DNA of 64,000 bases from Sphingobacteriaceae bacterium (GCA_947479815.1 CANKAT010000003.1:1-64000); one strand, 5' to 3'. Positions 1 to 64,000 are shown, numbered from the stretch's first letter. Program-made: numbers and translations. Notes: generated by a model from the sequence alone, not told the origin.

Positions 1-523
1 AAGAACCGTCAGCATTGAAGTGTTCCCATCCTCGTTTCCAGGTTGCCCAACCCCAACAATCCGCACCCTTTAAAAAAAATGTCGATGCTTTCTCATCTGC
101 CATATCCAAGTCATAGTTCCATGCATGTATACATCCTACTTTTTCTTCCTCTTTATACACATTCAAGGCGTCGTTCATATATTTTAGGAACCCGGGTCCA
201 GCAAGGATATCGTCTTCAAGAACTATAATGGAATCAAAAGCATTCAGCACCTCGGTTACTCCCGAAATTATAGAATTGGCGAGTCCCTGGTTGGTACTAT
301 ATTCCTTTACTATTACATCTTTACACCACTGCTTACTCTTAATTATTGCGCGAGTACGACTTATCATATCTAAATCCTCAATTGTAGCACCCGCTTTAGG
401 ACCATCACAAAATATATAAAGAGTAGATTCTTTTGCAAAAATATTTTTGAAGAGCGCCTCCAAGGTTTGTTCTGTATGAGTTGGCCTGTTATAAACAAAA
501 AGAGCTATGGGAGCTAGCGTCAT
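1..523 (-). CDS. Glycosyltransferase, GT-A fold (3' end cut by window edge)
   Basis: The reading frame starts at ATG 523 and is still open at base 1, so only about 174 N-terminal residues are visible. It begins MTLAPIALFVYNRP and has a LEDD motif near residue 100 (the metal/nucleotide-binding acidic motif of GT-A enzymes) and a WGWATW motif near residue 160. The same three landmarks occur in the complete 301-residue protein at 54574-55479, so the two are paralogues. Likely role: cytoplasmic transfer of a sugar from a nucleotide sugar during polysaccharide assembly. The ATG overlaps the TGA of the upstream gene (ATGA), indicating translational coupling. The donor sugar cannot be read from the sequence. 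Confidence 0.85.
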   Translation of the reverse strand, partial: MTLAPIALFVYNRPTHTEQTLEALFKNIFAKESTLYIFCDGPKAGATIEDLDMISRTRAIIKSKQWCKDVIVKEYSTNQGLANSIISGVTEVLNAFDSIIVLEDDILAGPGFLKYMNDALNVYKEEEKVGCIHAWNYDLDMADEKASTFFLKGADCWGWATWKRGWEHFNADGS

Positions 524-1128
524 AAAGGCTTAATTGCATCAATTATAAGAGATGTATATTTGAGCTCTCCTGATTCGTTTCTCTCGTCATAACGTTTCGA
601 TCTGCTAATGCGACCTTGCTCATCAAACCATTCTGTATAATGGAAATTCCCATCTTCATCCCAGTGCTCTAATAGCTTCACTTCAAAACCAACTTTTTCA
701 AGCCTCTCGATCATTATTTTATAATTATATAAAATCTTATGATCATCTGCTCCCGCCCCCCAGCCGCCAGGCTTTACATAATCAATATATTCTTTATCGG
801 GATGAAGACCATCGGGTACAGCTAAACGCATCGACCCTCCTTTCTTTAGGAAATCAAAGCAGTTCTTGTTAGCCAGCTGAGTATCTGAATCTGTTAAATG
901 CTCCCAAACATGCTCAGCCATTATATTATCAAGCTTTGTAAATAACAAGATTCTCACCCAGTCTTGCCTTTTCGTAATGTTTAATACATCAATATCGCTT
1001 GAAAACCAATCATCACCAACGCTAGTATTTGCTGAGCCCACGTTGAATTTTTTTTTTTGGTTTTTCAGTAAATACAGGTAGCATTTAATTCTATTCTTTT
1101 CTTTCCGAAGATAGCTTCTAATAGGCAT
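520..1128 (-). CDS. SAM-dependent methyltransferase-like protein
   Basis: A 202-residue protein with a shortened class I methyltransferase layout. NVGSAN near residue 31 could be the SAM-binding loop, a central MAEHVWEHL stretch matches the post-motif of small sugar methyltransferases, and MRLAVPDGLHPD follows as in the 'predicted SAM-dependent methyltransferase' proteins of polysaccharide loci. It probably methylates a sugar or glycan terminus in the cytoplasm. The stop overlaps the next glycosyltransferase start (ATGA), and the upstream gene ends only 4 bases before its ATG, so it lies within the operon. The canonical GxGxG loop is weak, so the activity is inferred from family resemblance. 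Confidence 0.7.
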   Translation of the reverse strand: MPIRSYLRKEKNRIKCYLYLLKNQKKKFNVGSANTSVGDDWFSSDIDVLNITKRQDWVRILLFTKLDNIMAEHVWEHLTDSDTQLANKNCFDFLKKGGSMRLAVPDGLHPDKEYIDYVKPGGWGAGADDHKILYNYKIMIERLEKVGFEVKLLEHWDEDGNFHYTEWFDEQGRISRSKRYDERNESGELKYTSLIIDAIKPL

Positions 1129-1132
1129 ATAG

Positions 1133-2716
1133 TTATTGGGATAAGACGTTCATATTAAAAAAAAGATCATCAATTGGTATTTCTTGTGGTACATTAATTA
1201 TACCCTTATCCAAATTCAGATTCTTTGAAAAATTTGTGGAATCATATTTATCAGAGTAATATAAATAATTCATGTAAAAAAATTCATATATATCTTCCAC
1301 ATTATACGCTTTAGGTAGTTGGAAATCACCTATGTTATCTAAGTAGTAGTTAAATTCATCAACCGACTCAGGCTGATGTGTAAATCCATAATTACTTTGC
1401 GGATTTTGCCCTGCAACAACTACCGGTATTCCTTTGAATGCAAATTCATGAGCAACTGTCCCATAAACCGTGAAAATCGCTTTTGGGGATTTTTGAAGTA
1501 TTTGCACATTACTAACTTTTGCGCTCAAAAAAACAATGTTAGGGTATTGTTTGAAATTTTCTTTAATGAGATTTACTACTTGTCTATTTTCAGGCAAAGC
1601 ATTTGGGTGCTCTTTAAGGTAAAAAAATGTGTTTTCATTATTGATAGCCCGATTCAATATATGAATGATCCATTCATAAAAATCTGGGAATAAAGTTTCC
1701 CCGTAAATATGAGGAGAATCAAAAAAACAATGCAAGAATACAACACACCAATTTTGATCTTTCTCTGGCGAGAAATCTAATGTATAGTCAGATGAGAAAG
1801 CTGTTTGTCTCATATACAATGTTCCAGAATCAATTTCTCCTCCTAATCTTTTATCTAATGTTCGTTTGGCCAAGGATTTTTTTGAAGCAACCTCAGTGTT
1901 ATCGATATTTTCAAATTTCTGTGGGTATAAGTGAAAATTCTTTGAATGATAAGGATGCTGAGGCGATAATTGTGATATTATATAATTATGAGATCCGAAG
2001 GTAATGACATTAATCTTTTTATCTAAAAAAACATACGCGGGTATTCCCCAATGATGATATGCTGTGTACGGAACTAGGAGCATTTTTATATTATATGACT
2101 TAATTTTCCGATTCCAAAGGTCTACCATTTTTTCTGAATATCTAATAATATCAGCCAGACATATATCGTCCAATTCTATGGTATATTTAGACCTAAACCT
2201 GAGGTATGTATCATAGATCAATTCACCTACCCGGATATTCTGAAATTTTATATCCAATATTTGCTTCTTGGTTGTAAATCCAAGTTGATCAGGTTTCTTA
2301 AATCCAGGCCAGAAATAATTTGATATAATGATGGCTCTAGGCTTGATCCCATATATTCGACACAATTTGTAAAGCCAAAAAAAATTGAAATTCTGAAATT
2401 GTTGAAGCAAATATTTAAAGACGTTCACTCTACTTACCACCCCGTCTATGGCACAATGGACATAAAAATATTTGATCTGTAGGCCTTTTTCATGTGCTAT
2501 TTTATAGGCCAATTCGGTAGCTACCTTCATAGTACCTATATCATCAATCAAAGGAATCAATATAATATCATTGTTATTATTTTTCAACAATGGGTACCTA
2601 TCCTTAATATCATTTAGAAATTCTAAGTATTTTTTTTCTTCAGTATTTATTAAAATACTTCTTTTATAAAATTCTATGATTATTGTTAGTAATACTTTTA
2701 TTTTTCTGTAAATCAC
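1133..2716 (-). CDS. Capsule-synthesis-type glycosyltransferase (KpsC/KpsS-like)
   Basis: 527 residues, starting with GTG (no nearby in-frame ATG). The C-terminal third carries FFYLKEHPN, a spacing of about 50 residues, then TVYGTVAHEFAFKGIPVV and a Q/N-rich loop. This resembles the nucleotide-sugar-binding half of capsule synthesis proteins (PF05159) and related GT-B enzymes. The N-terminal half is AT-rich and poorly conserved, with a short hydrophobic start that could be membrane-associated. It follows pseI after a 96-base gap and is 4 bases from the downstream methyltransferase. Likely role: transfer of an acidic sugar, possibly the nonulosonic acid made by its neighbours; this assignment is inference. 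Unusually low GC suggests lateral origin. Confidence 0.65.
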   Translation of the reverse strand: MIYRKIKVLLTIIIEFYKRSILINTEEKKYLEFLNDIKDRYPLLKNNNNDIILIPLIDDIGTMKVATELAYKIAHEKGLQIKYFYVHCAIDGVVSRVNVFKYLLQQFQNFNFFWLYKLCRIYGIKPRAIIISNYFWPGFKKPDQLGFTTKKQILDIKFQNIRVGELIYDTYLRFRSKYTIELDDICLADIIRYSEKMVDLWNRKIKSYNIKMLLVPYTAYHHWGIPAYVFLDKKINVITFGSHNYIISQLSPQHPYHSKNFHLYPQKFENIDNTEVASKKSLAKRTLDKRLGGEIDSGTLYMRQTAFSSDYTLDFSPEKDQNWCVVFLHCFFDSPHIYGETLFPDFYEWIIHILNRAINNENTFFYLKEHPNALPENRQVVNLIKENFKQYPNIVFLSAKVSNVQILQKSPKAIFTVYGTVAHEFAFKGIPVVVAGQNPQSNYGFTHQPESVDEFNYYLDNIGDFQLPKAYNVEDIYEFFYMNYLYYSDKYDSTNFSKNLNLDKGIINVPQEIPIDDLFFNMNVLSQ

Positions 2717-2812
2717 TTAATTTTTTTTATTAAATAATACCTGCCTATTTCTAATTACTTATCCCGTACTCTAATTTATTTAAATGTAAAAGATAAACAA
2801 TAAATACTGCTA

Positions 2813-3856
2813 TTATAGTAGTATCGATTTTAAATCTAGCCTATCTCCTCTCTCTAAGTTTTTGGTTATTGTCTTCCCCAAAATCTCTTTATAATATTTT
2901 GTATGCAATCCGTAGCCTGGCCTAATAGATCTTATATTTTCTGTTGTTATTTGTTCACCTTTCTTTATGTCTTTCGTGACATATAATGATCTTGAAAATT
3001 GCCTTGCTTGTTTCTGCTTCTCTGTTAGTTCATAAGTAACTTTACCAATAGCCTTCTCAGCTTCTCTAATTTCCATTACCATCTGCGTAAATTCCTCTTC
3101 ATTCATTGAAAATGAGGCATCGGGACCGCCTAAATTACGATCTAATATAAAATGCTTTTCGATAATTTTTGCTCCAAAACATGTTCCAACAATTGGCGCT
3201 ATTGAACCAATTGTATGATCGGATAATCCGCTAATAACACCATAGCGCTCTGAATAATCTTTTATCATTATCATATTTGCTTCCTCAATTGGTGCTGGAT
3301 AGCTTGAGGTGCATTTTAGTAATGCTATATCATAATTTCCCATTCTCTGGCAAGCATCCAATGCCAATTCAATATCCTCATTAGTAGCTATCCCTGTAGA
3401 AATAATGATAGGTTTCGCCTTAGAGGCGACATATTCTATTAATGGTATATCGGTAATTTCGAAAGAAGCTATTTTATATGCCTGTACATTTAATTCTTCT
3501 AAAAAATCTACCGCTGTCAAGTCGAATGGAGAAGAAAAACATGCAAGCCCTTCCTGTTCAGCAGCTTCCAATAATTTTTTATGCCATTCCCAAGGAGTAT
3601 AGGCTTCTTGATACAAATCATACAAATATTTCCCATCCCAAATAGTTCCGCTATTATGCAAAAAATCTTCCCCCTTGAAGTCAATTGTTATAGTATCTGC
3701 TGTGTAAGTTTGTAGCTTGATTGCATTTGCCCCAGCTCTTTTAGCAGCTTTTATCGTTTCTAAAGCAATATCTATGCTCCCATTATGATTAGCCGATAAT
3801 TCCGCGATTATAAAAACAGGACTAAACTCGTCAATTGTAAAATCAGAAATTTTCAT
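2813..3856 (-). CDS. pseI: Pseudaminic acid synthase
   Basis: 347 residues, the usual length for NeuB-family synthases that condense phosphoenolpyruvate with a 6-carbon amino sugar. The TIM-barrel domain (about 1-280) shows IAELSANHNG near residue 17, KLQTYTADT near 47, the subgroup-typical GTIWDGKYLYDLYQEAYTPWEWH block near 70, SGLSDHT near 210 and EKHF near 236. A C-terminal antifreeze-like SAF domain covers about 290-347. The aromatic YTPWEWH block favours PseI over sialic or legionaminic acid synthases. The preceding HAD gene ends 1 base before its ATG. Product: 5,7-diacetamido-L-glycero-L-manno-nonulosonate or a variant. Confidence 0.9.
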   Translation of the reverse strand: MKISDFTIDEFSPVFIIAELSANHNGSIDIALETIKAAKRAGANAIKLQTYTADTITIDFKGEDFLHNSGTIWDGKYLYDLYQEAYTPWEWHKKLLEAAEQEGLACFSSPFDLTAVDFLEELNVQAYKIASFEITDIPLIEYVASKAKPIIISTGIATNEDIELALDACQRMGNYDIALLKCTSSYPAPIEEANMIMIKDYSERYGVISGLSDHTIGSIAPIVGTCFGAKIIEKHFILDRNLGGPDASFSMNEEEFTQMVMEIREAEKAIGKVTYELTEKQKQARQFSRSLYVTKDIKKGEQITTENIRSIRPGYGLHTKYYKEILGKTITKNLERGDRLDLKSILL

Positions 3857-3857
3857 A

Positions 3858-4535
3858 TTATGTATTTTTCGTTAGTACGTCTACCAATGCCGGGAAATCT
3901 ACTAAATCTTGTATAATATACTTTGCTTCATATCCATCCCTGGCTACTGCTTCTTTGTGGCCTCCTGTTAATACCCTAACGGTATTAGCCCCTTTTACAT
4001 TAAGGTTTACAAAATCTTTGGCAGAATTATCACCAATATAAACCAGTTCACTCCATGCACAATTTTCACGCATCATAATTTTTTCAAAACAATATATAGA
4101 CGGCTTGGCGTTTTTAACTCCATATCGGTGTGTGATATAGACATGCTTGAAATATTTCGAGATTCCTAATTCTTTAATCTTGTTACTTTGCACAAATTTA
4201 TTCCCATCCGTAACTATATATAAAGAGTAAACTGCAAGCCCCTCTAAAAGACGAAAAGTATTATCTGAAATTTTTATTGCTGGTTTATGGGTCCTGTAGA
4301 TTGACAGAGCCTTATCGATCAGGCTCTTACTCTTCTTCCCTAAACATTTATCAAGCCATATGTCAAAAACCTGTCCTCTACCATGTCGCTCCAGAATTTC
4401 CATCATAAAATCGAATGATTCATCTGCATCTTTCCCGAATTGCAAGTATCCCCAATTTGATACAGCAGTGAAACCACTCCTGACAAAACTCATCTCGTCA
4501 TATAATGTATCATCGAGGTCAAATATTAGAACCAT
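3858..4535 (-). CDS. HAD-superfamily phosphatase
   Basis: 225 residues from ATG 4535 (MVLIFDLDDTLYDE). A longer in-frame start at 4619 would add 28 non-conserved residues lying wholly inside the upstream gene, so the internal ATG was chosen. HAD motif I is DLDDTLYD at residues 5-12, motif II is IVTDGN in the middle, and motifs III/IV are KPSIYCFE and YIGDNSAKDF. It overlaps the fused dehydratase/ATP-grasp gene by 17 bases and is 1 base from pseI. Likely role: dephosphorylation of a sugar or acyl phosphate intermediate in the same pathway. Many HAD proteins are annotated as nucleotidases, but the context argues for a glycan intermediate; the substrate is unknown. Confidence 0.85.
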   Translation of the reverse strand: MVLIFDLDDTLYDEMSFVRSGFTAVSNWGYLQFGKDADESFDFMMEILERHGRGQVFDIWLDKCLGKKSKSLIDKALSIYRTHKPAIKISDNTFRLLEGLAVYSLYIVTDGNKFVQSNKIKELGISKYFKHVYITHRYGVKNAKPSIYCFEKIMMRENCAWSELVYIGDNSAKDFVNLNVKGANTVRVLTGGHKEAVARDGYEAKYIIQDLVDFPALVDVLTKNT

Positions 4536-6435
4536 AGATATATATGTCTTGTGGAATTCTAACTTGTCTAATCTTTTCCTCTTTGAAACGGAATGGATAA
4601 CTTGAGAGGTCTTCTCCAATAGATTCTAATAAGAACCAATAAAATGAATCAAGGCCTGCCTTTATCGCCAAAGTTGATGCTCCCCCAAACCTACTGTTAC
4701 ATTCAATTATATGAGGCTGATTATTATCATCGACTATCAACTGTAAAATAACGTGTCCCCGAACGTCAAGTTTAGTTAACGCGTCCTCAACAATTTCTTC
4801 AATCTCTAAGTTGTGCAGTGTTGTTGTTATTTGAGATTCGCCATTTACAACCTTATCTCGTGTGCGCAATATTATTCCGTGAACTTCCCCAATATTGTTA
4901 ATATATGCATCCGCACTAAGTTCCGTCCCAGAAATAAATGGCTGAAAAATCGGATTAATCAGCCCCTGCGCGTGCTCAACTGATTCTGCTTTAGTAAGTG
5001 CGATTCCAATTGAAAGCGATCCCGCACCAAATCTTTCTTTTACTACATAGAGGGGACTCGTGCAATCATCTAAGTTTTCGAATGATGGTATTGACGGAAT
5101 ATTTTCAGCTACGCAAAATTCACTAAATTCCAATTTATCCAAACAGCGATTTATAGAACTAGCGCTGGAAATCATAACATTAATTCCGTGTTCAGCCAGT
5201 AAAGCTTTATTTTTTGCCCAAAAAATTAATTCTCCGTCCCTTGAGGGTACAACAAATTGAATATTATTTTCTGAACACCAACTGATAATATTTCCAATAT
5301 TCTCCTCTTTCGTCTGCGGCATTACCCAAAATTCGTCCGCTACAAATGAACTCAGAACCTGAGGGTTAATATCGCCAGCTACTACATTTATATCTGTCGA
5401 TATCTTAGCAGCCGCATCTTTCAAGGATCTCACTAGAGATACTTTTTGAGATGCGCTTGACACAAGAATTTTACCCCACTTAACTGATTTAGAATCCGAG
5501 TTTCGCTCTCTCTCAAATTCGATTATCTCCGGAATGGCTCTTTCAATATCATATTCAGGCTGCCATCCCGTAATCTCTTTTAATAACTTAATATCAGACT
5601 GCGACGCTTCGAATAAAATTTCAGACTGTTCCTCTTTAACTTTCATATCGGGAAAGTGCTTCCGTAAAGTATCAACAACTTCACTTACCCTCCTTGATCT
5701 TCCTGTACCTAGATTTACAATGCCAGTAGACACCACTGAATTAGCAAGCCTTAAAAGACCTTCAGCGGTGTCCTTGGAGTATATAAAATCAAACATGCCT
5801 TCCTTTTTAAATACGGTGATCTCTTCACCGTTCAATAAGCTTCTGACCCATCTCGAAATTACGTCTCGTGAACCTAGCCCGAATCCCCTAAAAATTCTGG
5901 TCAACACTATTTGATATTGTTCAGAGCGAAATTTCTCTAAAAATCTAAGTTCAATTTCATGCGATAATTTAGCCATCCCTGTAAGATTCCTTGGATATAC
6001 CGGATCAGATTCTTTAAGGGAAACCGCGGTTTCTCTTGGCTCTGTAAAAGAATAAAGCGCTGGATCGTATATCAAATAGCTTGATGCGAAAACCACTTTT
6101 TTTATGGACTTAAGATCTTTAGCCAGGCTCATAAGATAATTACTCAGACGAACGTTATGCCAAAAATTTTCATACCAGAATTCATAAGATTCCGTTGATC
6201 GTTCAAATGTTGCTGCCAGGTGAATAAAAAATTCAGGCTCAAATGATTCGAGTTCCGCTGACGTCATTAAATTAAGATCGCCCTGCCGATAGCGTAACTT
6301 TCCCTTCCATTTTTCCGGGCAAGGCTTAAGATCACCCGTGAACACGATTGCTCCTTGCGTTAAAATTTTAGAGATTAATTCCTTCCCAATTACTCCAGCC
6401 CCTCCACTTATGAAGACTCTTCTATCCTTAAACAT
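4519..6435 (-). CDS. Fused NAD-dependent epimerase/dehydratase-like and ATP-grasp protein
   Basis: 638 residues in two domains. Residues 1 to about 310 are an extended SDR with an N-terminal Rossmann motif (SGGAGVIG near 10). Where the catalytic YxxxK is expected the sequence reads NLTGMAK, so the Lys is kept but the Tyr appears to be Thr. Residues about 320-638 form a pre-ATP-grasp plus ATP-grasp ligase (VVKERFGAGSLS nucleotide loop, IIECNSRFGGAS metal-binding segment), CarB/PylC-like. It overlaps the GNAT upstream by 8 bases and the HAD gene downstream by 17. Likely role: binding a nucleotide sugar and attaching an acyl or amino-acid group using ATP. This is inference; no described enzyme with this pairing is recognised here. 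Confidence 0.85.
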   Translation of the reverse strand: MFKDRRVFISGGAGVIGKELISKILTQGAIVFTGDLKPCPEKWKGKLRYRQGDLNLMTSAELESFEPEFFIHLAATFERSTESYEFWYENFWHNVRLSNYLMSLAKDLKSIKKVVFASSYLIYDPALYSFTEPRETAVSLKESDPVYPRNLTGMAKLSHEIELRFLEKFRSEQYQIVLTRIFRGFGLGSRDVISRWVRSLLNGEEITVFKKEGMFDFIYSKDTAEGLLRLANSVVSTGIVNLGTGRSRRVSEVVDTLRKHFPDMKVKEEQSEILFEASQSDIKLLKEITGWQPEYDIERAIPEIIEFERERNSDSKSVKWGKILVSSASQKVSLVRSLKDAAAKISTDINVVAGDINPQVLSSFVADEFWVMPQTKEENIGNIISWCSENNIQFVVPSRDGELIFWAKNKALLAEHGINVMISSASSINRCLDKLEFSEFCVAENIPSIPSFENLDDCTSPLYVVKERFGAGSLSIGIALTKAESVEHAQGLINPIFQPFISGTELSADAYINNIGEVHGIILRTRDKVVNGESQITTTLHNLEIEEIVEDALTKLDVRGHVILQLIVDDNNQPHIIECNSRFGGASTLAIKAGLDSFYWFLLESIGEDLSSYPFRFKEEKIRQVRIPQDIYIYGSNI

Positions 6436-7012
6436 TGCTATTATTATTATTTAGTACGCTGTGTAGAAGTGAATCCACATATTTGTTTTCTAATATTATA
6501 TGATCCCTCATCGTGCCTTCCAGTACTAATCCACAAGATTCTAAAACACTTATATGATGTACACGAGTGGCATAGGTTTCAGTGAATAACTTATGAAAAT
6601 TCAGATGTTCAAACGCAACTGTAAGCATTAATTGTATGAACGCCGTAAAATGCTTCCCGTATTCTTTATCGTTTCCAGTAAGATCAGAATCGAGAAGAAA
6701 AGACATTTCGGCTCTTTTATCTTGCCAGGATATGTGCACTAAGCCCCCATAACCAATACGTTTGTTATTATCAAAAAAAGTGAAAAGAATATTATCTGGG
6801 TTACACTGTTCCATCGATGGCCATATAACGGAGGAATAATATTCTACCTGTTGGCTATATTCGATAGGCGAAGACTGCCTTAACACTGTCATCTGCGCAT
6901 TTCTCCAATTTCTAATCACCTCAATATCTTGCGGTTGAATAGTCGAAATTGCATAATTTCCCAGAGTAAATTGGTTTTGAGCAAGACACAAATATTGCTT
7001 TCTTAAACTCAT
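6428..7012 (-). CDS. GNAT N-acetyltransferase, PseH-like
   Basis: 194 residues with the RimJ/RimL-type GNAT fold: an N-terminal strand (ISTIQPQDIEVIRNWRN), a central GYGGLVHI strand and a C-terminal FHKLFTETYATRVHHISVLESCGLVLEG block typical of acetyl-CoA-dependent sugar acetyltransferases. In pseudaminic acid synthesis this step is N4-acetylation of UDP-4-amino-4,6-dideoxy-L-AltNAc by PseH, and the gene lies between pseC and pseI. An alternative acyl group is possible given the adjacent ATP-grasp protein. The start overlaps the upstream methyltransferase stop (ATGA) and the end overlaps the fused gene by 8 bases. Confidence 0.75.
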   Translation of the reverse strand: MSLRKQYLCLAQNQFTLGNYAISTIQPQDIEVIRNWRNAQMTVLRQSSPIEYSQQVEYYSSVIWPSMEQCNPDNILFTFFDNNKRIGYGGLVHISWQDKRAEMSFLLDSDLTGNDKEYGKHFTAFIQLMLTVAFEHLNFHKLFTETYATRVHHISVLESCGLVLEGTMRDHIILENKYVDSLLHSVLNNNNSNV

Positions 7013-7884
7013 TCCTTTATTTTATAAAATCCTATAATATTCCTACCTAAACCCACCTTGGCCATTCCCCTATAAAAATTATTAACATCTTTCAAAGGAA
7101 AACCGCTAAGATAATTGTCCAATTTGATTCTTGACAAATGCGCGTCCTTACCTTTTGACCGGTCTAACACATAATTTGACTGTTTATTTGCCAAAAACAG
7201 ATCGATTGGGAAATCTGCAATTAAATCCCTTTGTAACCAGCCACCGAACTCACAAGCTTTCTCAAGACTATTTTTCTCGAAGTACGAAATGTGGTCCGGA
7301 GCAGCCACCCAAAATTGATCATTTATAAAATTCTGGTCTGTTAAAAACTTCTGAAAAAGAGAAAAGTCATTAGGAACTGTTATCACTAGGATCGAATCTT
7401 TATGTGAAAGCTCCCTGATATTTTTTAAAAGGGCAATCGGGTCTAGTACATGCTCTAATACGTTTGTTAATGCAATAACATCGAAAGTTTCACCATGTTG
7501 CTCTAATCGCCTCATATTTTCATAGATATTCCCAACCATTAAATATGGAACGCTTTGCGGATTCATCTTAGAACATCCGAATTCACTAAAATTTAAACCT
7601 AGAATCGTCCAATCTTTCTTTCTAAAAAACTCAAGCATGTAGCCTTCTCCACAGCCAATATCCAAAAATCGATCGCCATTGCTTTGCAGTTCTGAGATGA
7701 TTTGATATCTCTGTTCATTTTTGTTATCGAAGAATTGCAATTCTTCACGTGAATACTGTGATCGATATATAGCGTGCTCTTCCTGATAATATTTGGTGGA
7801 ATAATAATCAGCTAGTTCTTCTTCAGAAGGCTTGTTTAACAACTCATAAAAGCCAAGATCATTTTTTCCAACTAAATTGTTCAT
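7009..7884 (-). CDS. Class I SAM-dependent methyltransferase
   Basis: 291 residues. SAM motif I is FLDIGCGEGY near residue 72, followed by a LGLNFSEFG strand and FDVIALTNVLEHVLDP near 135, the Methyltransf_23-type pattern seen in glycan O- or N-methyltransferases. The N-terminal 55 residues (YYSTKYYQEEHAIY) resemble the lead segment of sugar methyltransferases in which a short Tyr-rich stretch precedes the fold. It is translationally coupled to the GNAT (ATGA). It may methylate the nonulosonic acid or a neighbouring sugar; the acceptor is not deducible. Confidence 0.8.
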   Translation of the reverse strand: MNNLVGKNDLGFYELLNKPSEEELADYYSTKYYQEEHAIYRSQYSREELQFFDNKNEQRYQIISELQSNGDRFLDIGCGEGYMLEFFRKKDWTILGLNFSEFGCSKMNPQSVPYLMVGNIYENMRRLEQHGETFDVIALTNVLEHVLDPIALLKNIRELSHKDSILVITVPNDFSLFQKFLTDQNFINDQFWVAAPDHISYFEKNSLEKACEFGGWLQRDLIADFPIDLFLANKQSNYVLDRSKGKDAHLSRIKLDNYLSGFPLKDVNNFYRGMAKVGLGRNIIGFYKIKE

Positions 7885-7891
7885 GCTTATA

Positions 7892-8242
7892 TTATGATTT
7901 ACGTTCTTGCTGTAATTTATATTTGATTTCCGCGATTATCCAATCGGACTGCGAATCAATATCTTGAACATCCTGCTCGTCCAGAATAAGAGAGCTCAAA
8001 TTATCTGTGAATATAGACTCGTCTATAATACTTGGTCGATACCAGTACCACTGACCTGCATCGTGATATACCTTCTTCAGATCTTGCGAACGAGAGCTCA
8101 GGTACTCTGGCCAAATCATTTTCGTATGACCATTAGCATCGATTTCCAAAGCCCTCCATACGGGCGATCCGTAGGCCACTATAGGAAAAACAGTCGCGTA
8201 ATTTCCGTCTTCTCTTAATACAACCCGTCTTCTCATCCCCAT
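7892..8242 (-). pseudogene. pseF: 5'-truncated pseudaminic acid cytidylyltransferase (pseF remnant)
   Basis: The 116-residue frame matches only the C-terminal half of PseF-type CMP-nonulosonate synthetases (about 230 residues): NYATVFPIVAYGSPVWRA, then SSRSQDLKKVYHDAGQWYW and VQDIDSQSDW near the end. The N-terminal nucleotide-binding half, with the PARGGSKR loop, is absent. Upstream in the same frame there are only four sense codons before the TAA of the SpsF-like gene, so the missing half is not hidden in that frame. It is read here as a deletion remnant, although a separately translated domain cannot be excluded. If it is dead, the CMP-activating step must be supplied by the SpsF-like neighbour or by a gene outside the window. 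Confidence 0.7.
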
Positions 8243-8254
8243 CTGGCAATGTAA

Positions 8255-9109
8255 TTAATGGATTTTATTTCCAAAAACTCGCTTTATTTTTTGCGCAGCT
8301 CTTTTAAGATTATATTTTTCTAAAAGAACTACTGCAGCTTTTAGCTCATCTTCTTCCTTGACGTAATGGTTTATTTGAAAATTTGAGTTATTTACGTCAA
8401 ACAGCCAGGGGTTAGCGTTAAACATTTTATCGATAAGATTTAGACCTACGGGATTTTCTTCGTTTACCTGAGACAAAATTATTGAGAGTAGAACAAAATC
8501 AGAAGGATAATCAACCGATAGCCTTAACCCACTATAGACGTTATTATGATATATAACATTACCTTTTCTATACCCCTCATTATTTCTAATATACAATGTA
8601 ACATGCTCCTTTTCTTCTAAAGTTAACTCTTTGCTTTCCAAACCAAGAATAGATTCAGGATTTATAACCTCTACATTCATCCCGACAGGGAGCCCTATTG
8701 TATAAGTATAATCATTTTGATGTTCCAAATGATTTTTAATTATACTATCAAGAACATCAATATCTATAATTGGATTATCACCCGTTAATCTCACAATTAA
8801 ATCAAATTTATCCAACTTTGAAATTGCAATAAATCTGCTTAAGACATCGGTTTCTTCTCCTCTAAAACAGGTTATGTCACGTTCATCACAAAAATTACTT
8901 ATCGCGTCGCTGCCCGGATTTCTTGATGTAGCTACAATAACTGTATGATTAAACTGGCTTTTTTTCAACTCATCCGTAATCCACTGTAATAAAGGCTTCC
9001 CTGTTTGGTAAGGGATAGGCATAAGAACCTTGTTAGGTAATCTTGTAGATTCCATTCTAGCTTGAACAATGAATCCAACAAGGGCGTTATTTACTTGTCC
9101 AACCACCAT
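8255..9109 (-). CDS. SpsF-like cytidylyltransferase / nucleotidyltransferase
   Basis: 284 residues. The N-terminus has the family signature VQARMESTRLPNKVL near residue 16, in place of the PARGGSKR loop of classical CMP-sialate synthetases, followed by VRLTGDNPIID near 107, the metal-binding region. This is the SpsF/CMP-KDO synthetase-like family found in spore coat and nonulosonic acid loci, often beside an aldo/keto reductase as here. Likely role: activation of an acidic sugar with CTP. The ATG overlaps the SDR gene by 23 bases; no better start is seen. It ends at a TAA directly in frame with the pseF remnant. Confidence 0.8.
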   Translation of the reverse strand: MVVGQVNNALVGFIVQARMESTRLPNKVLMPIPYQTGKPLLQWITDELKKSQFNHTVIVATSRNPGSDAISNFCDERDITCFRGEETDVLSRFIAISKLDKFDLIVRLTGDNPIIDIDVLDSIIKNHLEHQNDYTYTIGLPVGMNVEVINPESILGLESKELTLEEKEHVTLYIRNNEGYRKGNVIYHNNVYSGLRLSVDYPSDFVLLSIILSQVNEENPVGLNLIDKMFNANPWLFDVNNSNFQINHYVKEEDELKAAVVLLEKYNLKRAAQKIKRVFGNKIH

Positions 9110-9872
9110 CTATAATAATATTTTGTCCTGTGATAAACGCGGATGCTTCTGATGCAAGAAATACAAAAGCACCTGCCAGATCGTCGGGAGTTCCAATCTT
9201 ATTTAAACTTGTTTTGCTATTTAGTTCTTTCACGAAGTCTTCATGTAGTTGTACTGATGGGGTGGGAAATGGGCCTGGTGTAACTGTATTTACATTAATT
9301 CCATGTAACCCCAAATAGCTAGCATAATACTTAGTTAGTTGTATAATACCAGCTTTTGCTGCGCCATAGTGAGGCGCATTTAAAAACTGAGGCGAACTAT
9401 TATAAATTTCAAACTGAGGAGCGACCATCCCATACATGGACGATACATTGATTATATTTCCCGCACTCACACGTTTGAAATAAGGTATAACTTCTCTAAT
9501 ACATCTGAAAACACTACCCAATACCCCATCTATTCCCGTATTCCAGTCGTCATCTGTCATTTCTTCTGGTGATTGCCCTTTGCTGTAGACAGCATTGTTT
9601 ATTAAAACATCAATTTTATTGTTCTCTTGATAGACATGCTCAAATGCTTTTTTTATACTATTGGTTTCAGCCACGTCACAGTAGTTAAAAAATAAGCGGA
9701 TATCAATATGGATATTTTCATCAAAAGCCCTTAAAAATTTATCTTTACTTCTACCAAGTACGTATACTTTAGCTCCATGATAAACAAGACTTTCAGTTAT
9801 AGCCTTACCTAAATAACCATATCCACCTGTTACTAAAATTACTTTGCTTTCTAAGTTGAATGTTTTGATCAT
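9087..9872 (-). CDS. Short-chain dehydrogenase/reductase
   Basis: 261 residues, a classical SDR. The cofactor loop TGGYGYLG is near residue 15, NNA near 90, the catalytic Ser lies in NVSSMYG and the YxxxK motif in HYGAAKAG near 178, and the C-terminus IIIDGGW is typical of the family. The active-site residues are intact. Homologous SDRs (PtmA-like) sit in flagellin and nonulosonic acid glycosylation loci, where they are thought to modify or recycle the 9-carbon sugar. It lies 7 bases after the aldo/keto reductase and overlaps the SpsF-like gene. The substrate is inferred from context only. Confidence 0.85.
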   Translation of the reverse strand: MIKTFNLESKVILVTGGYGYLGKAITESLVYHGAKVYVLGRSKDKFLRAFDENIHIDIRLFFNYCDVAETNSIKKAFEHVYQENNKIDVLINNAVYSKGQSPEEMTDDDWNTGIDGVLGSVFRCIREVIPYFKRVSAGNIINVSSMYGMVAPQFEIYNSSPQFLNAPHYGAAKAGIIQLTKYYASYLGLHGINVNTVTPGPFPTPSVQLHEDFVKELNSKTSLNKIGTPDDLAGAFVFLASEASAFITGQNIIIDGGWTSK

Positions 9873-9879
9873 GGGATTA

Positions 9880-10713
9880 TTAATTCGGCCAACAGGATGG
9901 CATTAGTATTGAATCAGAAAGCTTGCCATTAAATTTTGATAATTGTTCTGTTGCCCCTAATTCAGCCAAATTAATTCTTAATTGTGCTAGATTTTCGACT
10001 CCTATTATAATACAATCAACAAAATCCATCGAAAGAACATACTTCAGTAAAATCTTAGGTAATGTGATTCCGTACTTCAATTGTAATGTACTTATAGAAT
10101 CTTTCACGGAATCAAAAAAAGGCGGCAATTTCTTGACATCTGTTAAAAAAAGTCCCTGCAAAAAGGTCGAACGGGTATGAACTTCACACCCCGCTGCCTT
10201 TAAAGATATTAATGCTTCCATAAACCTAGTATCGAAATAGTTAAATGGTACCTGAACCAGGTCAGGATAAAAACCTGCACTTAATAAATTTTGTAACTCT
10301 GAGGGTTCATTCAGAGAAAAACCGATTTTTTTGACCTTATTCTGGTGTTTAAGCATTTTTAATTGCTCCCAATGATCGGTATTATTTAATAAATCCATTG
10401 GCCGATGCGCCAAATAGCCATACAGGTAATCTATATTTAGGTTAATTAAACTTTTATTAAGACAATCTGATAGACTTACACCATTTGATAACGGTAGAAA
10501 TTTAGACACAACTTTAAATTCTTCCAGGTTATTTAATCCTAAAACTTGTTCAGAAGTACCATATGCTGAAGCTGTATCAATTATGTTGACCCCCTTATTA
10601 GTTGCATATGCGAGAATATCGCTTACTTCCTCTTCTTTGGTTTGTCCGTTAGAATTAGAGATGCCATAAGGCATTCCAAATTGTGCGGAACCAATTCCAA
10701 TTTTAGGATTCAT
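9880..10713 (-). CDS. Aldo/keto reductase
   Basis: 277 residues with the NADPH-dependent TIM-barrel fold. It starts IGIGSAQFGMPYG and has the catalytic Asp/Tyr in IIDTASAYGTSE near 45-52, Lys in VVSKFLP near 89 and His in YLAHRP near 118, so the tetrad is present. This group often neighbours or is fused to SpsF-like cytidylyltransferases in glycan loci. Likely role: reduction of a keto intermediate of the nonulosonic acid branch. It overlaps pseC by 11 bases, so the two are probably co-translated. The substrate is unknown. Confidence 0.85.
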   Translation of the reverse strand: MNPKIGIGSAQFGMPYGISNSNGQTKEEEVSDILAYATNKGVNIIDTASAYGTSEQVLGLNNLEEFKVVSKFLPLSNGVSLSDCLNKSLINLNIDYLYGYLAHRPMDLLNNTDHWEQLKMLKHQNKVKKIGFSLNEPSELQNLLSAGFYPDLVQVPFNYFDTRFMEALISLKAAGCEVHTRSTFLQGLFLTDVKKLPPFFDSVKDSISTLQLKYGITLPKILLKYVLSMDFVDCIIIGVENLAQLRINLAELGATEQLSKFNGKLSDSILMPSCWPN

Positions 10714-11872
10714 AAAAAGCTTTGATCTTATTTATTACGAATTTTTGCTCTACTTCTGTTAATGTGGGATACATCGGCAGGCTTAGACATTGAGCGTAAA
10801 AGCTTTCAGACTGGGGCATATCTCCATTTTTCCAGCCAAACTGACGATAATAAGGCATAAGATGTACCGGAATATAATGCACCTGTGCAAATATATTTTC
10901 TTCTCTCAAATATTGAATGAGCCCCTCCCGATCCTTAGCTTCAATTACATACAAGTGATAGGCGTGTCCATCGATTACCCCAGACTGTCTCTGGATATAC
11001 GACTTACCTTCAAAAGCCTTTTGGTACGTCATCGCAATTTCAATTCGTTTAACTATGCCTTCTTCAGCTCTGGATAGCTGACTAATAGCCAACGCTGCTT
11101 GCATGTCCGTCAAGCGATAATTATATCCTATTTCCTGCATCTCGTAATACCAAACTCCATGATTTTCTATTTTTAAATCTGGATTTTGCTGAATACCGTG
11201 AGTCCTTAAATTTAAAATATGATCATATAGATCTTTGCTATTAGTAGTGATCATTCCGCCCTCACCTGCAGCTATATGTTTTACAGGATGGAAAGAAAAA
11301 ACTGCCAGATCTGCAAATTCTCCATTCCCGCAGTTCTGCTTTTTACCTTCGCTATCTATAAAATATCCGCCAGGAGAATGACAAGCGTCTTCTATGATCC
11401 ATAACCCAAACTCGTCAGCCAGCTTTCTAAACTCTTCTAGATCATTCGCTCTTCCTGCAAAGTCGACAGGAATGACCCCTTTGTAGGTGCCTTTTGGAGA
11501 TGCTTCTAATAATTCTCTAAGTTTTTTAATATCCAAAAGATAGGTGTCCGGATTTATATCGGAGAACACAACATCACCACCGCAATATCTAACACAGTTT
11601 GCTGAGGCGGCGAAAGTAATAGGCGTTGTGATCACTTTGTCTCCCTCTTTAACTCCCAATGCCATTGCCGCCAAATGAAGTGCGGCTGTCCCATTAGATA
11701 CAGCAATGGCATATTTACAGCCTATATATTGGGCGAATGCTTCTTCAAATTCCTTGATCTTAGGCCCTTGGGTTAAATAGTCTGAGCGAAGCGTTTCGGT
11801 TACAGCTAATATATCTTCTTCTTTTATATTTTGACGACCATACGGTATACGTTTGGGTGAGTTATTTTGCAT
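10703..11872 (-). CDS. pseC: UDP-4-amino-4,6-dideoxy-N-acetyl-L-altrosamine transaminase
   Basis: 389 residues, a DegT/DnrJ/EryC1 family PLP aminotransferase of normal length. Visible signatures are IPYGRQNIKEEDI at the start, VSNGTAALHLA near 59, EDACHSPGGYF near 161 and the PLP lysine in FSFHPVKHIAAGEGG near 190. The N-terminal YGRQ.I and SFHPVKHI blocks are characteristic of PseC, the second pseudaminic acid enzyme, which transfers an amino group from glutamate to the 4-keto sugar made by PseB. PseB itself is not in this window. It is the first gene of the tightly overlapping nonulosonic acid run. Confidence 0.88.
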   Translation of the reverse strand: MQNNSPKRIPYGRQNIKEEDILAVTETLRSDYLTQGPKIKEFEEAFAQYIGCKYAIAVSNGTAALHLAAMALGVKEGDKVITTPITFAASANCVRYCGGDVVFSDINPDTYLLDIKKLRELLEASPKGTYKGVIPVDFAGRANDLEEFRKLADEFGLWIIEDACHSPGGYFIDSEGKKQNCGNGEFADLAVFSFHPVKHIAAGEGGMITTNSKDLYDHILNLRTHGIQQNPDLKIENHGVWYYEMQEIGYNYRLTDMQAALAISQLSRAEEGIVKRIEIAMTYQKAFEGKSYIQRQSGVIDGHAYHLYVIEAKDREGLIQYLREENIFAQVHYIPVHLMPYYRQFGWKNGDMPQSESFYAQCLSLPMYPTLTEVEQKFVINKIKAFYES

Positions 11873-11908
11873 ATAATATTGTTTATCAGTTATAAAGAAA
11901 ACCTGAGA

Positions 11909-13213
11909 CTATGATTCCCATACAAAGCTATTCCGTATTCGAGGCACAGAACTTTTAACAGAAAGCGCTTCTCTCAATTTCATGATATTACGCCTGTATA
12001 ATTGAAATTGAGGGATATACGTTTCATAATTTGTGATAATATCTACCACACGTTCAACATATTCATCCATATTATTGCAGCAGATGCCTATAGGGTTATT
12101 AGGCCTATTAAAAGAGTTAATACAATCATTGTCAAAATGAAGGACAGGTTTCGAATTCGATATTGCCTCAAGAATTGTCCCGCTGCAAGTTAGTTGATAT
12201 TGACCTTTATGATAAAGGATCATGAAAACATCGACGTCCTTTGCATACTTTTCCATGTCCTGGCGTGTGAGTGGCCTACCAGCGCTTGGACAAATAATAT
12301 TAGGATATCCCGAAAGTCCTGTATTATCCATGCCTATTATTCGAATTTCATATTGCCGTTTTATCTCCTTTTGAGAAAGCTTATCTGCAATTACCCGCAG
12401 AACAGCTGAGCTCCCATAGCCGAAAATAGCAAATTTTACATATTTATTCCCTGGTTGAGAGATAGGAGCAGCAAAATTGGTAGGAAGGACGATGGTGTGG
12501 ATATTTACCCTATTAGTATCTATATACTTTTTTGCATTGCCAACAACTTGTTCTGATAGTGCAATATATTTAAAATCAGGCGAATCTCTCCATAGAAGAA
12601 TTTTTTTTGTAGGAAACCACTGAGAGATAGACATTTTTAAGTTAAAAAAAGTGCTACATATTTGGAAAAAACGTCTGCCCGACCTATATATTTTTCGAGC
12701 GACATCTTTTGGTTTTACATCTCTTATCCTCTCAAAAAGCGTACTGTTTTTTATAACATAATTATGAGGGGATATCAGGGGATTTGTCATCCTTGCATCA
12801 CCTTTTATACTCTCAAAATCACCATGTAAAACGAATGTAAATTTAAAAGATCCAAAAGTAGGTCTTTGTTTTAATCTTTTGATCAGGTAAATTAATACTG
12901 GACTATATGAAAGAAAAAAGATTTTATTAGTCCCAAGGTCTATAACCTCAGCAAATATCCTCTTAAATAACTGATAGTAATGAATTGCACCGCGCAGGGT
13001 AGTTGAATCCGACAATACAATCGGCACATATTCGATATTCTCAATTTCTACATTATCATGGGCCAATATCGTCCTGATTGCTTCAATATGTGTTACATCG
13101 GCATAGAATCGTATTCTGTCATCAGGAAAAGCTAAACGCAAACCATAGATAAAGCCGCTATTAACTTTTTCATGACTAAACACGCGACAAATAGGTTCAC
13201 AAATTACTATCAT
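11909..13213 (-). CDS. Putative GT-B glycosyltransferase
   Basis: 434 residues. The N-terminal half is weakly conserved; the C-terminal half has the GT-B logic: VKFAIFGYGSS, then VFMILYHKGQYQLTCSGTILEAISNSKPVL, where the Glu of GTILEA would contact the donor nucleotide. No signal peptide or membrane helix is evident. It overlaps the upstream SDR-like gene by 17 bases and is 36 bases before pseC. Likely role: a transferase for the repeat unit of this polysaccharide. It is divergent enough that neither family number nor donor is assigned. Confidence 0.65.
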   Translation of the reverse strand: MIVICEPICRVFSHEKVNSGFIYGLRLAFPDDRIRFYADVTHIEAIRTILAHDNVEIENIEYVPIVLSDSTTLRGAIHYYQLFKRIFAEVIDLGTNKIFFLSYSPVLIYLIKRLKQRPTFGSFKFTFVLHGDFESIKGDARMTNPLISPHNYVIKNSTLFERIRDVKPKDVARKIYRSGRRFFQICSTFFNLKMSISQWFPTKKILLWRDSPDFKYIALSEQVVGNAKKYIDTNRVNIHTIVLPTNFAAPISQPGNKYVKFAIFGYGSSAVLRVIADKLSQKEIKRQYEIRIIGMDNTGLSGYPNIICPSAGRPLTRQDMEKYAKDVDVFMILYHKGQYQLTCSGTILEAISNSKPVLHFDNDCINSFNRPNNPIGICCNNMDEYVERVVDIITNYETYIPQFQLYRRNIMKLREALSVKSSVPRIRNSFVWES

Positions 13214-14084
13214 ACGACTCCATCATTAAATCCACAAGCTGGTAAAAGTCTACCTTTGCTTCACATCCAATACTTCTGATTAATGCAGGGTTACTTACAA
13301 GCACGTCATATTCGGGTATGAAATCCTCTTTAATAACAATGTAATCCCTATAGTCTTTATTTATTTTTCTAAAGCAATAATCCGTGAAGTCCTTAATACT
13401 ATGGGCTGTGCCATTACCAATTACCGCTTCAAAAATGCTATCCTGACTAACTAATTTCCATATCGATTCCACAACATCTCCAGCATAATTAAATTCCTTT
13501 TTTACTTCTATATTCCCAAGCTCCAGCTTTTCATCACTTCCTTTGGCGATACGATGCACAACACTTACAATCTTTTGATTAATGTGCTGAACTGACCTTA
13601 ACGGGCTGTCATGATTGAAGAAATAACCCGCATAAATCTTCATATTAAAAGCTTTCCTGTAGTACCTACCTGCGTAAATTGAGTGTATTCGAGCTACAGA
13701 ATACGCGCTACTCGGGTCAAAATCTGTATTTTCATCAATTGGCAATCCATTATTCTTAAACTGGAGCGCACTACCAGATAAGAAGACCTTCGACTCAGGA
13801 CTATGAACCCTCACAGCTTCGAGAATATTTAATGTCCCGGTAGATATAGCTGCATGATTATCAAATAATGAATCGTGTCTGGTAGTTGAGATAGCAGCAA
13901 AATGGAATATGAAATTTGGTTTATGATTTTTAACTACTTCGGAAACTAATCTAAAATCCGAGACACTTCCTACGATATCTCCTCCAGATCTTGAGATTCC
14001 AATTACTTCAATAGCCAGTGTCTTTAAATAAGCTGAGAGATAGGTGCCGTCTTGGCCGTTACTCCCAAAAATTAAAACCTTCAT
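13197..14084 (-). CDS. Extended SDR related to GDP-mannose dehydratase, active site altered
   Basis: 295 residues from ATG 14084 (MKVLIFGSNGQDG); a GTG at 14096 would add four non-conserved residues. It aligns by eye with the GDP-mannose 4,6-dehydratase at 23144-24280: same SNGQDGTYL cofactor loop, same MKIYAGYFFNHDSPLR block. The catalytic positions differ: STSELYG becomes SGSALQF (Glu to Ala) and YAVAK becomes YSVAR (Lys to Arg, codon CGA). It is also 80 residues shorter. It may be a reductase or epimerase of a GDP- or UDP-sugar, or catalytically weak. It overlaps the following glycosyltransferase by 17 bases. Confidence 0.75.
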   Translation of the reverse strand: MKVLIFGSNGQDGTYLSAYLKTLAIEVIGISRSGGDIVGSVSDFRLVSEVVKNHKPNFIFHFAAISTTRHDSLFDNHAAISTGTLNILEAVRVHSPESKVFLSGSALQFKNNGLPIDENTDFDPSSAYSVARIHSIYAGRYYRKAFNMKIYAGYFFNHDSPLRSVQHINQKIVSVVHRIAKGSDEKLELGNIEVKKEFNYAGDVVESIWKLVSQDSIFEAVIGNGTAHSIKDFTDYCFRKINKDYRDYIVIKEDFIPEYDVLVSNPALIRSIGCEAKVDFYQLVDLMMESYDSNL

Positions 14085-14187
14085 ACTTGGTGACACTTAA
14101 CAGAAAATTTCTCCCTGTATGCTCGTTTTAATTTCAATTCCTCCTAAACTCATGAGTTAACTTTGTTACTAAGTACTAATGATCTGA

Positions 14188-15417
14188 TTATACTATTTCA
14201 ATCTCAGGTAGAGGGAATATGAATTTGCCACCCTGTTGAATATACTCCCTCTCGCGCTCAAGAATTGAATTTTTAAAATGCCAGGGTAGTACAAGAAAGT
14301 AATCGGGTTTCATTTCTTTGGCTTCTTTCTCAGAAATGATAGGAATATGTGTTCCGGGAGTGAAGCTTCCAAACTTTTCTTCGTTAACCTCTGCAATATA
14401 TGGTATTTGATCTTTTGTAAAATTACAGAACTGCAAAAGTACATTACCTTTTGTTGACGCTCCATATCCAAATATCTTTTTCCCATCGGCAACCAAAGCT
14501 TCGATCAGATCAACAAGATTTTTACGGTGCTTAAACACACGCTCCTCAAATTCACGGTAGGGCTTAGGTGTATCCAGCCCCATATCATCTTCTTGTTGAA
14601 TCATCCAGTTAATAACCGGGGTATTAGATTTATATGGCGCATCCTTTTTACAAGCGCTTATAGCAAAACTCCCACCATTAATAGCATTCATTTGGACATC
14701 AACTACTCTCATGCTACAAGCCTCCAAGAGATTCTTAACCACCTTGAATGAATAAAACTCTAAATGCTCATGACAAATCGTATCGTATGAGGTTGTACGC
14801 AACATAGACGGCATATAACTTTGTTCAAAATGCCAAATCCCATCATTAGCTAAACATTGTTCTATATCCTTAACAAAGTCCATCGGACTTTCTAGGTCAT
14901 AGAACATGGCAATAGATGTAATTATCTTAGCTTTCTCATTAGGAAATTGGTTTTTAAATGCTTCCGCACTAAAGAAAGTTGGTATCAGAGAGATCTCATC
15001 GGTGTAGAACTCTTTGAACTTAAGCCCTGTAGGATCGATTCCGACTTTACGATGTTTGCCACTGTAAGCTTTTAATGAGGTTGCATCATTGCTACCAATG
15101 TCAATTACCAAATCATCATCGCTCAATTTTACTAGGCGCTCCAGTGTGTGAATCTTGTTAGTAAGATGGCGAACCATCGAAGCATTAAGACCGGACCTAT
15201 AGCCGTAATTATCACCGTACATTTCATCCAGACTATACGATTGTTTCATTTGCAGCAAGCCACTATCCGGACACCATACAAGATCTAATGGCCCTTGTGT
15301 AACAACCTCATCCACTGTTTTCGGAAAAACACCAGTTAAATATTGTGAACCTAATGAAAGCACAGTTACTAGGTTTTTACTACCGCTAATACGGCATTTC
15401 GAAATCTCAGTATACAT
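14188..15417 (-). CDS. Sugar C-methyltransferase-type protein (TylC3/NovU-like)
   Basis: 409 residues in three parts: an N-terminal small domain (residues 1-75) that in the family binds zinc, a SAM-dependent core (DIGSNDATSL near 106, the sequence form of motif I in this group) and a C-terminal domain with FGYGASTKGN near 305 and PDYFLVLPWHF near 378. The EMYGDNYGYRSGLN and CHEHLEFYS blocks are diagnostic. The family methylates a carbon of a keto-deoxysugar nucleotide. Two family Cys positions read Ser here (CRIS and CPDS rather than CxxC), so zinc binding may be lost. There is a 103-base gap to the downstream SDR-like gene. Confidence 0.85.
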   Translation of the reverse strand: MYTEISKCRISGSKNLVTVLSLGSQYLTGVFPKTVDEVVTQGPLDLVWCPDSGLLQMKQSYSLDEMYGDNYGYRSGLNASMVRHLTNKIHTLERLVKLSDDDLVIDIGSNDATSLKAYSGKHRKVGIDPTGLKFKEFYTDEISLIPTFFSAEAFKNQFPNEKAKIITSIAMFYDLESPMDFVKDIEQCLANDGIWHFEQSYMPSMLRTTSYDTICHEHLEFYSFKVVKNLLEACSMRVVDVQMNAINGGSFAISACKKDAPYKSNTPVINWMIQQEDDMGLDTPKPYREFEERVFKHRKNLVDLIEALVADGKKIFGYGASTKGNVLLQFCNFTKDQIPYIAEVNEEKFGSFTPGTHIPIISEKEAKEMKPDYFLVLPWHFKNSILEREREYIQQGGKFIFPLPEIEIV

Positions 15418-15466
15418 TTCTATATTTTTAAATTCAAGTAGCTTATTATTTTATATATAAATATTA

Positions 15467-16099
15467 TTATTGAAAGAATGGGGAATATTCTAACTTGTAG
15501 TTAAGTTCAGTAGATCTAACTCCAATTTGTTTTGCAGGAATGCCTGCAAATATTGCATAGTCTGGAATATCCTTAGTTGCCGTTGATGTTGCACCCAATA
15601 CAGCACCCTTCCCAATCCTTACGCCAGGCAAAATTGTTGCTCTGGCTCCAATCCATGCATAATCCTCAATGATCACATTTTTATAAAAGCAGTAAAAATC
15701 TGGATTATTCACTATATGTGATGAAGTAAAAATATAAGTTTCGGCAGTTATAGATACATTATTTTTAATTATAATGTCACCTTTCAATATGCAGTTTCTC
15801 CCTATTACCGTATTATTTCCCAATTCTATATTACCCTCAAAACGAACTCCCATATGAATAAAACAAGAACCCCCTATTTTTACTCCAATTATCTTTTTTA
15901 GATAAAAAAGTCTTATAAAATGGATTGGGAATTTTGTGATCAAATCATTGAAAATATATAACTTAAGTGCCTGAAAAAAATAGTTTATGCCTGAAATTGA
16001 TATAAACTTAAAAGTTATAATACTATAAATATAAACGGTAACCTTAAATAGGTTTAACTTCTTTAGAAGAACCTTTAAAAATTGCAACAATCTATTCAT
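15467..16099 (-). CDS. Left-handed beta-helix acyltransferase (hexapeptide repeat)
   Basis: 210 residues. The first 90 are hydrophobic and basic, with possible membrane contact, and hexapeptide repeats start near residue 85 (FEGNIELGNNTVIGRNCILKGD). The catalytic His is likely in TSSHIVN near 130. The end reads IGKGAVLGATSTATKDIP then FAGIPAKQIG, the standard acetyltransferase close. Likely role: O-acetylation of the polysaccharide or a lipid-linked sugar from acetyl-CoA. It lies 16 bases after wzt. The N-terminal extension is longer than in maltose O-acetyltransferase, as is usual for WcaF/Vat-like capsule enzymes. Confidence 0.8.
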   Translation of the reverse strand: MNRLLQFLKVLLKKLNLFKVTVYIYSIITFKFISISGINYFFQALKLYIFNDLITKFPIHFIRLFYLKKIIGVKIGGSCFIHMGVRFEGNIELGNNTVIGRNCILKGDIIIKNNVSITAETYIFTSSHIVNNPDFYCFYKNVIIEDYAWIGARATILPGVRIGKGAVLGATSTATKDIPDYAIFAGIPAKQIGVRSTELNYKLEYSPFFQ

Positions 16100-16115
16100 A
16101 GGTGAATCTAATTAA

Positions 16116-17372
16116 TCAGATTTTCCAATCATGACTTAATTGAACATGGCCATATCCTGACAAAGTTGGCACTAAACTCGGTGCGATCATAATCTCTTCA
16201 ACATTAAACATTAATTGTTCCTTTTCATAATAATAAAATTGAACCATAGGCATATCAATCCCAAAACCTAACCAATATTTACCAGAACATAAATTAAATT
16301 CATGAATTAGACATACAATATTATTTTCACCCTTATTTATTATTATATCAAGATTTTTTCGGGTTTTGGTATTAGTCGCAAAAACAACTCCATCGGTATC
16401 TTCATGAGAAATTATCAACTCGATACCAATCTTACTAATTTTTCTCTCGGCCACTAGTTGAATGTCAATTCTTAGTGGTTTGCCTGGTATAACTAACCCC
16501 TCATTATCGCAATTAAGATCTATTTTTTTTACCCAAACATCAAGCCCCTTAATTTTAAATGGCTCGAATGACTTTTGACGGTCGTTTCGATATATATAGT
16601 TTTCAACAACTTTACTCATTTCCCCTGTCATTTTGACAAGCCCATTTTCAAGAAAAATTCCCTTCTTGCAGAGCTGCTTTGTTGCAGTCATGTTATGACT
16701 CACAAAAAGTACTGTTCTGCCTTGTCCCTTACTCATGTCACCCATCTTTCCCAAACACTTTTTTTGAAATTCAGCATCTCCGACCGCCAATACTTCATCT
16801 ACAATTAATATCTCAGATTCCAGATGTGCTGCTACGGCAAAAGCCAAGCGTACATACATCCCCGATGAATAACGTTTGACAGGTGTATCAATATATCGCT
16901 CTACGCCCGAAAAGTCTACTATTTCATCAAATTTCCTTTTGATCTCAAGTTTGCGCATGCCAAGAATAGCCCCATTTAAGAAAATATTCTCCCGTCCTGT
17001 TAATTCTGGGTGAAAGCCGGTGCCAACTTCCAATAAACTTGCTATTCGTCCGTTGATTCGTATCCTGCCTGTTGTTGGCGAAGTTATGCTGCTTAATAAT
17101 TTCAATAATGTACTTTTCCCTGCACCATTGCGACCAATAATACCAACGGAATCACCTTGGCTTATTTGGAAATTAATATCCTTAAGACTCCACACAATAT
17201 TAGAAGAACCTGCGGTTTCTCTGTCGTTCGTCTCACCTATTTTTAAAAAAGGATCTTCCTTGCCTCTCTTTAAAGCCCACCATCTCTTGAGATCATGAGC
17301 TAGAGCACCCGTATTAAACTGACCTAATTGATAAGCTTTTGATAAATTTTCAACTTCTATTGCAGTACTCAT
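16116..17372 (-). CDS. wzt: Polysaccharide ABC exporter ATPase with C-terminal substrate-binding extension
   Basis: 418 residues. The ATPase domain (about 1-250) has Walker A GRNGAGKST at 80-88, the signature YSSGM near 168, Walker B ILIVDEVLAVGD near 190 and the switch His in FVSHN. A second domain of about 150 residues follows (IDIQLVAERKISKIGIELIISHEDTDGVVFATNT onward), matching the Wzt C-terminal beta-sandwich that in O-antigen exporters recognises the capped chain end. It works in the inner membrane with the permease encoded upstream. The upstream insertion (WWALKRGKEDPF, 34-42) is also typical of this group. Confidence 0.9.
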   Translation of the reverse strand: MSTAIEVENLSKAYQLGQFNTGALAHDLKRWWALKRGKEDPFLKIGETNDRETAGSSNIVWSLKDINFQISQGDSVGIIGRNGAGKSTLLKLLSSITSPTTGRIRINGRIASLLEVGTGFHPELTGRENIFLNGAILGMRKLEIKRKFDEIVDFSGVERYIDTPVKRYSSGMYVRLAFAVAAHLESEILIVDEVLAVGDAEFQKKCLGKMGDMSKGQGRTVLFVSHNMTATKQLCKKGIFLENGLVKMTGEMSKVVENYIYRNDRQKSFEPFKIKGLDVWVKKIDLNCDNEGLVIPGKPLRIDIQLVAERKISKIGIELIISHEDTDGVVFATNTKTRKNLDIIINKGENNIVCLIHEFNLCSGKYWLGFGIDMPMVQFYYYEKEQLMFNVEEIMIAPSLVPTLSGYGHVQLSHDWKI

Positions 17373-17460
17373 TTTTAATCTTCCCTCAGCTATTCGCTAA
17401 TAGTCTTTATTAGTTCAAATTCCTTCTTTATTCACTCGATCCCAAGGGTCGAAAACCATT

Positions 17461-18321
17461 TTATATTGTGTCCACAAAGTCTTTTTCAACTTTATTGAAA
17501 ATTACAATTCCTAAAAACACTAGTGCAAAAGAAATCAAAGTGGTATATAATAAAGTATTTATATCAAATGTACCGGTCCCTAATAATCCTTTTCTTACAC
17601 CCTCGACCACACCGGTCATTGGATTTAAAGAGACGACCGTCTTCATGGTACCGCTAAGACTTGAAAGAGGGTAAACAACTGTGGTACCATACATTAGCAA
17701 CTGCACACCGAACGTAACTAATAAGGCTAAGTCCCTATATTTAGTTGTCAATGAAGAAACTATCATTCCCAATCCCAAACCCTGTGCAGCCATCAAAATA
17801 ACCAACCAGGGTAAAGCCATTATATACAAACTTGGCTGGAATGTAGCTGTTGTAAAAAAAAGATAATATGCCATTGCCAACAATAAAAGAAAGAAAGTAA
17901 TCCCAAATCGAACTAAATTGGAGACTACCATACTGAGTGGCATAATTAGCCTCGGGAAATACACTTTTCCGAAAATACCAGCATTATCTTTAAATACACT
18001 AGATGTTTTTAATAAACAGTCTGAGAAATAGGTCCAAGTGGATATCCCGACCAGGTAAAACAATGGCTTGGGTATTCCATCGGTTGGAATACCAGCAAGA
18101 TTACCAAATACAAATAGATAAACAGCCATTGTAAAAAGAGGCTGTATTAAAAACCATATCGGGCCTAAAATAGTTTGCTTATAAAAGGCTACAAAATCTC
18201 GCTTCACAAAAAGGAAGAGCAAATCCCGATAATTCCATACTTCTTTAAAGTTTAGGTTTAACAGATTACTTTTTGGCGCTATAATTCTATCCCACTCCGA
18301 CGTATTTAAGTTATTATGCAT
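17461..18321 (-). CDS. wzm: Polysaccharide ABC exporter permease
   Basis: 286 residues, ABC-2 type. A cytoplasmic N-terminus (SNLLNLNFKEVWNYRDLLFLFVKRDFVAFYKQTILGP) leads into six predicted membrane segments, ending VFLGIVIFNKVEKDFVDTI. FVKRDF and the NPMTGVVEGVRKGLLG loop near 232 are characteristic of Wzm/TagG-like exporters. It forms the channel for undecaprenyl-linked glycan with the ATPase gene 88 bases downstream. The order of OPX, Wzz-like, permease and ATPase genes indicates one export module. Confidence 0.92.
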   Translation of the reverse strand: MHNNLNTSEWDRIIAPKSNLLNLNFKEVWNYRDLLFLFVKRDFVAFYKQTILGPIWFLIQPLFTMAVYLFVFGNLAGIPTDGIPKPLFYLVGISTWTYFSDCLLKTSSVFKDNAGIFGKVYFPRLIMPLSMVVSNLVRFGITFFLLLLAMAYYLFFTTATFQPSLYIMALPWLVILMAAQGLGLGMIVSSLTTKYRDLALLVTFGVQLLMYGTTVVYPLSSLSGTMKTVVSLNPMTGVVEGVRKGLLGTGTFDINTLLYTTLISFALVFLGIVIFNKVEKDFVDTI

Positions 18322-18465
18322 TTGCTATTATTGACTACTATTTGGTTTCTGTTAAATGACAATTATAATTACAATCACTATCATATATAACTGATTTTGG
18401 GCGAAATTTCCCAGCTAATAATATTTTGAAATATTGAGAGTTGATCAATAGGTCTTAGGGCACGA

Positions 18466-19632
18466 TTAGGACATCAGATTCTTAAATGTCCTTATTGCAA
18501 TCAGGGCAAATATCATAATAAGTCCGGCCCACAGCATGCCCGACATCACCCCCTTAAACTGGGTAAATATTAATCTCGGAAGTGGCAGAACTGGCCTATC
18601 AATTACTTGTATAAGTGGGGTTTCTTCTCTCAGTGATATTTTAGATATCGCTAAATTTTTCATTAGCTCAATTAACATTGCCTGATTGGCTTGGGCGTCA
18701 ACCTGTCTCCTTTGTGAAGATACCGCTAAACTTTGCCTTGCTCGATTAGGGTTTGGATTAGCATCAATCGCAGAAGCAACTCCGGAAACAGCAGAATCAA
18801 ATTTGCCTCTTACTGAATCAACCTGATGTTGTAAAATCGTCACGTTTTTCAACGACTTTTTTATTTTTGTTTCAATATAAAAGTCTGATACTTCTTTAAC
18901 TAAGGCCTCTGCAAAGTGTTTGGAAAACAATTCATTTGTCGAAGTAACTTTAACAGACAAAAACCCTGACTTTTTATTTTGAACCCCAACCACCAGGTAT
19001 TTCTCTTTCAAGTCTCCATAAATGCTCCCAATTAAGCTATTCTGCGCCAGTGTGAAAGTTGCAGGATCAGTTCCAGGCAAAAATCTAATTTTCTGATTAC
19101 TAGATTTAGTTTTGGACCATTTTTCACGTAAATTATTTATATCGATATAGTACTCGGCAAGAGTTATCGTTTTTCCTTTCGAATTTACAGTTGTTAATAA
19201 TGTCTTCTGTATTATAGAACGAGATGACATGAACGCAAGTAGGTTATTGCCTTCAAAAACACCCTGCCCCCCTCCCCCTCCAATGTTAAGGCCGAACTGG
19301 CTCGCTATACCCGCGTAGCTACCTAATGCACCTTCCTGTTTTCCGTCCTCTAAAACAAATGTGAGTTCTGCTATGTAATGAGGCTTAGTCGTGGATGCAT
19401 AGATGAAGCCGAATATCGCCCCCAACGTTAGTGCAATAAGAATAAACACCCATTTAGAAAAAAGATATTTGGACCATTCAACTAACTTTTGTATGAGTTC
19501 TTTAATTGTAACCTCGTCCGCTATATGAGTTGATTGTGTGTCAATTCGAGCCGGACCTTCTCCATAAGTACTGGTTTTATTATATCCGGCGGGGGACATA
19601 TCAGACGATTTATTGTGGCCTTCTTTCTCCAT
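18466..19632 (-). CDS. Wzz/chain-length-determinant family protein
   Basis: 388 residues. An N-terminal cytoplasmic tail of about 50 residues precedes a membrane helix (WVFILIALTLGAIFGFIYA near 58-76), a large periplasmic part with a coiled stretch (SLKNVTILQHQVDSVRGKFDSAVSG near 265-290), and a second helix near the C-terminus (GMLWAGLIMIFALIAI). It has no cytoplasmic tyrosine-kinase domain. Family members control chain length or bridge the inner-membrane exporter to the outer-membrane OPX channel. The gene is 2 bases after the OPX gene, so the two are co-translated. Confidence 0.88.
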   Translation of the reverse strand: MEKEGHNKSSDMSPAGYNKTSTYGEGPARIDTQSTHIADEVTIKELIQKLVEWSKYLFSKWVFILIALTLGAIFGFIYASTTKPHYIAELTFVLEDGKQEGALGSYAGIASQFGLNIGGGGGQGVFEGNNLLAFMSSRSIIQKTLLTTVNSKGKTITLAEYYIDINNLREKWSKTKSSNQKIRFLPGTDPATFTLAQNSLIGSIYGDLKEKYLVVGVQNKKSGFLSVKVTSTNELFSKHFAEALVKEVSDFYIETKIKKSLKNVTILQHQVDSVRGKFDSAVSGVASAIDANPNPNRARQSLAVSSQRRQVDAQANQAMLIELMKNLAISKISLREETPLIQVIDRPVLPLPRLIFTQFKGVMSGMLWAGLIMIFALIAIRTFKNLMS

Positions 19633-19634
19633 TA

Positions 19635-22139
19635 TTATTTAATCAAATTTAAAATAATCACCGCCATTGAAGCTAAAGCACTCGAAATACCCACAATTTC
19701 ACCTGCAGAAACTGGTTTCTTAAGATCCTTTTTAGGTACAAACACCTCAGCCCCAGGTTCTATGATTGGGTAATTATTAAATAGGAACAGTTTTCTTGTA
19801 CTTTTTACCGAACCATTGGCATAGATGACATAGGCACGATTGCGAATTGATTTTTCTGAGAAACCACCACCCTGCGAAATATAATATTTCAATGTTTTAC
19901 CATCAGTATAACTAGTTGTTACCGGATAGAGTACCTCTCCATTTACCTTTACAGTCTGTAACTCTTTAGGAATTCGCAATACATCACCTTCCTCTAAAAT
20001 CAGGTCGGACGAAGATTTAGGCGCTTCTATGATTTTCGCTAGGTTAATTCCCACGTATACATTTTTAGGAACCTCTGGTTCTTGCACCGAAGCTTTGGTG
20101 GTATCAACCGCATTTTCTTGCAAACGCTTCAATTGTTTTGATCTAGCCTTCTGTTCTTCAACTAATTCTTGTTGAGCTTTTGCATCATCTTTATCCAAGC
20201 CTTTAACTTTACTCACTCCTTCACGCTTCAACGAAGCCCCCTTAGCATAAGCCAATGCTGTTAAACCGCCTGCCCGTTTTACCAGGTCTGAAATTCGTTC
20301 ATTCTTATTACTGATGGTGTACATACCCGGATAAAGCACTTCGCCCTCCACTTTTACTTGTTTTTGTATTTCATAGCCCATAGAGCTACGTACCGAAACA
20401 ATATCAAAAGGAAGCAATTCAAATTTAGGTTTTGAAAAATTTAGCTCTTTATCAATATCAATCTGGAACACTTCAGCAGTTTTGGATAGTTCGGCGTTTT
20501 GATCACTTGATCGAACTCTTCTGGAAATTTCGATGCGCTGCGGACTCGCACCTTCAGAAAAACCTCCTGCCTGAATGATTAATTCTTCAATCGTCATATT
20601 TTGTGCATAATCAAATTGGCCGGGCTCTCTAACTTCGCCATCAATACTTACTTTAAACTCTTCCTTTAAATCAAAAATGGAGGATATGGAGATTAAGTCT
20701 TCTCGTTGCAATTGAATATCTGGAGTTTTACCTGAAATGAGTGCAGCTACATCAAATGAAATTAACTGGGTCTGATTATCAGCCTTCAACCTAGTGAGAT
20801 AGCCTCTTGATAAGAAGGCATCTTCTTTCAGTCCATCGGCTTTTTGTATCAATTGAGAAAGTTTCATTCCGTTTGCTAGTTCATAGGCTCCTGGCCTGAA
20901 TACTGCGCCCTCAATTTGTACGCGATTGGTAAAACGCTCCAGTACGCGATCTACAAAATATTTATCGCCGGTAGTAGGCTGATAGCTTGCAAATTGCTCT
21001 TTAGCGATATCGGCAATTTTACGTTCGGTATCGGTATTTTTAAGCACTTTTATTCGCGCTTGATAGGCATTTTCGGTAAAGCCACCTGCATAATTAAGAA
21101 GGTTGGCATAGCTTTCGCCAGCTTTCAACTCATAGATTCCTGGCCTTTTAACTTCGCCCACGATTTCGATGCGTGATTGATATACCGGAATACGAATGAT
21201 GTCTTGATCTTGCAATTTTAAATTAGTAGCAATTTCGCCCTTCATTAAAAATTCATAGATATCTAGCATGGCAATTTTCTTGCCCGAGCGTATCAATTCG
21301 ATGGCACGAAAAGAGCCATTTTCTGTTGGCCCCCCAGAAGAATACAACGCATTAAATACTGTGGCTAGAGAAGGTAGCGTATAGGTACCGGGAGTTTTTA
21401 CTTCTCCCATTAAAATTACCTTAATACTTCGAATATTGCCAATGGCTACATTTAAACGTGTATTTCCACTGGCTAAACCTGAATAAACCTTCGCCATACG
21501 CGATTTAATACGTGTAGTAGCCGCTTCAATGGTCAAACCCGCTACAGGAATTACACCTACATATTCTACCTTGATGGTACCCTCAGGGCTCACCTTAAGT
21601 TCATAAGAAACTTCTGAATTACCACTTAAATCAATTAATAACTGGTCATTAGCGCCAATGACATAGCCCTTTGGCGTAGCGATATTTAAATTGGGTTCAA
21701 AAGTTTGGTTTTTGTTTTTGAATAGATCGGCACCAAATATTTTGGAGCGAAGTTCTAAAAGTGCTTTGTCGGCTTCGGTTTCGGGATCTTTTTCAACAGT
21801 TGCAGAATCCGCATCATTAATAAACTGTCGTCCATCTGCATTTTGCGGAGATACTTTAGTAGGATTAGCCTGCTTGTTTCCTGCTTTTTTCAACTTATCT
21901 ACACGTTCACGCAATTTTTTAGCCTCTTCGGGCCGCATACCACGCGATTGTGCAATCTGCTCAAGTTGCGCTTCACCTAGGCCACTAGCTTCAACTTGAC
22001 GCATAAAAGCACGAACCTGATCATCGCTTAATTCATCTACATGGATATTGCTTAGGTTTTGGGGGTTGACTTGTGCCAAAACCGGCATGCTGATGCTTAA
22101 AAACAGTAAAAGACTTAAAAAGTTAAAAAGTTTGTTCAT
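19635..22139 (-). CDS. SLBB-domain outer-membrane polysaccharide export protein (OPX/Wza-like)
   Basis: 834 residues from ATG 22139 (MNKLFNFLSLLLFLSISMPVLAQ, a signal peptide); a TTG at 22154 is a poorer start. The Poly_export domain begins near residue 155 (GYVIGANDQLLIDLSG), followed by about six SLBB-type repeats, each marked by a GEV..PG.Y pattern (for example VILMGEVKTPGTYTL, VKVEGEVLYPGMYTI). The end has a hydrophobic segment (IVGISSALASMAVIILNLI). At 834 residues it is about twice the length of E. coli Wza, as is usual in Bacteroidota. Role: periplasm-spanning and outer-membrane passage of the polysaccharide. Confidence 0.92.
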   Translation of the reverse strand: MNKLFNFLSLLLFLSISMPVLAQVNPQNLSNIHVDELSDDQVRAFMRQVEASGLGEAQLEQIAQSRGMRPEEAKKLRERVDKLKKAGNKQANPTKVSPQNADGRQFINDADSATVEKDPETEADKALLELRSKIFGADLFKNKNQTFEPNLNIATPKGYVIGANDQLLIDLSGNSEVSYELKVSPEGTIKVEYVGVIPVAGLTIEAATTRIKSRMAKVYSGLASGNTRLNVAIGNIRSIKVILMGEVKTPGTYTLPSLATVFNALYSSGGPTENGSFRAIELIRSGKKIAMLDIYEFLMKGEIATNLKLQDQDIIRIPVYQSRIEIVGEVKRPGIYELKAGESYANLLNYAGGFTENAYQARIKVLKNTDTERKIADIAKEQFASYQPTTGDKYFVDRVLERFTNRVQIEGAVFRPGAYELANGMKLSQLIQKADGLKEDAFLSRGYLTRLKADNQTQLISFDVAALISGKTPDIQLQREDLISISSIFDLKEEFKVSIDGEVREPGQFDYAQNMTIEELIIQAGGFSEGASPQRIEISRRVRSSDQNAELSKTAEVFQIDIDKELNFSKPKFELLPFDIVSVRSSMGYEIQKQVKVEGEVLYPGMYTISNKNERISDLVKRAGGLTALAYAKGASLKREGVSKVKGLDKDDAKAQQELVEEQKARSKQLKRLQENAVDTTKASVQEPEVPKNVYVGINLAKIIEAPKSSSDLILEEGDVLRIPKELQTVKVNGEVLYPVTTSYTDGKTLKYYISQGGGFSEKSIRNRAYVIYANGSVKSTRKLFLFNNYPIIEPGAEVFVPKKDLKKPVSAGEIVGISSALASMAVIILNLIK

Positions 22140-23143
22140 CGTAAAATTTTTCAATTCCGTAAAAGTAAGGAAATTGTACTAATATTCTTTTGGGGTGTAT
22201 AATTTACTAAGCCGTCATTCCGAAGGAGGTACGACGAGGAATCTGTTCATCTAAAACCCCAGTTCAATTCAACAGATTTCTCCACTCAGAAAATCACGCT
22301 AAAACTCAATATTTACTTCGAGTGTTCGAAATGACGGTGTTGTTAATGATATGTCTTAATTGTCTAATTGACGAGTTTATTCACGTCATTTCGAACACCT
22401 TAAGTATTTTTCTATTGAAATACATTTTAATAGGTGGAGAAATCTGTTCAGTAAAGCGTATTTTTTGAAACGTAATTGTCTTTTCACTCAACAGATTTCT
22501 CGTCGCATTAAATTTGTTTCAAGGTTGATAATTTTGTCTGCTCACTCGAAATGACGACTAGGTCAACGATTTCTAGTCGCCCTGTCCAATGCCGCGCAAG
22601 ACGGTTATGAAATTGCAGCGCAATTATTTTTTATCCGCCACGCTTGCACAGACATTTAATAACCGTTGTTCCGCATTGGCTGGTGCGGCAATTACTTCAT
22701 TAGCCAACCCACTGACTTTCATAGCATCAGGCGCAGCGGTAGCGGTTATTCGCTGTTTTTTATTGTTTTTTAAAGGTGCTCATGGTCTCGTCGTACCGCC
22801 TCGGCATGGTTCTTTTTTGCTACAGAAAAAGAACTAGGCCCCCGCGGCTATGAGCGGGAAGAAATTATCCAATTCTTAGTGTGCCTTGTCCTAAAATAAC
22901 CTTTTAATCAGCATGAAACCCAATTTCACTCAACAGATTTCTCGTCGCATTAAATATGTTTCCTGGTCAATAATTTTATCCGCTCACTCGAAATGACGAC
23001 TAGGTTAACGATTTCTCTTATTATCTAATTGACGGCTTTATTTACGTCATTTCGAACACCTTAAGTATTTTTCTATTAAAATAAATTAGTAATAGGTGGA
23101 GAAATCTGTTCAGTAAAGGGTATTTTTTCAATCGCAATGTCTG
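22140..23143. repeat. 1-kb intergenic region made of dispersed repeats (families C and A)
   Basis: No gene is supported here. Three imperfect hairpin units share the words CGTCATTTCGA, AGAAATCTGTT and TCGAAATGACG: 22205-22340, 22357-22575 and 22923-23135. The segment GACG-TTTATT-CGTCATTTCGAACACC through AATAGGTGGAGAAATC occurs at 22368-22446 and again at 23030-23107. The segment CAACAGATTTCTCGTCGCATTAAA to GAAATGACGACTAGG occurs at 22489-22562 and 22931-23004. Between them, at 22671-22867, lies a copy of the mosaic element called family A below. These look like REP-type extragenic elements; the open frame of 82 codons at 22589-22837 is inside the repeat and is not taken as a gene. Confidence 0.8.
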
Positions 23144-24280
23144 TTACTCAAAATAATTCAACGTATTAAAACCACCCTCTTTCAGGTACTCATCTTTTTT
23201 CATTAAATGAAGATCAGATAAAATCATTTCTTTAACCAGGGCAGGTAGGTCATATTTCGGTTTCCAGCCAAGCTTGGTGTTTGATTTAGTTGGATCGCCT
23301 ATCAATAAGTCTACTTCTGTAGGTCTAAAGTATTTCGAATCCACTTTAACTATGGTAGTTCCTGGCTTTAAGCTTTCAACTTTAAGCTTTAAGCTTTCAG
23401 CTTTTGCTTCGTCAATATCAATAATCACTCCTTTTTCGTGCTCATCTTTACCACTGAACTCAACTTCGATGCCTAATTCAGCAAAACTCATTTTTACAAA
23501 ATCGCGCACGGTTGTTGTTACTCCGGTTGCAATCACAAAATCTTCTGGCTTTTCCTGTTGTAGAATCAACCACATGGCTTCCACATAATCTTTAGCATGA
23601 CCCCAGTCGCGCTGAGCAGATAAATTACCCAGATAAATGCAATTTTGAAGGCCTAAAGCTATTTTAGCAGCAGCCCTGGTTATTTTACGGGTTACAAAGG
23701 TTTCACCCCTAACCGGGCTTTCATGATTGAATAGAATTCCATTACAAGCATACATATTATAAGCCTCCCGGTAATTCACGGTGATCCAATAGGCATACAT
23801 TTTAGCCACCGCATAAGGCGAACGGGGATAAAAAGGGGTTGTTTCGGATTGAGGAACCGCCTGTACTAATCCATACAATTCGGAAGTTGAGGCCTGATAA
23901 ATTCGGGTTTTCTTTTCCAAACCTAATGTTCGCACTGCCTCTAATATTCGCAATGTCCCTATACCATCGGCATTTGCAGTATATTCCGGCGTTTCAAAGC
24001 TCACATGAACATGGCTCATAGCTGCCAGGTTATATATCTCATCGGGCTGTGTTTCCTGGATGATGCGAATCAAATTCGTCGAATCAGTTAAATCGCCATA
24101 ATGCAATTTTAACCTCAAATGACTTTCATGAGGGTCCTGATATAAATGATCGATCCGATCGGTGTTAAATAATGAGCTTCTTCGTTTAATCCCATGTACA
24201 AAATATCCTTTGTTCAATAAGAATTCTGTTAGATAGGCTCCATCTTGCCCTGTGATTCCGGTGATTAATGCTGTTTTCAT
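23144..24280 (-). CDS. gmd: GDP-mannose 4,6-dehydratase
   Basis: 378 residues, extended SDR. The cofactor loop is [11 protein letters not shown] near residue 6; the active site has STSELYG near 131 and [10 protein letters not shown] near 155, with Thr, Glu, Tyr and Lys all present; [17 protein letters not shown] follows near 186. It converts GDP-mannose to GDP-4-keto-6-deoxymannose, the substrate of the fucose synthase encoded 2.6 kb upstream. Between GVIIDIDEA and PGTTIVKVD there is a repetitive Lys/Ser/Leu stretch ([10 protein letters not shown], around residue 300) encoded by a simple repeat, which lengthens a loop that is normally shorter. Confidence 0.95.
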
Positions 24281-24493
24281 TAGTAGAGTAGTGAGTATTG
24301 AGTAGTGAGTATTGAGATAGTCGGTGCTAATCCGGAAAATCTTATTTCTGCTGATAATTTTGCTTTCTTAATGGATCTGTTGTCTGTTATCTGTTGTCTG
24401 TTGTCAGGCTAGCGATATCTGGAATGATTGGTTAATTGTCAGCTAATAGCTATCGGGTTGTTGGTTGTCAGAAAAATCATTTCAAACAGACAA
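24281..24493. repeat. Simple repeats of TGTTGTCTGTTATC type downstream of the RhuM-like gene
   Basis: The spacer holds a repeated GTAGTGAGTATTGA word (24289-24315), a run of TCTGTTGTCTGTTATC variants (24377-24408), and AATAGCTATCGGGTTG (from 24445), which is one arm of the 18-bp palindrome found elsewhere in this window. The same word classes occur on the other side of the neighbouring gene at 25365-25430. No coding potential or terminator with a clear T-tract was seen. Confidence 0.7.
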
Positions 24494-25351
24494 TTATTGT
24501 TGTATCAATTGTTCTAAAAATGGAGCAATCGGTAGTTGTAATTTAGAGAAAGCAAACCATTTCTTTCCTAAGTCTTTTAAGGATGCACCAAAATGATATA
24601 ATTCCTTATTATCGATGATTAAAAAACGATCATGTACTTTTTTAAAATATGAAAGGGATATAGAATCGTACTGCTGATTGTGTTTCTCAATATCTAGTTC
24701 TAAAACAGAATCCTTCTTATTTGTATAAATTGTAGCTTTAACTTTTGCTGCGCGTTTTGAAAGCAATAATAAAACGCTTTCATCACAATAATTATCTATT
24801 AAAATAATGGATTTTTGAGCCGATTTAATAATCCTTGCTACAAGTTCATAAGCATCAAAAATTTGCCCATCATAAAAAATACCTTGATTTGGAATTAAGT
24901 TTGGCTTTAAAATTAAATCAAACTCATTGTTTTTTATTTCTAATGAATTGATTTTTTTCTCTAATACTTCTATACGATGATTAAGAGCGTATCCTTTGAG
25001 TAAATAATCTTTTAATATAGAATTAGCCCAAATACGAAATTGCGTTCCTGTTTTAGATTTAACACGATAACCAACTGAAATAATTATATCAAGATTATAT
25101 AATTTAACTTTTCGGTTAACGTTCCTTCCGCCTTCATTTTGAGCTGTCAAGTATTCCTTGACAGTTGAATTTTCTTTTAACTCTCCCTCTTTAAAGATAT
25201 TACCAATATGCAAACTAATATTTTGCTTAGTAGCACTAAACAAAACAGCCATTTGTAATTGTGTTAACCAGACAGTTTCATCTTCTATGAAAACCTCTAT
25301 AGGATTAGAAAGTGTATTAGAATTATATAAAATTACTGTGTTAGCACTCAT
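24494..25351 (-). CDS. RhuM/virulence-type protein with PLD-like C-terminal domain
   Basis: 285 residues from ATG 25351 (MSANTVILYNSN); a TTG three codons upstream is rejected. Residues 1-115 match the RhuM family: VWLTQLQMAVLFSATKQNISLHIGNIFKEGEL and LYNLDIIISVGYRVKS.TGTQFRIWANSILKDYL. The C-terminal half (about 150-285) has a phospholipase-D-like core with VHDRFLIID where the HxKx4D motif of active PLD enzymes would lie; Lys is Arg here. RhuM-type genes are accessory, with no settled biochemical role. It is framed by the same simple repeats on both sides and interrupts the capsule operon between the antiterminator and gmd. A function in glycan synthesis is unlikely. Confidence 0.8.
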   Translation of the reverse strand: MSANTVILYNSNTLSNPIEVFIEDETVWLTQLQMAVLFSATKQNISLHIGNIFKEGELKENSTVKEYLTAQNEGGRNVNRKVKLYNLDIIISVGYRVKSKTGTQFRIWANSILKDYLLKGYALNHRIEVLEKKINSLEIKNNEFDLILKPNLIPNQGIFYDGQIFDAYELVARIIKSAQKSIILIDNYCDESVLLLLSKRAAKVKATIYTNKKDSVLELDIEKHNQQYDSISLSYFKKVHDRFLIIDNKELYHFGASLKDLGKKWFAFSKLQLPIAPFLEQLIQQ

Positions 25352-25617
25352 TAAATGCAAAGTAAATAACTATCGGGTTGTCGGTTATCTGTTGTCTGTT
25401 ATCTGTTGTCTGTTATCAGTTGTCAGACTAACGACATTTAAAAAGTTTCTTATTAATTATTATTATGATACTAATCATCTCCGCCCAGCCAGATAACTGA
25501 TAACTGATAACTTGCGCCCTTCGCGCATCCTGCGCTCTTCGCGCTTCGCACGGCTTCGCCCCTTCAGTCACATCTTTCGATTTTGACATCCAATATTAAT
25601 AAAGTATAAATCTGGTA
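25352..25617. repeat. Simple repeats upstream of the RhuM-like gene
   Basis: From 25368 to 25430 the DNA reads CTATCGGGTTGTCGGTT followed by TCTGTTGTCTGTTATC repeats in the same orientation as those at 24377-24408, so the RhuM-like gene lies between direct copies. At 25490-25516 there is GATAACTGATAACTGATAAC, the reverse-type unit, and at 25515-25560 a GCGC/TTCGCGC-rich stretch with short inverted arms. No gene is seen. Confidence 0.65.
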
Positions 25618-26112
25618 TTAAGAAGCTATCAATTTCTCGATAACATTCTTTCTTAAATCAACCCGAACTTGTAGCCCAAGGTCTTTTAAAAGTAAAAGCG
25701 CATAATTGCCTTTACTCTCTAAAACTTGGGCTTCTTTATCCATCAATGCGCCAGACCGAATTCTAATTTGGTCATTCACATTTAAATTTGTTGCTTCAAT
25801 ACTGTCATGATCGTATTCCATCAGCCAGCTTTTCAACAGATTCATTTCCTTTTCCCTAATTGTTGCTGGCTGCCCGCAGTGGTAAACATAACGTACTACT
25901 CCCGGTACTGAAAAGACCAAATCTTTATCTCTTTCTTCTAGACTAACAAAACAATAAGATCTGAATAGGGGTTCTTCAACCCATTTACACCGATCACTCC
26001 AGTATTTTTTCCTTTTCAAAAGTGGACAATACACCTCAATACCAGATAATCTTAGCTTATCTGCCACCGCCTTTTCACAACGGGATTTGGTATAAAGTAC
26101 GTACCACTTCAT
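25618..26112 (-). CDS. NusG-family transcription antiterminator (UpxY-like)
   Basis: 164 residues. The NGN domain starts MKWYVLYTKSRCEKAVADKL and runs to about 100 (LFRSYCFVSLEE, VPGVVRYVYHCGQPATI); a short KOW-like C-terminal domain follows (VNDQIRIRSGALMDKEAQVLESKGNYALLLL). Such RfaH/UpxY-type paralogues bind RNA polymerase at a leader site and allow it to read through long polysaccharide operons. Its position at the head of a locus of about 25 kb on the same strand fits that role. Its ATG overlaps the upstream regulator stop (ATGA), so the two are made together. The RNA or DNA recruitment site is not identified. Confidence 0.9.
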   Translation of the reverse strand: MKWYVLYTKSRCEKAVADKLRLSGIEVYCPLLKRKKYWSDRCKWVEEPLFRSYCFVSLEERDKDLVFSVPGVVRYVYHCGQPATIREKEMNLLKSWLMEYDHDSIEATNLNVNDQIRIRSGALMDKEAQVLESKGNYALLLLKDLGLQVRVDLRKNVIEKLIAS

Positions 26113-26645
26113 TCGGGAAGATCAAATATTAATACCAATTCTTTATAATGCCGCTCTACATATACTTTAGCATCCTGCTCTTCAAAAACCAGATAACGAA
26201 TTTTTCGATTTAAAAAAGGTTCGGCCTTTTCAACCAATGAGCTCAAATAATTACGGTCGATATCATTGCCTACAATCAGCAGATCAATAATGTCTGAATC
26301 GAGCCCCTGGGCTATCCGGCCTTCCAGATATACCTGTTGCACATTGCCCAACCGATCAATAACCTGTTCGATTAACTGTTCAACACCCACAAACTTTAAA
26401 ATGATACTGTTCAAATCCTTGAATAAGGGATGTAATGTATTGGCTCTGTACAATTTTTTATTGCCTTCAGATTCTGCCAACAATAAACCAGCTTGTTCAA
26501 AACGATTGAGTTCCTGCCTGATACCATTGGTGCTCTCATTAAATTCAGCCTCTAGGCTACGTAAATAGCCCTGATTATTGATATTTAAAAAGAATTTAAG
26601 CAAGAGCTTAATTCTGGTTTTAGAAGTGATCAGGCTTTCTAGCAT
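26109..26645 (-). CDS. Winged-helix protein with nucleotidyltransferase-like C-terminal domain
   Basis: 178 residues. The first 75 form a winged helix-turn-helix (RIKLLLKFFLNINNQGYLRSLEAEFNESTNGIRQELNRFEQAGLLLAESEGNKKLYRAN). The rest resembles a MNT-type nucleotidyltransferase fold, but the usual GSRARG..SDIDL motif reads EGRIAQGLDSDIIDLLIVG, so catalysis is doubtful and a sensing role is more likely. It is the first gene of the locus and is coupled to the antiterminator. A perfect inverted repeat 7-25 bases upstream of its ATG (26652-26670) may be its own operator. Confidence 0.8.
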   Translation of the reverse strand: MLESLITSKTRIKLLLKFFLNINNQGYLRSLEAEFNESTNGIRQELNRFEQAGLLLAESEGNKKLYRANTLHPLFKDLNSIILKFVGVEQLIEQVIDRLGNVQQVYLEGRIAQGLDSDIIDLLIVGNDIDRNYLSSLVEKAEPFLNRKIRYLVFEEQDAKVYVERHYKELVLIFDLPE

Positions 26646-26651
26646 TCTTAT

Positions 26652-26670
26652 TGAGTATAAATAATACTCA
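26652..26670. promoter_or_regulatory. Inverted repeat, candidate operator of the winged-helix gene
   Basis: Seven-base arms TGAGTAT and ATACTCA flank AAATA, a perfect 19-base dyad ending 7 bases from the ATG of the winged-helix regulator. A TACTTTTA box, close to the Bacteroidota -7 element, lies just upstream in the transcription direction (26679-26686 on this strand). Size and position suit a dimeric winged-helix repressor that controls its own operon, but binding is inferred. Confidence 0.45.
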
Positions 26671-26880
26671 TTATCTAATATAAAAGTAAAAAATATTTTT
26701 TAAAGGCAAAGAATTAAAAAAAATATTGCTGATTTTTTTGGCCAATGGGATGAGTAATTTATTTGAAATATAGGCCTAGATCGGGATTAAAGTACTAAAG
26801 GTCAAGCAATAAGGGTTAAATTTAAAATCGCCATGCTTGATTTTTAAATCGGAAAGTAATTCGTTTGAAATAAGAGATAG

Positions 26881-27819
26881 TTATACAACATTCTTTAAGA
26901 AATCTGCATAAGTCAATTGAAGACCTTGCTCCAGTCTTGTATTATACGTCCATCCCAACTCATTCAATTTGGATACATCCATCAATTTTCTGGGTGTACC
27001 GTCGGGTTTACTCGTATCAAATACCAAGTTGCCTTCAAAACCTACCGTGCTTTTTACTAAAAGCGCAAGTTCATGTATTGTCAAATCCAGCCCTGTTCCA
27101 ATATTGATGAGCTCTTTATCATTATAATTTAGCATTAAAAAGAAACAGGCGTCGGCCAAATCATCGGCAAATAGAAACTCCCGCTTGGGTGAGCCTGATC
27201 CCCAAATACTTACCTCAGCCGCCTTATTTATTTTAGCCTCGTGTAACCTCCTGATGAGGGCAGGCAGAACATGTGAATTTTCTGGATGATAATTATCCTT
27301 ATATCCATATAAATTGGTAGGCATGACCGAGATGAAATTACAACCATATTGATCTCTGTAAGCTTCGCACATTTTAATTCCTGCAATTTTTGCAATGGCA
27401 TATGGCTCATTTGTAGGTTCTAATAAACCCGTCAATAGATATTCTTCTTTTAGTGGTTGTGGGGCAAGTTGAGGATAAATGCAGCTAGAGCCAAGAAACA
27501 TTAATTTCTTTACTCCATTTAAATATGCGTTATGAATTACATTATTTTGAATAGCAAGATTTTCATATAAAAAATCTGCACGATAGGTATTATTGGCAAT
27601 GATACCGCCAACTTTAGCTGCAGCCAAGAATACATATTCAGGCTTTTCATTTGCAAAAAAATCTGAAACAGCTACTTGATTTCTTAGATCGAGCTCTGAA
27701 GAGGTTTTTACTACTATATTAGAAAAACCTTCAGCTTTAAGCTTTCTTAATATTGCAGAACCTACCATTCCCCTATGGCCGGCTACATATATTTTTGAAT
27801 CTTTTTCTAACACCTTCAT
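26881..27819 (-). CDS. fcl: GDP-L-fucose synthase
   Basis: 312 residues, extended SDR. It has the [10 protein letters not shown] loop near residue 14, the catalytic Ser in LGSSCIYP near 108 and the YxxxK motif in [13 protein letters not shown] near 138; [25 protein letters not shown] and [14 protein letters not shown] are diagnostic for GDP-fucose synthases. With gmd it supplies GDP-L-fucose. It sits upstream of the regulator and antiterminator in the same orientation and is separated from them by 235 bases, so it may have its own promoter. Confidence 0.95.
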
Positions 27820-27870
27820 TTTTGATAAAAATACTAAAATTATTTAATCTCAATTCCCTAAGTATTCAGA

Positions 27871-27970
27871 CCTGAATAAGGACCTGGGTTGATATACCAC
27901 CCCCTTTTATTTCTTCGCTCCAATGCATTGGAGCAGGGGCAATATGGTGGTTTTTGTAAACCTATTCAGG
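27871..27970. repeat. Nested inverted repeat between two nucleotide-sugar genes (family B)
   Basis: Outer arms CCTGAATA (27871-27878) and TATTCAGG (27963-27970), middle arms ACCACC (27896-27901) and GGTGGT (27946-27951), and at the centre the perfect 18-base palindrome GCTCCAATGCATTGGAGC (27917-27934) would fold into one stem of about 100 bases. Related sequences with CTCCAATGGAGTCCTTTGGACCAGCGG at the centre lie at 33064-33132, 52876-52923 and 53497-53550. It could act as a transcription attenuator between the dehydrogenase and fucose synthase genes, but it lacks a clear T-tract. Confidence 0.7.
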
Positions 27971-27995
27971 ACAATAAATGCTTTATTTACTTTCG

Positions 27996-29267
27996 TTACA
28001 ACCTCCCATCCACCCATTCCCTATTCAATACTGCCCGGGTATCAAAAAGTACAGTGTCCGCATTCTTCAATTTACCAAAATCAATTTGGAGAAATTCGGT
28101 ATGAGCAACCGCTAAAATGATTAATTGATAGCTATGCTGATAGATATCGGTGATCAGCTTAATATTGAACTGAGTCTGTACATATTCTTTTTCGGCAATA
28201 GGGTCAAAAACATCAACATCTAGCCCGAATTGCATTAATTCATTCACAATATCAACCACTTTACTGTTTCGGGTATCTGGGCAGTTTTCTTTGAATGTTA
28301 GGCCCATTACTAATGCTCTGGAACCTTTTAAGGGTATATCTCTTGCTGATAGTAGCTTGATAGACTTGTTCACCACAAACAAAGCCATCTGGTCATTAAC
28401 CTCTCTTCCTGATACGATAACTTTGGGAACATAGCCCAGCTTTTCTGCTTTATAAGATAGGTAATAGGGATCTACTCCAATACAATGCCCTCCAACCAAG
28501 CCGGGTTTAAAATTTAGGAAATTCCATTTACTTGCTGCCGCATCCAATACTTCGGAGGTATCAATTTCCATTTTGTCAAAGATCAGTGCAAGCTCATTTA
28601 CAAATGAGATATTAACATCGCGCTGAGCATTTTCTATCGCCTTAGAGGCCTCTGCTACCTTGATTGAGGATGCTTGATAGGTTCCTGCATGGATGACAGA
28701 AGCATATAAATCATTGACCAGATTGGCTGTTGCAGGATTCGAGCCCGAGGTTACTTTAATTATATTTTTGAGGGTATGAACTGGGTCGCCCGGGCTAATC
28801 CGTTCGGGTGAATACCCGCAATAAAAATGCTCATTATAGTTCAAGCCGCTTTCTATTTCAAGTACGGGTACACAATCTTCTTCTGTACAACCTGGATATA
28901 CGGTTGACTCATAAATGACAAGGTCGCCTTGTTTAAGCATTGCTCCAACTGTTTTGGATGCTAATAATAAGGCGCTTAGGTCGGGTTTCTTTTGTTCATC
29001 AACCGGAGTTGGAACAGTGATAATGTAGATTTGACAAGTGGCCAGGTGTATAGGATCATGAGTAATGGTCAATTTTGAAGCCTTTAACTCTTGCTGGGAA
29101 ACTTGCAAAGTTTTATCATTGCCTAAACACAAAGACGCTACACGAGCTGGATCCAAATCATATCCAAACACCGTGTATTTTTCAGAAAAAGCCAGGGCCA
29201 GTGGAAGCCCAACATAGCCAAGCCCAATGACTCCAATTTTCAGATCAGGTGAAAGGACTGCTTGCAT
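27996..29267 (-). CDS. UDP-sugar 6-dehydrogenase (TviB/WbpA type)
   Basis: 423 residues. The N-terminal NAD domain has GVIGLGYVGLPLALAFS near 13; the central part has ESTVYPGCTEEDCVP near 120 and EASKAIENAQRDVNISFVNE near 213; the catalytic Cys is in GLVGGHCIGVDPYYLSYKAEKLGY near 255-275; and the C-terminal domain has GLTFKENCPDTRNSKV near 320. The GGHCIGVDPYYL.KAE form belongs to the UDP-GlcNAc/GalNAc-oxidising branch (TviB, WbpO) rather than UDP-glucose dehydrogenase. It supplies an acidic hexosaminuronic sugar nucleotide. It is the most upstream gene of the left-hand polysaccharide block. Confidence 0.9.
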   Translation of the reverse strand: MQAVLSPDLKIGVIGLGYVGLPLALAFSEKYTVFGYDLDPARVASLCLGNDKTLQVSQQELKASKLTITHDPIHLATCQIYIITVPTPVDEQKKPDLSALLLASKTVGAMLKQGDLVIYESTVYPGCTEEDCVPVLEIESGLNYNEHFYCGYSPERISPGDPVHTLKNIIKVTSGSNPATANLVNDLYASVIHAGTYQASSIKVAEASKAIENAQRDVNISFVNELALIFDKMEIDTSEVLDAAASKWNFLNFKPGLVGGHCIGVDPYYLSYKAEKLGYVPKVIVSGREVNDQMALFVVNKSIKLLSARDIPLKGSRALVMGLTFKENCPDTRNSKVVDIVNELMQFGLDVDVFDPIAEKEYVQTQFNIKLITDIYQHSYQLIILAVAHTEFLQIDFGKLKNADTVLFDTRAVLNREWVDGRL

Positions 29268-30190
29268 TTATTTTTTATTGATGGATACAAATATATCAAT
29301 AGGATTAGGAAATGGGAGAATGATATTTTTGTTAGGAGGCAGGAACCAGGAACCAAGAACCAAGAACCAGGAACCAAGAACAAAGAACAAAGAACAAAGA
29401 ACCAGGAACCAAGAACCAAGAACAAAGACGAGTTAGTGCTAGTTTAAAATTAGCAGTATTTATTCAGATAACAGACAACAGATAACCGATAACAGAAAAA
29501 TGCCTTCTCCTAACATCGGTTTACATCCTGATTCTACCATGAATTTAGCGACTGACGAAATCTTCTTTCCGCTCGTTTATATGATTTTGCAAGTCTGATC
29601 CCTCCGACTTACGAATTTACCTAAGCGTCATGCATTTAAATTCGTCAGTCGCCAATCCTTTTAGCGACTGACGAAATCTTCTTTCCGCTCGCCCAAGTGA
29701 TTTCGTAAGTCTTTCCACGCATTGAAAAAAAGATAACTGAAAACCCGATAGCTATCGGGTGAAAACAAATATTTCTAACCAACTAACCACTAACCAACTA
29801 AATTCTAACCAACTAACCACTAACCAACCCGATAGCTATCGGGTAACTACTAACCAACTATACAGAGCCAAGAACCAGGAACCAAGAACAAAGACGAGTT
29901 AGTGCTAGTTTAAAATTAGCAGTATTTATTCAGACAACCCGATAGCTATCGGGTGATAACTGATAACAGACAACTGATAACAGATAACTGATAACTGATA
30001 ACAGACAACAGATAACTGATAACAGAAAATTGTCTTCTCCTAAAATCGATTTACATCCTAATCCTACTATAAAATACCTTACATTTTCAAAATTTATCGT
30101 AAACTAGTATAAGTTTTCTGAGCAAAAGCTAGCAACTGGCATAAATAATCGAAATTCAGAAACTATGAATCAACATTTCAGTTCAAGAAA
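29268..30190. repeat. 0.9-kb intergenic region: tandem, duplicated and palindromic repeats
   Basis: No gene seen. 29336-29428 is a tandem of 7-8-base units (ACCAGGA, ACCAAGA, ACAAAGA). A block ACAAAGACGAGTTAGTGC to GCAGTATTTATTCAGA occurs at 29421-29467 and again at 29888-29934, each followed about 35-90 bases later by CTTCTCCTAA-ATCG-TTTACATCCT (29504 and 30033), so about 130 bases are duplicated 470 bases apart. Three copies of the perfect palindrome ACCCGATAGCTATCGGGT lie at 29743, 29827 and 29937. Two GACTGACGAAATC/GATTTCGTAAGTC-type hairpins (family E) start at 29550 and 29666. A GATAACTGATAACAGACAAC run fills 29955-30025. Confidence 0.8.
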
Positions 30191-31315
30191 ATGAAAGAAA
30201 AAAACTCTCCTGAAACAGCAAAGCCGCAACGCCTGCTCTCTATCGATGCCCTTCGTGGTTTCGACATGCTCCTGATTGCAGGTGGCGGTACATTTCTGGT
30301 ATTACTAGAAAATAAAACCGGATTGGCTTGGGTCGATTATCTTGCCGGACAATTGAAACACCCGGCCTGGAATGGTTTTACTTTTTATGATTTCATCTTC
30401 CCACTATTTTTGTTCATTGCAGGGGTTTCCATACCCTTCTCGCTCAAAAAAGGCATTGAAAAGGGTCTCAGCAAATCTGAATTGTATAAAAAAGCATTCC
30501 GTAGAATGTTAATTCTAATCGTTTTAGGTATTCTGGATAAAAATCAACCCGTTACTTTTTTTGACCCTGCGCAAATTCGAGTAGCTAGCGTTCTTGGAAG
30601 AATAGGGGTAGCTGGATTTCTAGCTACCATTTTATACCTTAACTTTTCATGGAAGAGCCGACTCATCTGGGTGGGCGGAATTTTACTGTCCTATTATGCA
30701 GCTCTATTCCTGATTCCAGTACCTGGATTTGGTGCAGGTAACCTTACGATGGAAGGTAATTTGATTGGTTGGTTTGATAGAAATTTTTTGCCAGGCAGGC
30801 TGCTACAAAAAATATATGATGAAAATGGCCTAATAACGCAATTCCCTGCCATGTGCCTTGCGGTTCTAGGAACTCTGGCTGGCGATATGCTGAGAACAGA
30901 CTGGAAAGAAAGTAAGAAATTATCATTCCTGCTGTTAGCAGGCATTGCTGGGATAGGTTTAGGTCTTTTATGGAGCCTTCACTTTCCAATTAACAAACAC
31001 CTCTGGACCAGCTCTTTTATACTCCTTACATCAGGTATGGCATTTATATTTTTAGGGCTATTCTATTATGTTATTGATGTGCTGAAATACCAGAAATGGG
31101 CATTCTTTTTCCAGGTAATTGGTATGAATTCACTCACCATTTATTTGGCTTACCATTTCATTGATTTTGCTCATACCTCAAACGCTCTTTTTGCCGGTCT
31201 CTACGCTCCAGTTCCAGAACCTTTTCATGATGCACTCGAGGCACTGGGTGGGCTTGCACTGGTATGGTTTATGATGTATTTTTTGTATAAGAAGAAGATT
31301 TTTATAAAGATTTAG
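30191..31315 (+). CDS. Membrane acyltransferase of the NagX/HGSNAT family (DUF5009)
   Basis: 374 residues with about ten membrane helices. The start RLLSIDALRGFDMLLIAGGG followed by GFTFYDFIFPLFLFIAGVSIPFSLKKG is the signature of heparan-alpha-glucosaminide N-acetyltransferase-like proteins of Bacteroidota. Family members are thought to move an acetyl group across the inner membrane onto amino sugars, although the bacterial function is largely untested. It is the only plus-strand gene in the first 45 kb and stands alone between repeat-rich spacers, so it is probably monocistronic. The start was chosen at the first ATG; a start at the MLLIAG methionine would remove conserved residues. Confidence 0.85.
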   Translation: MKEKNSPETAKPQRLLSIDALRGFDMLLIAGGGTFLVLLENKTGLAWVDYLAGQLKHPAWNGFTFYDFIFPLFLFIAGVSIPFSLKKGIEKGLSKSELYKKAFRRMLILIVLGILDKNQPVTFFDPAQIRVASVLGRIGVAGFLATILYLNFSWKSRLIWVGGILLSYYAALFLIPVPGFGAGNLTMEGNLIGWFDRNFLPGRLLQKIYDENGLITQFPAMCLAVLGTLAGDMLRTDWKESKKLSFLLLAGIAGIGLGLLWSLHFPINKHLWTSSFILLTSGMAFIFLGLFYYVIDVLKYQKWAFFFQVIGMNSLTIYLAYHFIDFAHTSNALFAGLYAPVPEPFHDALEALGGLALVWFMMYFLYKKKIFIKI

Positions 31316-31650
31316 GGGTATAAGTTGTAAGTATTAAGTTGTAGGTTATAAGTTTGGATTGTGCTATTCTACTCATTATCTGGTTTACTCATACAAGATT
31401 GCCAAAGGTAAAACAAAGGGACAAATTATCTCATCGAGATATTCTTATACAATCTTTAAACCCTCTCCTTTGGAGAGGGGCAAAACTATACCTGAAACCA
31501 GTAATTCCGTACACAGGGTGAGGCCCTAAATTTGCTAATTAACTTTCAATACCAAATCCAACACCTTGATGCGACTGACGAAATCGACTCTCAAAACGCA
31601 TAAGTGATTTCGTAAGTCTGACCCCATTTGCTAATTTTCAAATTTGCTCA
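31316..31650. repeat. Repeat-containing spacer between convergent genes
   Basis: 31318-31352 is a TAAGTTGTAAG/TAGGTTATAAG simple repeat. 31447-31534 carries CCCTCTCCTTTGGAGAGGG, a hairpin with 8-9-base arms around TT, followed by AGGGTGAGGCC, a common dispersed word in Bacteroidota. 31573-31618 is a family E hairpin (GACTGACGAAATC...GATTTCGTAAGTC). The region ends two convergent genes, and the CCTCTCC hairpin may double as a terminator, but no clear T-tract follows. Confidence 0.65.
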
Positions 31651-32943
31651 TTACCCTTTCAACCATTGATCAAACCAATCAAATGCTTCGGTTTGCATCT
31701 TGCTATCAAACTTATGAGGACCCGGATGGAACGAGCATTTGTATTTGTCTGTGGCATTCGCTTTTTTATAGACCGCCGCTAAGATTTTATCGGCTGCCTC
31801 CATTTCAGGAAGCGTGTAAAGTGCGTCATGTGTATCATTCAGAACCAAGGTTGGAAGCGGTGCTCTCAAGCCCAAAATCTCTGGGAAATCCATATCTTTT
31901 GGTAGCATTGGAACATAGGTCATCCAGGTATGGGTAAATGATTTGTTCAGAATAAAGTCTTTCCAAGTGGTAAGGAATCCTACACATACGGCACATTTAA
32001 TCCGTGGTTCGAGTCCACCCATAAAAACAGTCCTCATTCCACCTCCCGACAAGCCAGCACAGCCAATCCGATTAGCATCCACATCTTTGCGGGCGCACAA
32101 TACGTCTAAGGCTTTCTGATCTTCGGCAAAAAATACCCCTGGCCAGGTTGTACCTGCACTGAATAACGATTTTGCCATAATATGCTCATGTGCAGCAGCC
32201 CAGGTATTATAGGCTTTAATATTGTTGGAATCTTCAGGATTTTGATCGTTTAAGCCATTTCTTTGCGAGGCAGGTACATCCTGTAACATTACTCTACGAC
32301 TGGCAAAAGGAAATGCATCAGAAACTAAGACTACATAGCCGCGTTTAGCAATTTCATTTGCCCATGCTAATCCGCTATAATATTCTTTTTGATGGGATAC
32401 CATATCTGGATGCTGTTTATCGGATGTCTTGGTGATTTTTCTGGTTCCAAAGTACTTGTTTGCTCCATGATCATGGAAAGCCAGAATGGCAGGTAAAGCA
32501 CCCTTTGCATTTTGAGGTTTTAATAAAATTGCCTCTGTAACACGGCCATAAGGCAGTTGCCACGTTAATTCTTCGATATGTAATCCGTCATAATTATATT
32601 GCTTATTGACAGTAACTTTAGGGATACCCCCTATATCAGGTATGCCCAAACGATCAAGTAGCCTTTCTTTTGCCGCTACTCTCCACTTCTCAATATCCTG
32701 CCATTTGGTATTCCTAAATGAGTAATCAGGAATCTTATTTTCTGTTAGTGAATAGGCCCATGCCCCATATAAACCAATAATGCTCTGCTTACTACCATCC
32801 ACATTTTCATCTGCCGCTAGTGGAACTTTGGTATCCTTTCCGGAGTCGTTGCAAGCCGAAAGTCCATTAATTACTCCTGCACCAATTCCAGCCATCCCGG
32901 CTATTCCAGCGATTTTTATAAAATCTCTACGGTTGTTTTTCAT
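31651..32943 (-). CDS. Exported alpha/beta hydrolase (acetylxylan esterase-like)
   Basis: 430 residues from ATG 32943 (MKNNRRDFIKIAGIAGMAGIG); an ATG 13 codons upstream is less likely because it precedes the Tat signal. RRDFIK is a twin-arginine motif and GLSACN at about residue 30 is a lipobox, so the protein is probably a Tat-exported lipoprotein. The hydrolase core has ILAFHDHGANKYFG, the nucleophile in GCAGLSGGGMR, an Asp in LNDTHDALYTLPE and a His in HPGPHKFD, a complete triad. It likely removes acyl groups from a carbohydrate or related ester in the periplasm. It is a lone gene between repeat regions. Confidence 0.85.
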   Translation of the reverse strand: MKNNRRDFIKIAGIAGMAGIGAGVINGLSACNDSGKDTKVPLAADENVDGSKQSIIGLYGAWAYSLTENKIPDYSFRNTKWQDIEKWRVAAKERLLDRLGIPDIGGIPKVTVNKQYNYDGLHIEELTWQLPYGRVTEAILLKPQNAKGALPAILAFHDHGANKYFGTRKITKTSDKQHPDMVSHQKEYYSGLAWANEIAKRGYVVLVSDAFPFASRRVMLQDVPASQRNGLNDQNPEDSNNIKAYNTWAAAHEHIMAKSLFSAGTTWPGVFFAEDQKALDVLCARKDVDANRIGCAGLSGGGMRTVFMGGLEPRIKCAVCVGFLTTWKDFILNKSFTHTWMTYVPMLPKDMDFPEILGLRAPLPTLVLNDTHDALYTLPEMEAADKILAAVYKKANATDKYKCSFHPGPHKFDSKMQTEAFDWFDQWLKG

Positions 32944-33526
32944 GTTTATATTTTTTTGGATCACATTCTGTATATAATTCATTTAAATTATACAACAAGA
33001 TATTGATTTTTTAAGGAGAGTGCAACGAAAGAAGAAATTTTATGTATTGTAATAGTGTTGAAGATACCACCACCCTATAATAACCCCACTCCAATGGAGT
33101 CCTTTGGACCAGCGGTGAACACTGGGTGGATATGACAGATTAGATAGAACTCGTAAATATCAGTTCAATCCCGAAATTTCTTTATCCGACTTACTGTCCC
33201 CCGCTGGCTATGAGCGAAATGAAATTATGAATGGTAGGCAGCTAAATCCAGGGACAGGAAAACTTATATCAATCTTAAGCAAATCGTCCATTCACTGAAC
33301 CTCCGTTAACCTCTCTTCCGCATTGACTGGTGCGGCAATTACAGTCCCAGCCCTCGCAGAACCTTTCATAGCAGCAGGCGCAGCGGTAGCGTTTTGGTCC
33401 TTTTTTGCTACAGAAAAAGGACTAAGCCCCCGCGGCTATGAGCGGAATGGAATTATATGTGCTTGTTGGGTACCACCAAGCACTTTCCTATGGTTGGTGA
33501 TTCTCAACAACTAATTTAAATACTAA
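32944..33526. repeat. Repeat region with family B and family A copies
   Basis: 33064-33132 is a family B copy (ATACCACCACCC ... CTCCAATGGAG ... GGGTGGATAT). 33198-33520 is a nearly full family A copy: GGCTATGAGCG, then TTCACTGAACCTCCGTT, CCGCATTGACTGGTGCGG (5-base arms), GCAGGCGCAGCGGTAGC, CTACAGAAAAAGGACTAAGC, CCCCGCGGCTATGAGCGG and, at 33459-33483, the hairpin with arms GTGCTTGKTGG and CCACCAAGCAC around GTA. An open frame at 33323-33514 lies wholly inside this repeat and is not taken as a gene. Confidence 0.8.
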
Positions 33527-34387
33527 TCACCTAACCAACCCCAAAAGATACTCCCCATACCCACTTTTACGGAGTGGCTCAGCAATTTCCTTGAGCTGCT
33601 TTTGGTCAATAAAATTCATTTGATAGGCAATTTCTTCTATGCAACCAATCTTTAAGCCCTGCCTTTCTTCAATCACCTGAACAAACTGGCCGGCCTGCAT
33701 AAGCGAGTTGAATGTACCAGTATCAAGCCAAGCAGTTCCGCGGCTTAAAACCCCTACCTTAAGCTTACCCTGTTTTAAATATTCACGGTTAACATCTGTT
33801 ATTTCGTATTCTCCACGTGGCGAAGGCTGTATATTTTTTGCTATTTCAACTACCGAATTATTATAGAAGTATAAACCTGGAACTGCATAATTAGATTTGG
33901 GCGCTAATGGCTTTTCTTCGATAGATAATGCATTGAAATCTTTGTCAAACTCTACTACTCCATAGCGTTCAGGATCGGATACCTGGTAGGCAAATACTAC
34001 TCCTCCTTCGGGATTTTGAATAGTTGGTAACAAATTACTGATTGAATCGCCGTGAAAGATATTGTCGCCCAGAATAAGTGCAACCGCATCCTTACCTATG
34101 AATTTCTCACCGATTACAAAAGCCTGTGCCAAACCGTTTGGAATTGCTTGTTCAGCATATGAAAATTTACAGCCAATTCTAGTTCCATCACCAAGTAATT
34201 TTTCAAAGTGTGGAAGATCATGAGGTGTAGAAATGATCAAAATATCTTTAATACCAGCCTGCATGAGCGTAGACAAGGGATAATAAATCATCGGCTTATC
34301 ATAAACCGGCATAAGCTGCTTGCTGACAGCGAGTGTAAGTGGGTGTAATCTGGTGCCTGAGCCCCCTGCGAGTATGATTCCTTTCAT
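33527..34387 (-). CDS. rmlA: Glucose-1-phosphate thymidylyltransferase
   Basis: 286 residues, normal family length. It opens [39 protein letters not shown], with the nucleotide loop GGSGTRLHP and the [11 protein letters not shown] substrate loop, followed by [11 protein letters not shown] near 107, EEKP near 160 and WLDTGTF near 220. It makes dTDP-glucose from dTTP and glucose-1-phosphate, the first step to dTDP-deoxysugars such as rhamnose. No rmlB, C or D lies in this window, so dTDP-sugar synthesis must be completed elsewhere. It is isolated between repeat-rich spacers. Confidence 0.95.
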
Positions 34388-34573
34388 ATGGGAAGGTTGT
34401 AAGTGGTAAGTTTTAGGTTATAGGTTTTAGGTTATAGGTTGTAAGTTCTAGGTTATAAGTGGTAGGTTGTAAGTGGTAAGTTGTAGGTTATAAGTTTTAA
34501 GTTATAACCCGATAGCTATCGGGTTTTAGGGTTGCTAATTTACTAATTTACTCACCCGATAGCTATCGGGTTG
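34388..34573. repeat. Simple repeat and two 18-bp palindromes
   Basis: 34390-34502 is built from GTAAGTTGTAGGTTATAAGT variants. Two perfect ACCCGATAGCTATCGGGT palindromes lie at 34507-34524 and 34554-34571, 30 bases apart, with GCTAATTTACTAATTTACT between them. They are located just downstream of the DUF3109 gene stop. Confidence 0.8.
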
Positions 34574-35140
34574 CTAATTATCTGTTTTGGCTTTTTCAAC
34601 AAGCTCATTATACCATTCAGCTCCATATTTTCGGATAAGGGGTTCTTTTAAAAACTGGTAAACCGGAACTTTAAGTTCATTTCCAAAACTACATGCCGGA
34701 CTACAGATATTCCATCGGTCATAATGTAAAACCTCAAACTCGGGATAATTGGTTATTCGAATTGGGTATAAATGACAAGAAATGGGCTTCTTCCATCCTA
34801 TTTTGCCGTCTTCATAAGCCTTCTCAATAGAACATTTACTGATTCCATTTTCCATAATGACATAGGCACATTCCTTATTGGTGTCTACGCATGGTGTAGT
34901 GTAATCACCTTCAAAGTCTTTGACAAAGGTGCCAAATTCTTCAATTACAGCAATGCCCTTTTCGGTCATATAGGGTTTTACACTTGGATAGATCTCGTCT
35001 AAAATTGCTAACTCCGAGCGCTCAAGTGGTGCACCTGAATCTCCTTCAATACAACATATTCCCTTGCATTTATTGAGGTTGCAAACAAAATTCTCACTGA
35101 CTATATCCTCGTGAACAAGGGTGTTTTTAACTTCAATCAT
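34574..35140 (-). CDS. DUF3109 family Cys-rich protein
   Basis: 188 residues. A Cys-rich N-terminus (CNLNKCKGICCIEGDSGAP near 22-40) is followed by TPCVDTNKECAYVI, CSIEKAYEDGKIGWKKPISCHLYPIRI and WNICSPACSFG, eight or more conserved Cys in the arrangement of the YkgJ/DUF3109 group, which is expected to bind iron-sulfur or zinc. The function is not established. It sits 18 bases after the DUF3108 gene on the same strand and is probably co-transcribed. Conservation across Bacteroidota argues for a core role. Confidence 0.85.
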   Translation of the reverse strand: MIEVKNTLVHEDIVSENFVCNLNKCKGICCIEGDSGAPLERSELAILDEIYPSVKPYMTEKGIAVIEEFGTFVKDFEGDYTTPCVDTNKECAYVIMENGISKCSIEKAYEDGKIGWKKPISCHLYPIRITNYPEFEVLHYDRWNICSPACSFGNELKVPVYQFLKEPLIRKYGAEWYNELVEKAKTDN

Positions 35141-35158
35141 AATTCATTTTTTAACCGC

Positions 35159-35920
35159 TTAAAGGGCATGCTTTAGCCCTTCGGCGGATATTAACTCTAA
35201 GGTAACAGCGCCCACCAATAGTTCTACCTGCGCCTTAACCGGAATTCGATTTGCATCATCTGTTATCCAAAGATATAATTTACTATTCTTCCTGAATATT
35301 CTTCCAGGTTGAATCGACGGGCTAAACTTAATACATCGGATTAAGCCAAGCGCTGTTTTTACAACTTCTTTTCCAATATACTGGACTTCCATGTTGCTAA
35401 TCCCATCATTTAGAAAATAATCCATGCTAAATTTATCGCCTTCGCTAAGTTTTGAGATGTTTAGATTGCGTGCAAAATAATAGGCTGAAACTACGTCAAA
35501 TAGTTGACCATTGCTTTTAAAGGTCCCTTTTTTGGAAACCACCTTTTTTTCGTCTTGGTAAAAGCGAGCTTGATCACTTCGTCGATAATTGGCTTCACGG
35601 ATATTCTCTTTATAGAGGTATGGACTCATCGTTAACTGATCAATGTATGAATCGTAGCGATTTCTGACCTTGTAAAAGACACTGAATGTTCCGGCCGTAC
35701 CTCCTTCAGCTATGAGATGATAAACCGGCTTATTATCGAATATGGCAGTGGTTTCTTCAACCCTAATGGAGGCTTCTGCTGCAATTATGAATCCATATCG
35801 CAATCTGTACTGAAGCTTTTCACCAACTTTAAATACGGGCTCACCAGTACTCTTTAGGCCTTGCGAGAATGCAGTTGAACCTATTAATAATAGAAAAACA
35901 CTAACTAATTTCCTAATCAT
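35159..35920 (-). CDS. DUF3108 domain exported protein
   Basis: 253 residues with a signal peptide (MIRKLVSVFLLLIGSTAFSQG). The rest is beta-rich: FKVGEKLQYRLRYGFIIAAEASIRV near 30-55, YDSYIDQLTMSPYLYKENIREANYRR near 110, and PGRIFRKNSKLYLWITDDANRIPVKAQVELLVGAVTLELI near 205-245, the DUF3108 pattern of periplasmic proteins in Bacteroidota. The function is unknown. It is 18 bases upstream of the DUF3109 gene and 35 bases after the DUF2480 gene, so a three-gene transcript is likely. Confidence 0.85.
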   Translation of the reverse strand: MIRKLVSVFLLLIGSTAFSQGLKSTGEPVFKVGEKLQYRLRYGFIIAAEASIRVEETTAIFDNKPVYHLIAEGGTAGTFSVFYKVRNRYDSYIDQLTMSPYLYKENIREANYRRSDQARFYQDEKKVVSKKGTFKSNGQLFDVVSAYYFARNLNISKLSEGDKFSMDYFLNDGISNMEVQYIGKEVVKTALGLIRCIKFSPSIQPGRIFRKNSKLYLWITDDANRIPVKAQVELLVGAVTLELISAEGLKHAL

Positions 35921-35955
35921 GAATGCTATTATGGCAATGGTTGAACCACTTTATG

Positions 35956-36483
35956 TCATTCCGGGCTTGACTCGGAACGCTTAAAAATAGGCACTGTAGA
36001 ACAAGGTTCGCCGTACATGATACTTTTGGCAACCTGTGATAATTTGACCGTAATATCAATATAGGCCGAATCAGGAACAGCAATTTCACCGCATCCTTTG
36101 ACCACCACGCGTTGATCACGATATTTTTCAATATCCATTTTGCTAAGTTCACGTTCAAAAAGAATAGTTTCAAGCAATTTAAGGTCGCCAAAGACTACTG
36201 TTTTAGCAAATGGTGCCATCTTGTTAGCAAGAAGCATGTAAGCCCAGGTGGGTACAATTGCATCGGCTGAGCAACCTATTGCAATATGTTTATTTGCATA
36301 AGATTCCCAGTTATGCCCTTTAATAAATTCCCTGAAGTCTTTCTCTTTGAGCATTAAGCCATGAAAGAGATTGTCTTTTATATCATAGAAAAAGCGTTCA
36401 CCAGCGGGGTAAAGATCTGCTAGATCTAGACTGACGAGCGCGCTTTGGGCTACCTTATTAACAATATTTTCCTGAATGTCCAT
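35956..36483 (-). CDS. DUF2480 family protein
   Basis: 175 residues if begun at ATG 36483 (MDIQENIVNKVAQ), the position expected from family members; an ATG seven codons upstream is possible. Key blocks: LVSLDLADLYPAGERFFYDIKDNLFHGLMLKEKDFREFI, and IAIGCSADAIVPTWAYMLLANKMAPF. DUF2480 is confined to Bacteroidota and has no known function; it is predicted soluble. It is the first gene of the DUF2480, DUF3108, DUF3109 run and follows the terminator of the foldase gene. Confidence 0.82.
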   Translation of the reverse strand: MDIQENIVNKVAQSALVSLDLADLYPAGERFFYDIKDNLFHGLMLKEKDFREFIKGHNWESYANKHIAIGCSADAIVPTWAYMLLANKMAPFAKTVVFGDLKLLETILFERELSKMDIEKYRDQRVVVKGCGEIAVPDSAYIDITVKLSQVAKSIMYGEPCSTVPIFKRSESSPE

Positions 36484-36542
36484 GTTGTTACGAATTGAGA
36501 TCATTGATTAGCTCCGAATCATTTATTCTATCCAGTCTAAAA

Positions 36543-36577
36543 CAAAAAATCCGGAAGCGAACCAATCACTTCCGGAT
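36543..36577 (-). terminator. Rho-independent terminator after the PpiD/SurA-like gene
   Basis: On the minus strand a perfect 9-base stem ATCCGGAAG / CTTCCGGAT with an 11-base loop is followed directly by six T. It begins 23 bases after the stop codon of the foldase gene. Confidence 0.88.
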
Positions 36578-36599
36578 ACAAAGTTAATGAAATAAGGTA

Positions 36600-38711
36600 T
36601 TAAAAGAATTTTACACGATTGTCTTTAATATCTGACTGATCGCGTAAAACTTTATATGCTTCACCTGAGGCACGTTGCTGAATACTCTGAGCCACTTGAA
36701 CCTTTTGTTTAAAGGCATTGGCTAGGGGTGCAGGCTTACTGAAACCGTTTACAACAAAAACATAAACTCCCTGATCACCTTCAATAGCTTTCGATAATTT
36801 ACCTGGCTGTGACCCAAAAATAGTTCCTACCAATTTATTTTCTTGAGAAATTCCAGGAATAACAGGATTAGCGAAAACTATATTTTGTACAGGGGTTACT
36901 GGTTTGCCAGCCTTTTGAGCAACTTGCTCAATAGAAGTTGAACCTGTAACTGCTTTGTTCATTTTCTCTAAAAGTAAACGTGCTTTTACACGCTTAATAA
37001 CTAATGGTTCAATCTGCTTCTTGACCTGATCTAAAGGTAAAGTGCCTTTTTCAAATACATCAACAACCTTGGCAACTGCAAACTTGTTGCCCATTTCAAA
37101 TACCTGATTAGAAACATCACTCTTATCTGCTCCAAAAACCCATCTGATCATTTCACGAGAATTATCTAAACCCTCAACAGCTGCCTGAGTAGGGGTTACA
37201 TTTTCTGCCAGTTTTTTAGCATACCCTGACTTCTTAGCTTCATCGTCAAATGCCTTATCGTTCTTTGCTGAAGCAAGGAAAGCAGTGGCCTTTGAATAGG
37301 CCTCCTGTTGAGTTTTATTACTTGTTGACAATGATTTATCAACCAATGCTACTTTAGCAACCTTAGAAGAACCAATTTGTGCATTGATCTTAATTACATG
37401 AACCCCAAACTGAGTAGTTATTACTTTCAAATCGCCAGTCTGACCGTTAAATACAGCTTCTTCAAAGGCTGGAACCATAGCACCTCTTGCAAAAGTACCT
37501 AAATCACCACCCGAATCTTTAGAAGCATCGGTTCCAAATTTAGCTGCCAATTCGCTGAAACTAGCGCCACCTGAAATTAAGTTACGAATGGAATCAGCTT
37601 TAGATTTTGCCTTATCGATGCCGCCTTCAGCAGCTGGATTAATTAATATATGACTTGCCTTAACTGAATCAGGACCAATCTTTACATCAATAACCTTTGC
37701 CATTTTGTAGGAGCCATTGGTGAATATCGGGCCAATGAAAGTACCGGCAGAAGCTTTGAATACTAATGAATCTAGTGCGGGGTCTAATTGACCTTTGCGA
37801 ACATAGCTGATTGGAAGTTTTGTTTCAGAGTTTATACCTACAAATAATGAGTCGTTTGTTGATGTTCTGAAATCAGCAGCAATTTTTTGAACTGCAGCTA
37901 TAACTTCAGCTGAATCAGATTTTGAAGGATTCGCATCAAATACGATGTATTCAAAAGATCTGCTTTCGGAAGGATTTTTATAACGAAACTTATTTTCATT
38001 GTAAAAATCACTATAGTCCTGATCAGTAACTTTTGCCTGATTATCAGGAACTGAATTGTAATCAAGACTTACATAATTGAAACTAGCCAATTTATTTCTT
38101 TGGCTATAGTCTTCTCTAGCTTCAAGCGTAGTTACATAAATACTGTTCTTGATTAGATTTGAATATTTCTGCGCCATTTTACTTTCACGGATATTCAAAA
38201 GAAAAGAAGTCCATTGCTTACTCACAGGGCTGTCGCCTGGCTGAGTCTTAACATTTTCTAGGAATGAGTTTAACTGAACTCTATTTAACTGACCAGTTTT
38301 AGGATCGCCAAAGTTTTGTATGATCTGAGGATCAGGATTTTTACCGGTAACTAGATCATTCAGCTCGTTCTTACTAACCTGTAATCCTAAACGATTCATC
38401 TCTTTCTTCATCAAAAGTTTAGAAACAAATTGGTTCCAGGTATTTTCAACGATATAAGATGTCATTTGTGGATCCAGATTGTTCTGGCCCATTTGCTGCT
38501 TAAAATTATTCGTATTCAGTTCAACCTGCTCATTGAATTCCAGGATTGGAATGGCTTCACCATCAACTTCTCCAACTTCTGTCTGATTTCCACGCAAAAA
38601 TGATCCACCCATTTTCAATGCATCGCTTACTAAGAACGCAATTATTGCGAAACCAATAGCCCCAACGATGATTAACCCAGCACGGTTCCGCAAAAAACTC
38701 ATTATTCCCAT
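36600..38711 (-). CDS. PpiD/SurA-like peptidyl-prolyl isomerase and foldase
   Basis: 703 residues. A membrane helix near the N-terminus (AGLIIVGAIGFAIIAFLVSDAL, residues 11-32) anchors a long periplasmic part. A SurA_N-like segment follows (EVGEVDGEAIPILEFNEQVE near 40), then a PPIC/rotamase domain near 350-445 (ASHILINPAAEGG, SFSELAAKFGTDASKDSGGDLGTFARGAMVPAFEEAVF, TQFGVHVIKI), and a PPIC_2-type C-terminal region. It assists folding of exported and outer-membrane proteins. It has its own terminator and an intergenic repeat upstream, so it is probably monocistronic. Confidence 0.92.
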   Translation of the reverse strand: MGIMSFLRNRAGLIIVGAIGFAIIAFLVSDALKMGGSFLRGNQTEVGEVDGEAIPILEFNEQVELNTNNFKQQMGQNNLDPQMTSYIVENTWNQFVSKLLMKKEMNRLGLQVSKNELNDLVTGKNPDPQIIQNFGDPKTGQLNRVQLNSFLENVKTQPGDSPVSKQWTSFLLNIRESKMAQKYSNLIKNSIYVTTLEAREDYSQRNKLASFNYVSLDYNSVPDNQAKVTDQDYSDFYNENKFRYKNPSESRSFEYIVFDANPSKSDSAEVIAAVQKIAADFRTSTNDSLFVGINSETKLPISYVRKGQLDPALDSLVFKASAGTFIGPIFTNGSYKMAKVIDVKIGPDSVKASHILINPAAEGGIDKAKSKADSIRNLISGGASFSELAAKFGTDASKDSGGDLGTFARGAMVPAFEEAVFNGQTGDLKVITTQFGVHVIKINAQIGSSKVAKVALVDKSLSTSNKTQQEAYSKATAFLASAKNDKAFDDEAKKSGYAKKLAENVTPTQAAVEGLDNSREMIRWVFGADKSDVSNQVFEMGNKFAVAKVVDVFEKGTLPLDQVKKQIEPLVIKRVKARLLLEKMNKAVTGSTSIEQVAQKAGKPVTPVQNIVFANPVIPGISQENKLVGTIFGSQPGKLSKAIEGDQGVYVFVVNGFSKPAPLANAFKQKVQVAQSIQQRASGEAYKVLRDQSDIKDNRVKFF

Positions 38712-39031
38712 ATCCGTATTTTTTTATTCTAATTTTAAAAGAGGGCGCAAGATACAAATTTTGAAAAATAAACAAGAGAAAATTAGAGAATCAGATAATT
38801 AAGGTCATTTCGAACATGCGAAACTAAATACATTGGTTTCAATGGTAATTGCCGCATAGAGAATTCTGTATATCCCACAACGTCATTTCGATGAGGTACG
38901 AAGAGAAATCTGTTGATTGAAATAGAAATTTGGATTGAAAAAATACTCTTCTTGAACAGATTTCTCCACCTTTTGTAAGTGCCTTTCAATTTAAAATAGT
39001 AGAGGTGTTCGAAATGACGGAAAGATTACCG
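38712..39031. repeat. Spacer with a family C hairpin repeat
   Basis: 38800-39020 repeats the words of the 22-23 kb region: GGTCATTTCGAACATGCG (38798), CGTCATTTCGATGAGGTACGAAG (38881), AGAAATCTGTT (38910), AACAGATTTCTCCACC (38954) and GTGTTCGAAATGACGG (39007). The GTCATTTCGA and TCGAAATGAC ends are inverted and would fold into a stem of about 140 bases. The foldase gene promoter should lie in 38712-38770; a TATCTTGC box (near 38750) resembles the -7 element but does not match fully. Confidence 0.7.
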
Positions 39032-39595
39032 CTAAAACCCTTGCTCCCCGGTCAATCTTAGGTCGCCGGTTGATTGGACTATTTCATAGTAAGAAAAATC
39101 TTCATTAGCCCAGAAACTGGTGCCATACAGTACATTGTCTTTAGAGGCAACTCTAACAAGTTTATTGGAAAAAAAGCGCTTTTGAGTTTCATCCCAAATT
39201 AACTCATCCGATTTAAAGGTCTCTCCTTTTATATTTGTAACCACCACGTTTCGCATGAGTTCAACCCTATTTTCTCGTTCTCGTCGAATTGCATAATCAG
39301 ATCGTACCCTACTAGTTTCTTGCCGATTCGGATCAAAAAAAATGACAGTTACTCCCTTCCTCATTTCGATATAAGGTTTTTCTGTTTTAAAACTCAGCAA
39401 CTCGGGGGTGATCAGCTTGGCTTTAACGTGGGCAGAGTCGCTATAGATAATTTCAACTCCAGTAGATTTATCAACCGGTACAATCAGCTTCTTTGCTGAG
39501 ATCTTCTCCACATCACGCAGATTATTCTCACAAGCAAATTGCAGAGCTATCCCAGTAAAAAAAACAGCACCGTATATGCAGCGCCGAACTTTCAT
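39032..39595 (-). CDS. lptC: LPS export ABC transporter periplasmic protein LptC
   Basis: 187 residues. The N-terminus (MKVRRCIYGAVFFTGIALQFACENN) is a lipoprotein-type signal with Cys near 22. The rest is the beta-jellyroll: DKSTGVEIIYSDSAHVKAKLITPELLSFKTEKPYIEMRKGVTVIFFD, then YAIRRERENRVELMRNVVVTNIKGETFKSDELIWDE. LptC receives lipopolysaccharide from the LptFGB extractor and passes it to LptA. It is 3 bases after the outer-membrane protein gene, in an apparent coaX, OMP, lptC operon. Confidence 0.9.
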   Translation of the reverse strand: MKVRRCIYGAVFFTGIALQFACENNLRDVEKISAKKLIVPVDKSTGVEIIYSDSAHVKAKLITPELLSFKTEKPYIEMRKGVTVIFFDPNRQETSRVRSDYAIRRERENRVELMRNVVVTNIKGETFKSDELIWDETQKRFFSNKLVRVASKDNVLYGTSFWANEDFSYYEIVQSTGDLRLTGEQGF

Positions 39596-39598
39596 CTA

Positions 39599-40894
39599 TT
39601 ATTCAATATAAGATTTCTGGAACCACTTATCATTGAGTGTGAAACCAAGATGTAGGCCAAGATAACGATCGCGAACAAGATTATTTTTCTCGGTACCACG
39701 CTGGCCAAGTTCAGCTGACAAATTAATTTTGTAGAAACTAGATCGATTACGTGGCAGTGGGAATCCAAAACCAAAAGTCAATGCATATTGGTTGATATCA
39801 TTATTGCCGATCTGAACAAAGGTTTTATCGTACTTTACGCCAAACCGATAATCAACCAATTTAAAATAGTTTGTGATCGCGTTCGCGTCAGGTGTGATTT
39901 GCCCGCCAACAATAATACCATAGCTATTATTTAATCCCGGATTTGAAGCTCCTTCCCGATAATCTGCCCACTTGCTATAAGTAAAATCTGCACCTATTAA
40001 CCAGCCATTGGTTTTTTCAAATGCAAAACCTGCGGTATGTGTTAATGGCATTTTGATTTTATTTTTTGTTCCTACAGAATAGAAGGTACTATCGGCCGTG
40101 GCTAATTCATCACCAAGAACATCTTTTCTATAACGGGTAGTAACTGTATTATTTCTGGAGTTTAAACTATTTCCTGAATTTCCGGTATAACCAAATATGA
40201 ATTTAGTTTTATCAGTTAGTTCAGCTGAATATTGAAGCCCGTAGTCATAACTTAAGCCTCCTACAGAAGTACTATACTGAGTACGAGAGTTAAAAACAGT
40301 GGTCTTCTCATTCGCAAATTCGAAAGCCCTATTTTGTTTAAGATTGCCAAAAAGGTAGGCCAAATTAAATCCAAAACTAAAATTCTTTCCAAACTTAAAA
40401 CCGTATCCCATATATGCTTTTGAGATACCACCTTCGCCAGAGTAAATATAATTGACTTTATTGGTGTCTATCAAACCTGAATTACTAAATTGATAACCCA
40501 GATCAGTATAAGGCACTAAACCAAAGCTAACTGCTGAAAAACGGTTTACCGGAACTCCAAAATTAATATGACTCAATGTTGAGTTTAATTGGTTCTTTCC
40601 CGAAACCCCATTCTTACTTAAATTACGGATATCCATTGAAGCACCTACATCAAAGGCTGTGAGCTCAAGGCTTGAATAAGAAGCAGGATTTGCAAGGTTA
40701 ATATTATCATATAGCCCTGGCTTACGAATCCCTTGACTCAAACCACCCATTGCCCTGTTCTGTGGTAGAAGAGAACCTTTCAGATCACCCAGCCCGAATT
40801 GTGAATAAGGAGAACTTGAAGTAATTTGTGCCGTTGCCGGAAGAACCGCTACAAACAGTAAAAAGAAGAATATATTCTTAACTATTTTAATCAT
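39599..40894 (-). CDS. Outer-membrane beta-barrel protein
   Basis: 431 residues from ATG 40894 (MIKIVKNIFFFLLFVAVLPATAQ, signal peptide); an ATG 6 codons upstream also exists and would overlap coaX by 26 bases instead of 8. The mature part starts SSSPYSQFGLGDLKGSLLPQNRAMGGLSQGIRKP and continues with many alternating aromatic strands (YGFKFGKNFSFGFNLAYLFG, YALTFGFGFPLP), ending in LGFTLNDKWFQKSYIE. This resembles uncharacterised OmpP1/FadL-like proteins found between coaX and lptC in Sphingobacteriaceae. Role unknown: porin or transport of a hydrophobic compound. Confidence 0.82.
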   Translation of the reverse strand: MIKIVKNIFFFLLFVAVLPATAQITSSSPYSQFGLGDLKGSLLPQNRAMGGLSQGIRKPGLYDNINLANPASYSSLELTAFDVGASMDIRNLSKNGVSGKNQLNSTLSHINFGVPVNRFSAVSFGLVPYTDLGYQFSNSGLIDTNKVNYIYSGEGGISKAYMGYGFKFGKNFSFGFNLAYLFGNLKQNRAFEFANEKTTVFNSRTQYSTSVGGLSYDYGLQYSAELTDKTKFIFGYTGNSGNSLNSRNNTVTTRYRKDVLGDELATADSTFYSVGTKNKIKMPLTHTAGFAFEKTNGWLIGADFTYSKWADYREGASNPGLNNSYGIIVGGQITPDANAITNYFKLVDYRFGVKYDKTFVQIGNNDINQYALTFGFGFPLPRNRSSFYKINLSAELGQRGTEKNNLVRDRYLGLHLGFTLNDKWFQKSYIE

Positions 40895-41624
40895 TTTGTT
40901 GGATAACTTCATTTAAACCAATTAGTACCAAATCGGGTTCGGTTTTTAAAGCGTGTGCAAAGATGCTATTTTTAAGCCTGTAATCAAAAAAAATCGAATC
41001 TCCACCGCATAGAATCACGTGTAATTTAGAATATTTTGAATTATAGATCTCAATAAACCCCTTAACCTCCTCAATAGCCCCATTCAATACTCCTGAAAGC
41101 ATGGCAGATTTTGTATCATAGCCTTGCCAGTCTTCATATTCAATTAACTCAACTTCAGGAAGCCTGCGCGTAAAATTATGCATTGCCTTAAGCCTCATTT
41201 TCAAACCGGGTGATATACTCCCACCTTCATACACGCCATCTTTATTAACGGCATCATAGGTTATACAAGTTCCCGCATCGATAACTAAACAATTTTTATC
41301 GGGGAATAACGCTCTTGCCCCTATAATTCCCGCCAAACGATCTAATCCAAGCGTGGCAAGGCTTTTATATTTATTTTCTATCCCTGTTTGCAAAAGAGTA
41401 GAAAACCGGATATACGCTGTTCTTTCTTTTAGAAAATCTTCTAAAGCGATAATTCCATCATTCACAGATGAAATTATACTATGAGTTATTTCTGAATTTT
41501 TGAGGTATTCGCCCAAAATAGTTGTATCCAAATCGTGCACTTTTTCAGACCTAATTAGTTTATCCCCTTGAAAAACGGCAAGTTTGCTGCGCGAATTACC
41601 AATATCAATAACTAGATGTGCCAT
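40887..41624 (-). CDS. coaX: Type III pantothenate kinase
   Basis: 245 residues, ASKHA fold. It starts MAHLVIDIGNSRSKLAVFQGD (phosphate-1 loop with the Asp and Asn), with LDRLAGIIGARALFPDKNCLVIDAGTCITYDAV near 100-130 and GGSISPGLKMRLKAMHNFTRRLP near 140. It phosphorylates pantothenate in coenzyme A synthesis and needs a monovalent cation. It overlaps the outer-membrane protein gene by a few bases and is the probable first gene of an operon ending with lptC. Confidence 0.94.
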   Translation of the reverse strand: MAHLVIDIGNSRSKLAVFQGDKLIRSEKVHDLDTTILGEYLKNSEITHSIISSVNDGIIALEDFLKERTAYIRFSTLLQTGIENKYKSLATLGLDRLAGIIGARALFPDKNCLVIDAGTCITYDAVNKDGVYEGGSISPGLKMRLKAMHNFTRRLPEVELIEYEDWQGYDTKSAMLSGVLNGAIEEVKGFIEIYNSKYSKLHVILCGGDSIFFDYRLKNSIFAHALKTEPDLVLIGLNEVIQQND

Positions 41625-41766
41625 TATTATTCGAATAATTAATGGTAAAATTCAATGCAGTCAGGTCATCAGCTTTATTCAAAAGGCTAGCTGTCTCATA
41701 TCCCATTGCCTTACTAAAGGCATCAATACCGCTAGTTCCAGTTAAGATAAAGGCATTAATTTTCAT
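41605..41766 (-). CDS. Possible small protein of 53 residues upstream of coaX
   Basis: An ATG-started frame (MKINAFILTGTSGIDAFSKAM... ending NGTSSY) has good codon use for this genome, fills most of the gap between the DUF6427 and coaX genes and overlaps the coaX start by 20 bases. There is no recognisable domain or membrane segment. It may be a real leader or small protein, or a remnant of a larger gene. Confidence 0.3.
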   Translation of the reverse strand: MKINAFILTGTSGIDAFSKAMGYETASLLNKADDLTALNFTINYSNNNGTSSY

Positions 41767-41838
41767 AGTACAAATCTATTCAATTTTTAAGATTGGCAGC
41801 CTTGAATTGTGTTAAAAAAGGTTAAAGCCTGATTTTTA

Positions 41839-42819
41839 TTAGAATAACTGGAAATAAATTATTGAACCAAAAAGTATGAAATATAAACTCTCATAAAGCC
41901 AGCGAGTATTTGCATGAAGAAAATAGTATGCCATCAGTGCGGCTGCAGGTGGGGCACATAATAAAAAATGATATAAAACCAGATTCTGCTTTAAGTAAAA
42001 AGAGGCAAGTGCTATGATAAACATGAAGAAAAGTAGCTGGAATGATTTTCGGAGTTGAACAACGCTCCTAAAGAAATTCTTCTGCAATTGAAAAAAACCA
42101 AGTAAAAGTATGATCGCTACAGGAATAAGTACTAAATAATCAACTAGTTTTATTCGAAAATTCATCTGGTATTTGCTCGCTAATGGTAACCATATCTCAT
42201 TAAATTTACCAAGAGAATCATTCCAATAATAGTATACAGCCAAAAAGAAAAAGATGGTGATAAAGCCTATGATTGCTGCGATCCATTCTCTCCAATTAAA
42301 TGGTCTAAAAATGATCAGACTAATCCACATGAGGGGCAGCATCGAAATAAAAGGGAAATATATTAAAGTACCTACAGCTGTCAGCATGCCCAGATCAAAC
42401 ATTACCGAGCTTACTTCAGCCCTTTTGTAAACACTTAAAAACTTTTCAATCATCCAGAGAACCAAAAAATTACAAATTAAAGTTGGACTCAATAGTAGGA
42501 AGGGTGCAAGCAAACTTCCCGTGGTTACGTAAAGCAGCGCAGGCAGGAAAGTTGGTTTGCCCAAAAGGCCGTAAGAATTGATGATTTTATTAAATATTAA
42601 TGCCTGAGTGATCAAAATTGCTAAGGCAACAATGACATTCCCTGAGGGGCTAAAGGCACTTTGCAAAGGAATATCGATTAATAACCTGGCGAACGGCTCC
42701 ATGAATTCAAAGCTGATTTGTTGAGGCAAATCAATTAAAATACCTATTCTCAGTAAAATAGCCATCCCAATTAGAAGAATGATATTTAATGGATTAATAC
42801 TTCTGAATTGCTGGATCAT
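41839..42819 (-). CDS. DUF6427 polytopic membrane protein
   Basis: 326 residues with about nine hydrophobic segments (IILLIGMAILLRIGILI, FLPALLYVTTGSLLAPFLLLSP, LLFFMFIIALASFYL, LYHFLLCAPPAAALMAYYFLHAN among them). FRPFNWREWIAAIIGF is a conserved loop. This matches DUF6427, a family of Bacteroidota inner-membrane proteins without a known role. It stands 73 bases upstream of the small frame before coaX and 126 bases from the DinB gene, with no clear terminator between. Confidence 0.8.
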   Translation of the reverse strand: MIQQFRSINPLNIILLIGMAILLRIGILIDLPQQISFEFMEPFARLLIDIPLQSAFSPSGNVIVALAILITQALIFNKIINSYGLLGKPTFLPALLYVTTGSLLAPFLLLSPTLICNFLVLWMIEKFLSVYKRAEVSSVMFDLGMLTAVGTLIYFPFISMLPLMWISLIIFRPFNWREWIAAIIGFITIFFFLAVYYYWNDSLGKFNEIWLPLASKYQMNFRIKLVDYLVLIPVAIILLLGFFQLQKNFFRSVVQLRKSFQLLFFMFIIALASFYLKQNLVLYHFLLCAPPAAALMAYYFLHANTRWLYESLYFILFGSIIYFQLF

Positions 42820-42945
42820 CTAATGTTAGCTTGTGCGCTTGATGCGATACGCCTGGATTCGCTATTTCAAAGTTAATACATATAGCTGAAATTCAGAGCC
42901 AATATATTTTGATGGGATGAATCAATTCGATGAACAAAAAATATA

Positions 42946-43470
42946 TTACATGTTATCAAGCTGTTTTTTAATTCGTTTGAGCTGCTTAACATGATGAATG
43001 GAGTGTATCTCAATAAACCTGAGCCATTGTTTTGCATTCAATAGTCCTAGCCGGGGATGTTTAATTTTTTGATGGGGGTCTGCAGAATTCACCAGATGGC
43101 TAATTTCTTGTAAACGCAATTTGAATTTGAGGATCAATGCTTGAGCCTCTTCCTTGCTGATTTTCTTAACCATCGAGGCAATCCGTTTGGGTGCTTTGAT
43201 TTTTCCGGGGGGAAATTGGCCAAAATACAGAATGAGTAAGGGAATAAAGTGGATAGACTTTCTGCTGAGTACTCCATTTTGTTGGATACAGTTTTCAATT
43301 GCAATGAATGAGAGTAGGCCAGACTGAAATATATGTGAATAGGTTTCAGAATAAGACCAGCTTCCAGGAGATGGAGATTGCATGAATGACTCCTCTGAAA
43401 CTCCTGCTAGAATTGATTCATAGACTTCAATAGTGTTAAGCAGTGAATGAGTTATTTGTTCAGTTCTCAT
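42946..43470 (-). CDS. DinB-like four-helix protein
   Basis: 174 residues from ATG 43470 (MRTEQITHSLLNTIEVYESILAGV); the longer frame from 43497 lies in the upstream gene, and the ATGA overlap with that gene's stop supports the inner start. The DinB/YfiT fold places metal-binding His in YSHIFQSG near residue 50 and in EIHSIHHVKQLKRI near the end. Family members are thiol- or metal-dependent transferases or unknown-function proteins. It is co-translated with the nucleotidase gene. Confidence 0.8.
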   Translation of the reverse strand: MRTEQITHSLLNTIEVYESILAGVSEESFMQSPSPGSWSYSETYSHIFQSGLLSFIAIENCIQQNGVLSRKSIHFIPLLILYFGQFPPGKIKAPKRIASMVKKISKEEAQALILKFKLRLQEISHLVNSADPHQKIKHPRLGLLNAKQWLRFIEIHSIHHVKQLKRIKKQLDNM

Positions 43471-44159
43471 AAAATACGAATGAGTTCGCTTAGGCAATTG
43501 ATTTGAAGTTCAACATCTACGGGTTTTTCTTTGCCTTCGGGATTAAAATAGATTGCTTTCATGCCATAATCCTGTGCGCCCCTGATATCAGCCTCTATGC
43601 TATCCCCAATCATGATACTTTCAGAAACATCAGCTTTAGCCAGGTTTAATGCATGATCGAATATAGCCCGGTCTGGCTTATTTACACCCACAACCTCCGA
43701 AATGATTACCTGTTCAAAATACACATCTAGACCGTTATTACTGATCTTCATTTCTGTTGACTCCTTAAAACCATTGGATATCACATGCAGGGTATATTTA
43801 TCTTTCAGATAGCTCAATGTTTCGTGTGCATGAGGAAATAAATTGGTTTTTGTAGGGCAAATAGTTACGTAATCGTCTTCAAACTGATGCGGAATATGAT
43901 CTGCAGAAACACCCAGATCGGTAAATGTTTTAGCAAACCTAGTTTCACGCAAAACTTGCTTACTTATTTTACCTACGTGATAATCTGCCCATAGCTGATG
44001 ATTATTCAAGGTATACCTTTCAATAAAGGTATCTGCTGAGTGCAATCCTAAATTTTTCAGCTTATAGGTATGGTAAAGTTCATGCAGCGTTTCTTCGGCA
44101 TTTTTATCGAAATCCCAAATAGTATGATCGAGGTCAAAAAACAGGTGGTTATAAAGCAT
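43467..44159 (-). CDS. YjjG-type pyrimidine 5'-nucleotidase (HAD)
   Basis: 230 residues. HAD motif I is LFFDLDHTIWDFD at residues 6-18 (nucleophile Asp and acid Asp), motif II is HVISNG near 122, and motifs III/IV are NKPDRAIFDHAL and MIGDSIEADIRGAQDYGM near 185. FDLDHT(I/L)WDFD is typical of the YjjG group that cleans non-canonical pyrimidine nucleotides. It is followed by the DinB gene in an ATGA overlap. The 5' side is the repeat-rich kilobase before uvrB. Confidence 0.88.
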   Translation of the reverse strand: MLYNHLFFDLDHTIWDFDKNAEETLHELYHTYKLKNLGLHSADTFIERYTLNNHQLWADYHVGKISKQVLRETRFAKTFTDLGVSADHIPHQFEDDYVTICPTKTNLFPHAHETLSYLKDKYTLHVISNGFKESTEMKISNNGLDVYFEQVIISEVVGVNKPDRAIFDHALNLAKADVSESIMIGDSIEADIRGAQDYGMKAIYFNPEGKEKPVDVELQINCLSELIRIL

Positions 44160-45150
44160 TGAATAAGGACTAAGGAATAATTAACACAAATTTAAGGTAA
44201 TATTAGTTTAAGAATTGATAAATGCAGAGATTTTAGAGTTTAGTGATTCAATACATTTGACGTTTTTTTATACCAATTACTGGCGCACGCGTGCCGCGTG
44301 TGCCTATTCTTAAACTAAATTATTTTCATCTGAATTGTTTTTTCAATGATTAGGTATGGACTTATTTTCACGAAGGTCCCTCACCTGCTGAAGGGCAGGT
44401 TTCGGGATGACATTTGACTTTGATTGTAATTTATTTTTTTAAATCGCTATGCAGGTGTCATGCTGAACGGAGTGAAGGAACTTTGTTGTATATACTTAAC
44501 CAAATTTCTTTAACCGTTATTCAAAGCGTCTTTGCGTCTTTGCGAGAGTCTTTTTTCTCCTATAAACAGAGCAAAATTGTACTAAGAACTACGAAGGTCC
44601 CTCACCTGCTGAAGGGCAGGTTTCGGGATGACATTGGATTTTTGATTGAAATTTATTTTTTTAAATCGCTATACAGGTGTCATGCTGAACGGAGTGAAGG
44701 AACTTTGTTGTATGAATGATAGTTTGTTTTTCCCGCTCATTGTCGCGGCTATGAGCGGAAGGAAATTTTGAATGGAAGGTAGCTAACTCCAAGCACAGGA
44801 AAACTCATATCAATCTTAAACAAATCGTCCATTCACTGAACCTCCGTTCACCTCTCTTCCGCATTGACTGGTGCGGCAATTACAGATCTAGCCAACCCAC
44901 TGACTTCCATAGCAGCAGGCGCAGCGGTGGCATTTATTCGGTGTAGTGTATTGTTTTTTTAAAGGCACTCATGGTCTCGTCGTACCGCCTCGGCATTGGT
45001 ACTTTTTTGCTACAGAAAAAGGACTAAGCCCCGCGGCTATGAGCGGAGTGAAATTATAAAATGCTTGGTGGGTACCACCAAGCACAAGGGAAATTACGTA
45101 AATCATACCGTCACCATTACACCTTTACACAATACTCAACACTTCTTTAT
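44160..45150. repeat. 1-kb intergenic region: duplicated family D repeat and family A copy
   Basis: Two direct copies of about 120 bases, 44370-44490 and 44591-44712, share ACGAAGGTCCCTCACCTGC, GAAGGGCAGGTTTCGGGATG, TTTTTTTAAATCGCTATNCAGG and GGTGTCATGCTGAACGGAG; the second lies 100 bases after the first. A further family A copy covers 44743-45085, including the hairpin with arms TGCTTGGTGG / CCACCAAGCA around GTA at 45062-45084. Open frames in the region (44414-44719, 44996-45178) lie in repeats and have no domain resemblance. Confidence 0.8.
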
Positions 45151-45158
45151 TATCTTTG
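45151..45158 (+). promoter_or_regulatory. -7 promoter element of uvrB
   Basis: TATCTTTG fits the Bacteroidota TAnnTTTG -7 consensus 9 bases before the uvrB ATG. No TTG -33 box is at the usual distance, so the leader would be only a few bases long. Confidence 0.5.
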
Positions 45159-45167
45159 TAATATCCC

Positions 45168-47198
45168 ATGGAATTTAAGCTAACATCCGAATATAAACCT
45201 ACCGGCGATCAGCCTGAAGCAATCAGGCAACTGGTGGAAGGAGTAAATAATGGAGATCATTATCAAACCTTACTGGGTGTAACTGGCTCGGGAAAGACCT
45301 TTACAATTGCCAATGTAGTACAGGAAACACAAAAACCAATGCTAGTTCTTAGTCATAATAAGACTTTAGCAGCACAGCTTTATGGTGAATTCAAACAATT
45401 CTTTCCAGATAACGCGGTCAATTACTTTGTATCCTATTACGATTATTATCAGCCTGAAGCCTATATCGCTTCATCAAATACGTATATAGAAAAGGACCTG
45501 CAGATCAATGAGGAAATAGAAAAACTCAGACTTCGAACAACCTCTGCACTGATGTCGGGACGCAGAGATATAATTGTTGTTTCATCTATTTCTTGCATCT
45601 ATGGCATGGGAAATCCGGAAGATTTTTCAAACTCGGTTTTTCGATTCGCCGTTGGCACTAAGGTTAGCAGGAATGCATTTTTACATCGCTTAGTAGAGAT
45701 ATTGTACTCCAGAACTATCACCGATTTTCGTCGTGGAACCTTTCGAGTAAAAGGAGATACCGTAGATATTTACCCGGCATATATGGATTTTGCTTATCGG
45801 GTTTCATTTTTTGGGGATGACATTGAAGAATTGAGCACCATCGATCCTGCTTCGGGCAAGACCATTGAGAAAATGTCGCATATGGCTATTTTCCCAGCTA
45901 ATTTATTTGTTACCCCTAAAGAGCGCTTTACGGAGTCTATTTGGGCAATTCAGGAGGAGCTTGAAATCCGTAAAGAACAATTTATTAATGAAAAGCGTTT
46001 CCTGGAGGCCAAACGTTTAGAGGAGCGTGTAAACTATGATCTTGAAATGATCAGAGAGCTTGGATACTGCAGCGGAATTGAGAATTATTCTCGTTTTTTT
46101 GATGGAAGAACCCCTGGGATGCGTCCGTTCTGCCTGCTAGATTACTTTCCGAAAGATTATTTAATGGTGATCGATGAAAGCCATGTAACGGTGCCCCAAA
46201 TTCGCGCAATGTATGGTGGAGATCGATCTAGGAAACTTTCTTTAGTAGATTACGGATTCCGCTTACCTGCGGCATTAGACAACCGGCCATTGAATTTCAA
46301 TGAGTTCGAGACGCTTGCACCTCAAACTATTTATGTAAGTGCTACACCAGGCGATTATGAAATGGAGCAAACTGAAGGCCTGTTTGTAGAACAGGTGATT
46401 CGACCTACAGGCCTGCTTGATCCAGTTATTGAAATTAGACCCGTGGGTAATCAGGTGGATGACCTTCTGGATGAAATTGATAAAACGGTTAAATTAGGAG
46501 ACAGGATTTTGGTTACTACGTTAACCAAACGTATGTCTGAGGAACTGACCAAATACATGAACCGCCTCGGAATCAAAGTGCGATACATCCACTCTGAGGT
46601 AAAAACACTAGAAAGAGTTGAAATTTTAAGAGACCTGAGACTAGGTGTTTTCGATGTTTTAATTGGCATAAACCTGCTTCGTGAGGGTCTAGACTTGCCA
46701 GAGGTTTCATTGGTAGCCATCTTGGATGCCGATAAGGAAGGATTTCTTCGTTCAGAACGTTCCTTGATTCAAACTATTGGCAGAGCAGCAAGAAATGACC
46801 GCGGACGGGTAATTATGTATGCCGATAAGATCACTGCCAGTATGCGTGTAACTATTGACGAAACTAATCGCAGAAGAGAAAAACAGGTTGCCTATAATAC
46901 TAAGCATGGAATAACGCCTCGCACCATTGGGAAGTCGCGCGAAGCCATCATTGAGCAAACCTCTGTCATGGATTTCAAGGGTGGCGTTCAAAAAGCATAT
47001 GTAGAAAAAGAAATGACCGACAATCTTGCTTCAGATCCGATTGTTCAATACATGACCCAACAAGAACTTCAAAAATCAATTGAAAAAACTAAAAAAGACA
47101 TGGTTTTGGCAGCTAAAGAGATGGACTTTTTGATGGCAGCAAAATTAAGAGATGAAATGTATGCTCTTGAAAGAATCATGGAGGAACGGTTTTCCTGA
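45168..47198 (+). CDS. uvrB: UvrABC excinuclease subunit B
   Basis: 676 residues, the usual length. Walker A is GVTGSGKTF near residue 38; the beta-hairpin that holds damaged DNA is YYDYYQPEAYIASSNTYIEKD near 90-112; LDYFPKDYLMVIDESHV is motif II near 330; the helicase C-terminal part has IGINLLREGLDLPEVSLVAILDADKEGFLRSERSLIQTIGRAARN near 500-550; and the UvrC-binding UVR motif (MDFLMAAKLRDEMYALE) ends the protein. It verifies DNA damage and positions UvrC in nucleotide excision repair. It is monocistronic or leads a short run with ywbE. Confidence 0.97.
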   Translation: MEFKLTSEYKPTGDQPEAIRQLVEGVNNGDHYQTLLGVTGSGKTFTIANVVQETQKPMLVLSHNKTLAAQLYGEFKQFFPDNAVNYFVSYYDYYQPEAYIASSNTYIEKDLQINEEIEKLRLRTTSALMSGRRDIIVVSSISCIYGMGNPEDFSNSVFRFAVGTKVSRNAFLHRLVEILYSRTITDFRRGTFRVKGDTVDIYPAYMDFAYRVSFFGDDIEELSTIDPASGKTIEKMSHMAIFPANLFVTPKERFTESIWAIQEELEIRKEQFINEKRFLEAKRLEERVNYDLEMIRELGYCSGIENYSRFFDGRTPGMRPFCLLDYFPKDYLMVIDESHVTVPQIRAMYGGDRSRKLSLVDYGFRLPAALDNRPLNFNEFETLAPQTIYVSATPGDYEMEQTEGLFVEQVIRPTGLLDPVIEIRPVGNQVDDLLDEIDKTVKLGDRILVTTLTKRMSEELTKYMNRLGIKVRYIHSEVKTLERVEILRDLRLGVFDVLIGINLLREGLDLPEVSLVAILDADKEGFLRSERSLIQTIGRAARNDRGRVIMYADKITASMRVTIDETNRRREKQVAYNTKHGITPRTIGKSREAIIEQTSVMDFKGGVQKAYVEKEMTDNLASDPIVQYMTQQELQKSIEKTKKDMVLAAKEMDFLMAAKLRDEMYALERIMEERFS

Positions 47199-47259
47199 TG
47201 TCTGATTGAGATGCTAAGGCATTTTAATAATTATCTTATCAGCAACTATTGAACAAACA

Positions 47260-47457
47260 ATGAACGGCCAATACAGAAAAGACATCTATCCCGGACTTGA
47301 GGTAGACATTATTCTCAAAAAAGATCAGCGAAGTGGTGCCCGAACTAGAGGAATTGTGCAAGCAATACTGACCAGTTCGGCCTTTCATTCCCGTGGGATA
47401 AAGGTAAGGCTTGAGGATGGGCAGGTAGGTCGGGTCGCCGGATCAAGTCCGGTGTGA
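47260..47457 (+). CDS. ywbE: YwbE family protein
   Basis: 65 residues: MNGQYRKDIYPGLEVDIILKKDQRSGARTRGIVQ then LTSSAFHSRGIKVRLEDGQVGRV, the complete YwbE (DUF2196) pattern, a small beta-rich protein of unknown role found in Firmicutes and Bacteroidota. It starts 61 bases after uvrB on the same strand. The family name is descriptive and no biochemical function is established. Confidence 0.88.
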   Translation: MNGQYRKDIYPGLEVDIILKKDQRSGARTRGIVQAILTSSAFHSRGIKVRLEDGQVGRVAGSSPV

Positions 47458-47543
47458 CGCTTAGGCGATTCGAAAGAATAATTAAATTCGTAACTCGAGT
47501 GTAACATTTAATTTGCGTCGATGGTATTCAAAAATTTATCTCT

Positions 47544-47551
47544 TATCTTTG
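47544..47551 (+). promoter_or_regulatory. -7 promoter element of the DUF4834 gene
   Basis: TATCTTTG, identical to the box before uvrB, lies 19 bases upstream of the next ATG (47571). No matching -33 TTG at usual spacing. Confidence 0.5.
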
Positions 47552-47570
47552 AGTATCAGAATTTATTCTC

Positions 47571-47822
47571 ATGGGACTATTAAAATTTTTATTCATTACC
47601 ATTTGTATTTTATGGTTGATCAAAATGATTGGCCGCATGCTTTTACCTGTCGTATTTCAAAAAATGATGACAAAAGCACAAAATCAGGCTAATCAGAGAT
47701 ATCAGCAACAACACCCTGAACCGGATGGCCGTATCCGTGTTGACTATATGCCGCCTAAAGACAAACATCCGGGTGACGATGCCGGTGATTTTGTTGAGTA
47801 TGAGGAAATAAAAACTCCTTAA
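47571..47822 (+). CDS. DUF4834 small membrane protein
   Basis: 83 residues. One membrane helix near the N-terminus (MGLLKFLFITICILWLIKMI) is followed by a basic amphipathic stretch (MMTKAQNQANQRYQQQHPEPDGRIRVDYMPPKD) and an acidic tail (DDAGDFVEYEEI). This matches DUF4834 of Bacteroidota, commonly encoded next to yfhO-like genes. Likely inner-membrane, cytoplasmic tail; function unknown. It is separated from the YfhO gene by a promoter. Confidence 0.82.
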   Translation: MGLLKFLFITICILWLIKMIGRMLLPVVFQKMMTKAQNQANQRYQQQHPEPDGRIRVDYMPPKDKHPGDDAGDFVEYEEIKTP

Positions 47823-47942
47823 TTTCAAATTAATCTCTTTTTTATTTAAATCTCAATGCGCTCATATGGCTCATTATGGGCTATAATTGAAAGAAATTAT
47901 ACATTTCTAAAGATTTATTTTAATAAAGCGCAATAACAAGCC

Positions 47943-47971
47943 TTGCAGGTTTAAGCTTTTTTCTATTTTTG
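47943..47971 (+). promoter_or_regulatory. Bacteroidota-type promoter of the YfhO-family gene
   Basis: TTG (47943-47945), an 18-base spacer, then TATTTTTG (47964-47971), matching the TTG-N17/23-TAnnTTTG model. The start codon follows 22 bases later. This is the best promoter match in the window. Confidence 0.6.
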
Positions 47972-47993
47972 ACATTCAACTAATTTAAGCAGA

Positions 47994-50474
47994 ATGAATA
48001 ACTGGTTTAAACGCAATGGTATACATCTGGCCATCATAGGAATATTTATCGCCTTATGTTTTGTGTATTTTAGTCCGGCATTACAAGGTAAAGCCTTGTA
48101 TCAGAGCGATGTTCTCATGGCTCAGGGCATGCAAAAAGAAATCATGGATTTCAAGGCAAAAGACGGAAAGGGTCCATTATGGACAAATTCTATGTTTGGG
48201 GGCATGCCGGCTTTCCAAATCTGGGTTCAGTATCCAAATAACGTAACAACTTATGTTATTTCCTTCTTTAAAACCGTATTCCCAAATCCAATCGACACTG
48301 TTTTATTGTACCTTTTGGGTGCTTATCTTTTATTCTGTGTATTAAGAATCAACCCATGGTTGGCGGCGGCAGGTGCTATAGCATTCGCCTTTTCATCCTA
48401 TAACTTTCAGATCATTGATGCTGGGCACAGCAATAAAGCGATGGCCATTGCATTTTTCCCACCAATCTTGGCAGGCATCATTTTGACATTCAGGAGGCAA
48501 TATATTTTAGGTGCAGTTTTAACTGCCCTGTTTCTAGCCATAGAGATCAGAACGAATCATATCCAGATGACTTATTATCTGTTTATAGCATTACTTATTT
48601 ATGTTGGAATTGAATTATACCACGCTATTAAGAGCAAATCAAGCAAAGATTTTATTCAATCATTTGCTTATCTAGCGGCGGCTTCAGTTCTTGCCATTGC
48701 AGTAAATGCAGGTATGCTATGGACTACCTATGAATACAGTACAGAAACCATTCGTGGAAAATCTAATTTAACAACTGATAAGTCTACACCGAACAACGGA
48801 CTAGACAAAGAGTACGCTTATCAATGGAGCCAGGGTGTGGGTGAAAGTCTTACCTTCTTAGTTCCAAATGCGTACGGTGGAGGCTCAGGTCCGAATCTAG
48901 ACGAAAAATCGGAAGTAGCCAAAGCACTGACCGCCAAAGGAATCCCGGCTGAACAACTCTTACCTGCCATGCAACAATTGTCACAAGTAGGATTATCAAC
49001 CTATTGGGGGGATAAACAATTCACTTCAGGGCCATGGTATTTTGGATCAATCATTTGCTTCCTATTCATTCTAGGACTTTTCATCGTCAAAAACAGAATT
49101 AAGTGGTGGATATTGAGTGCCAGTATACTTTGTCTTCTACTTTCTTTTGGAAGGCATTTACCATTCCTTTCAGATCTGTTCTTCAACTATTTCCCACTTT
49201 ACAATAAGTTCAGAGCGGTTGAATCAATCCTGGTCATCGTAGGATTTTTAATTCCGGTTTTGGCAATTCTTGCAGTAAAAGAAGTTGCTTCACAAACTGA
49301 AGAGCCTAAAAAACTTCTAAAAAATCTGTTGTATAGTTTATACATCACTGGTGGACTTTTAATCCTATTGATTGTATTACCAACTGCATTTTTGAGTTTT
49401 AAAACTCAAAATCACGGACTATTCATCGAGCAATTAACTCAGATTACTAATGGCGATAAAGGCTTCGCCGATTCCATTGCAAATGCATTAGTTGATGACA
49501 GGATAAGTCTGGCAAGAATGGATGCACTGCGTTCTCTGCTATTCGTGTTGATTGGCGCAGGATTAGTTTGGGCGCTTATCAGAAAAAAGATGAACACCCA
49601 GTTTGTCTTCATCGCATTAGCAGTGGTAATTCTTGTTGATCTTTGGAGCATTGACAGACGTTACCTGAATAATGAAAAATTTGTTGAAAAAAATGTGCTG
49701 AATCAGCAATTTCAACCTAGAGATGTGGATCAACTGATCATGCGTGATCAATCGTATTATAGAGTGTTGGATCTAAGCCAGGGCAATCCTTTTTCAAATT
49801 CAGTACCTTCTTACTTTCATAAAAGTTTGGGAGGATATCATGCCGCTAAACTTAAACGTTATCAGGAAGTATTAGATAAACAGTTCAATGGAGCAATCAA
49901 TGAAGATGTGCTTGACATGCTGAATACTAAATACTTGATCACTGCCGACCAGAATGGACAAAAAGAAACGATGAAAAACCGCTCAACAGCAGCGGGTCAT
50001 GCATGGTTTGTTCAAAAGATAGAGTATGTAAAAAATGCAGATGAGGAAATGATGGCGATCAGCAGTTTTGATCCTAAAAATGTAATGGTAGTTGATCAAA
50101 AATTTAAATCGCTAATTGATGTAAATAAGGTTGGTTATGATGGCAATGGTTTCATCAGACTTACTAATTATCATCCTGACCACCTGACGTATGAGTATTC
50201 ATCAGGCCGTGATGCCTTAGCTGTATTCTCTGAAATGTGGTATGAAAAAGGCTGGAACGCATACGTTGATGGTGGAAAAATACCTTACTTCAGAGCAGAT
50301 TATATATTACGTGCGGCACAATTACCAGGAGGGAATCATAAGCTGGAATTCAAGTTTGAACCTACCTCATACTATACTGGCGAAACTATTTCACTGATAG
50401 CATCCATTCTTTTATTGCTTTCTTTAGGATATGCGATATTTCTTGAGGTTAAAAGAAAAGAAATTAAGGCCTAA
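47994..50474 (+). CDS. YfhO-family multi-pass membrane glycosyltransferase-like protein
   Basis: 826 residues with about 12 membrane helices. The N-terminal part (HLAIIGIFIALCFVYFSPALQGKALYQSDVL, then MFGGMPAFQIWVQYPNN and AFAFSSYNFQIIDAGHSNKAMAIAFFPPILAG) follows the YfhO pattern, a GT-C-like arrangement. The C-terminal 250 residues are mostly periplasmic (YFHKSLGGYHAAKLKRYQEVLDKQF, FSEMWYEKGWNAYVDG). Bacillus YfhO proteins add sugars to teichoic acids; the counterpart here may glycosylate a surface polymer or lipid. Single gene with its own promoter. Confidence 0.85.
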   Translation: MNNWFKRNGIHLAIIGIFIALCFVYFSPALQGKALYQSDVLMAQGMQKEIMDFKAKDGKGPLWTNSMFGGMPAFQIWVQYPNNVTTYVISFFKTVFPNPIDTVLLYLLGAYLLFCVLRINPWLAAAGAIAFAFSSYNFQIIDAGHSNKAMAIAFFPPILAGIILTFRRQYILGAVLTALFLAIEIRTNHIQMTYYLFIALLIYVGIELYHAIKSKSSKDFIQSFAYLAAASVLAIAVNAGMLWTTYEYSTETIRGKSNLTTDKSTPNNGLDKEYAYQWSQGVGESLTFLVPNAYGGGSGPNLDEKSEVAKALTAKGIPAEQLLPAMQQLSQVGLSTYWGDKQFTSGPWYFGSIICFLFILGLFIVKNRIKWWILSASILCLLLSFGRHLPFLSDLFFNYFPLYNKFRAVESILVIVGFLIPVLAILAVKEVASQTEEPKKLLKNLLYSLYITGGLLILLIVLPTAFLSFKTQNHGLFIEQLTQITNGDKGFADSIANALVDDRISLARMDALRSLLFVLIGAGLVWALIRKKMNTQFVFIALAVVILVDLWSIDRRYLNNEKFVEKNVLNQQFQPRDVDQLIMRDQSYYRVLDLSQGNPFSNSVPSYFHKSLGGYHAAKLKRYQEVLDKQFNGAINEDVLDMLNTKYLITADQNGQKETMKNRSTAAGHAWFVQKIEYVKNADEEMMAISSFDPKNVMVVDQKFKSLIDVNKVGYDGNGFIRLTNYHPDHLTYEYSSGRDALAVFSEMWYEKGWNAYVDGGKIPYFRADYILRAAQLPGGNHKLEFKFEPTSYYTGETISLIASILLLLSLGYAIFLEVKRKEIKA

Positions 50475-50673
50475 AAATAAGTGTGACTGACGAAATCAAT
50501 TTTCCGCTCGGTCAGGTGATTTCGTAAGTCGTAGGTTTCAGACCCGATAGCTATCGGGTTACGAATTTACATAGGCATCATGAAAGGCAAATTCGTCAGT
50601 CGCTTTGTTGAAAAGTGACTGACGAAATCAATTTTCCGCTCGGTCAGGTGATTTCGTAAGACGCTGTTGATTA
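50475..50673. repeat. Family E hairpins and an 18-bp palindrome between convergent genes
   Basis: Two 46-base copies of GACTGACGAAATCA ... TGATTTCGTAAG(T/A)C, at 50485-50530 and 50617-50662, each with 14-base arms broken by one mismatch, flank the palindrome ACCCGATAGCTATCGGGT at 50542-50559. AATTCGTCAGTCGC (50590) is the complement of the arm. The same composite occurs at 29550-29711. It may act as a bidirectional terminator of the converging genes. Confidence 0.75.
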
Positions 50674-51426
50674 TCAATCATTCGTCTTTCTATGCTTCAG
50701 GTAATAGAAGCCAAGCTTTCCGGCAATCAGCACATGATTAAAAATAGTAGGTATCAGGCCATAATGCTTTGAAAAAATATCAAATCGCTCTGCAAGGCTT
50801 TGGCGATGCTTTTTCTTTGACATACCTCCCACCAAATATTTAGCTACATACCTTCTTACATTCACGATATTTTTTGCCTTTTTAGCCGCCTTGATGATCC
50901 AGTCGATATCAGAACTTAACTGATAATTTAGGTCATAAGGTTCAGTGAGTGCTCTACGGATATAAATTGCTTGGTGACTGATACTCATTCCAAACTTAAA
51001 ATCCCTCCAGGTAAAATGCTCAGGTGCACGATGTCGTCTTTGCCCCAAACTAGTCCAATTTTCATCAAACATCTCGGTCTCACCATAGTAAATATCCGCA
51101 TCAGCTTGAGTGGCAAAAATCTTTTCTACGGTATCTGAAGAATAGATCTCATCACCCGAATTCATAAACAGAACATAATCGCCTGTGGCCATTGAAAGAC
51201 CTTTATTCATCGCATCGTAAATACCTTTATCCCTTTCGGATACCAATTTGCCTATCCGGCCTTCATATTGCTTTAAAATTTCTAAAGTTCCATCGTTTGA
51301 AGCACCGTCAATAAGCAGGTATTCAATGTTTGTATAGCTTTGATTCAATACCGAAAGCACCGTACGTTCAATGTCATGAACATTATTATAAACAATGGTA
51401 ATAACAGTTAATTTAGGCTGGAACAT
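50674..51426 (-). CDS. Family 2 glycosyltransferase
   Basis: 250 residues, GT-A. It starts LTVITIVYNNVHDIERTVLSVLNQSYTNIEYLLIDGASNDGTLEIL, with DxD replaced by the common variant FMNSGDEIY near 92 and the donor loop SERDKGIYDAMNKGLSMATGDYVLF near 65-90. The WcaA/EpsE-like pattern DKGIYDAMNKG is typical of cytoplasmic glycosyltransferases that extend lipid-linked glycans. It overlaps the upstream GT4 gene by 14 bases. Confidence 0.9.
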   Translation of the reverse strand: MFQPKLTVITIVYNNVHDIERTVLSVLNQSYTNIEYLLIDGASNDGTLEILKQYEGRIGKLVSERDKGIYDAMNKGLSMATGDYVLFMNSGDEIYSSDTVEKIFATQADADIYYGETEMFDENWTSLGQRRHRAPEHFTWRDFKFGMSISHQAIYIRRALTEPYDLNYQLSSDIDWIIKAAKKAKNIVNVRRYVAKYLVGGMSKKKHRQSLAERFDIFSKHYGLIPTIFNHVLIAGKLGFYYLKHRKTND

Positions 51427-52687
51427 GGTTATCTAACAAAGATTTATACAATTCAATATGCTGCCCCGCAATGCTACCTTCCGAGAAATAATCTTCTACA
51501 GTTTGACGAGCATTGAAATTTAATTCTGCCTTATCTGGATAATTATAAATCCAAGCAATACCAGTTGCAAGATCAGCAGAGGATCTATATTCAGCCAGAT
51601 ATCCATTGTATTTATGCTTGACCATATCGGGAATGCCTCCTGTTGTGAAGGCAGCAATTGGGGTTCCACAGGCAAGACTCTCCATCACTGTATTGGGTAG
51701 GTTATCTTCTAATGAAGGTGCCAAAAATACGTCGGCTGCACTGTAACAAAGTGCTAGTTTTTCATCATCAGAGATAGTTCCTAGGAAAGTAGTAGGTATT
51801 GAGAACTCAGGAACATTCTTTTCATCTCTGTTGCCAAATACTAGTAACTCAACTGAATCAGGCGATACCTGATGATTGTTGATAAAAAGGTTAATGGCTT
51901 CAATTAGATAAGGTGTTCCTTTATGCAGATCCTTTCGAGAAGGCATAAAGCCACTCATCAAAATAAATTTTCCGGGATCTAAGCCCAATTTTGCTCTGGC
52001 CTCTAACTTAGCTGTTGGTTTAAATACATTCGTATCTACTGTATTGGGGATGTTTATGACATAAGCCGAGCCAAAAATGCTGCTCTTTTTAACAGATTCA
52101 GCCATCCATCTACTAGGTGCAATGATTGTTAGATCCAGTTTGCTATAGGCATTTTCCTTCTTTTTCCAGATCTGGCGTGAGCTATCATCTGGCCCATGAT
52201 ATTTCAAAACGGGACAATTACCGCATTCCTTCAAAAAATGATCGCAATCGTAACGCACATGGCATCCACCTGTAAAGGCATTGCTATCATGAAAAGTCCA
52301 AACTATAGGCTTATTCAAATCGGATAGCTTAGCAATGTCCTGTGGCCTTAAAAAAGCATGATTGATCCAATGAAGGTGAATGATATCAGCAGATTTTACT
52401 AATTGATGTCCTGAAATATCCTTACCCCAAACCGGGAATGAGAATGGAATCGGTACATTTTTGGTAAATAATTTTGCGGTAATACGCTCCAGCATTATTC
52501 CAAAAGCAGCAAAAAATTTAGAAAAAAAGCTTTTTGACAAATTCTGGACTTCAGGATTAGCTCTAAAAAGAAAATTTACAGCAAGCTCCGAATCAAGCCC
52601 CTTAGCTTTAAGAGCTTTATTTAGACGCATACAGGCCCTGCCTGCACCCCCATTTCCGGCATACGTATTGAGATGGACAATTTTCAC
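51413..52687 (-). CDS. Family 4 glycosyltransferase
   Basis: 424 residues from GTG 52687 (VKIVHLNTYAGNGGAGRACMRLNKAL); a TTG five codons upstream also exists, but a KIVHLNTY start fits the family. The GT-B fold has a C-terminal half with LMSGFMPSRKDLHKGTPYLIEAI near 245, AADVFLAPSLEDNLPNTVMESLACGTPIAAFTTGGIPDM near 315-355, including the Glu pair that binds the nucleotide. It carries four Cys in the acceptor half (GGCHVRYDCDHFLKECGNCP), which in this subfamily may bind metal. It precedes the GT2 gene in a two-gene operon. Confidence 0.88.
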   Translation of the reverse strand: MKIVHLNTYAGNGGAGRACMRLNKALKAKGLDSELAVNFLFRANPEVQNLSKSFFSKFFAAFGIMLERITAKLFTKNVPIPFSFPVWGKDISGHQLVKSADIIHLHWINHAFLRPQDIAKLSDLNKPIVWTFHDSNAFTGGCHVRYDCDHFLKECGNCPVLKYHGPDDSSRQIWKKKENAYSKLDLTIIAPSRWMAESVKKSSIFGSAYVINIPNTVDTNVFKPTAKLEARAKLGLDPGKFILMSGFMPSRKDLHKGTPYLIEAINLFINNHQVSPDSVELLVFGNRDEKNVPEFSIPTTFLGTISDDEKLALCYSAADVFLAPSLEDNLPNTVMESLACGTPIAAFTTGGIPDMVKHKYNGYLAEYRSSADLATGIAWIYNYPDKAELNFNARQTVEDYFSEGSIAGQHIELYKSLLDNHVPA

Positions 52688-53824
52688 TAACCAAAAATAC
52701 AATTCATTGGGCTAATTGCAGGAATTGATTTCCATTAACAGCTCAATTCCTTTCTAAAATAATGTTCTTATGTAATCATTCATTCTTCATCTAAAAATTT
52801 AAAGAAGATAAAAACGATTAATTAAGACTCATTTGGAGTTTTCATGGACAAAGTTGAACCATATTTTAAAAAAGAACCACCCCCTTTAATTCCCCCGCTC
52901 CAATGGAGTCCTTCGGACCAGCGGAATGAAATCATGAACGGCAGGCAGCTAAATCCAGGCACAGGAAAATTTATATCAATCTTAAACAAATCATCCATTC
53001 ACTGAACCTCCGTTCACCTCTCTTCCGCATTGACTGGTGCGGCAATGACAACCCCAGCCCTCGCAGAACCTTTCATAGCAGCAGGCGCAGCGGTAGCATT
53101 TATTCGCTTTTATTTATTGTTTTTTAAAGGCACTCATGGTCTCGTCGTACCGCCTCGGCATGGTTCTTTTTTGCTGCAGAAAAAGAACTAAGCCCCCCGC
53201 GGAAGGAAATTATAAAAGGAATTAGCTAAATCCAGGAACAGGAAAACTTAGTTCAATCTTAAACAAAGCGTCCATTCACTGAACCTCCGTTCACCTCTCT
53301 TCCGCATTGACTGGTGCGGCAATGACAACCCTAGCCCTCGCAGAACCTTTCATAGCAGCAGGCGCAGCGGTGGGATTTTTGGTACTTTTTTCCTACAGAA
53401 AAAGGACTAGGCCCCCGCGGCTATGAGCGGAAGGAAATTATAAAATGCTTGGTAACACCAAGCAATTCCCTATGATTCTCGACACTATAATTAAAAACCA
53501 ACCCCTTTAATTCCCCCGCTCCAATGGAGTCCTTTGGATCAGCGGTGGACAAGGTCGCCTAAGGAAAATTTGATTATAATATTAAATTATATACTCTTTT
53601 CGAAATCTCTTTATCCGATATACTATACCCCGCGGCTATGAGCGGAAAGAAATTATACATGCTTGGTGGGTACCACCAAGCACTTTCCTATGGTTGGTGA
53701 TTCTCAAAAACTAATTTAAATACCACCCCCATTGACAAAACAGCAGGAATTGATTTCCATTAACAGCTCAATTCCATTTTAAAATAATGTTCATATCTAA
53801 TCTTTTTGTTTTCTTTGCTTATTC
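52688..53824. repeat. 1.1-kb repeat array bracketed by a 60-bp direct repeat
   Basis: The sequence GCAGGAATTGATTTCC to AATAATGTTC is present at 52718-52770 and again at 53743-53792 with few differences. It contains the inverted pair GGAATTGA / TCAATTCC with a 14-base spacer. Between the copies lie family B (52876-52923), family A (52918-53213), family A (53214-53465, with a shorter hairpin TGCTTGGT AAC ACCAAGCA at 53446-53464), family B (53497-53550) and the 3' end of family A (53628-53728). No gene is seen. The region separates two divergent glycan genes, so each copy of the direct repeat sits upstream of one of them. Confidence 0.82.
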
Positions 53825-54577
53825 ATGGAGAATAAATTAACCGACCAAAAATTCTGGACAAACTATTGGGAATCAAAACCAGATCTGGCCATTTCAATTG
53901 ATAAAAATTATTTATTCCACCAGCAGCTGGAACAACTAATCAAAAAAAATAAAATTGAAACTGCCATAGAACTTGGCGGATTTCCAGGTTATTATTCCAT
54001 ATTCCTCAAAAAATATTTAGGCGTAAACACTACCTTATTTGATTATTTCATTCACCCGGGTATCTTAAGAAAGGTATTATCTAAAAATGGTTTGAATGAA
54101 GAGGATATCACCTTAATTGAAGCAGATCTTTTCCAATATCAATCAAAAGAAAAATACGATCTAGTACTTTCCTGTGGCTTAATAGAACATTTTAAGGATA
54201 CGAAGGATATTATACAGAGGCATCTGGAATTCTTAAAACCCGAAGGCACCTTATTGATTACTCTCCCCAATTTTAGAGGTGTGAATGGCTGGGTTCAAAA
54301 AACTTTTGACCGTGATAATTATTTGAAGCATAATATCGATTGCATGGATCCAGAATTGCTGAAAAACACTTTGGAAGAGCTTAATTTAATAGTAATCAAG
54401 TCATCCTATCTTGGCAAATACAGTATCTGGCTTGAAAATAAGGATCAGAAATCAAGTCTCACCAAAGCCTTTATAAAAACTATCTGGTTTATCGGCAAGG
54501 TTGCCACGACCATCATCCCATTTGAATCAAAGGTTTTATCACCCTACATCATCCTGGAGGCTAAAAATAAACTTTAA
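53825..54577 (+). CDS. Class I SAM-dependent methyltransferase
   Basis: 250 residues. The SAM loop is AIELGGFPGYYSIFLKKY near residue 44-60, with LVLSCGLIEHFKDTKDI near 118 and a late EGTLLITLPNFRGVNGW strand. The start FWTNYWESKPDL is typical of small methyltransferases in polysaccharide clusters. It is the only plus-strand glycan gene; its stop overlaps the convergent glycosyltransferase by 4 bases. The acceptor is unknown. Confidence 0.82.
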   Translation: MENKLTDQKFWTNYWESKPDLAISIDKNYLFHQQLEQLIKKNKIETAIELGGFPGYYSIFLKKYLGVNTTLFDYFIHPGILRKVLSKNGLNEEDITLIEADLFQYQSKEKYDLVLSCGLIEHFKDTKDIIQRHLEFLKPEGTLLITLPNFRGVNGWVQKTFDRDNYLKHNIDCMDPELLKNTLEELNLIVIKSSYLGKYSIWLENKDQKSSLTKAFIKTIWFIGKVATTIIPFESKVLSPYIILEAKNKL

Positions 54578-55479
54578 GAACGGTTTATTTTCTGTTTGGC
54601 AAAGCGAAGTATCCTTTGCCACAAATTACCCTTCCTGTTTTTAAGGAACTCCTTAATAGACCAATAAGCCTGTTGATCCTCTATAATTTTTTCAGGAAAA
54701 GAATGGATAGGTCTTGGATTAATAATCACATTATAGATATCATTCAAACCGGAATGGATTCCTGTACCATCATGGCCAATATTATTAATTAATGATTGGG
54801 ATGGATTTAGTGTTAATCCCCCCTTCAAAAAAATTGAGGCATACCATCGAATAGCCCAGGAATTGTTTTTTCCGCTTTTAAATTCTTCGATCTGTTTCCA
54901 AAAATTCATAGTTCCTTCAATAGAGAACTGATGTTTTTTTTCACTATTAAACTGACTGATCAATTGATCAATATCAGGCTCAAAATTGATCCAAGCACGA
55001 TCCCAAGTTGCCCATCCCCAACTGGTGGCCGCGCGGTAAAAGAATGTTTCGGGTAAACTATCGTCATTCAAAGGATACATATAGGCCCCAATATGCATGA
55101 CCTTTTCTTCATTCTGATACCGTTTTAGGGCATCGTTAAAATATTGCAGGGTATAAATAGAACTGACTAGGTCATCTTCAAATACGATCACCTTTCCATA
55201 CTCCTTTACCAATCTGCTCACTCCATCTATGATTGAGTCAGCCAATCCCATATTACTTTTTCGCTCAATGATCTGAACCTCCATAAACCCATCAACAGAT
55301 TTGATGATCTCCCTGACTTCATCAACAAGTAGTTGACTGCTTTCGTTTTTAGAAGCATCAGAAAAGATAAAAAGGCGGGATTCTTCTGCTAATAAATTTT
55401 GCTTTAAAAACTTGATCGTGCGCCTGGTATGTTCCGGACGGTTATAAACGAACAAAGCAATTGGAGCAAAATTTTGCAT
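54574..55479 (-). CDS. Family 2-like glycosyltransferase (paralogue of the left-edge gene)
   Basis: 301 residues, GT-A. It starts MQNFAPIALFVYNRPEHTRRT, has VIVFEDDLVSS near 97 (the acidic motif) and a WGWATWDRAW motif near 155. These landmarks are shared with the truncated gene at 1-523. The C-terminus is basic (QRILRFAKQKINRS). Likely function: transfer of a hexose or hexosamine to a polysaccharide acceptor. The gene overlaps the convergent methyltransferase by 4 bases and is 116 bases from the cytochrome c-type gene. Confidence 0.85.
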   Translation of the reverse strand: MQNFAPIALFVYNRPEHTRRTIKFLKQNLLAEESRLFIFSDASKNESSQLLVDEVREIIKSVDGFMEVQIIERKSNMGLADSIIDGVSRLVKEYGKVIVFEDDLVSSIYTLQYFNDALKRYQNEEKVMHIGAYMYPLNDDSLPETFFYRAATSWGWATWDRAWINFEPDIDQLISQFNSEKKHQFSIEGTMNFWKQIEEFKSGKNNSWAIRWYASIFLKGGLTLNPSQSLINNIGHDGTGIHSGLNDIYNVIINPRPIHSFPEKIIEDQQAYWSIKEFLKNRKGNLWQRILRFAKQKINRS

Positions 55480-55595
55480 GATCTAAATTAAAAATTCAAT
55501 TGATAAATGAACTGGTAAAATAAGCGTAGTATATCTTCCTAACAAAATCTGAGTCTTGGGTTATAAAATTAGTAGCATACCACTAAATCATCCTA

Positions 55596-57881
55596 TTATT
55601 TAAGCTCTGACTCATTAAAAGCCTTTTGTCTACCCTTGTACTTTTCACGAATTTCAGATACGGTTTCCTTGGAAATTTTATCACCCTTATTGGACCAGGA
55701 ATTTCGGATATAATTAGCCACCTGGGCAATATCCTCATCAGAAAAATTACTATTTGTAGCAAGACCAGGCATTTCACCGCTGATCTCAGGAGACTTATAG
55801 ACTTTTGTCCCGATTGTTATTGGTCCACTCAATCCATAGAGTATAACCTTTACCAACCTACTCTTATCCCCTGTAACCCAATCAGATTTATTTAAAGGTG
55901 GCGCCAATCCATTTATTCCATTACCATCTGCACTATGGCATGTTTGGCAAATTGAACGGAACAGGCTTGCACCTTTCGGATATTCCTTTGAAACATCCAC
56001 AGAATTTCCACTCTTTTTCTCCTTGTCTTCAATGACCTTTTTCAATCGCTTACTGATAGCAACACTTGTATCAGCGGCAAGCTCCCTGTAAAATACTGTT
56101 TCCCTATTCTTTAAATTGCTGATTACCGCATCGGCTACATACAAATTATTGGGATATTTTTTTGCCAAATCAGTCAATACTTGTTTTGCAGCTATTGAAT
56201 CAAATGGTTCCAGATATGGATTCAAAAAAGCCAGATATGGAGCTGCAAGGGTATCATCTTGACTTAATAACAGCCTAAAAATGGCCAGAAACTCTTTATA
56301 ATTATCCTTATTCATGACAGAAGGAACACTGTTTAATGCCTGCATCCGAAGAGTCCAGTCCCTATTTTTCAATAGCGGAAGAACATCCTCTTTCTTTAAA
56401 ACAGACAATCCTTCCATTGACCATAATGCATGAATAGCTGCCAATGGCCTACTGGTGTTAGTTAATAGTGCTCTTAGGGGAATCTCTAGTGCTTTATTTT
56501 TTGAATCGACAATCAGTTGCTGAGCCTTGTTACGCACCCATCCATTTGAATGATCTAATAGCTTAATTAAACGATCTGAATCATTGGTAATACTCAATTT
56601 CTCTAGTTTTTTACCCTTAGGCACTATTTTATAAATCCGACCATAATTAATTGGATCAGACAAATCTCTTGCCTTGATCTGGCCTTTTAAATAGGGGGTT
56701 AAATAGGTTTTATGCTGAATAATTCCTCGGTACATATCTACAATATACAGCGCTCCGTCGGGTCCTACAGACAAATTCACAGGTCTGAACCGTTCATCGG
56801 TACTTGCTAAAAATTCACGGCCTTTATAGGCCTGTTTTCCAGTAACTATATAGCCTGTATTGGTCAGGATATTTCGCTTAATGAGATTTGCAGAGGGTTC
56901 AGCAACAAATGCATTTCCATAATAATCTGCACCAAATAAGGTACTATTGAAAATTACTGGTCCGCATGCAGCTGTAAAATTAACCAAGCGAAGGCTATCG
57001 TCAAGTATGCCAGCCATGTATGCCCGGTTAACACCCGGAGTCTGCCTGATGGGATAGACTTTATTATTCTTAATAATACTTTCAGAAAATCCGGCTACTT
57101 TTTGCTGATTTTCATTGGATGCTCCTAAACCTGGGCTAAAATAATCTCCCTGTAAATTTTCAGAATTGTTATTATAAAATATCCGTCCTTGATCATCTTG
57201 TGTGATACCCCATTGCCCGCGGAAATGAGTTCTTTCAACGAGCCATTTACCCTCTTTCTTTCTGTACCGCTTACCGGATTTTGCATTATAAATCCAGTTA
57301 TCCAAAGCTCTGAACAATCCATTGGGTTGGTGCTCTACATTTCCACCTTCAGCATAGGCCGCATCAACTAATACTTTATGAACAGGTTTATCATTGACAA
57401 TTTCATAGAACCATAAATTTGGTGATTCGGCAACCAGAATACCATTTTCAAAAAGACTAATAGCACGAGGTAAGATAAGCGAATCCAAAAATATCTTCCT
57501 TTGATCCATCTTTCCATCCCCATTTTTATCGCTAAGGATCACAATTTTACCTGTTGGCAAATCCTCACCCGAACCCAAAGTATCTGGCATATAATTTTCC
57601 ATTTCAACAATCCAGATACGACCATTGTTATCAAAACTCATAGCAACAGGCGAGTTAAGCAGTGGCTCTTCAGCTACAATCTGAATATTGAAACCGTCTT
57701 CCAGTTTCATTTTTTTGATAGATTCAGCAGCAGAAAGTACCGGCGATTTAGAAAATTCATCCCTGAGACCAATTGTATCAGCAAATCCATTCAAAAATTC
57801 TGATCCATGGAATCTACCTCCGCTGATTAGCTGCAGAAATAAAAAAAATAGAATAGGAATTGAAAAAAGAATGGTCTTCAT
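55596..57881 (-). CDS. Beta-propeller, HEAT-repeat and cytochrome c protein
   Basis: 761 residues with a signal peptide (MKTILFSIPILFFLFLQLISG). A PVC-type propeller domain (about 50-400: DGFNIQIVAEEPLLNSPVAMSFDNNGRIWIVEMENY, VNLSVGPDGALYIVDMYRGIIQHKTYLTP) is followed by HEAT repeats (about 420-600) and one c-type haem domain with CQTCH at residues 645-649 and a likely distal Met in EMPGLAT. The family is described as membrane-bound dehydrogenase-like or haem-binding proteins with sugar or alcohol substrates; the substrate is not known. It needs haem attachment and periplasmic export. It is out of place in a glycan cluster. Confidence 0.85.
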   Translation of the reverse strand: MKTILFSIPILFFLFLQLISGGRFHGSEFLNGFADTIGLRDEFSKSPVLSAAESIKKMKLEDGFNIQIVAEEPLLNSPVAMSFDNNGRIWIVEMENYMPDTLGSGEDLPTGKIVILSDKNGDGKMDQRKIFLDSLILPRAISLFENGILVAESPNLWFYEIVNDKPVHKVLVDAAYAEGGNVEHQPNGLFRALDNWIYNAKSGKRYRKKEGKWLVERTHFRGQWGITQDDQGRIFYNNNSENLQGDYFSPGLGASNENQQKVAGFSESIIKNNKVYPIRQTPGVNRAYMAGILDDSLRLVNFTAACGPVIFNSTLFGADYYGNAFVAEPSANLIKRNILTNTGYIVTGKQAYKGREFLASTDERFRPVNLSVGPDGALYIVDMYRGIIQHKTYLTPYLKGQIKARDLSDPINYGRIYKIVPKGKKLEKLSITNDSDRLIKLLDHSNGWVRNKAQQLIVDSKNKALEIPLRALLTNTSRPLAAIHALWSMEGLSVLKKEDVLPLLKNRDWTLRMQALNSVPSVMNKDNYKEFLAIFRLLLSQDDTLAAPYLAFLNPYLEPFDSIAAKQVLTDLAKKYPNNLYVADAVISNLKNRETVFYRELAADTSVAISKRLKKVIEDKEKKSGNSVDVSKEYPKGASLFRSICQTCHSADGNGINGLAPPLNKSDWVTGDKSRLVKVILYGLSGPITIGTKVYKSPEISGEMPGLATNSNFSDEDIAQVANYIRNSWSNKGDKISKETVSEIREKYKGRQKAFNESELK

Positions 57882-57906
57882 ATATTTTCAGCGTAAATAG
57901 TGTAAT

Positions 57907-58677
57907 TTAAAAAATGTCAAGATCGCCCTGCTTTCTTAAAAGGGCTGTATAAGCATTAGCAAAAGACTCTTGCCTTTTTTTACCACTGATACTGATACTA
58001 ATTTTCTTAAGTAAGAACTCCAAATCAATACGTAATGTGGTGAAAAGGCTTTTAGATTTTTTCTGGTTTATAAAAGTATTAAATTTTGTAACCTCGGGCT
58101 CAATCATGGAGACCTTATCGCTCAAAACTTGATACCCTTCTGATTGAACCAGAAAGCGCAAAGAGGAGGGGGTGTACATATTGATATGACCATAGTTTAA
58201 AAAATGTTTCATTCTTTTATCTACACCATATCGGTAATCGCAAGGAACTTCAATGATTAAAAATTTTGAAACACGCTTAATCTCACGCAATAACATCCTT
58301 TCAAATTCAACATGCTCCAGTACATGCGATAATATGACCAGGTCAATTTCATTATCCTTAAACGGGATATGATAGCCATCAAAAATAGTAACTGAGCTCA
58401 GATTTTTAAGTCCAAGTTTTTTAATCTGATCAACCCCACTTTGAGATATTTCAAGTGCATGCATTTCAGGAAAGGTATTCCATTCAGAAAGATGCCTTAA
58501 AATACTTCCATCGCCCGCACCTACTTCCAGAACTTTTTTAGAGTCATGCCCCTTGCTTAACTCAATAATATTGTTTGCCTTGTATCGGGCACCCAGCATA
58601 CGCCATTGCTCATCACGCCCAAGATAAAATTCATCATAAGCATTTTTTACATCCGCACTTACTATTTCATTAGCCAT
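57907..58677 (-). CDS. Class I SAM-dependent methyltransferase
   Basis: 256 residues. SAM motif I is KKVLEVGAGDGSILRHLSEW near residue 48-66, post-motif IDLVILSHVLEHVEFERMLLREIKRV near 110-135, then LIIEVPCDYRYGVDKRMKHFLNYGHINMYTPSSLRF near 143-178. This Methyltransf_11 form is common in polysaccharide loci. Its stop is 25 bases from the start of the cytochrome-type gene, and it is one base after the next gene in transcription order, so it belongs to the flippase operon. Confidence 0.85.
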   Translation of the reverse strand: MANEIVSADVKNAYDEFYLGRDEQWRMLGARYKANNIIELSKGHDSKKVLEVGAGDGSILRHLSEWNTFPEMHALEISQSGVDQIKKLGLKNLSSVTIFDGYHIPFKDNEIDLVILSHVLEHVEFERMLLREIKRVSKFLIIEVPCDYRYGVDKRMKHFLNYGHINMYTPSSLRFLVQSEGYQVLSDKVSMIEPEVTKFNTFINQKKSKSLFTTLRIDLEFLLKKISISISGKKRQESFANAYTALLRKQGDLDIF

Positions 58678-58678
58678 T

Positions 58679-59323
58679 TTAAATATCTAGGCAGTTTTCA
58701 GCTCTATAAAATACCGAAGTAGACTTACGATAAAATAGGCCCGGTGAGATTCCGCTAAATGATAATTCTTTAAATCCTTCTTTTTGGAAAAAACGTATGG
58801 CTTCAGTATAATTTTCACGTTCTGAATCATCAAGAACAACTACGCCTTGATCACTTAAAGCCGCCAAGGATTGAAGGCAGCAATTAACCCTATCACGACC
58901 ATCAACAATAATGATATCAAATTTTAAGCCCATACTAGCAGGCATTTTACTGTATTGGCCACCAGCATGCAGTTCACAGAAAATCATTTCAGAGTTGGAA
59001 GGCTTGTTTGCCGAAATTTTATTAAACCATTCCTGGTCATGTTCAACAGATACTACCTTTAATGCCCGCTTGGCATAGTAAAAAGTTGAATTTCCAGAAC
59101 CAAATTCAAAAACAGTATGTTCTTTTTTAATTCGCTGAGCAATAAAATCAATGAATGAATAGGTTACCCATGGAATAGGTTCAGCATCGCCACCAATGGG
59201 CGATTTTGTATCAAAAGCTTTAAACCATCCTACTTCTGATAGATAGCCCTTTATTCCGAATGATAACAAGGTCTTTATTCGTGCGGGGCTTAACAAACTG
59301 CTATATGATTCCGTTTTTTTCAA
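58679..59323 (-). CDS. SAM-binding methyltransferase-like protein
   Basis: 214 residues. The start is TTG at 59323, whose TTGA overlaps the flippase stop; no nearby in-frame ATG exists. The SAM fold is visible as HTVFEFGSGNSTFYYAKRALKVVSVEHDQEWF near 75-105, then FDIIIVDGRDRVNCCLQSLAALSDQGVVVLDDSERENY near 140-178. This FEFGSG/VVSVEHD form is seen in proteins labelled FkbM-like or glycosyl-associated methyltransferases. The acceptor is unknown. Confidence 0.75.
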   Translation of the reverse strand: MKKTESYSSLLSPARIKTLLSFGIKGYLSEVGWFKAFDTKSPIGGDAEPIPWVTYSFIDFIAQRIKKEHTVFEFGSGNSTFYYAKRALKVVSVEHDQEWFNKISANKPSNSEMIFCELHAGGQYSKMPASMGLKFDIIIVDGRDRVNCCLQSLAALSDQGVVVLDDSERENYTEAIRFFQKEGFKELSFSGISPGLFYRKSTSVFYRAENCLDI

Positions 59324-60645
59324 CGTTTTGAGATTTTTTGTATGAGTGAAATTAAAAATAACGATTTAAGCATAGTTATACCTTGCTTTCTGGTTTCAGG
59401 AAAAACAAGGATAAAAAAAGTTGCTGAAAAATAAGCGATCAAAGTTGCAAATGCAGCACCTTGAAGTCCGTACAACGGAATCCAGAAAAACCCCAGAACT
59501 ACATTAATAACAGCGCCTGCTCCAGTACGATATAATGAATATTTGGTGTACCCCTCAGCAATAAGATATTGACCACTGGCGCTTCCTAAAAATACAAAAA
59601 CACCTGCCCAAATATGAATCGATAATATTTTAGCACCATCAGCAAACTCAGCAGCATAAAAATACTTATAAATAAAAGGAGATGCAAAGGTCATAAAAAC
59701 TGCAATGCTAAGGCTAATTACCATCATCAGATCATACATGTCGCTCAGCCTTTTTTGATAACGTACCGGATCATCTCGGCGTGCATTCATGATAGCGGGA
59801 AAAACTGAAGTAACAATTGCCACAGGAATAAAATACCAGCTTTCACTCCAGTTTACAACGGTTGAATAAACCCCCAATGCGGCTACACCAAGGAAACTTT
59901 CAACCATTAACTGTCCAATTTTCATATAAACTGTAACCAGGATGGCAGAAAAAGCAAGCGGCCAGGAATGCTTTAAAAGGTTTGCTGCAAAGCTATATTC
60001 AAATTGCCATTCCGAAATTTTATTGCCCCTTGCCCTGTAAACAATCAAGTAACCCATGCCTAGTATCAACGCATCGGCTAATAGCGTCCATATAAACCAA
60101 TACAAGGGGGCAGAAATGACTATCAAAAGCAGTTTAGCGCCAGCAGAAAGCAGATTCCCAGCTACCTGAACCATCATGACGTATTTACCCTGAACTTGCG
60201 ATTGAAAATAACTATCGATGATATTTAAAGATTGGGCTATTCCAATACAAGAGGCAATCAGAATGTAACTGATAGGTATATCTGAGTGATTACCTTTAAC
60301 TAATAAAAATGTTAAAGACGCAAGCGGAATACTAATCAGCCCGGCCAGAAAACGCATTCTAAATGCTGTTCCCAGGAGTTTATTTTTATCCTTGGGTGAA
60401 GCAAGCAATTCGCGCGTAACAAATCCATCCAGACCAAGTGCAGCGGCAGCAATAAAAAATGTAACAAAGACCAAGGGATAGTTTAGCAGGCCGTTTTCTG
60501 TTTTACCCAGATAATTTGCAACTGCAATGCCGGCCAGGATCTTAATGATCAGACTTCCAACTCTGGCAAGAAATAACCAGCCTGTATTTTTCAGGTATAT
60601 ACTAAAAGCTTGCTGGTCAAAACCGGGCACGACTGGAAACTTCAT
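59320..60645 (-). CDS. Polysaccharide flippase of the Wzx/MATE-like family
   Basis: 441 residues, about 12-14 membrane helices. It starts FSIYLKNTGWLFLARVGSLIIKILAGIAVANYLGKTENGLLNYPLVFVTF, with the LG..G.y pattern of the MOP exporter family. It flips undecaprenyl-linked repeat units across the inner membrane. Its presence means this second cluster uses a Wzx route, in contrast to the Wzm/Wzt route at 16-18 kb. The gene leads the methyltransferase-containing operon. No Wzy-type polymerase is visible nearby. Confidence 0.88.
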   Translation of the reverse strand: MKFPVVPGFDQQAFSIYLKNTGWLFLARVGSLIIKILAGIAVANYLGKTENGLLNYPLVFVTFFIAAAALGLDGFVTRELLASPKDKNKLLGTAFRMRFLAGLISIPLASLTFLLVKGNHSDIPISYILIASCIGIAQSLNIIDSYFQSQVQGKYVMMVQVAGNLLSAGAKLLLIVISAPLYWFIWTLLADALILGMGYLIVYRARGNKISEWQFEYSFAANLLKHSWPLAFSAILVTVYMKIGQLMVESFLGVAALGVYSTVVNWSESWYFIPVAIVTSVFPAIMNARRDDPVRYQKRLSDMYDLMMVISLSIAVFMTFASPFIYKYFYAAEFADGAKILSIHIWAGVFVFLGSASGQYLIAEGYTKYSLYRTGAGAVINVVLGFFWIPLYGLQGAAFATLIAYFSATFFILVFPETRKQGITMLKSLFLISLIQKISKR

Positions 60646-60742
60646 TAAAACAAACTTAGATAAAGTTTTTCATTAGAATAAAATTGTTTTTTATCCTAAA
60701 GGTCTAGAATGAAGATTATCTGCCAAAGCTTGGCTTGCCGAT

Positions 60743-60775
60743 AAAAAAAAGGCCCAGTTTACACTGAGCCTTTTA
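60743..60775 (-). terminator. Rho-independent terminator after typA
   Basis: On the minus strand GGCTCAGT / ACTGGGCC (8 pairs including one G-T) with a 4-base loop is followed by TTTTTTTTAT. It lies 30 bases after the typA stop. Confidence 0.9.
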
Positions 60776-60804
60776 TATGTTTTAACAGAATAGATTCTGA
60801 TAAT

Positions 60805-62616
60805 TTATTGATTTACAAATTTCTTTGCATTAATCTTACGTTCATTTTCACTCAAGTAGATTTTTCGTAAACGCATACTCTTTGGAGTAATTTCAATATA
60901 CTCATCAGCCTGGATATATTCCATTGCTTCTTCAAGAGAGAATTTAATGGCCGTTGCAATACGAGCATTATCATCAGTACCAGATGCGCGCATATTGGTT
61001 AATGCCTTACCTTTCACAACGTTTACCACTAAATCATTATCACGAATGTGCTCACCCATAATCTGACCTTCATAAACTTCAACACCTGGTTCAATAAAGA
61101 AACGACCACGATCCTGCAATTTATCAATTGAATAGGCCGTAGTGGATCCTTTTTCCATAGATACAAGTACACCATTCAAACGACCCGGGATATTACCTTT
61201 CCATGGCTCGTATGACTTAAAGCGATGGGCCATAATAGCTTCGCCAGCTGTAGCTGTTAATACGTTGTTACGTAATCCGATAATACCACGTGCAGGAATT
61301 TCAAATTCAAGATGCTGAAGATCTCCTTTTGGTTCCATGACTAATAACTCGCCTTTACGCTGAGTAACAAGCTCAATAACTTTACCAGAAACCTCTGCAG
61401 GAACGTCAACAATTAAAGTTTCAATAGGCTCACATTTAGCACCATCAATTTCCTTAATAATTACCTGAGGTTGTCCAACTTGAAGCTCATAACCCTCGCG
61501 GCGCATGGTTTCGATCAATACAGATAAATGGAGAATACCACGACCATAAACTAAATATGAATCAGGAGATTCAGTTTCAATAACTTTCAGGGCAAGATTT
61601 TTCTCCATCTCTTTGTAAAGACGCTCGCGCAAACGCTGTGAGGTTACAAATTTACCTTCTTTACCAAACATTGGAGAATTGTTGATGGTGAACAACATAT
61701 TCATTGTTGGCTCATCGATCTTAATAACTTCCAGCTGTTCCGGCTTCTCAAAATCGGCGATAGTATCTCCAATATCAAAACCATCAATACCTACAACAGC
61801 ACAAATATCTCCTGATCCCACTTCCTGAACTCTGATCTTACCTAGTCCTTCGAAAGTATATAATTCTTTAATCCTTGATTTTTGAATGGTTCCGTCACGT
61901 TTTACTAAAGACACCGGCTGATTTTCTTTGATAACCCCACGTGCTACTCGACCAATTGCGATACGACCAACAAAGGATGAATAATCCAATGACGTGATCT
62001 GCATTTGAAGCGTACCGTCAAAACTAGGTGCTGCTGGAATATGCTCTAAAATAGTATCAAGTAATGGTGTAATATCTTCAGTCTGAACTTTCCAATCATG
62101 ATTCATCCAGCCTTGTTTAGACGATCCGTATAAAACTGGGAAATCCAATTGATCTTCGGTTGCATCAAGGTTAAAGAATAATTCGAAAATTGATTCATAA
62201 ACCTCTTCTGGCCGACAATTTTCTTTATCAACCTTATTTACAATAACGACAGGTTTTAATCCTAATGAAAGTGCTTTTTGGGTAACAAATCGAGTTTGAG
62301 GCATAGCACCTTCAAAAGCATCGACTAAAAGAACTACTCCATCAGCCATTTTAAGAACCCGTTCTACCTCACCACCAAAATCAGCGTGACCAGGGGTATC
62401 AATAATGTTAATTTTGACACCTTTATAGCTAACCGATACGTTTTTGGAAACAATGGTTATACCACGTTCGCGCTCAAGATCATTGCTGTCAAGTATCAGA
62501 TCACCTGTTGCCTGATTGTCTCGGAACAAATTGGTTTGGTGTAAAATTTTATCAACCAATGTAGTTTTACCGTGGTCAACGTGAGCGATAATCGCTATGT
62601 TTCTTATTTTTTGCAT
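60805..62616 (-). CDS. typA: Ribosome-associated translational GTPase TypA/BipA
   Basis: 603 residues, normal length. G1 is AHVDHGKTTLVDKIL near 10, the switch I region is LERERGITIVSKN near 48, G3 DTPGHADFGGEVERV near 73 and G4 NKVDKENCRPEEV near 127. After the elongation factor domain 2, the end has the TypA-specific KGSTTAYSIDKLQDRGRFFIEPGVEVYEGQIMGEHIRDNDLVVNVVKGKALTNMR. It acts on the ribosome under stress and at low temperature. It has its own promoter and terminator. Confidence 0.97.
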   Translation of the reverse strand: MQKIRNIAIIAHVDHGKTTLVDKILHQTNLFRDNQATGDLILDSNDLERERGITIVSKNVSVSYKGVKINIIDTPGHADFGGEVERVLKMADGVVLLVDAFEGAMPQTRFVTQKALSLGLKPVVIVNKVDKENCRPEEVYESIFELFFNLDATEDQLDFPVLYGSSKQGWMNHDWKVQTEDITPLLDTILEHIPAAPSFDGTLQMQITSLDYSSFVGRIAIGRVARGVIKENQPVSLVKRDGTIQKSRIKELYTFEGLGKIRVQEVGSGDICAVVGIDGFDIGDTIADFEKPEQLEVIKIDEPTMNMLFTINNSPMFGKEGKFVTSQRLRERLYKEMEKNLALKVIETESPDSYLVYGRGILHLSVLIETMRREGYELQVGQPQVIIKEIDGAKCEPIETLIVDVPAEVSGKVIELVTQRKGELLVMEPKGDLQHLEFEIPARGIIGLRNNVLTATAGEAIMAHRFKSYEPWKGNIPGRLNGVLVSMEKGSTTAYSIDKLQDRGRFFIEPGVEVYEGQIMGEHIRDNDLVVNVVKGKALTNMRASGTDDNARIATAIKFSLEEAMEYIQADEYIEITPKSMRLRKIYLSENERKINAKKFVNQ

Positions 62617-62873
62617 TAAAAAATTACTCTTAAATTTTTTGCAAAGGTATGATTTATAAAGGAGAATTCCGCAAAATGAAGTAATTGAACTAGATAGGGC
62701 CTGCTGATTCTGTTTTATCTACACAATATAGCTGCAGAACTTTCCTAAAAAGGGAATACAGACTGAGAGGCATTAATCAAATTAGATGAGTATCTCTACT
62801 ACAGCAAACTATTTTAATTATGAATTTACAAGCTACTGACTATGAACTTGATTGATTTTTATAATTTTGCATT
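62617..62873. other. Short spacer without a gene
   Basis: Besides the typA promoter and a TAATTTTG box at 62862-62869 that could serve the small Cys-rich gene, nothing recognisable is seen in these 257 bases. Confidence 0.5.
62642..62676 (-). promoter_or_regulatory. Promoter of typA
   Basis: On the minus strand TTTTGC (62671-62676), 21-22 bases, then TACCTTTG (62642-62649), a full match to the TAnnTTTG box; the ATG is 25 bases further on. Confidence 0.55.
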
Positions 62874-63041
62874 ATGGACTTACAGTTAATCCTAGTTATA
62901 CTCTTATTCGTTCTTGCTAGTTTATATGCAGGAAGGTTAGTTTATAGAAGCATGATTAATAAAAAAGGATGTGCCAGTAATTGTGGAAAATGTGCTGCCG
63001 ATTTTAAGGAGATGAAATTGCCTGAATCAAAATCAAATTAA
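62874..63041 (+). CDS. Small Cys-rich single-pass membrane protein (FeoB-associated type)
   Basis: 55 residues, ATG 62874 to TAA 63041. One membrane helix (LQLILVILLFVLASLYAGRLVY) is followed by a short cytoplasmic tail with three Cys in CASNCGKCAAD and an acidic/basic end. This matches the FeoB-associated Cys-rich membrane protein pattern (PF12669), which is usually encoded next to feoB; no feoB lies in the window. It converges on ispF with a 2-base gap. A TAATTTTG box 4 bases before the ATG may be its -7 element, giving an almost leaderless transcript. Confidence 0.75.
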   Translation: MDLQLILVILLFVLASLYAGRLVYRSMINKKGCASNCGKCAADFKEMKLPESKSN

Positions 63042-63043
63042 AA

Positions 63044-63526
63044 TTAAGAATCCTTTTCAATCAGACAAACAGCATAGGCTACAAGTCCTTCTTTCCTGCC
63101 AATAAAACCCATGGTCTCATTAGTAGTTGCTTTAATTGAAATATCATCTTCACTTATTCCTGAAGCTTCGGCAATCTTAGTTTTCATTTCAGGAATATAA
63201 GGATTGATCTTGGGCGCTTCAAGGCAAAGCATGGCATCGATATTGCCAATACTCCAACCCTTTTGATTAAGCAGAGAAACACATTCTTTTAGTATGATTA
63301 AACTGCTGATACCTTTCCAGCGATCATCAGTATTCGAAAAATGATATCCAATATCTCTCAAATTTGCAGCGCCCAATAATGCATCACAGATAGCATGGAC
63401 CAAAACATCGGCATCTGAATGTCCGAAAGCACCTGCGGAATGATCTAATTTAACCCCTCCCAAAATAAAAGGATGGTTTTCGACTAATTGATGCACGTCA
63501 AACCCAAATCCAACTCTAATCTTCAT
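63044..63526 (-). CDS. ispF: 2-C-methyl-D-erythritol 2,4-cyclodiphosphate synthase
   Basis: 160 residues. The zinc ligands Asp and His in GFGFDVHQL (residues 10 and 12) and His in GHSDADVLVHAICDALLGAA near 44 are present, and IKATTNETMGFIGRKEGLVAYAV near 130-152 carries the Thr that binds the cytidine. It closes the MEP isoprenoid pathway by forming the cyclodiphosphate from CDP-methylerythritol 2-phosphate. It lies 4 bases after porV on the same strand. Confidence 0.97.
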   Translation of the reverse strand: MKIRVGFGFDVHQLVENHPFILGGVKLDHSAGAFGHSDADVLVHAICDALLGAANLRDIGYHFSNTDDRWKGISSLIILKECVSLLNQKGWSIGNIDAMLCLEAPKINPYIPEMKTKIAEASGISEDDISIKATTNETMGFIGRKEGLVAYAVCLIEKDS

Positions 63527-63530
63527 TAAA

Positions 63531-64000
63531 TTATTTTTCGAAATTAAACACCAGTGAAAAGCGCAGGGTTTGTGCTAAAGGACTGGTTTGCTGATTTGCA
63601 AGAATATATGCAAAATCAATATTGAATACATTGTACTTAAGACCCGCGCCTACGGTAAAGTATCTTCTGTCACCCTTGGTCGGGGTTTCATAAAAATAAC
63701 CTGAGCGAATAGCAAATTGTTTATTATACCAGTATTCTGCCCCAGCTGAATAACTAATCTCACTTATCTCTTCAGAAAAACCACCCGGAGCATCACTAAA
63801 TGAACCAAATATAGCAGAAGGCACCGATCTTTCGGGGTCTTTACCACTAATAATCCGACCACTGGCATCTCTAATAGGACTCGTAGGTACCAATAATTTA
63901 TTCAGGTCGAGTGCGAAAGTAAGTGTACTCAGCTCATCCAACATAAAAGTAGTGGCAGTACCAAGCTTCATATTGGTTGGAAGAAATGATTTTGATCCAT
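63531..64000 (-). CDS. porV: Type IX secretion protein PorV (5' end cut by window edge)
   Basis: The frame remains open at base 64000; about 155 C-terminal residues are visible. It continues through KSFLPTNMKLGTATTFMLDEL, so the ATG at 63971 is internal. Strand-rich sequence with FALDLNKLLVPTSP, ISYSAGAEYWYNKQFAIRSGYFYETPTKGDRRYFTVGAGLKYNVFNIDFAY, and a final LRFSLVFNFEK is typical of PorV (LptO), the 14-strand outer-membrane shuttle of the type IX system. It delivers secreted proteins to the cell surface for glycolipid anchoring. Presence of PorV supports a type IX secreting organism. Confidence 0.88.
   Translation of the reverse strand, partial: GSKSFLPTNMKLGTATTFMLDELSTLTFALDLNKLLVPTSPIRDASGRIISGKDPERSVPSAIFGSFSDAPGGFSEEISEISYSAGAEYWYNKQFAIRSGYFYETPTKGDRRYFTVGAGLKYNVFNIDFAYILANQQTSPLAQTLRFSLVFNFEK

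Follow-up and report, generated by a model that had tools for sequence, protein, structure and literature searches.

An SDR/ATP-grasp fusion protein that probably acts in place of PseH in pseudaminic acid gene clusters without PseG

Pseudaminic acid (Pse) and its N-acyl variants are sialic acid mimics that occur on flagella, S-layers, and capsules. What, then, does a protein that joins an extended SDR to an ATP-grasp domain do in a Pse gene cluster in which neither PseG nor PseH is recognizable? The question is raised by a 64,000-nucleotide stretch of DNA from a Sphingobacteriaceae bacterium (GCA_947479815.1 CANKAT010000003.1:1-64000), here called the window. We found that the fusion is real, conserved, and more widespread than had been apparent from the window alone, and we think it probable that, together with a neighboring HAD protein, it carries out N4 acylation in a variant Pse pathway, in which it replaces PseH.

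The original prediction placed a 638-residue SDR/ATP-grasp chain at 4519-6435 without stating a strand. The ORF lies on the minus strand, from 6435 to 4519, and the four motifs listed for it (SGGAGVIG, VVKERFGAGSLS, IIECNSRFGGAS, and NLTGMAK) were each found in the protein. Pfam matches, every one above its cut-off, comprised Epimerase at residues 7-243, PylC-like_N at 323-420, and ATP-grasp_3 at 433-585. A profile search based on 23 homologues returned the ATP-grasp protein of PDB entry 2pn1 (E=1.9e-29) and the UDP-glucose 4-epimerase TM0509 (E=4e-20). AlphaFold modeled both domains of the whole chain confidently (mean pLDDT 87.9), with a full-chain pTM of only 0.58, so the arrangement of the domains in the model is unreliable. 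Foldseek matched the model to 2pn1 and to many nucleotide-sugar SDRs, the SDR half resembling TunA, MoeE5, GalE, and GME. The features of the fusion are as follows.

4522..5490, minus strand: ATP-grasp half, residues 316-638, a PylC-like/carbamoyl-phosphate-synthase-like carboxylate-amine ligase domain (Pfam PylC-like_N and ATP-grasp_3; 2pn1)
5482..5496, minus strand: flexible linker, residues 314-318, the sole stretch with pLDDT below 50
5491..6435, minus strand: SDR half, residues 1-315, extended-SDR/epimerase-like (Pfam Epimerase, E=1.1e-20, 74.5 bits)
5968..5970, minus strand: codon of Lys156, the invariant Lys of YxxxK (K in 36/36)
5980..5982, minus strand: codon of Thr152, at the Tyr position of YxxxK, facing the Tyr of YGIAK in the TM0509 alignment

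Scanning GTDB species genomes with a two-sequence alignment for other SDR/ATP-grasp fusions yielded 35 loci, one of them ending at a contig edge; a single-sequence pattern scan of genome contigs gave no fusion match. Within the Bacteroidota the carriers were Hymenobacter and others. Outside that phylum they included Pelosinus, Paenibacillus, Saccharibacillus, Hoeflea, Nitratireductor, Thiolinea, and Allopseudospirillum, as well as a Nitrospirae MAG, a Desulfobulbaceae MAG, and a Falkowbacteria contig. The homologues are about 50 to 60% identical across phyla, and a fusion held at that level is not a chance event. The single match in a plasmid search, from Sinorhizobium, had the ATP-grasp part only.

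The ATP-grasp half has kept its catalytic residues throughout: none of K466, E505, R524, R526, E578, N580, and R582 varies among the 36 aligned fusions. With the fold and the catalytic Lys, Glu, Asn, and Arg of a carboxylate-amine ligase in place, we predict that this half is an ATP-dependent amide-forming ligase. The best sequence and fold matches of residues 323-597 are 2pn1 and the "carbamoyl phosphate synthase-like" ATP-grasp proteins of PRK12767/NF009405, which, unlike the fusion, have no SDR half; the PDB entry for 2pn1 assigns no function. The fusion scored 159.8 bits against the NF009405 (PRK12767) equivalog cut-off of 390, and carbamoyl phosphate synthesis is a disfavored role, the name being that of a broad database family only.

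The SDR half had been described as having Thr where the catalytic Tyr should be, and this turned out to be a property of the whole family. The SPYGIAK segment of TM0509 aligns with RNLTGMAK of the fusion, which puts Thr152 at the YxxxK position. Residue 152 was Thr in 31 and Cys in 5 of the 36 aligned fusions and Tyr in none, with the Lys retained in all 36; Thr152 is therefore not a local mutation, and no aligned homologue keeps YxxxK. Nor did the alignment show an active-site Tyr at some other position, with the reservation that the invariant Tyr120, which adjoins the catalytic Ser119, could be one. Tyr123 is likewise invariant, and the glycine-rich motif, Asp35, Ser118, Ser119, and Lys156 are invariant or nearly so. 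The Rossmann fold and the glycine-rich NAD motif of extended SDRs are present (SGGAGVIG, Pfam, Foldseek). The fusion thus shares fold, NAD motif, and catalytic Ser and Lys with extended SDRs such as TM0509, MoeE5, TunA, and UDP-glucuronate decarboxylase but differs from them in its family-wide Thr or Cys and in being joined to an ATP-grasp domain.

Because position 152 holds Thr or Cys and never Tyr, canonical Tyr-based proton transfer has been lost. Judging from the conserved residues, cofactor and nucleotide-sugar binding appear to have been kept under selection, and a purely passive sugar-binding domain is a plausible description, about which we are evenly divided. Of the competing explanations the one that fares best is that the SDR half still works, as an epimerase, a dehydratase, or a reductase, by using another residue, for example Tyr120 or Tyr123, so that the fusion would make a further-modified sugar and then acylate it, a reading compatible with N4 acylation. 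The invariance of Tyr120 and Tyr123 makes a substitute Tyr conceivable, and that of the NAD-binding motif, Asp35, Ser118/119, and Lys156 makes residual chemistry possible. Against this, Thr and Cys replace each other at the catalytic position while the nonulosonic acid pathway genes stay unchanged, and a related cluster (G279, L011:1501-3054) has no SDR half at all: its GNAT1 is fused directly to an ATP-grasp domain, with HAD and PseI coming next. The SDR half is hence unneeded for the ATP-grasp step as such, and we consider a working SDR unlikely, though it is the strongest of the alternatives.

The fusion lies in an operon whose neighboring genes, from PseC through PseI, are spaced −23 to +12 nt apart. 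Listed from PseI backward, the genes around the fusion are as follows.

2813..3856, minus strand: PseI, pseudaminic acid synthase (TIGR03586, 504 bits; cut-off, 340)
3858..4535, minus strand: HAD-family phosphatase (Pfam HAD_2), its ATG at 4535 lying within the end of the fusion gene
6428..7012, minus strand: GNAT1, a GNAT fold without the acetyl-CoA loop and a candidate PseG substitute (Pfam Acetyltransf_4)
7009..7884, minus strand: SAM methyltransferase, linked to the ATP-grasp version of the cluster (Pfam Methyltransf_23)
7892..8242, minus strand: ORF matching the C-terminal half of PseF only (TIGR03584 positions 123-221, 95 bits; cut-off, 205.7)
8255..9109, minus strand: CMP-sugar cytidylyltransferase-like protein (Pfam CTP_transf_3, E=7.5e-34)
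9087..9872, minus strand: classical SDR dehydrogenase (Pfam adh_short_C2)
9880..10713, minus strand: aldo-keto reductase (Pfam Aldo_ket_red)
10703..11872, minus strand: PseC, UDP-4-amino-sugar transaminase (TIGR03588, 467 bits; cut-off, 423.5)

The order of transcription is thus PseC, aldo-keto reductase, SDR, cytidylyltransferase-like protein, PseF C-terminal half, methyltransferase, GNAT1, fusion, HAD, and PseI, with PseI and PseC above their curated cut-offs. A PseB-like gene, which adjoins PseC in many homologous loci, is on another contig of the window's genome (320 bits; cut-off, 407.75). The PseF-like ORF adjoining the CTP_transf_3 protein may belong to a split enzyme or, alternatively, be a relic. 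The aldo-keto reductase and classical SDR genes between PseC and the cytidylyltransferase (9087-10713) reappear in some Pse clusters, whether or not these have the fusion (e.g., L030, L125, and L135).

This arrangement is conserved. The order GNAT1, fusion, HAD-PseI recurs across phyla. In all 35 loci the end of GNAT1 lies no more than 120 nt from the start of the fusion, nearly every locus has HAD beside its ATP-grasp gene, and, where the sequence extends far enough, the fusion is nearly always accompanied by HAD, PseI, PseC, and a cytidylyltransferase. Every context with readable neighbors was a nonulosonic acid locus, and the contrary case, homologues found only outside glycan loci, did not arise.

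We then looked for the two Pse enzymes missing from the operon. PseG (TIGR03590) was not found in the window's genome (best score, 21.5 bits), and none of the 22 + 35 carrier genomes searched had it above the cut-off; once a few genomes represented twice are allowed for and the window's own and six Flavobacteria-like ones are added, the total is about 60 distinct genomes. Of 395 Bacteroidota genomes sampled, 56 carried PseI above the cut-off. PseG without a GNAT1 next to PseI was the pattern in 47 of these and GNAT1 without PseG the pattern in 9; 0 of 56 had both or neither (Fisher p=1.3e-10, a value that overstates independence because the sampled genomes are related). The search was sensitive enough, since it detected PseG in every genome without GNAT1. 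As for PseH, the window cluster contains no PseH-type GNAT, its sole GNAT being GNAT1. Other GNATs are encoded elsewhere in the genome, and because an unlinked N-acyltransferase could act, a gap in the cluster says less than a gap in the whole genome would. Such a gene was also missing from 34 of 35 ATP-grasp loci (L028-L062), the exception, L056, having a 50-bit remnant only.

L056, from the Desulfobulbaceae MAG, carries traces of both genes. A PseG remnant at 9077-9412 (residues about 5-114, 46% identity, its frame terminated by a stop) lies 27 bp before GNAT1, and the PseH remnant, at 14477-14749, lies directly before PseI. Between the two are GNAT1, the fusion, two methyltransferases, and HAD. 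It therefore seems that the module displaced PseG and PseH together, as one unit.

GNAT1 clusters without the fusion show what else can occupy its position. Their usual order is PseB-PseC-PseF-GNAT1-X-PseI. In some of them X is a PseH-type GNAT that resembles the PseH domain of PseG fusions elsewhere (E down to 1e-27) and that often forms one chain with GNAT1 (L104 and L106). In other clusters X is another GNAT (L120, L205, L212, and L214) or a formyltransferase with Formyl_trans_N and Formyl_trans_C domains (L111, L206, L207, L213, and L215), the formyltransferase gene in L206 and L207 standing directly before GNAT1 instead. In clusters of the window's type, X is the SDR/ATP-grasp fusion plus HAD. 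Amino-sugar N-acylating enzymes of the GNAT and formyltransferase types are already known. Because the other occupants of the slot N-acylate, N-acylation of the PseC product is the most parsimonious role for the fusion. The GNAT1-ATP-grasp fusion of G279 parallels the PseG-PseH and GNAT1-PseH fusions.

Gene order and the L056 remnants both give the fusion the PseH slot, which argues that it acts on the UDP-4-amino-6-deoxy sugar before PseI. The ATP-grasp half would use ATP to convert a carboxylic acid to an acyl phosphate and then acylate the PseC product, UDP-4-amino-4,6-dideoxy-L-AltNAc, on its 4-amino group, forming what would become the N7 amide of the nonulosonic acid. The SDR half would most likely bind or position the UDP-sugar, HAD would remove a phosphate from the acyl group, the methyltransferases would often cap that group, and GNAT1 may remove UDP in place of PseG. 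PseH (TIGR03585), the N4-acetyltransferase, occupies the same place in the gene order and presumably serves the same acceptor amine; it has a GNAT fold and uses acetyl-CoA, whereas the fusion is an SDR/ATP-grasp ligase that would use ATP and a carboxylate.

The role originally proposed was different: a ligase tailoring a nonulosonic acid. Its location in a nonulosonic acid locus is borne out, and that the fusion always occurs there, together with known ATP-grasp genes of late glycan elaboration (PMC5207246), speaks for acyl or aminoacyl transfer to the finished nonulosonic acid or CMP-nonulosonic acid after PseI. The tailoring itself, however, is probably wrong. It would leave the cluster without an enzyme for the obligatory N4 acylation, and the module sits in the PseH slot, has replaced PseH where the L056 remnant survives, and alternates with PseH and formyltransferases. 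We regard this alternative as improbable.

If the fusion does act as an N4-acylating enzyme, HAD and the methyltransferases may indicate what it transfers. Most of 33 HAD copies retain the HAD motifs, with DxDxT present in 32. As regards HAD and METHYLTRANSFERASES, a methyltransferase of the window's type was present in 28 of 38 distinct ATP-grasp loci versus 1 of 22 other GNAT1 loci, or in 15 of 21 ATP-grasp loci with Hymenobacter counted once. A TylF-like methyltransferase was present in 24 of 38 versus 1 of 22 (7 of 21 with Hymenobacter counted once), and 5 of the 38 had neither family nearby. Loci from one genome present in two collections (L023/L043, L198/L030, L199/L037, and L200/L053) were left out of the final counts. 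The linkage of methyltransferases to ATP-grasp loci fits an acyl group with hydroxyls, and, HAD being a constant partner, the acid may carry a phosphate, with 3-phosphoglycerate as the simplest candidate. By analogy with known glyceroyl-type Pse derivatives, and given HAD and the methyltransferases, 3-phosphoglycerate might be the donor of a glyceroyl group, a suggestion that we make only tentatively.

A HAD gene also stands beside 8 of 10 ATP-grasp relatives that lie outside Pse loci, where a DegT aminotransferase is frequently present too, which gives the pair the look of a portable unit for N-acylation. The pairs concerned (L162-L164, L166-L169, and L171) possibly represent a general amino-sugar acylation unit.

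Several published systems bear comparison. A Clostridium difficile mutant in the ATP-grasp gene CDR20291_0245 loses a peptidylamido sugar on flagellin (PMC5207246); this precedent is an ATP-grasp gene required for an amide-type sugar modification, there of flagellin, but it lies in a different locus and has no SDR half described. An ATP-grasp gene was also noted in the sfm flagellin locus of Shewanella (PMC3765264). In the parts of the Clostridium acetobutylicum study available to us (PMC4000134), the cluster CA_C2186-2199 has the ATP-grasp gene CA_C2189 near a nonulosonic acid synthase, an epimerase, and a methyltransferase; epimerase and ATP-grasp are listed there as separate genes, and those parts hold no N4-acylation proposal. 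In Tannerella forsythia, the gene for the N7 glyceroyl group of Pse5Am7Gra "remains elusive" (PMC6120980). Unknown genes interrupt its pse genes, a likeness by description, but pseG and pseH are annotated there, unlike here (PMC6120980). No T. forsythia-like locus was recognizable in the taxonomic orders to which G279 and G161 belong or in the class of the window's own genome. Across open-access full texts, as distinct from subscription papers and preprints, we found no description of an SDR/ATP-grasp fusion, of GNAT1, or of a Pse pathway without PseG and PseH.

This leaves the removal of UDP. The predicted structure of GNAT1 has a confident GNAT fold (pLDDT 94.3), nearest to SpeG and Helicobacter pylori PseH (4ri1), and no RGxGxG-type CoA loop where ordinary GNATs have one. 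Because X varies between formyl- and acetyltransferases while GNAT1 is constant and PseG always missing, the strongest candidate for the PseG step is GNAT1; the phyletic pattern gives it roughly even standing in that role. We know of no GNAT-fold sugar-nucleotide hydrolase. HAD was rejected as a PseG substitute, as PseG-less clusters with PseH or formyltransferase in the slot show no HAD match beside PseI. That GNAT1 is still the N4-acetyltransferase, with SDR/ATP-grasp/HAD performing the PseG step or an extra decoration, draws on its distant relationship to PseH (26.6 bits, below the cut-off) and the 4ri1 fold match but is improbable: GNAT1 has no acetyl-CoA loop, and it occurs alongside a separate PseH-type GNAT or formyltransferase in genomes that lack PseG and have no ATP-grasp/HAD module at the locus, so that the module cannot be a general PseG substitute.

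The clusters may together encode an undescribed but widespread Pse route without PseG and PseH, in which GNAT1 is the hydrolase and the acyl slot is filled by an acetyltransferase, a formyltransferase, or ATP-grasp/HAD with a Tyr-less SDR; we hold this broader scheme with somewhat less confidence than the assignment of the fusion. If it is true, a full alternative route is encoded in clusters that would be annotated as incomplete, GNAT1 is a new use of the GNAT fold, the N7 chemistry (acetyl, formyl, or ATP-ligated acyl) can be read from one gene slot, and a route to unexplained glyceroyl-type substituents becomes testable. The formyltransferase-like gene beside GNAT1 in PseG-less Pse clusters, for its part, predicts N-formyl pseudaminic acids.
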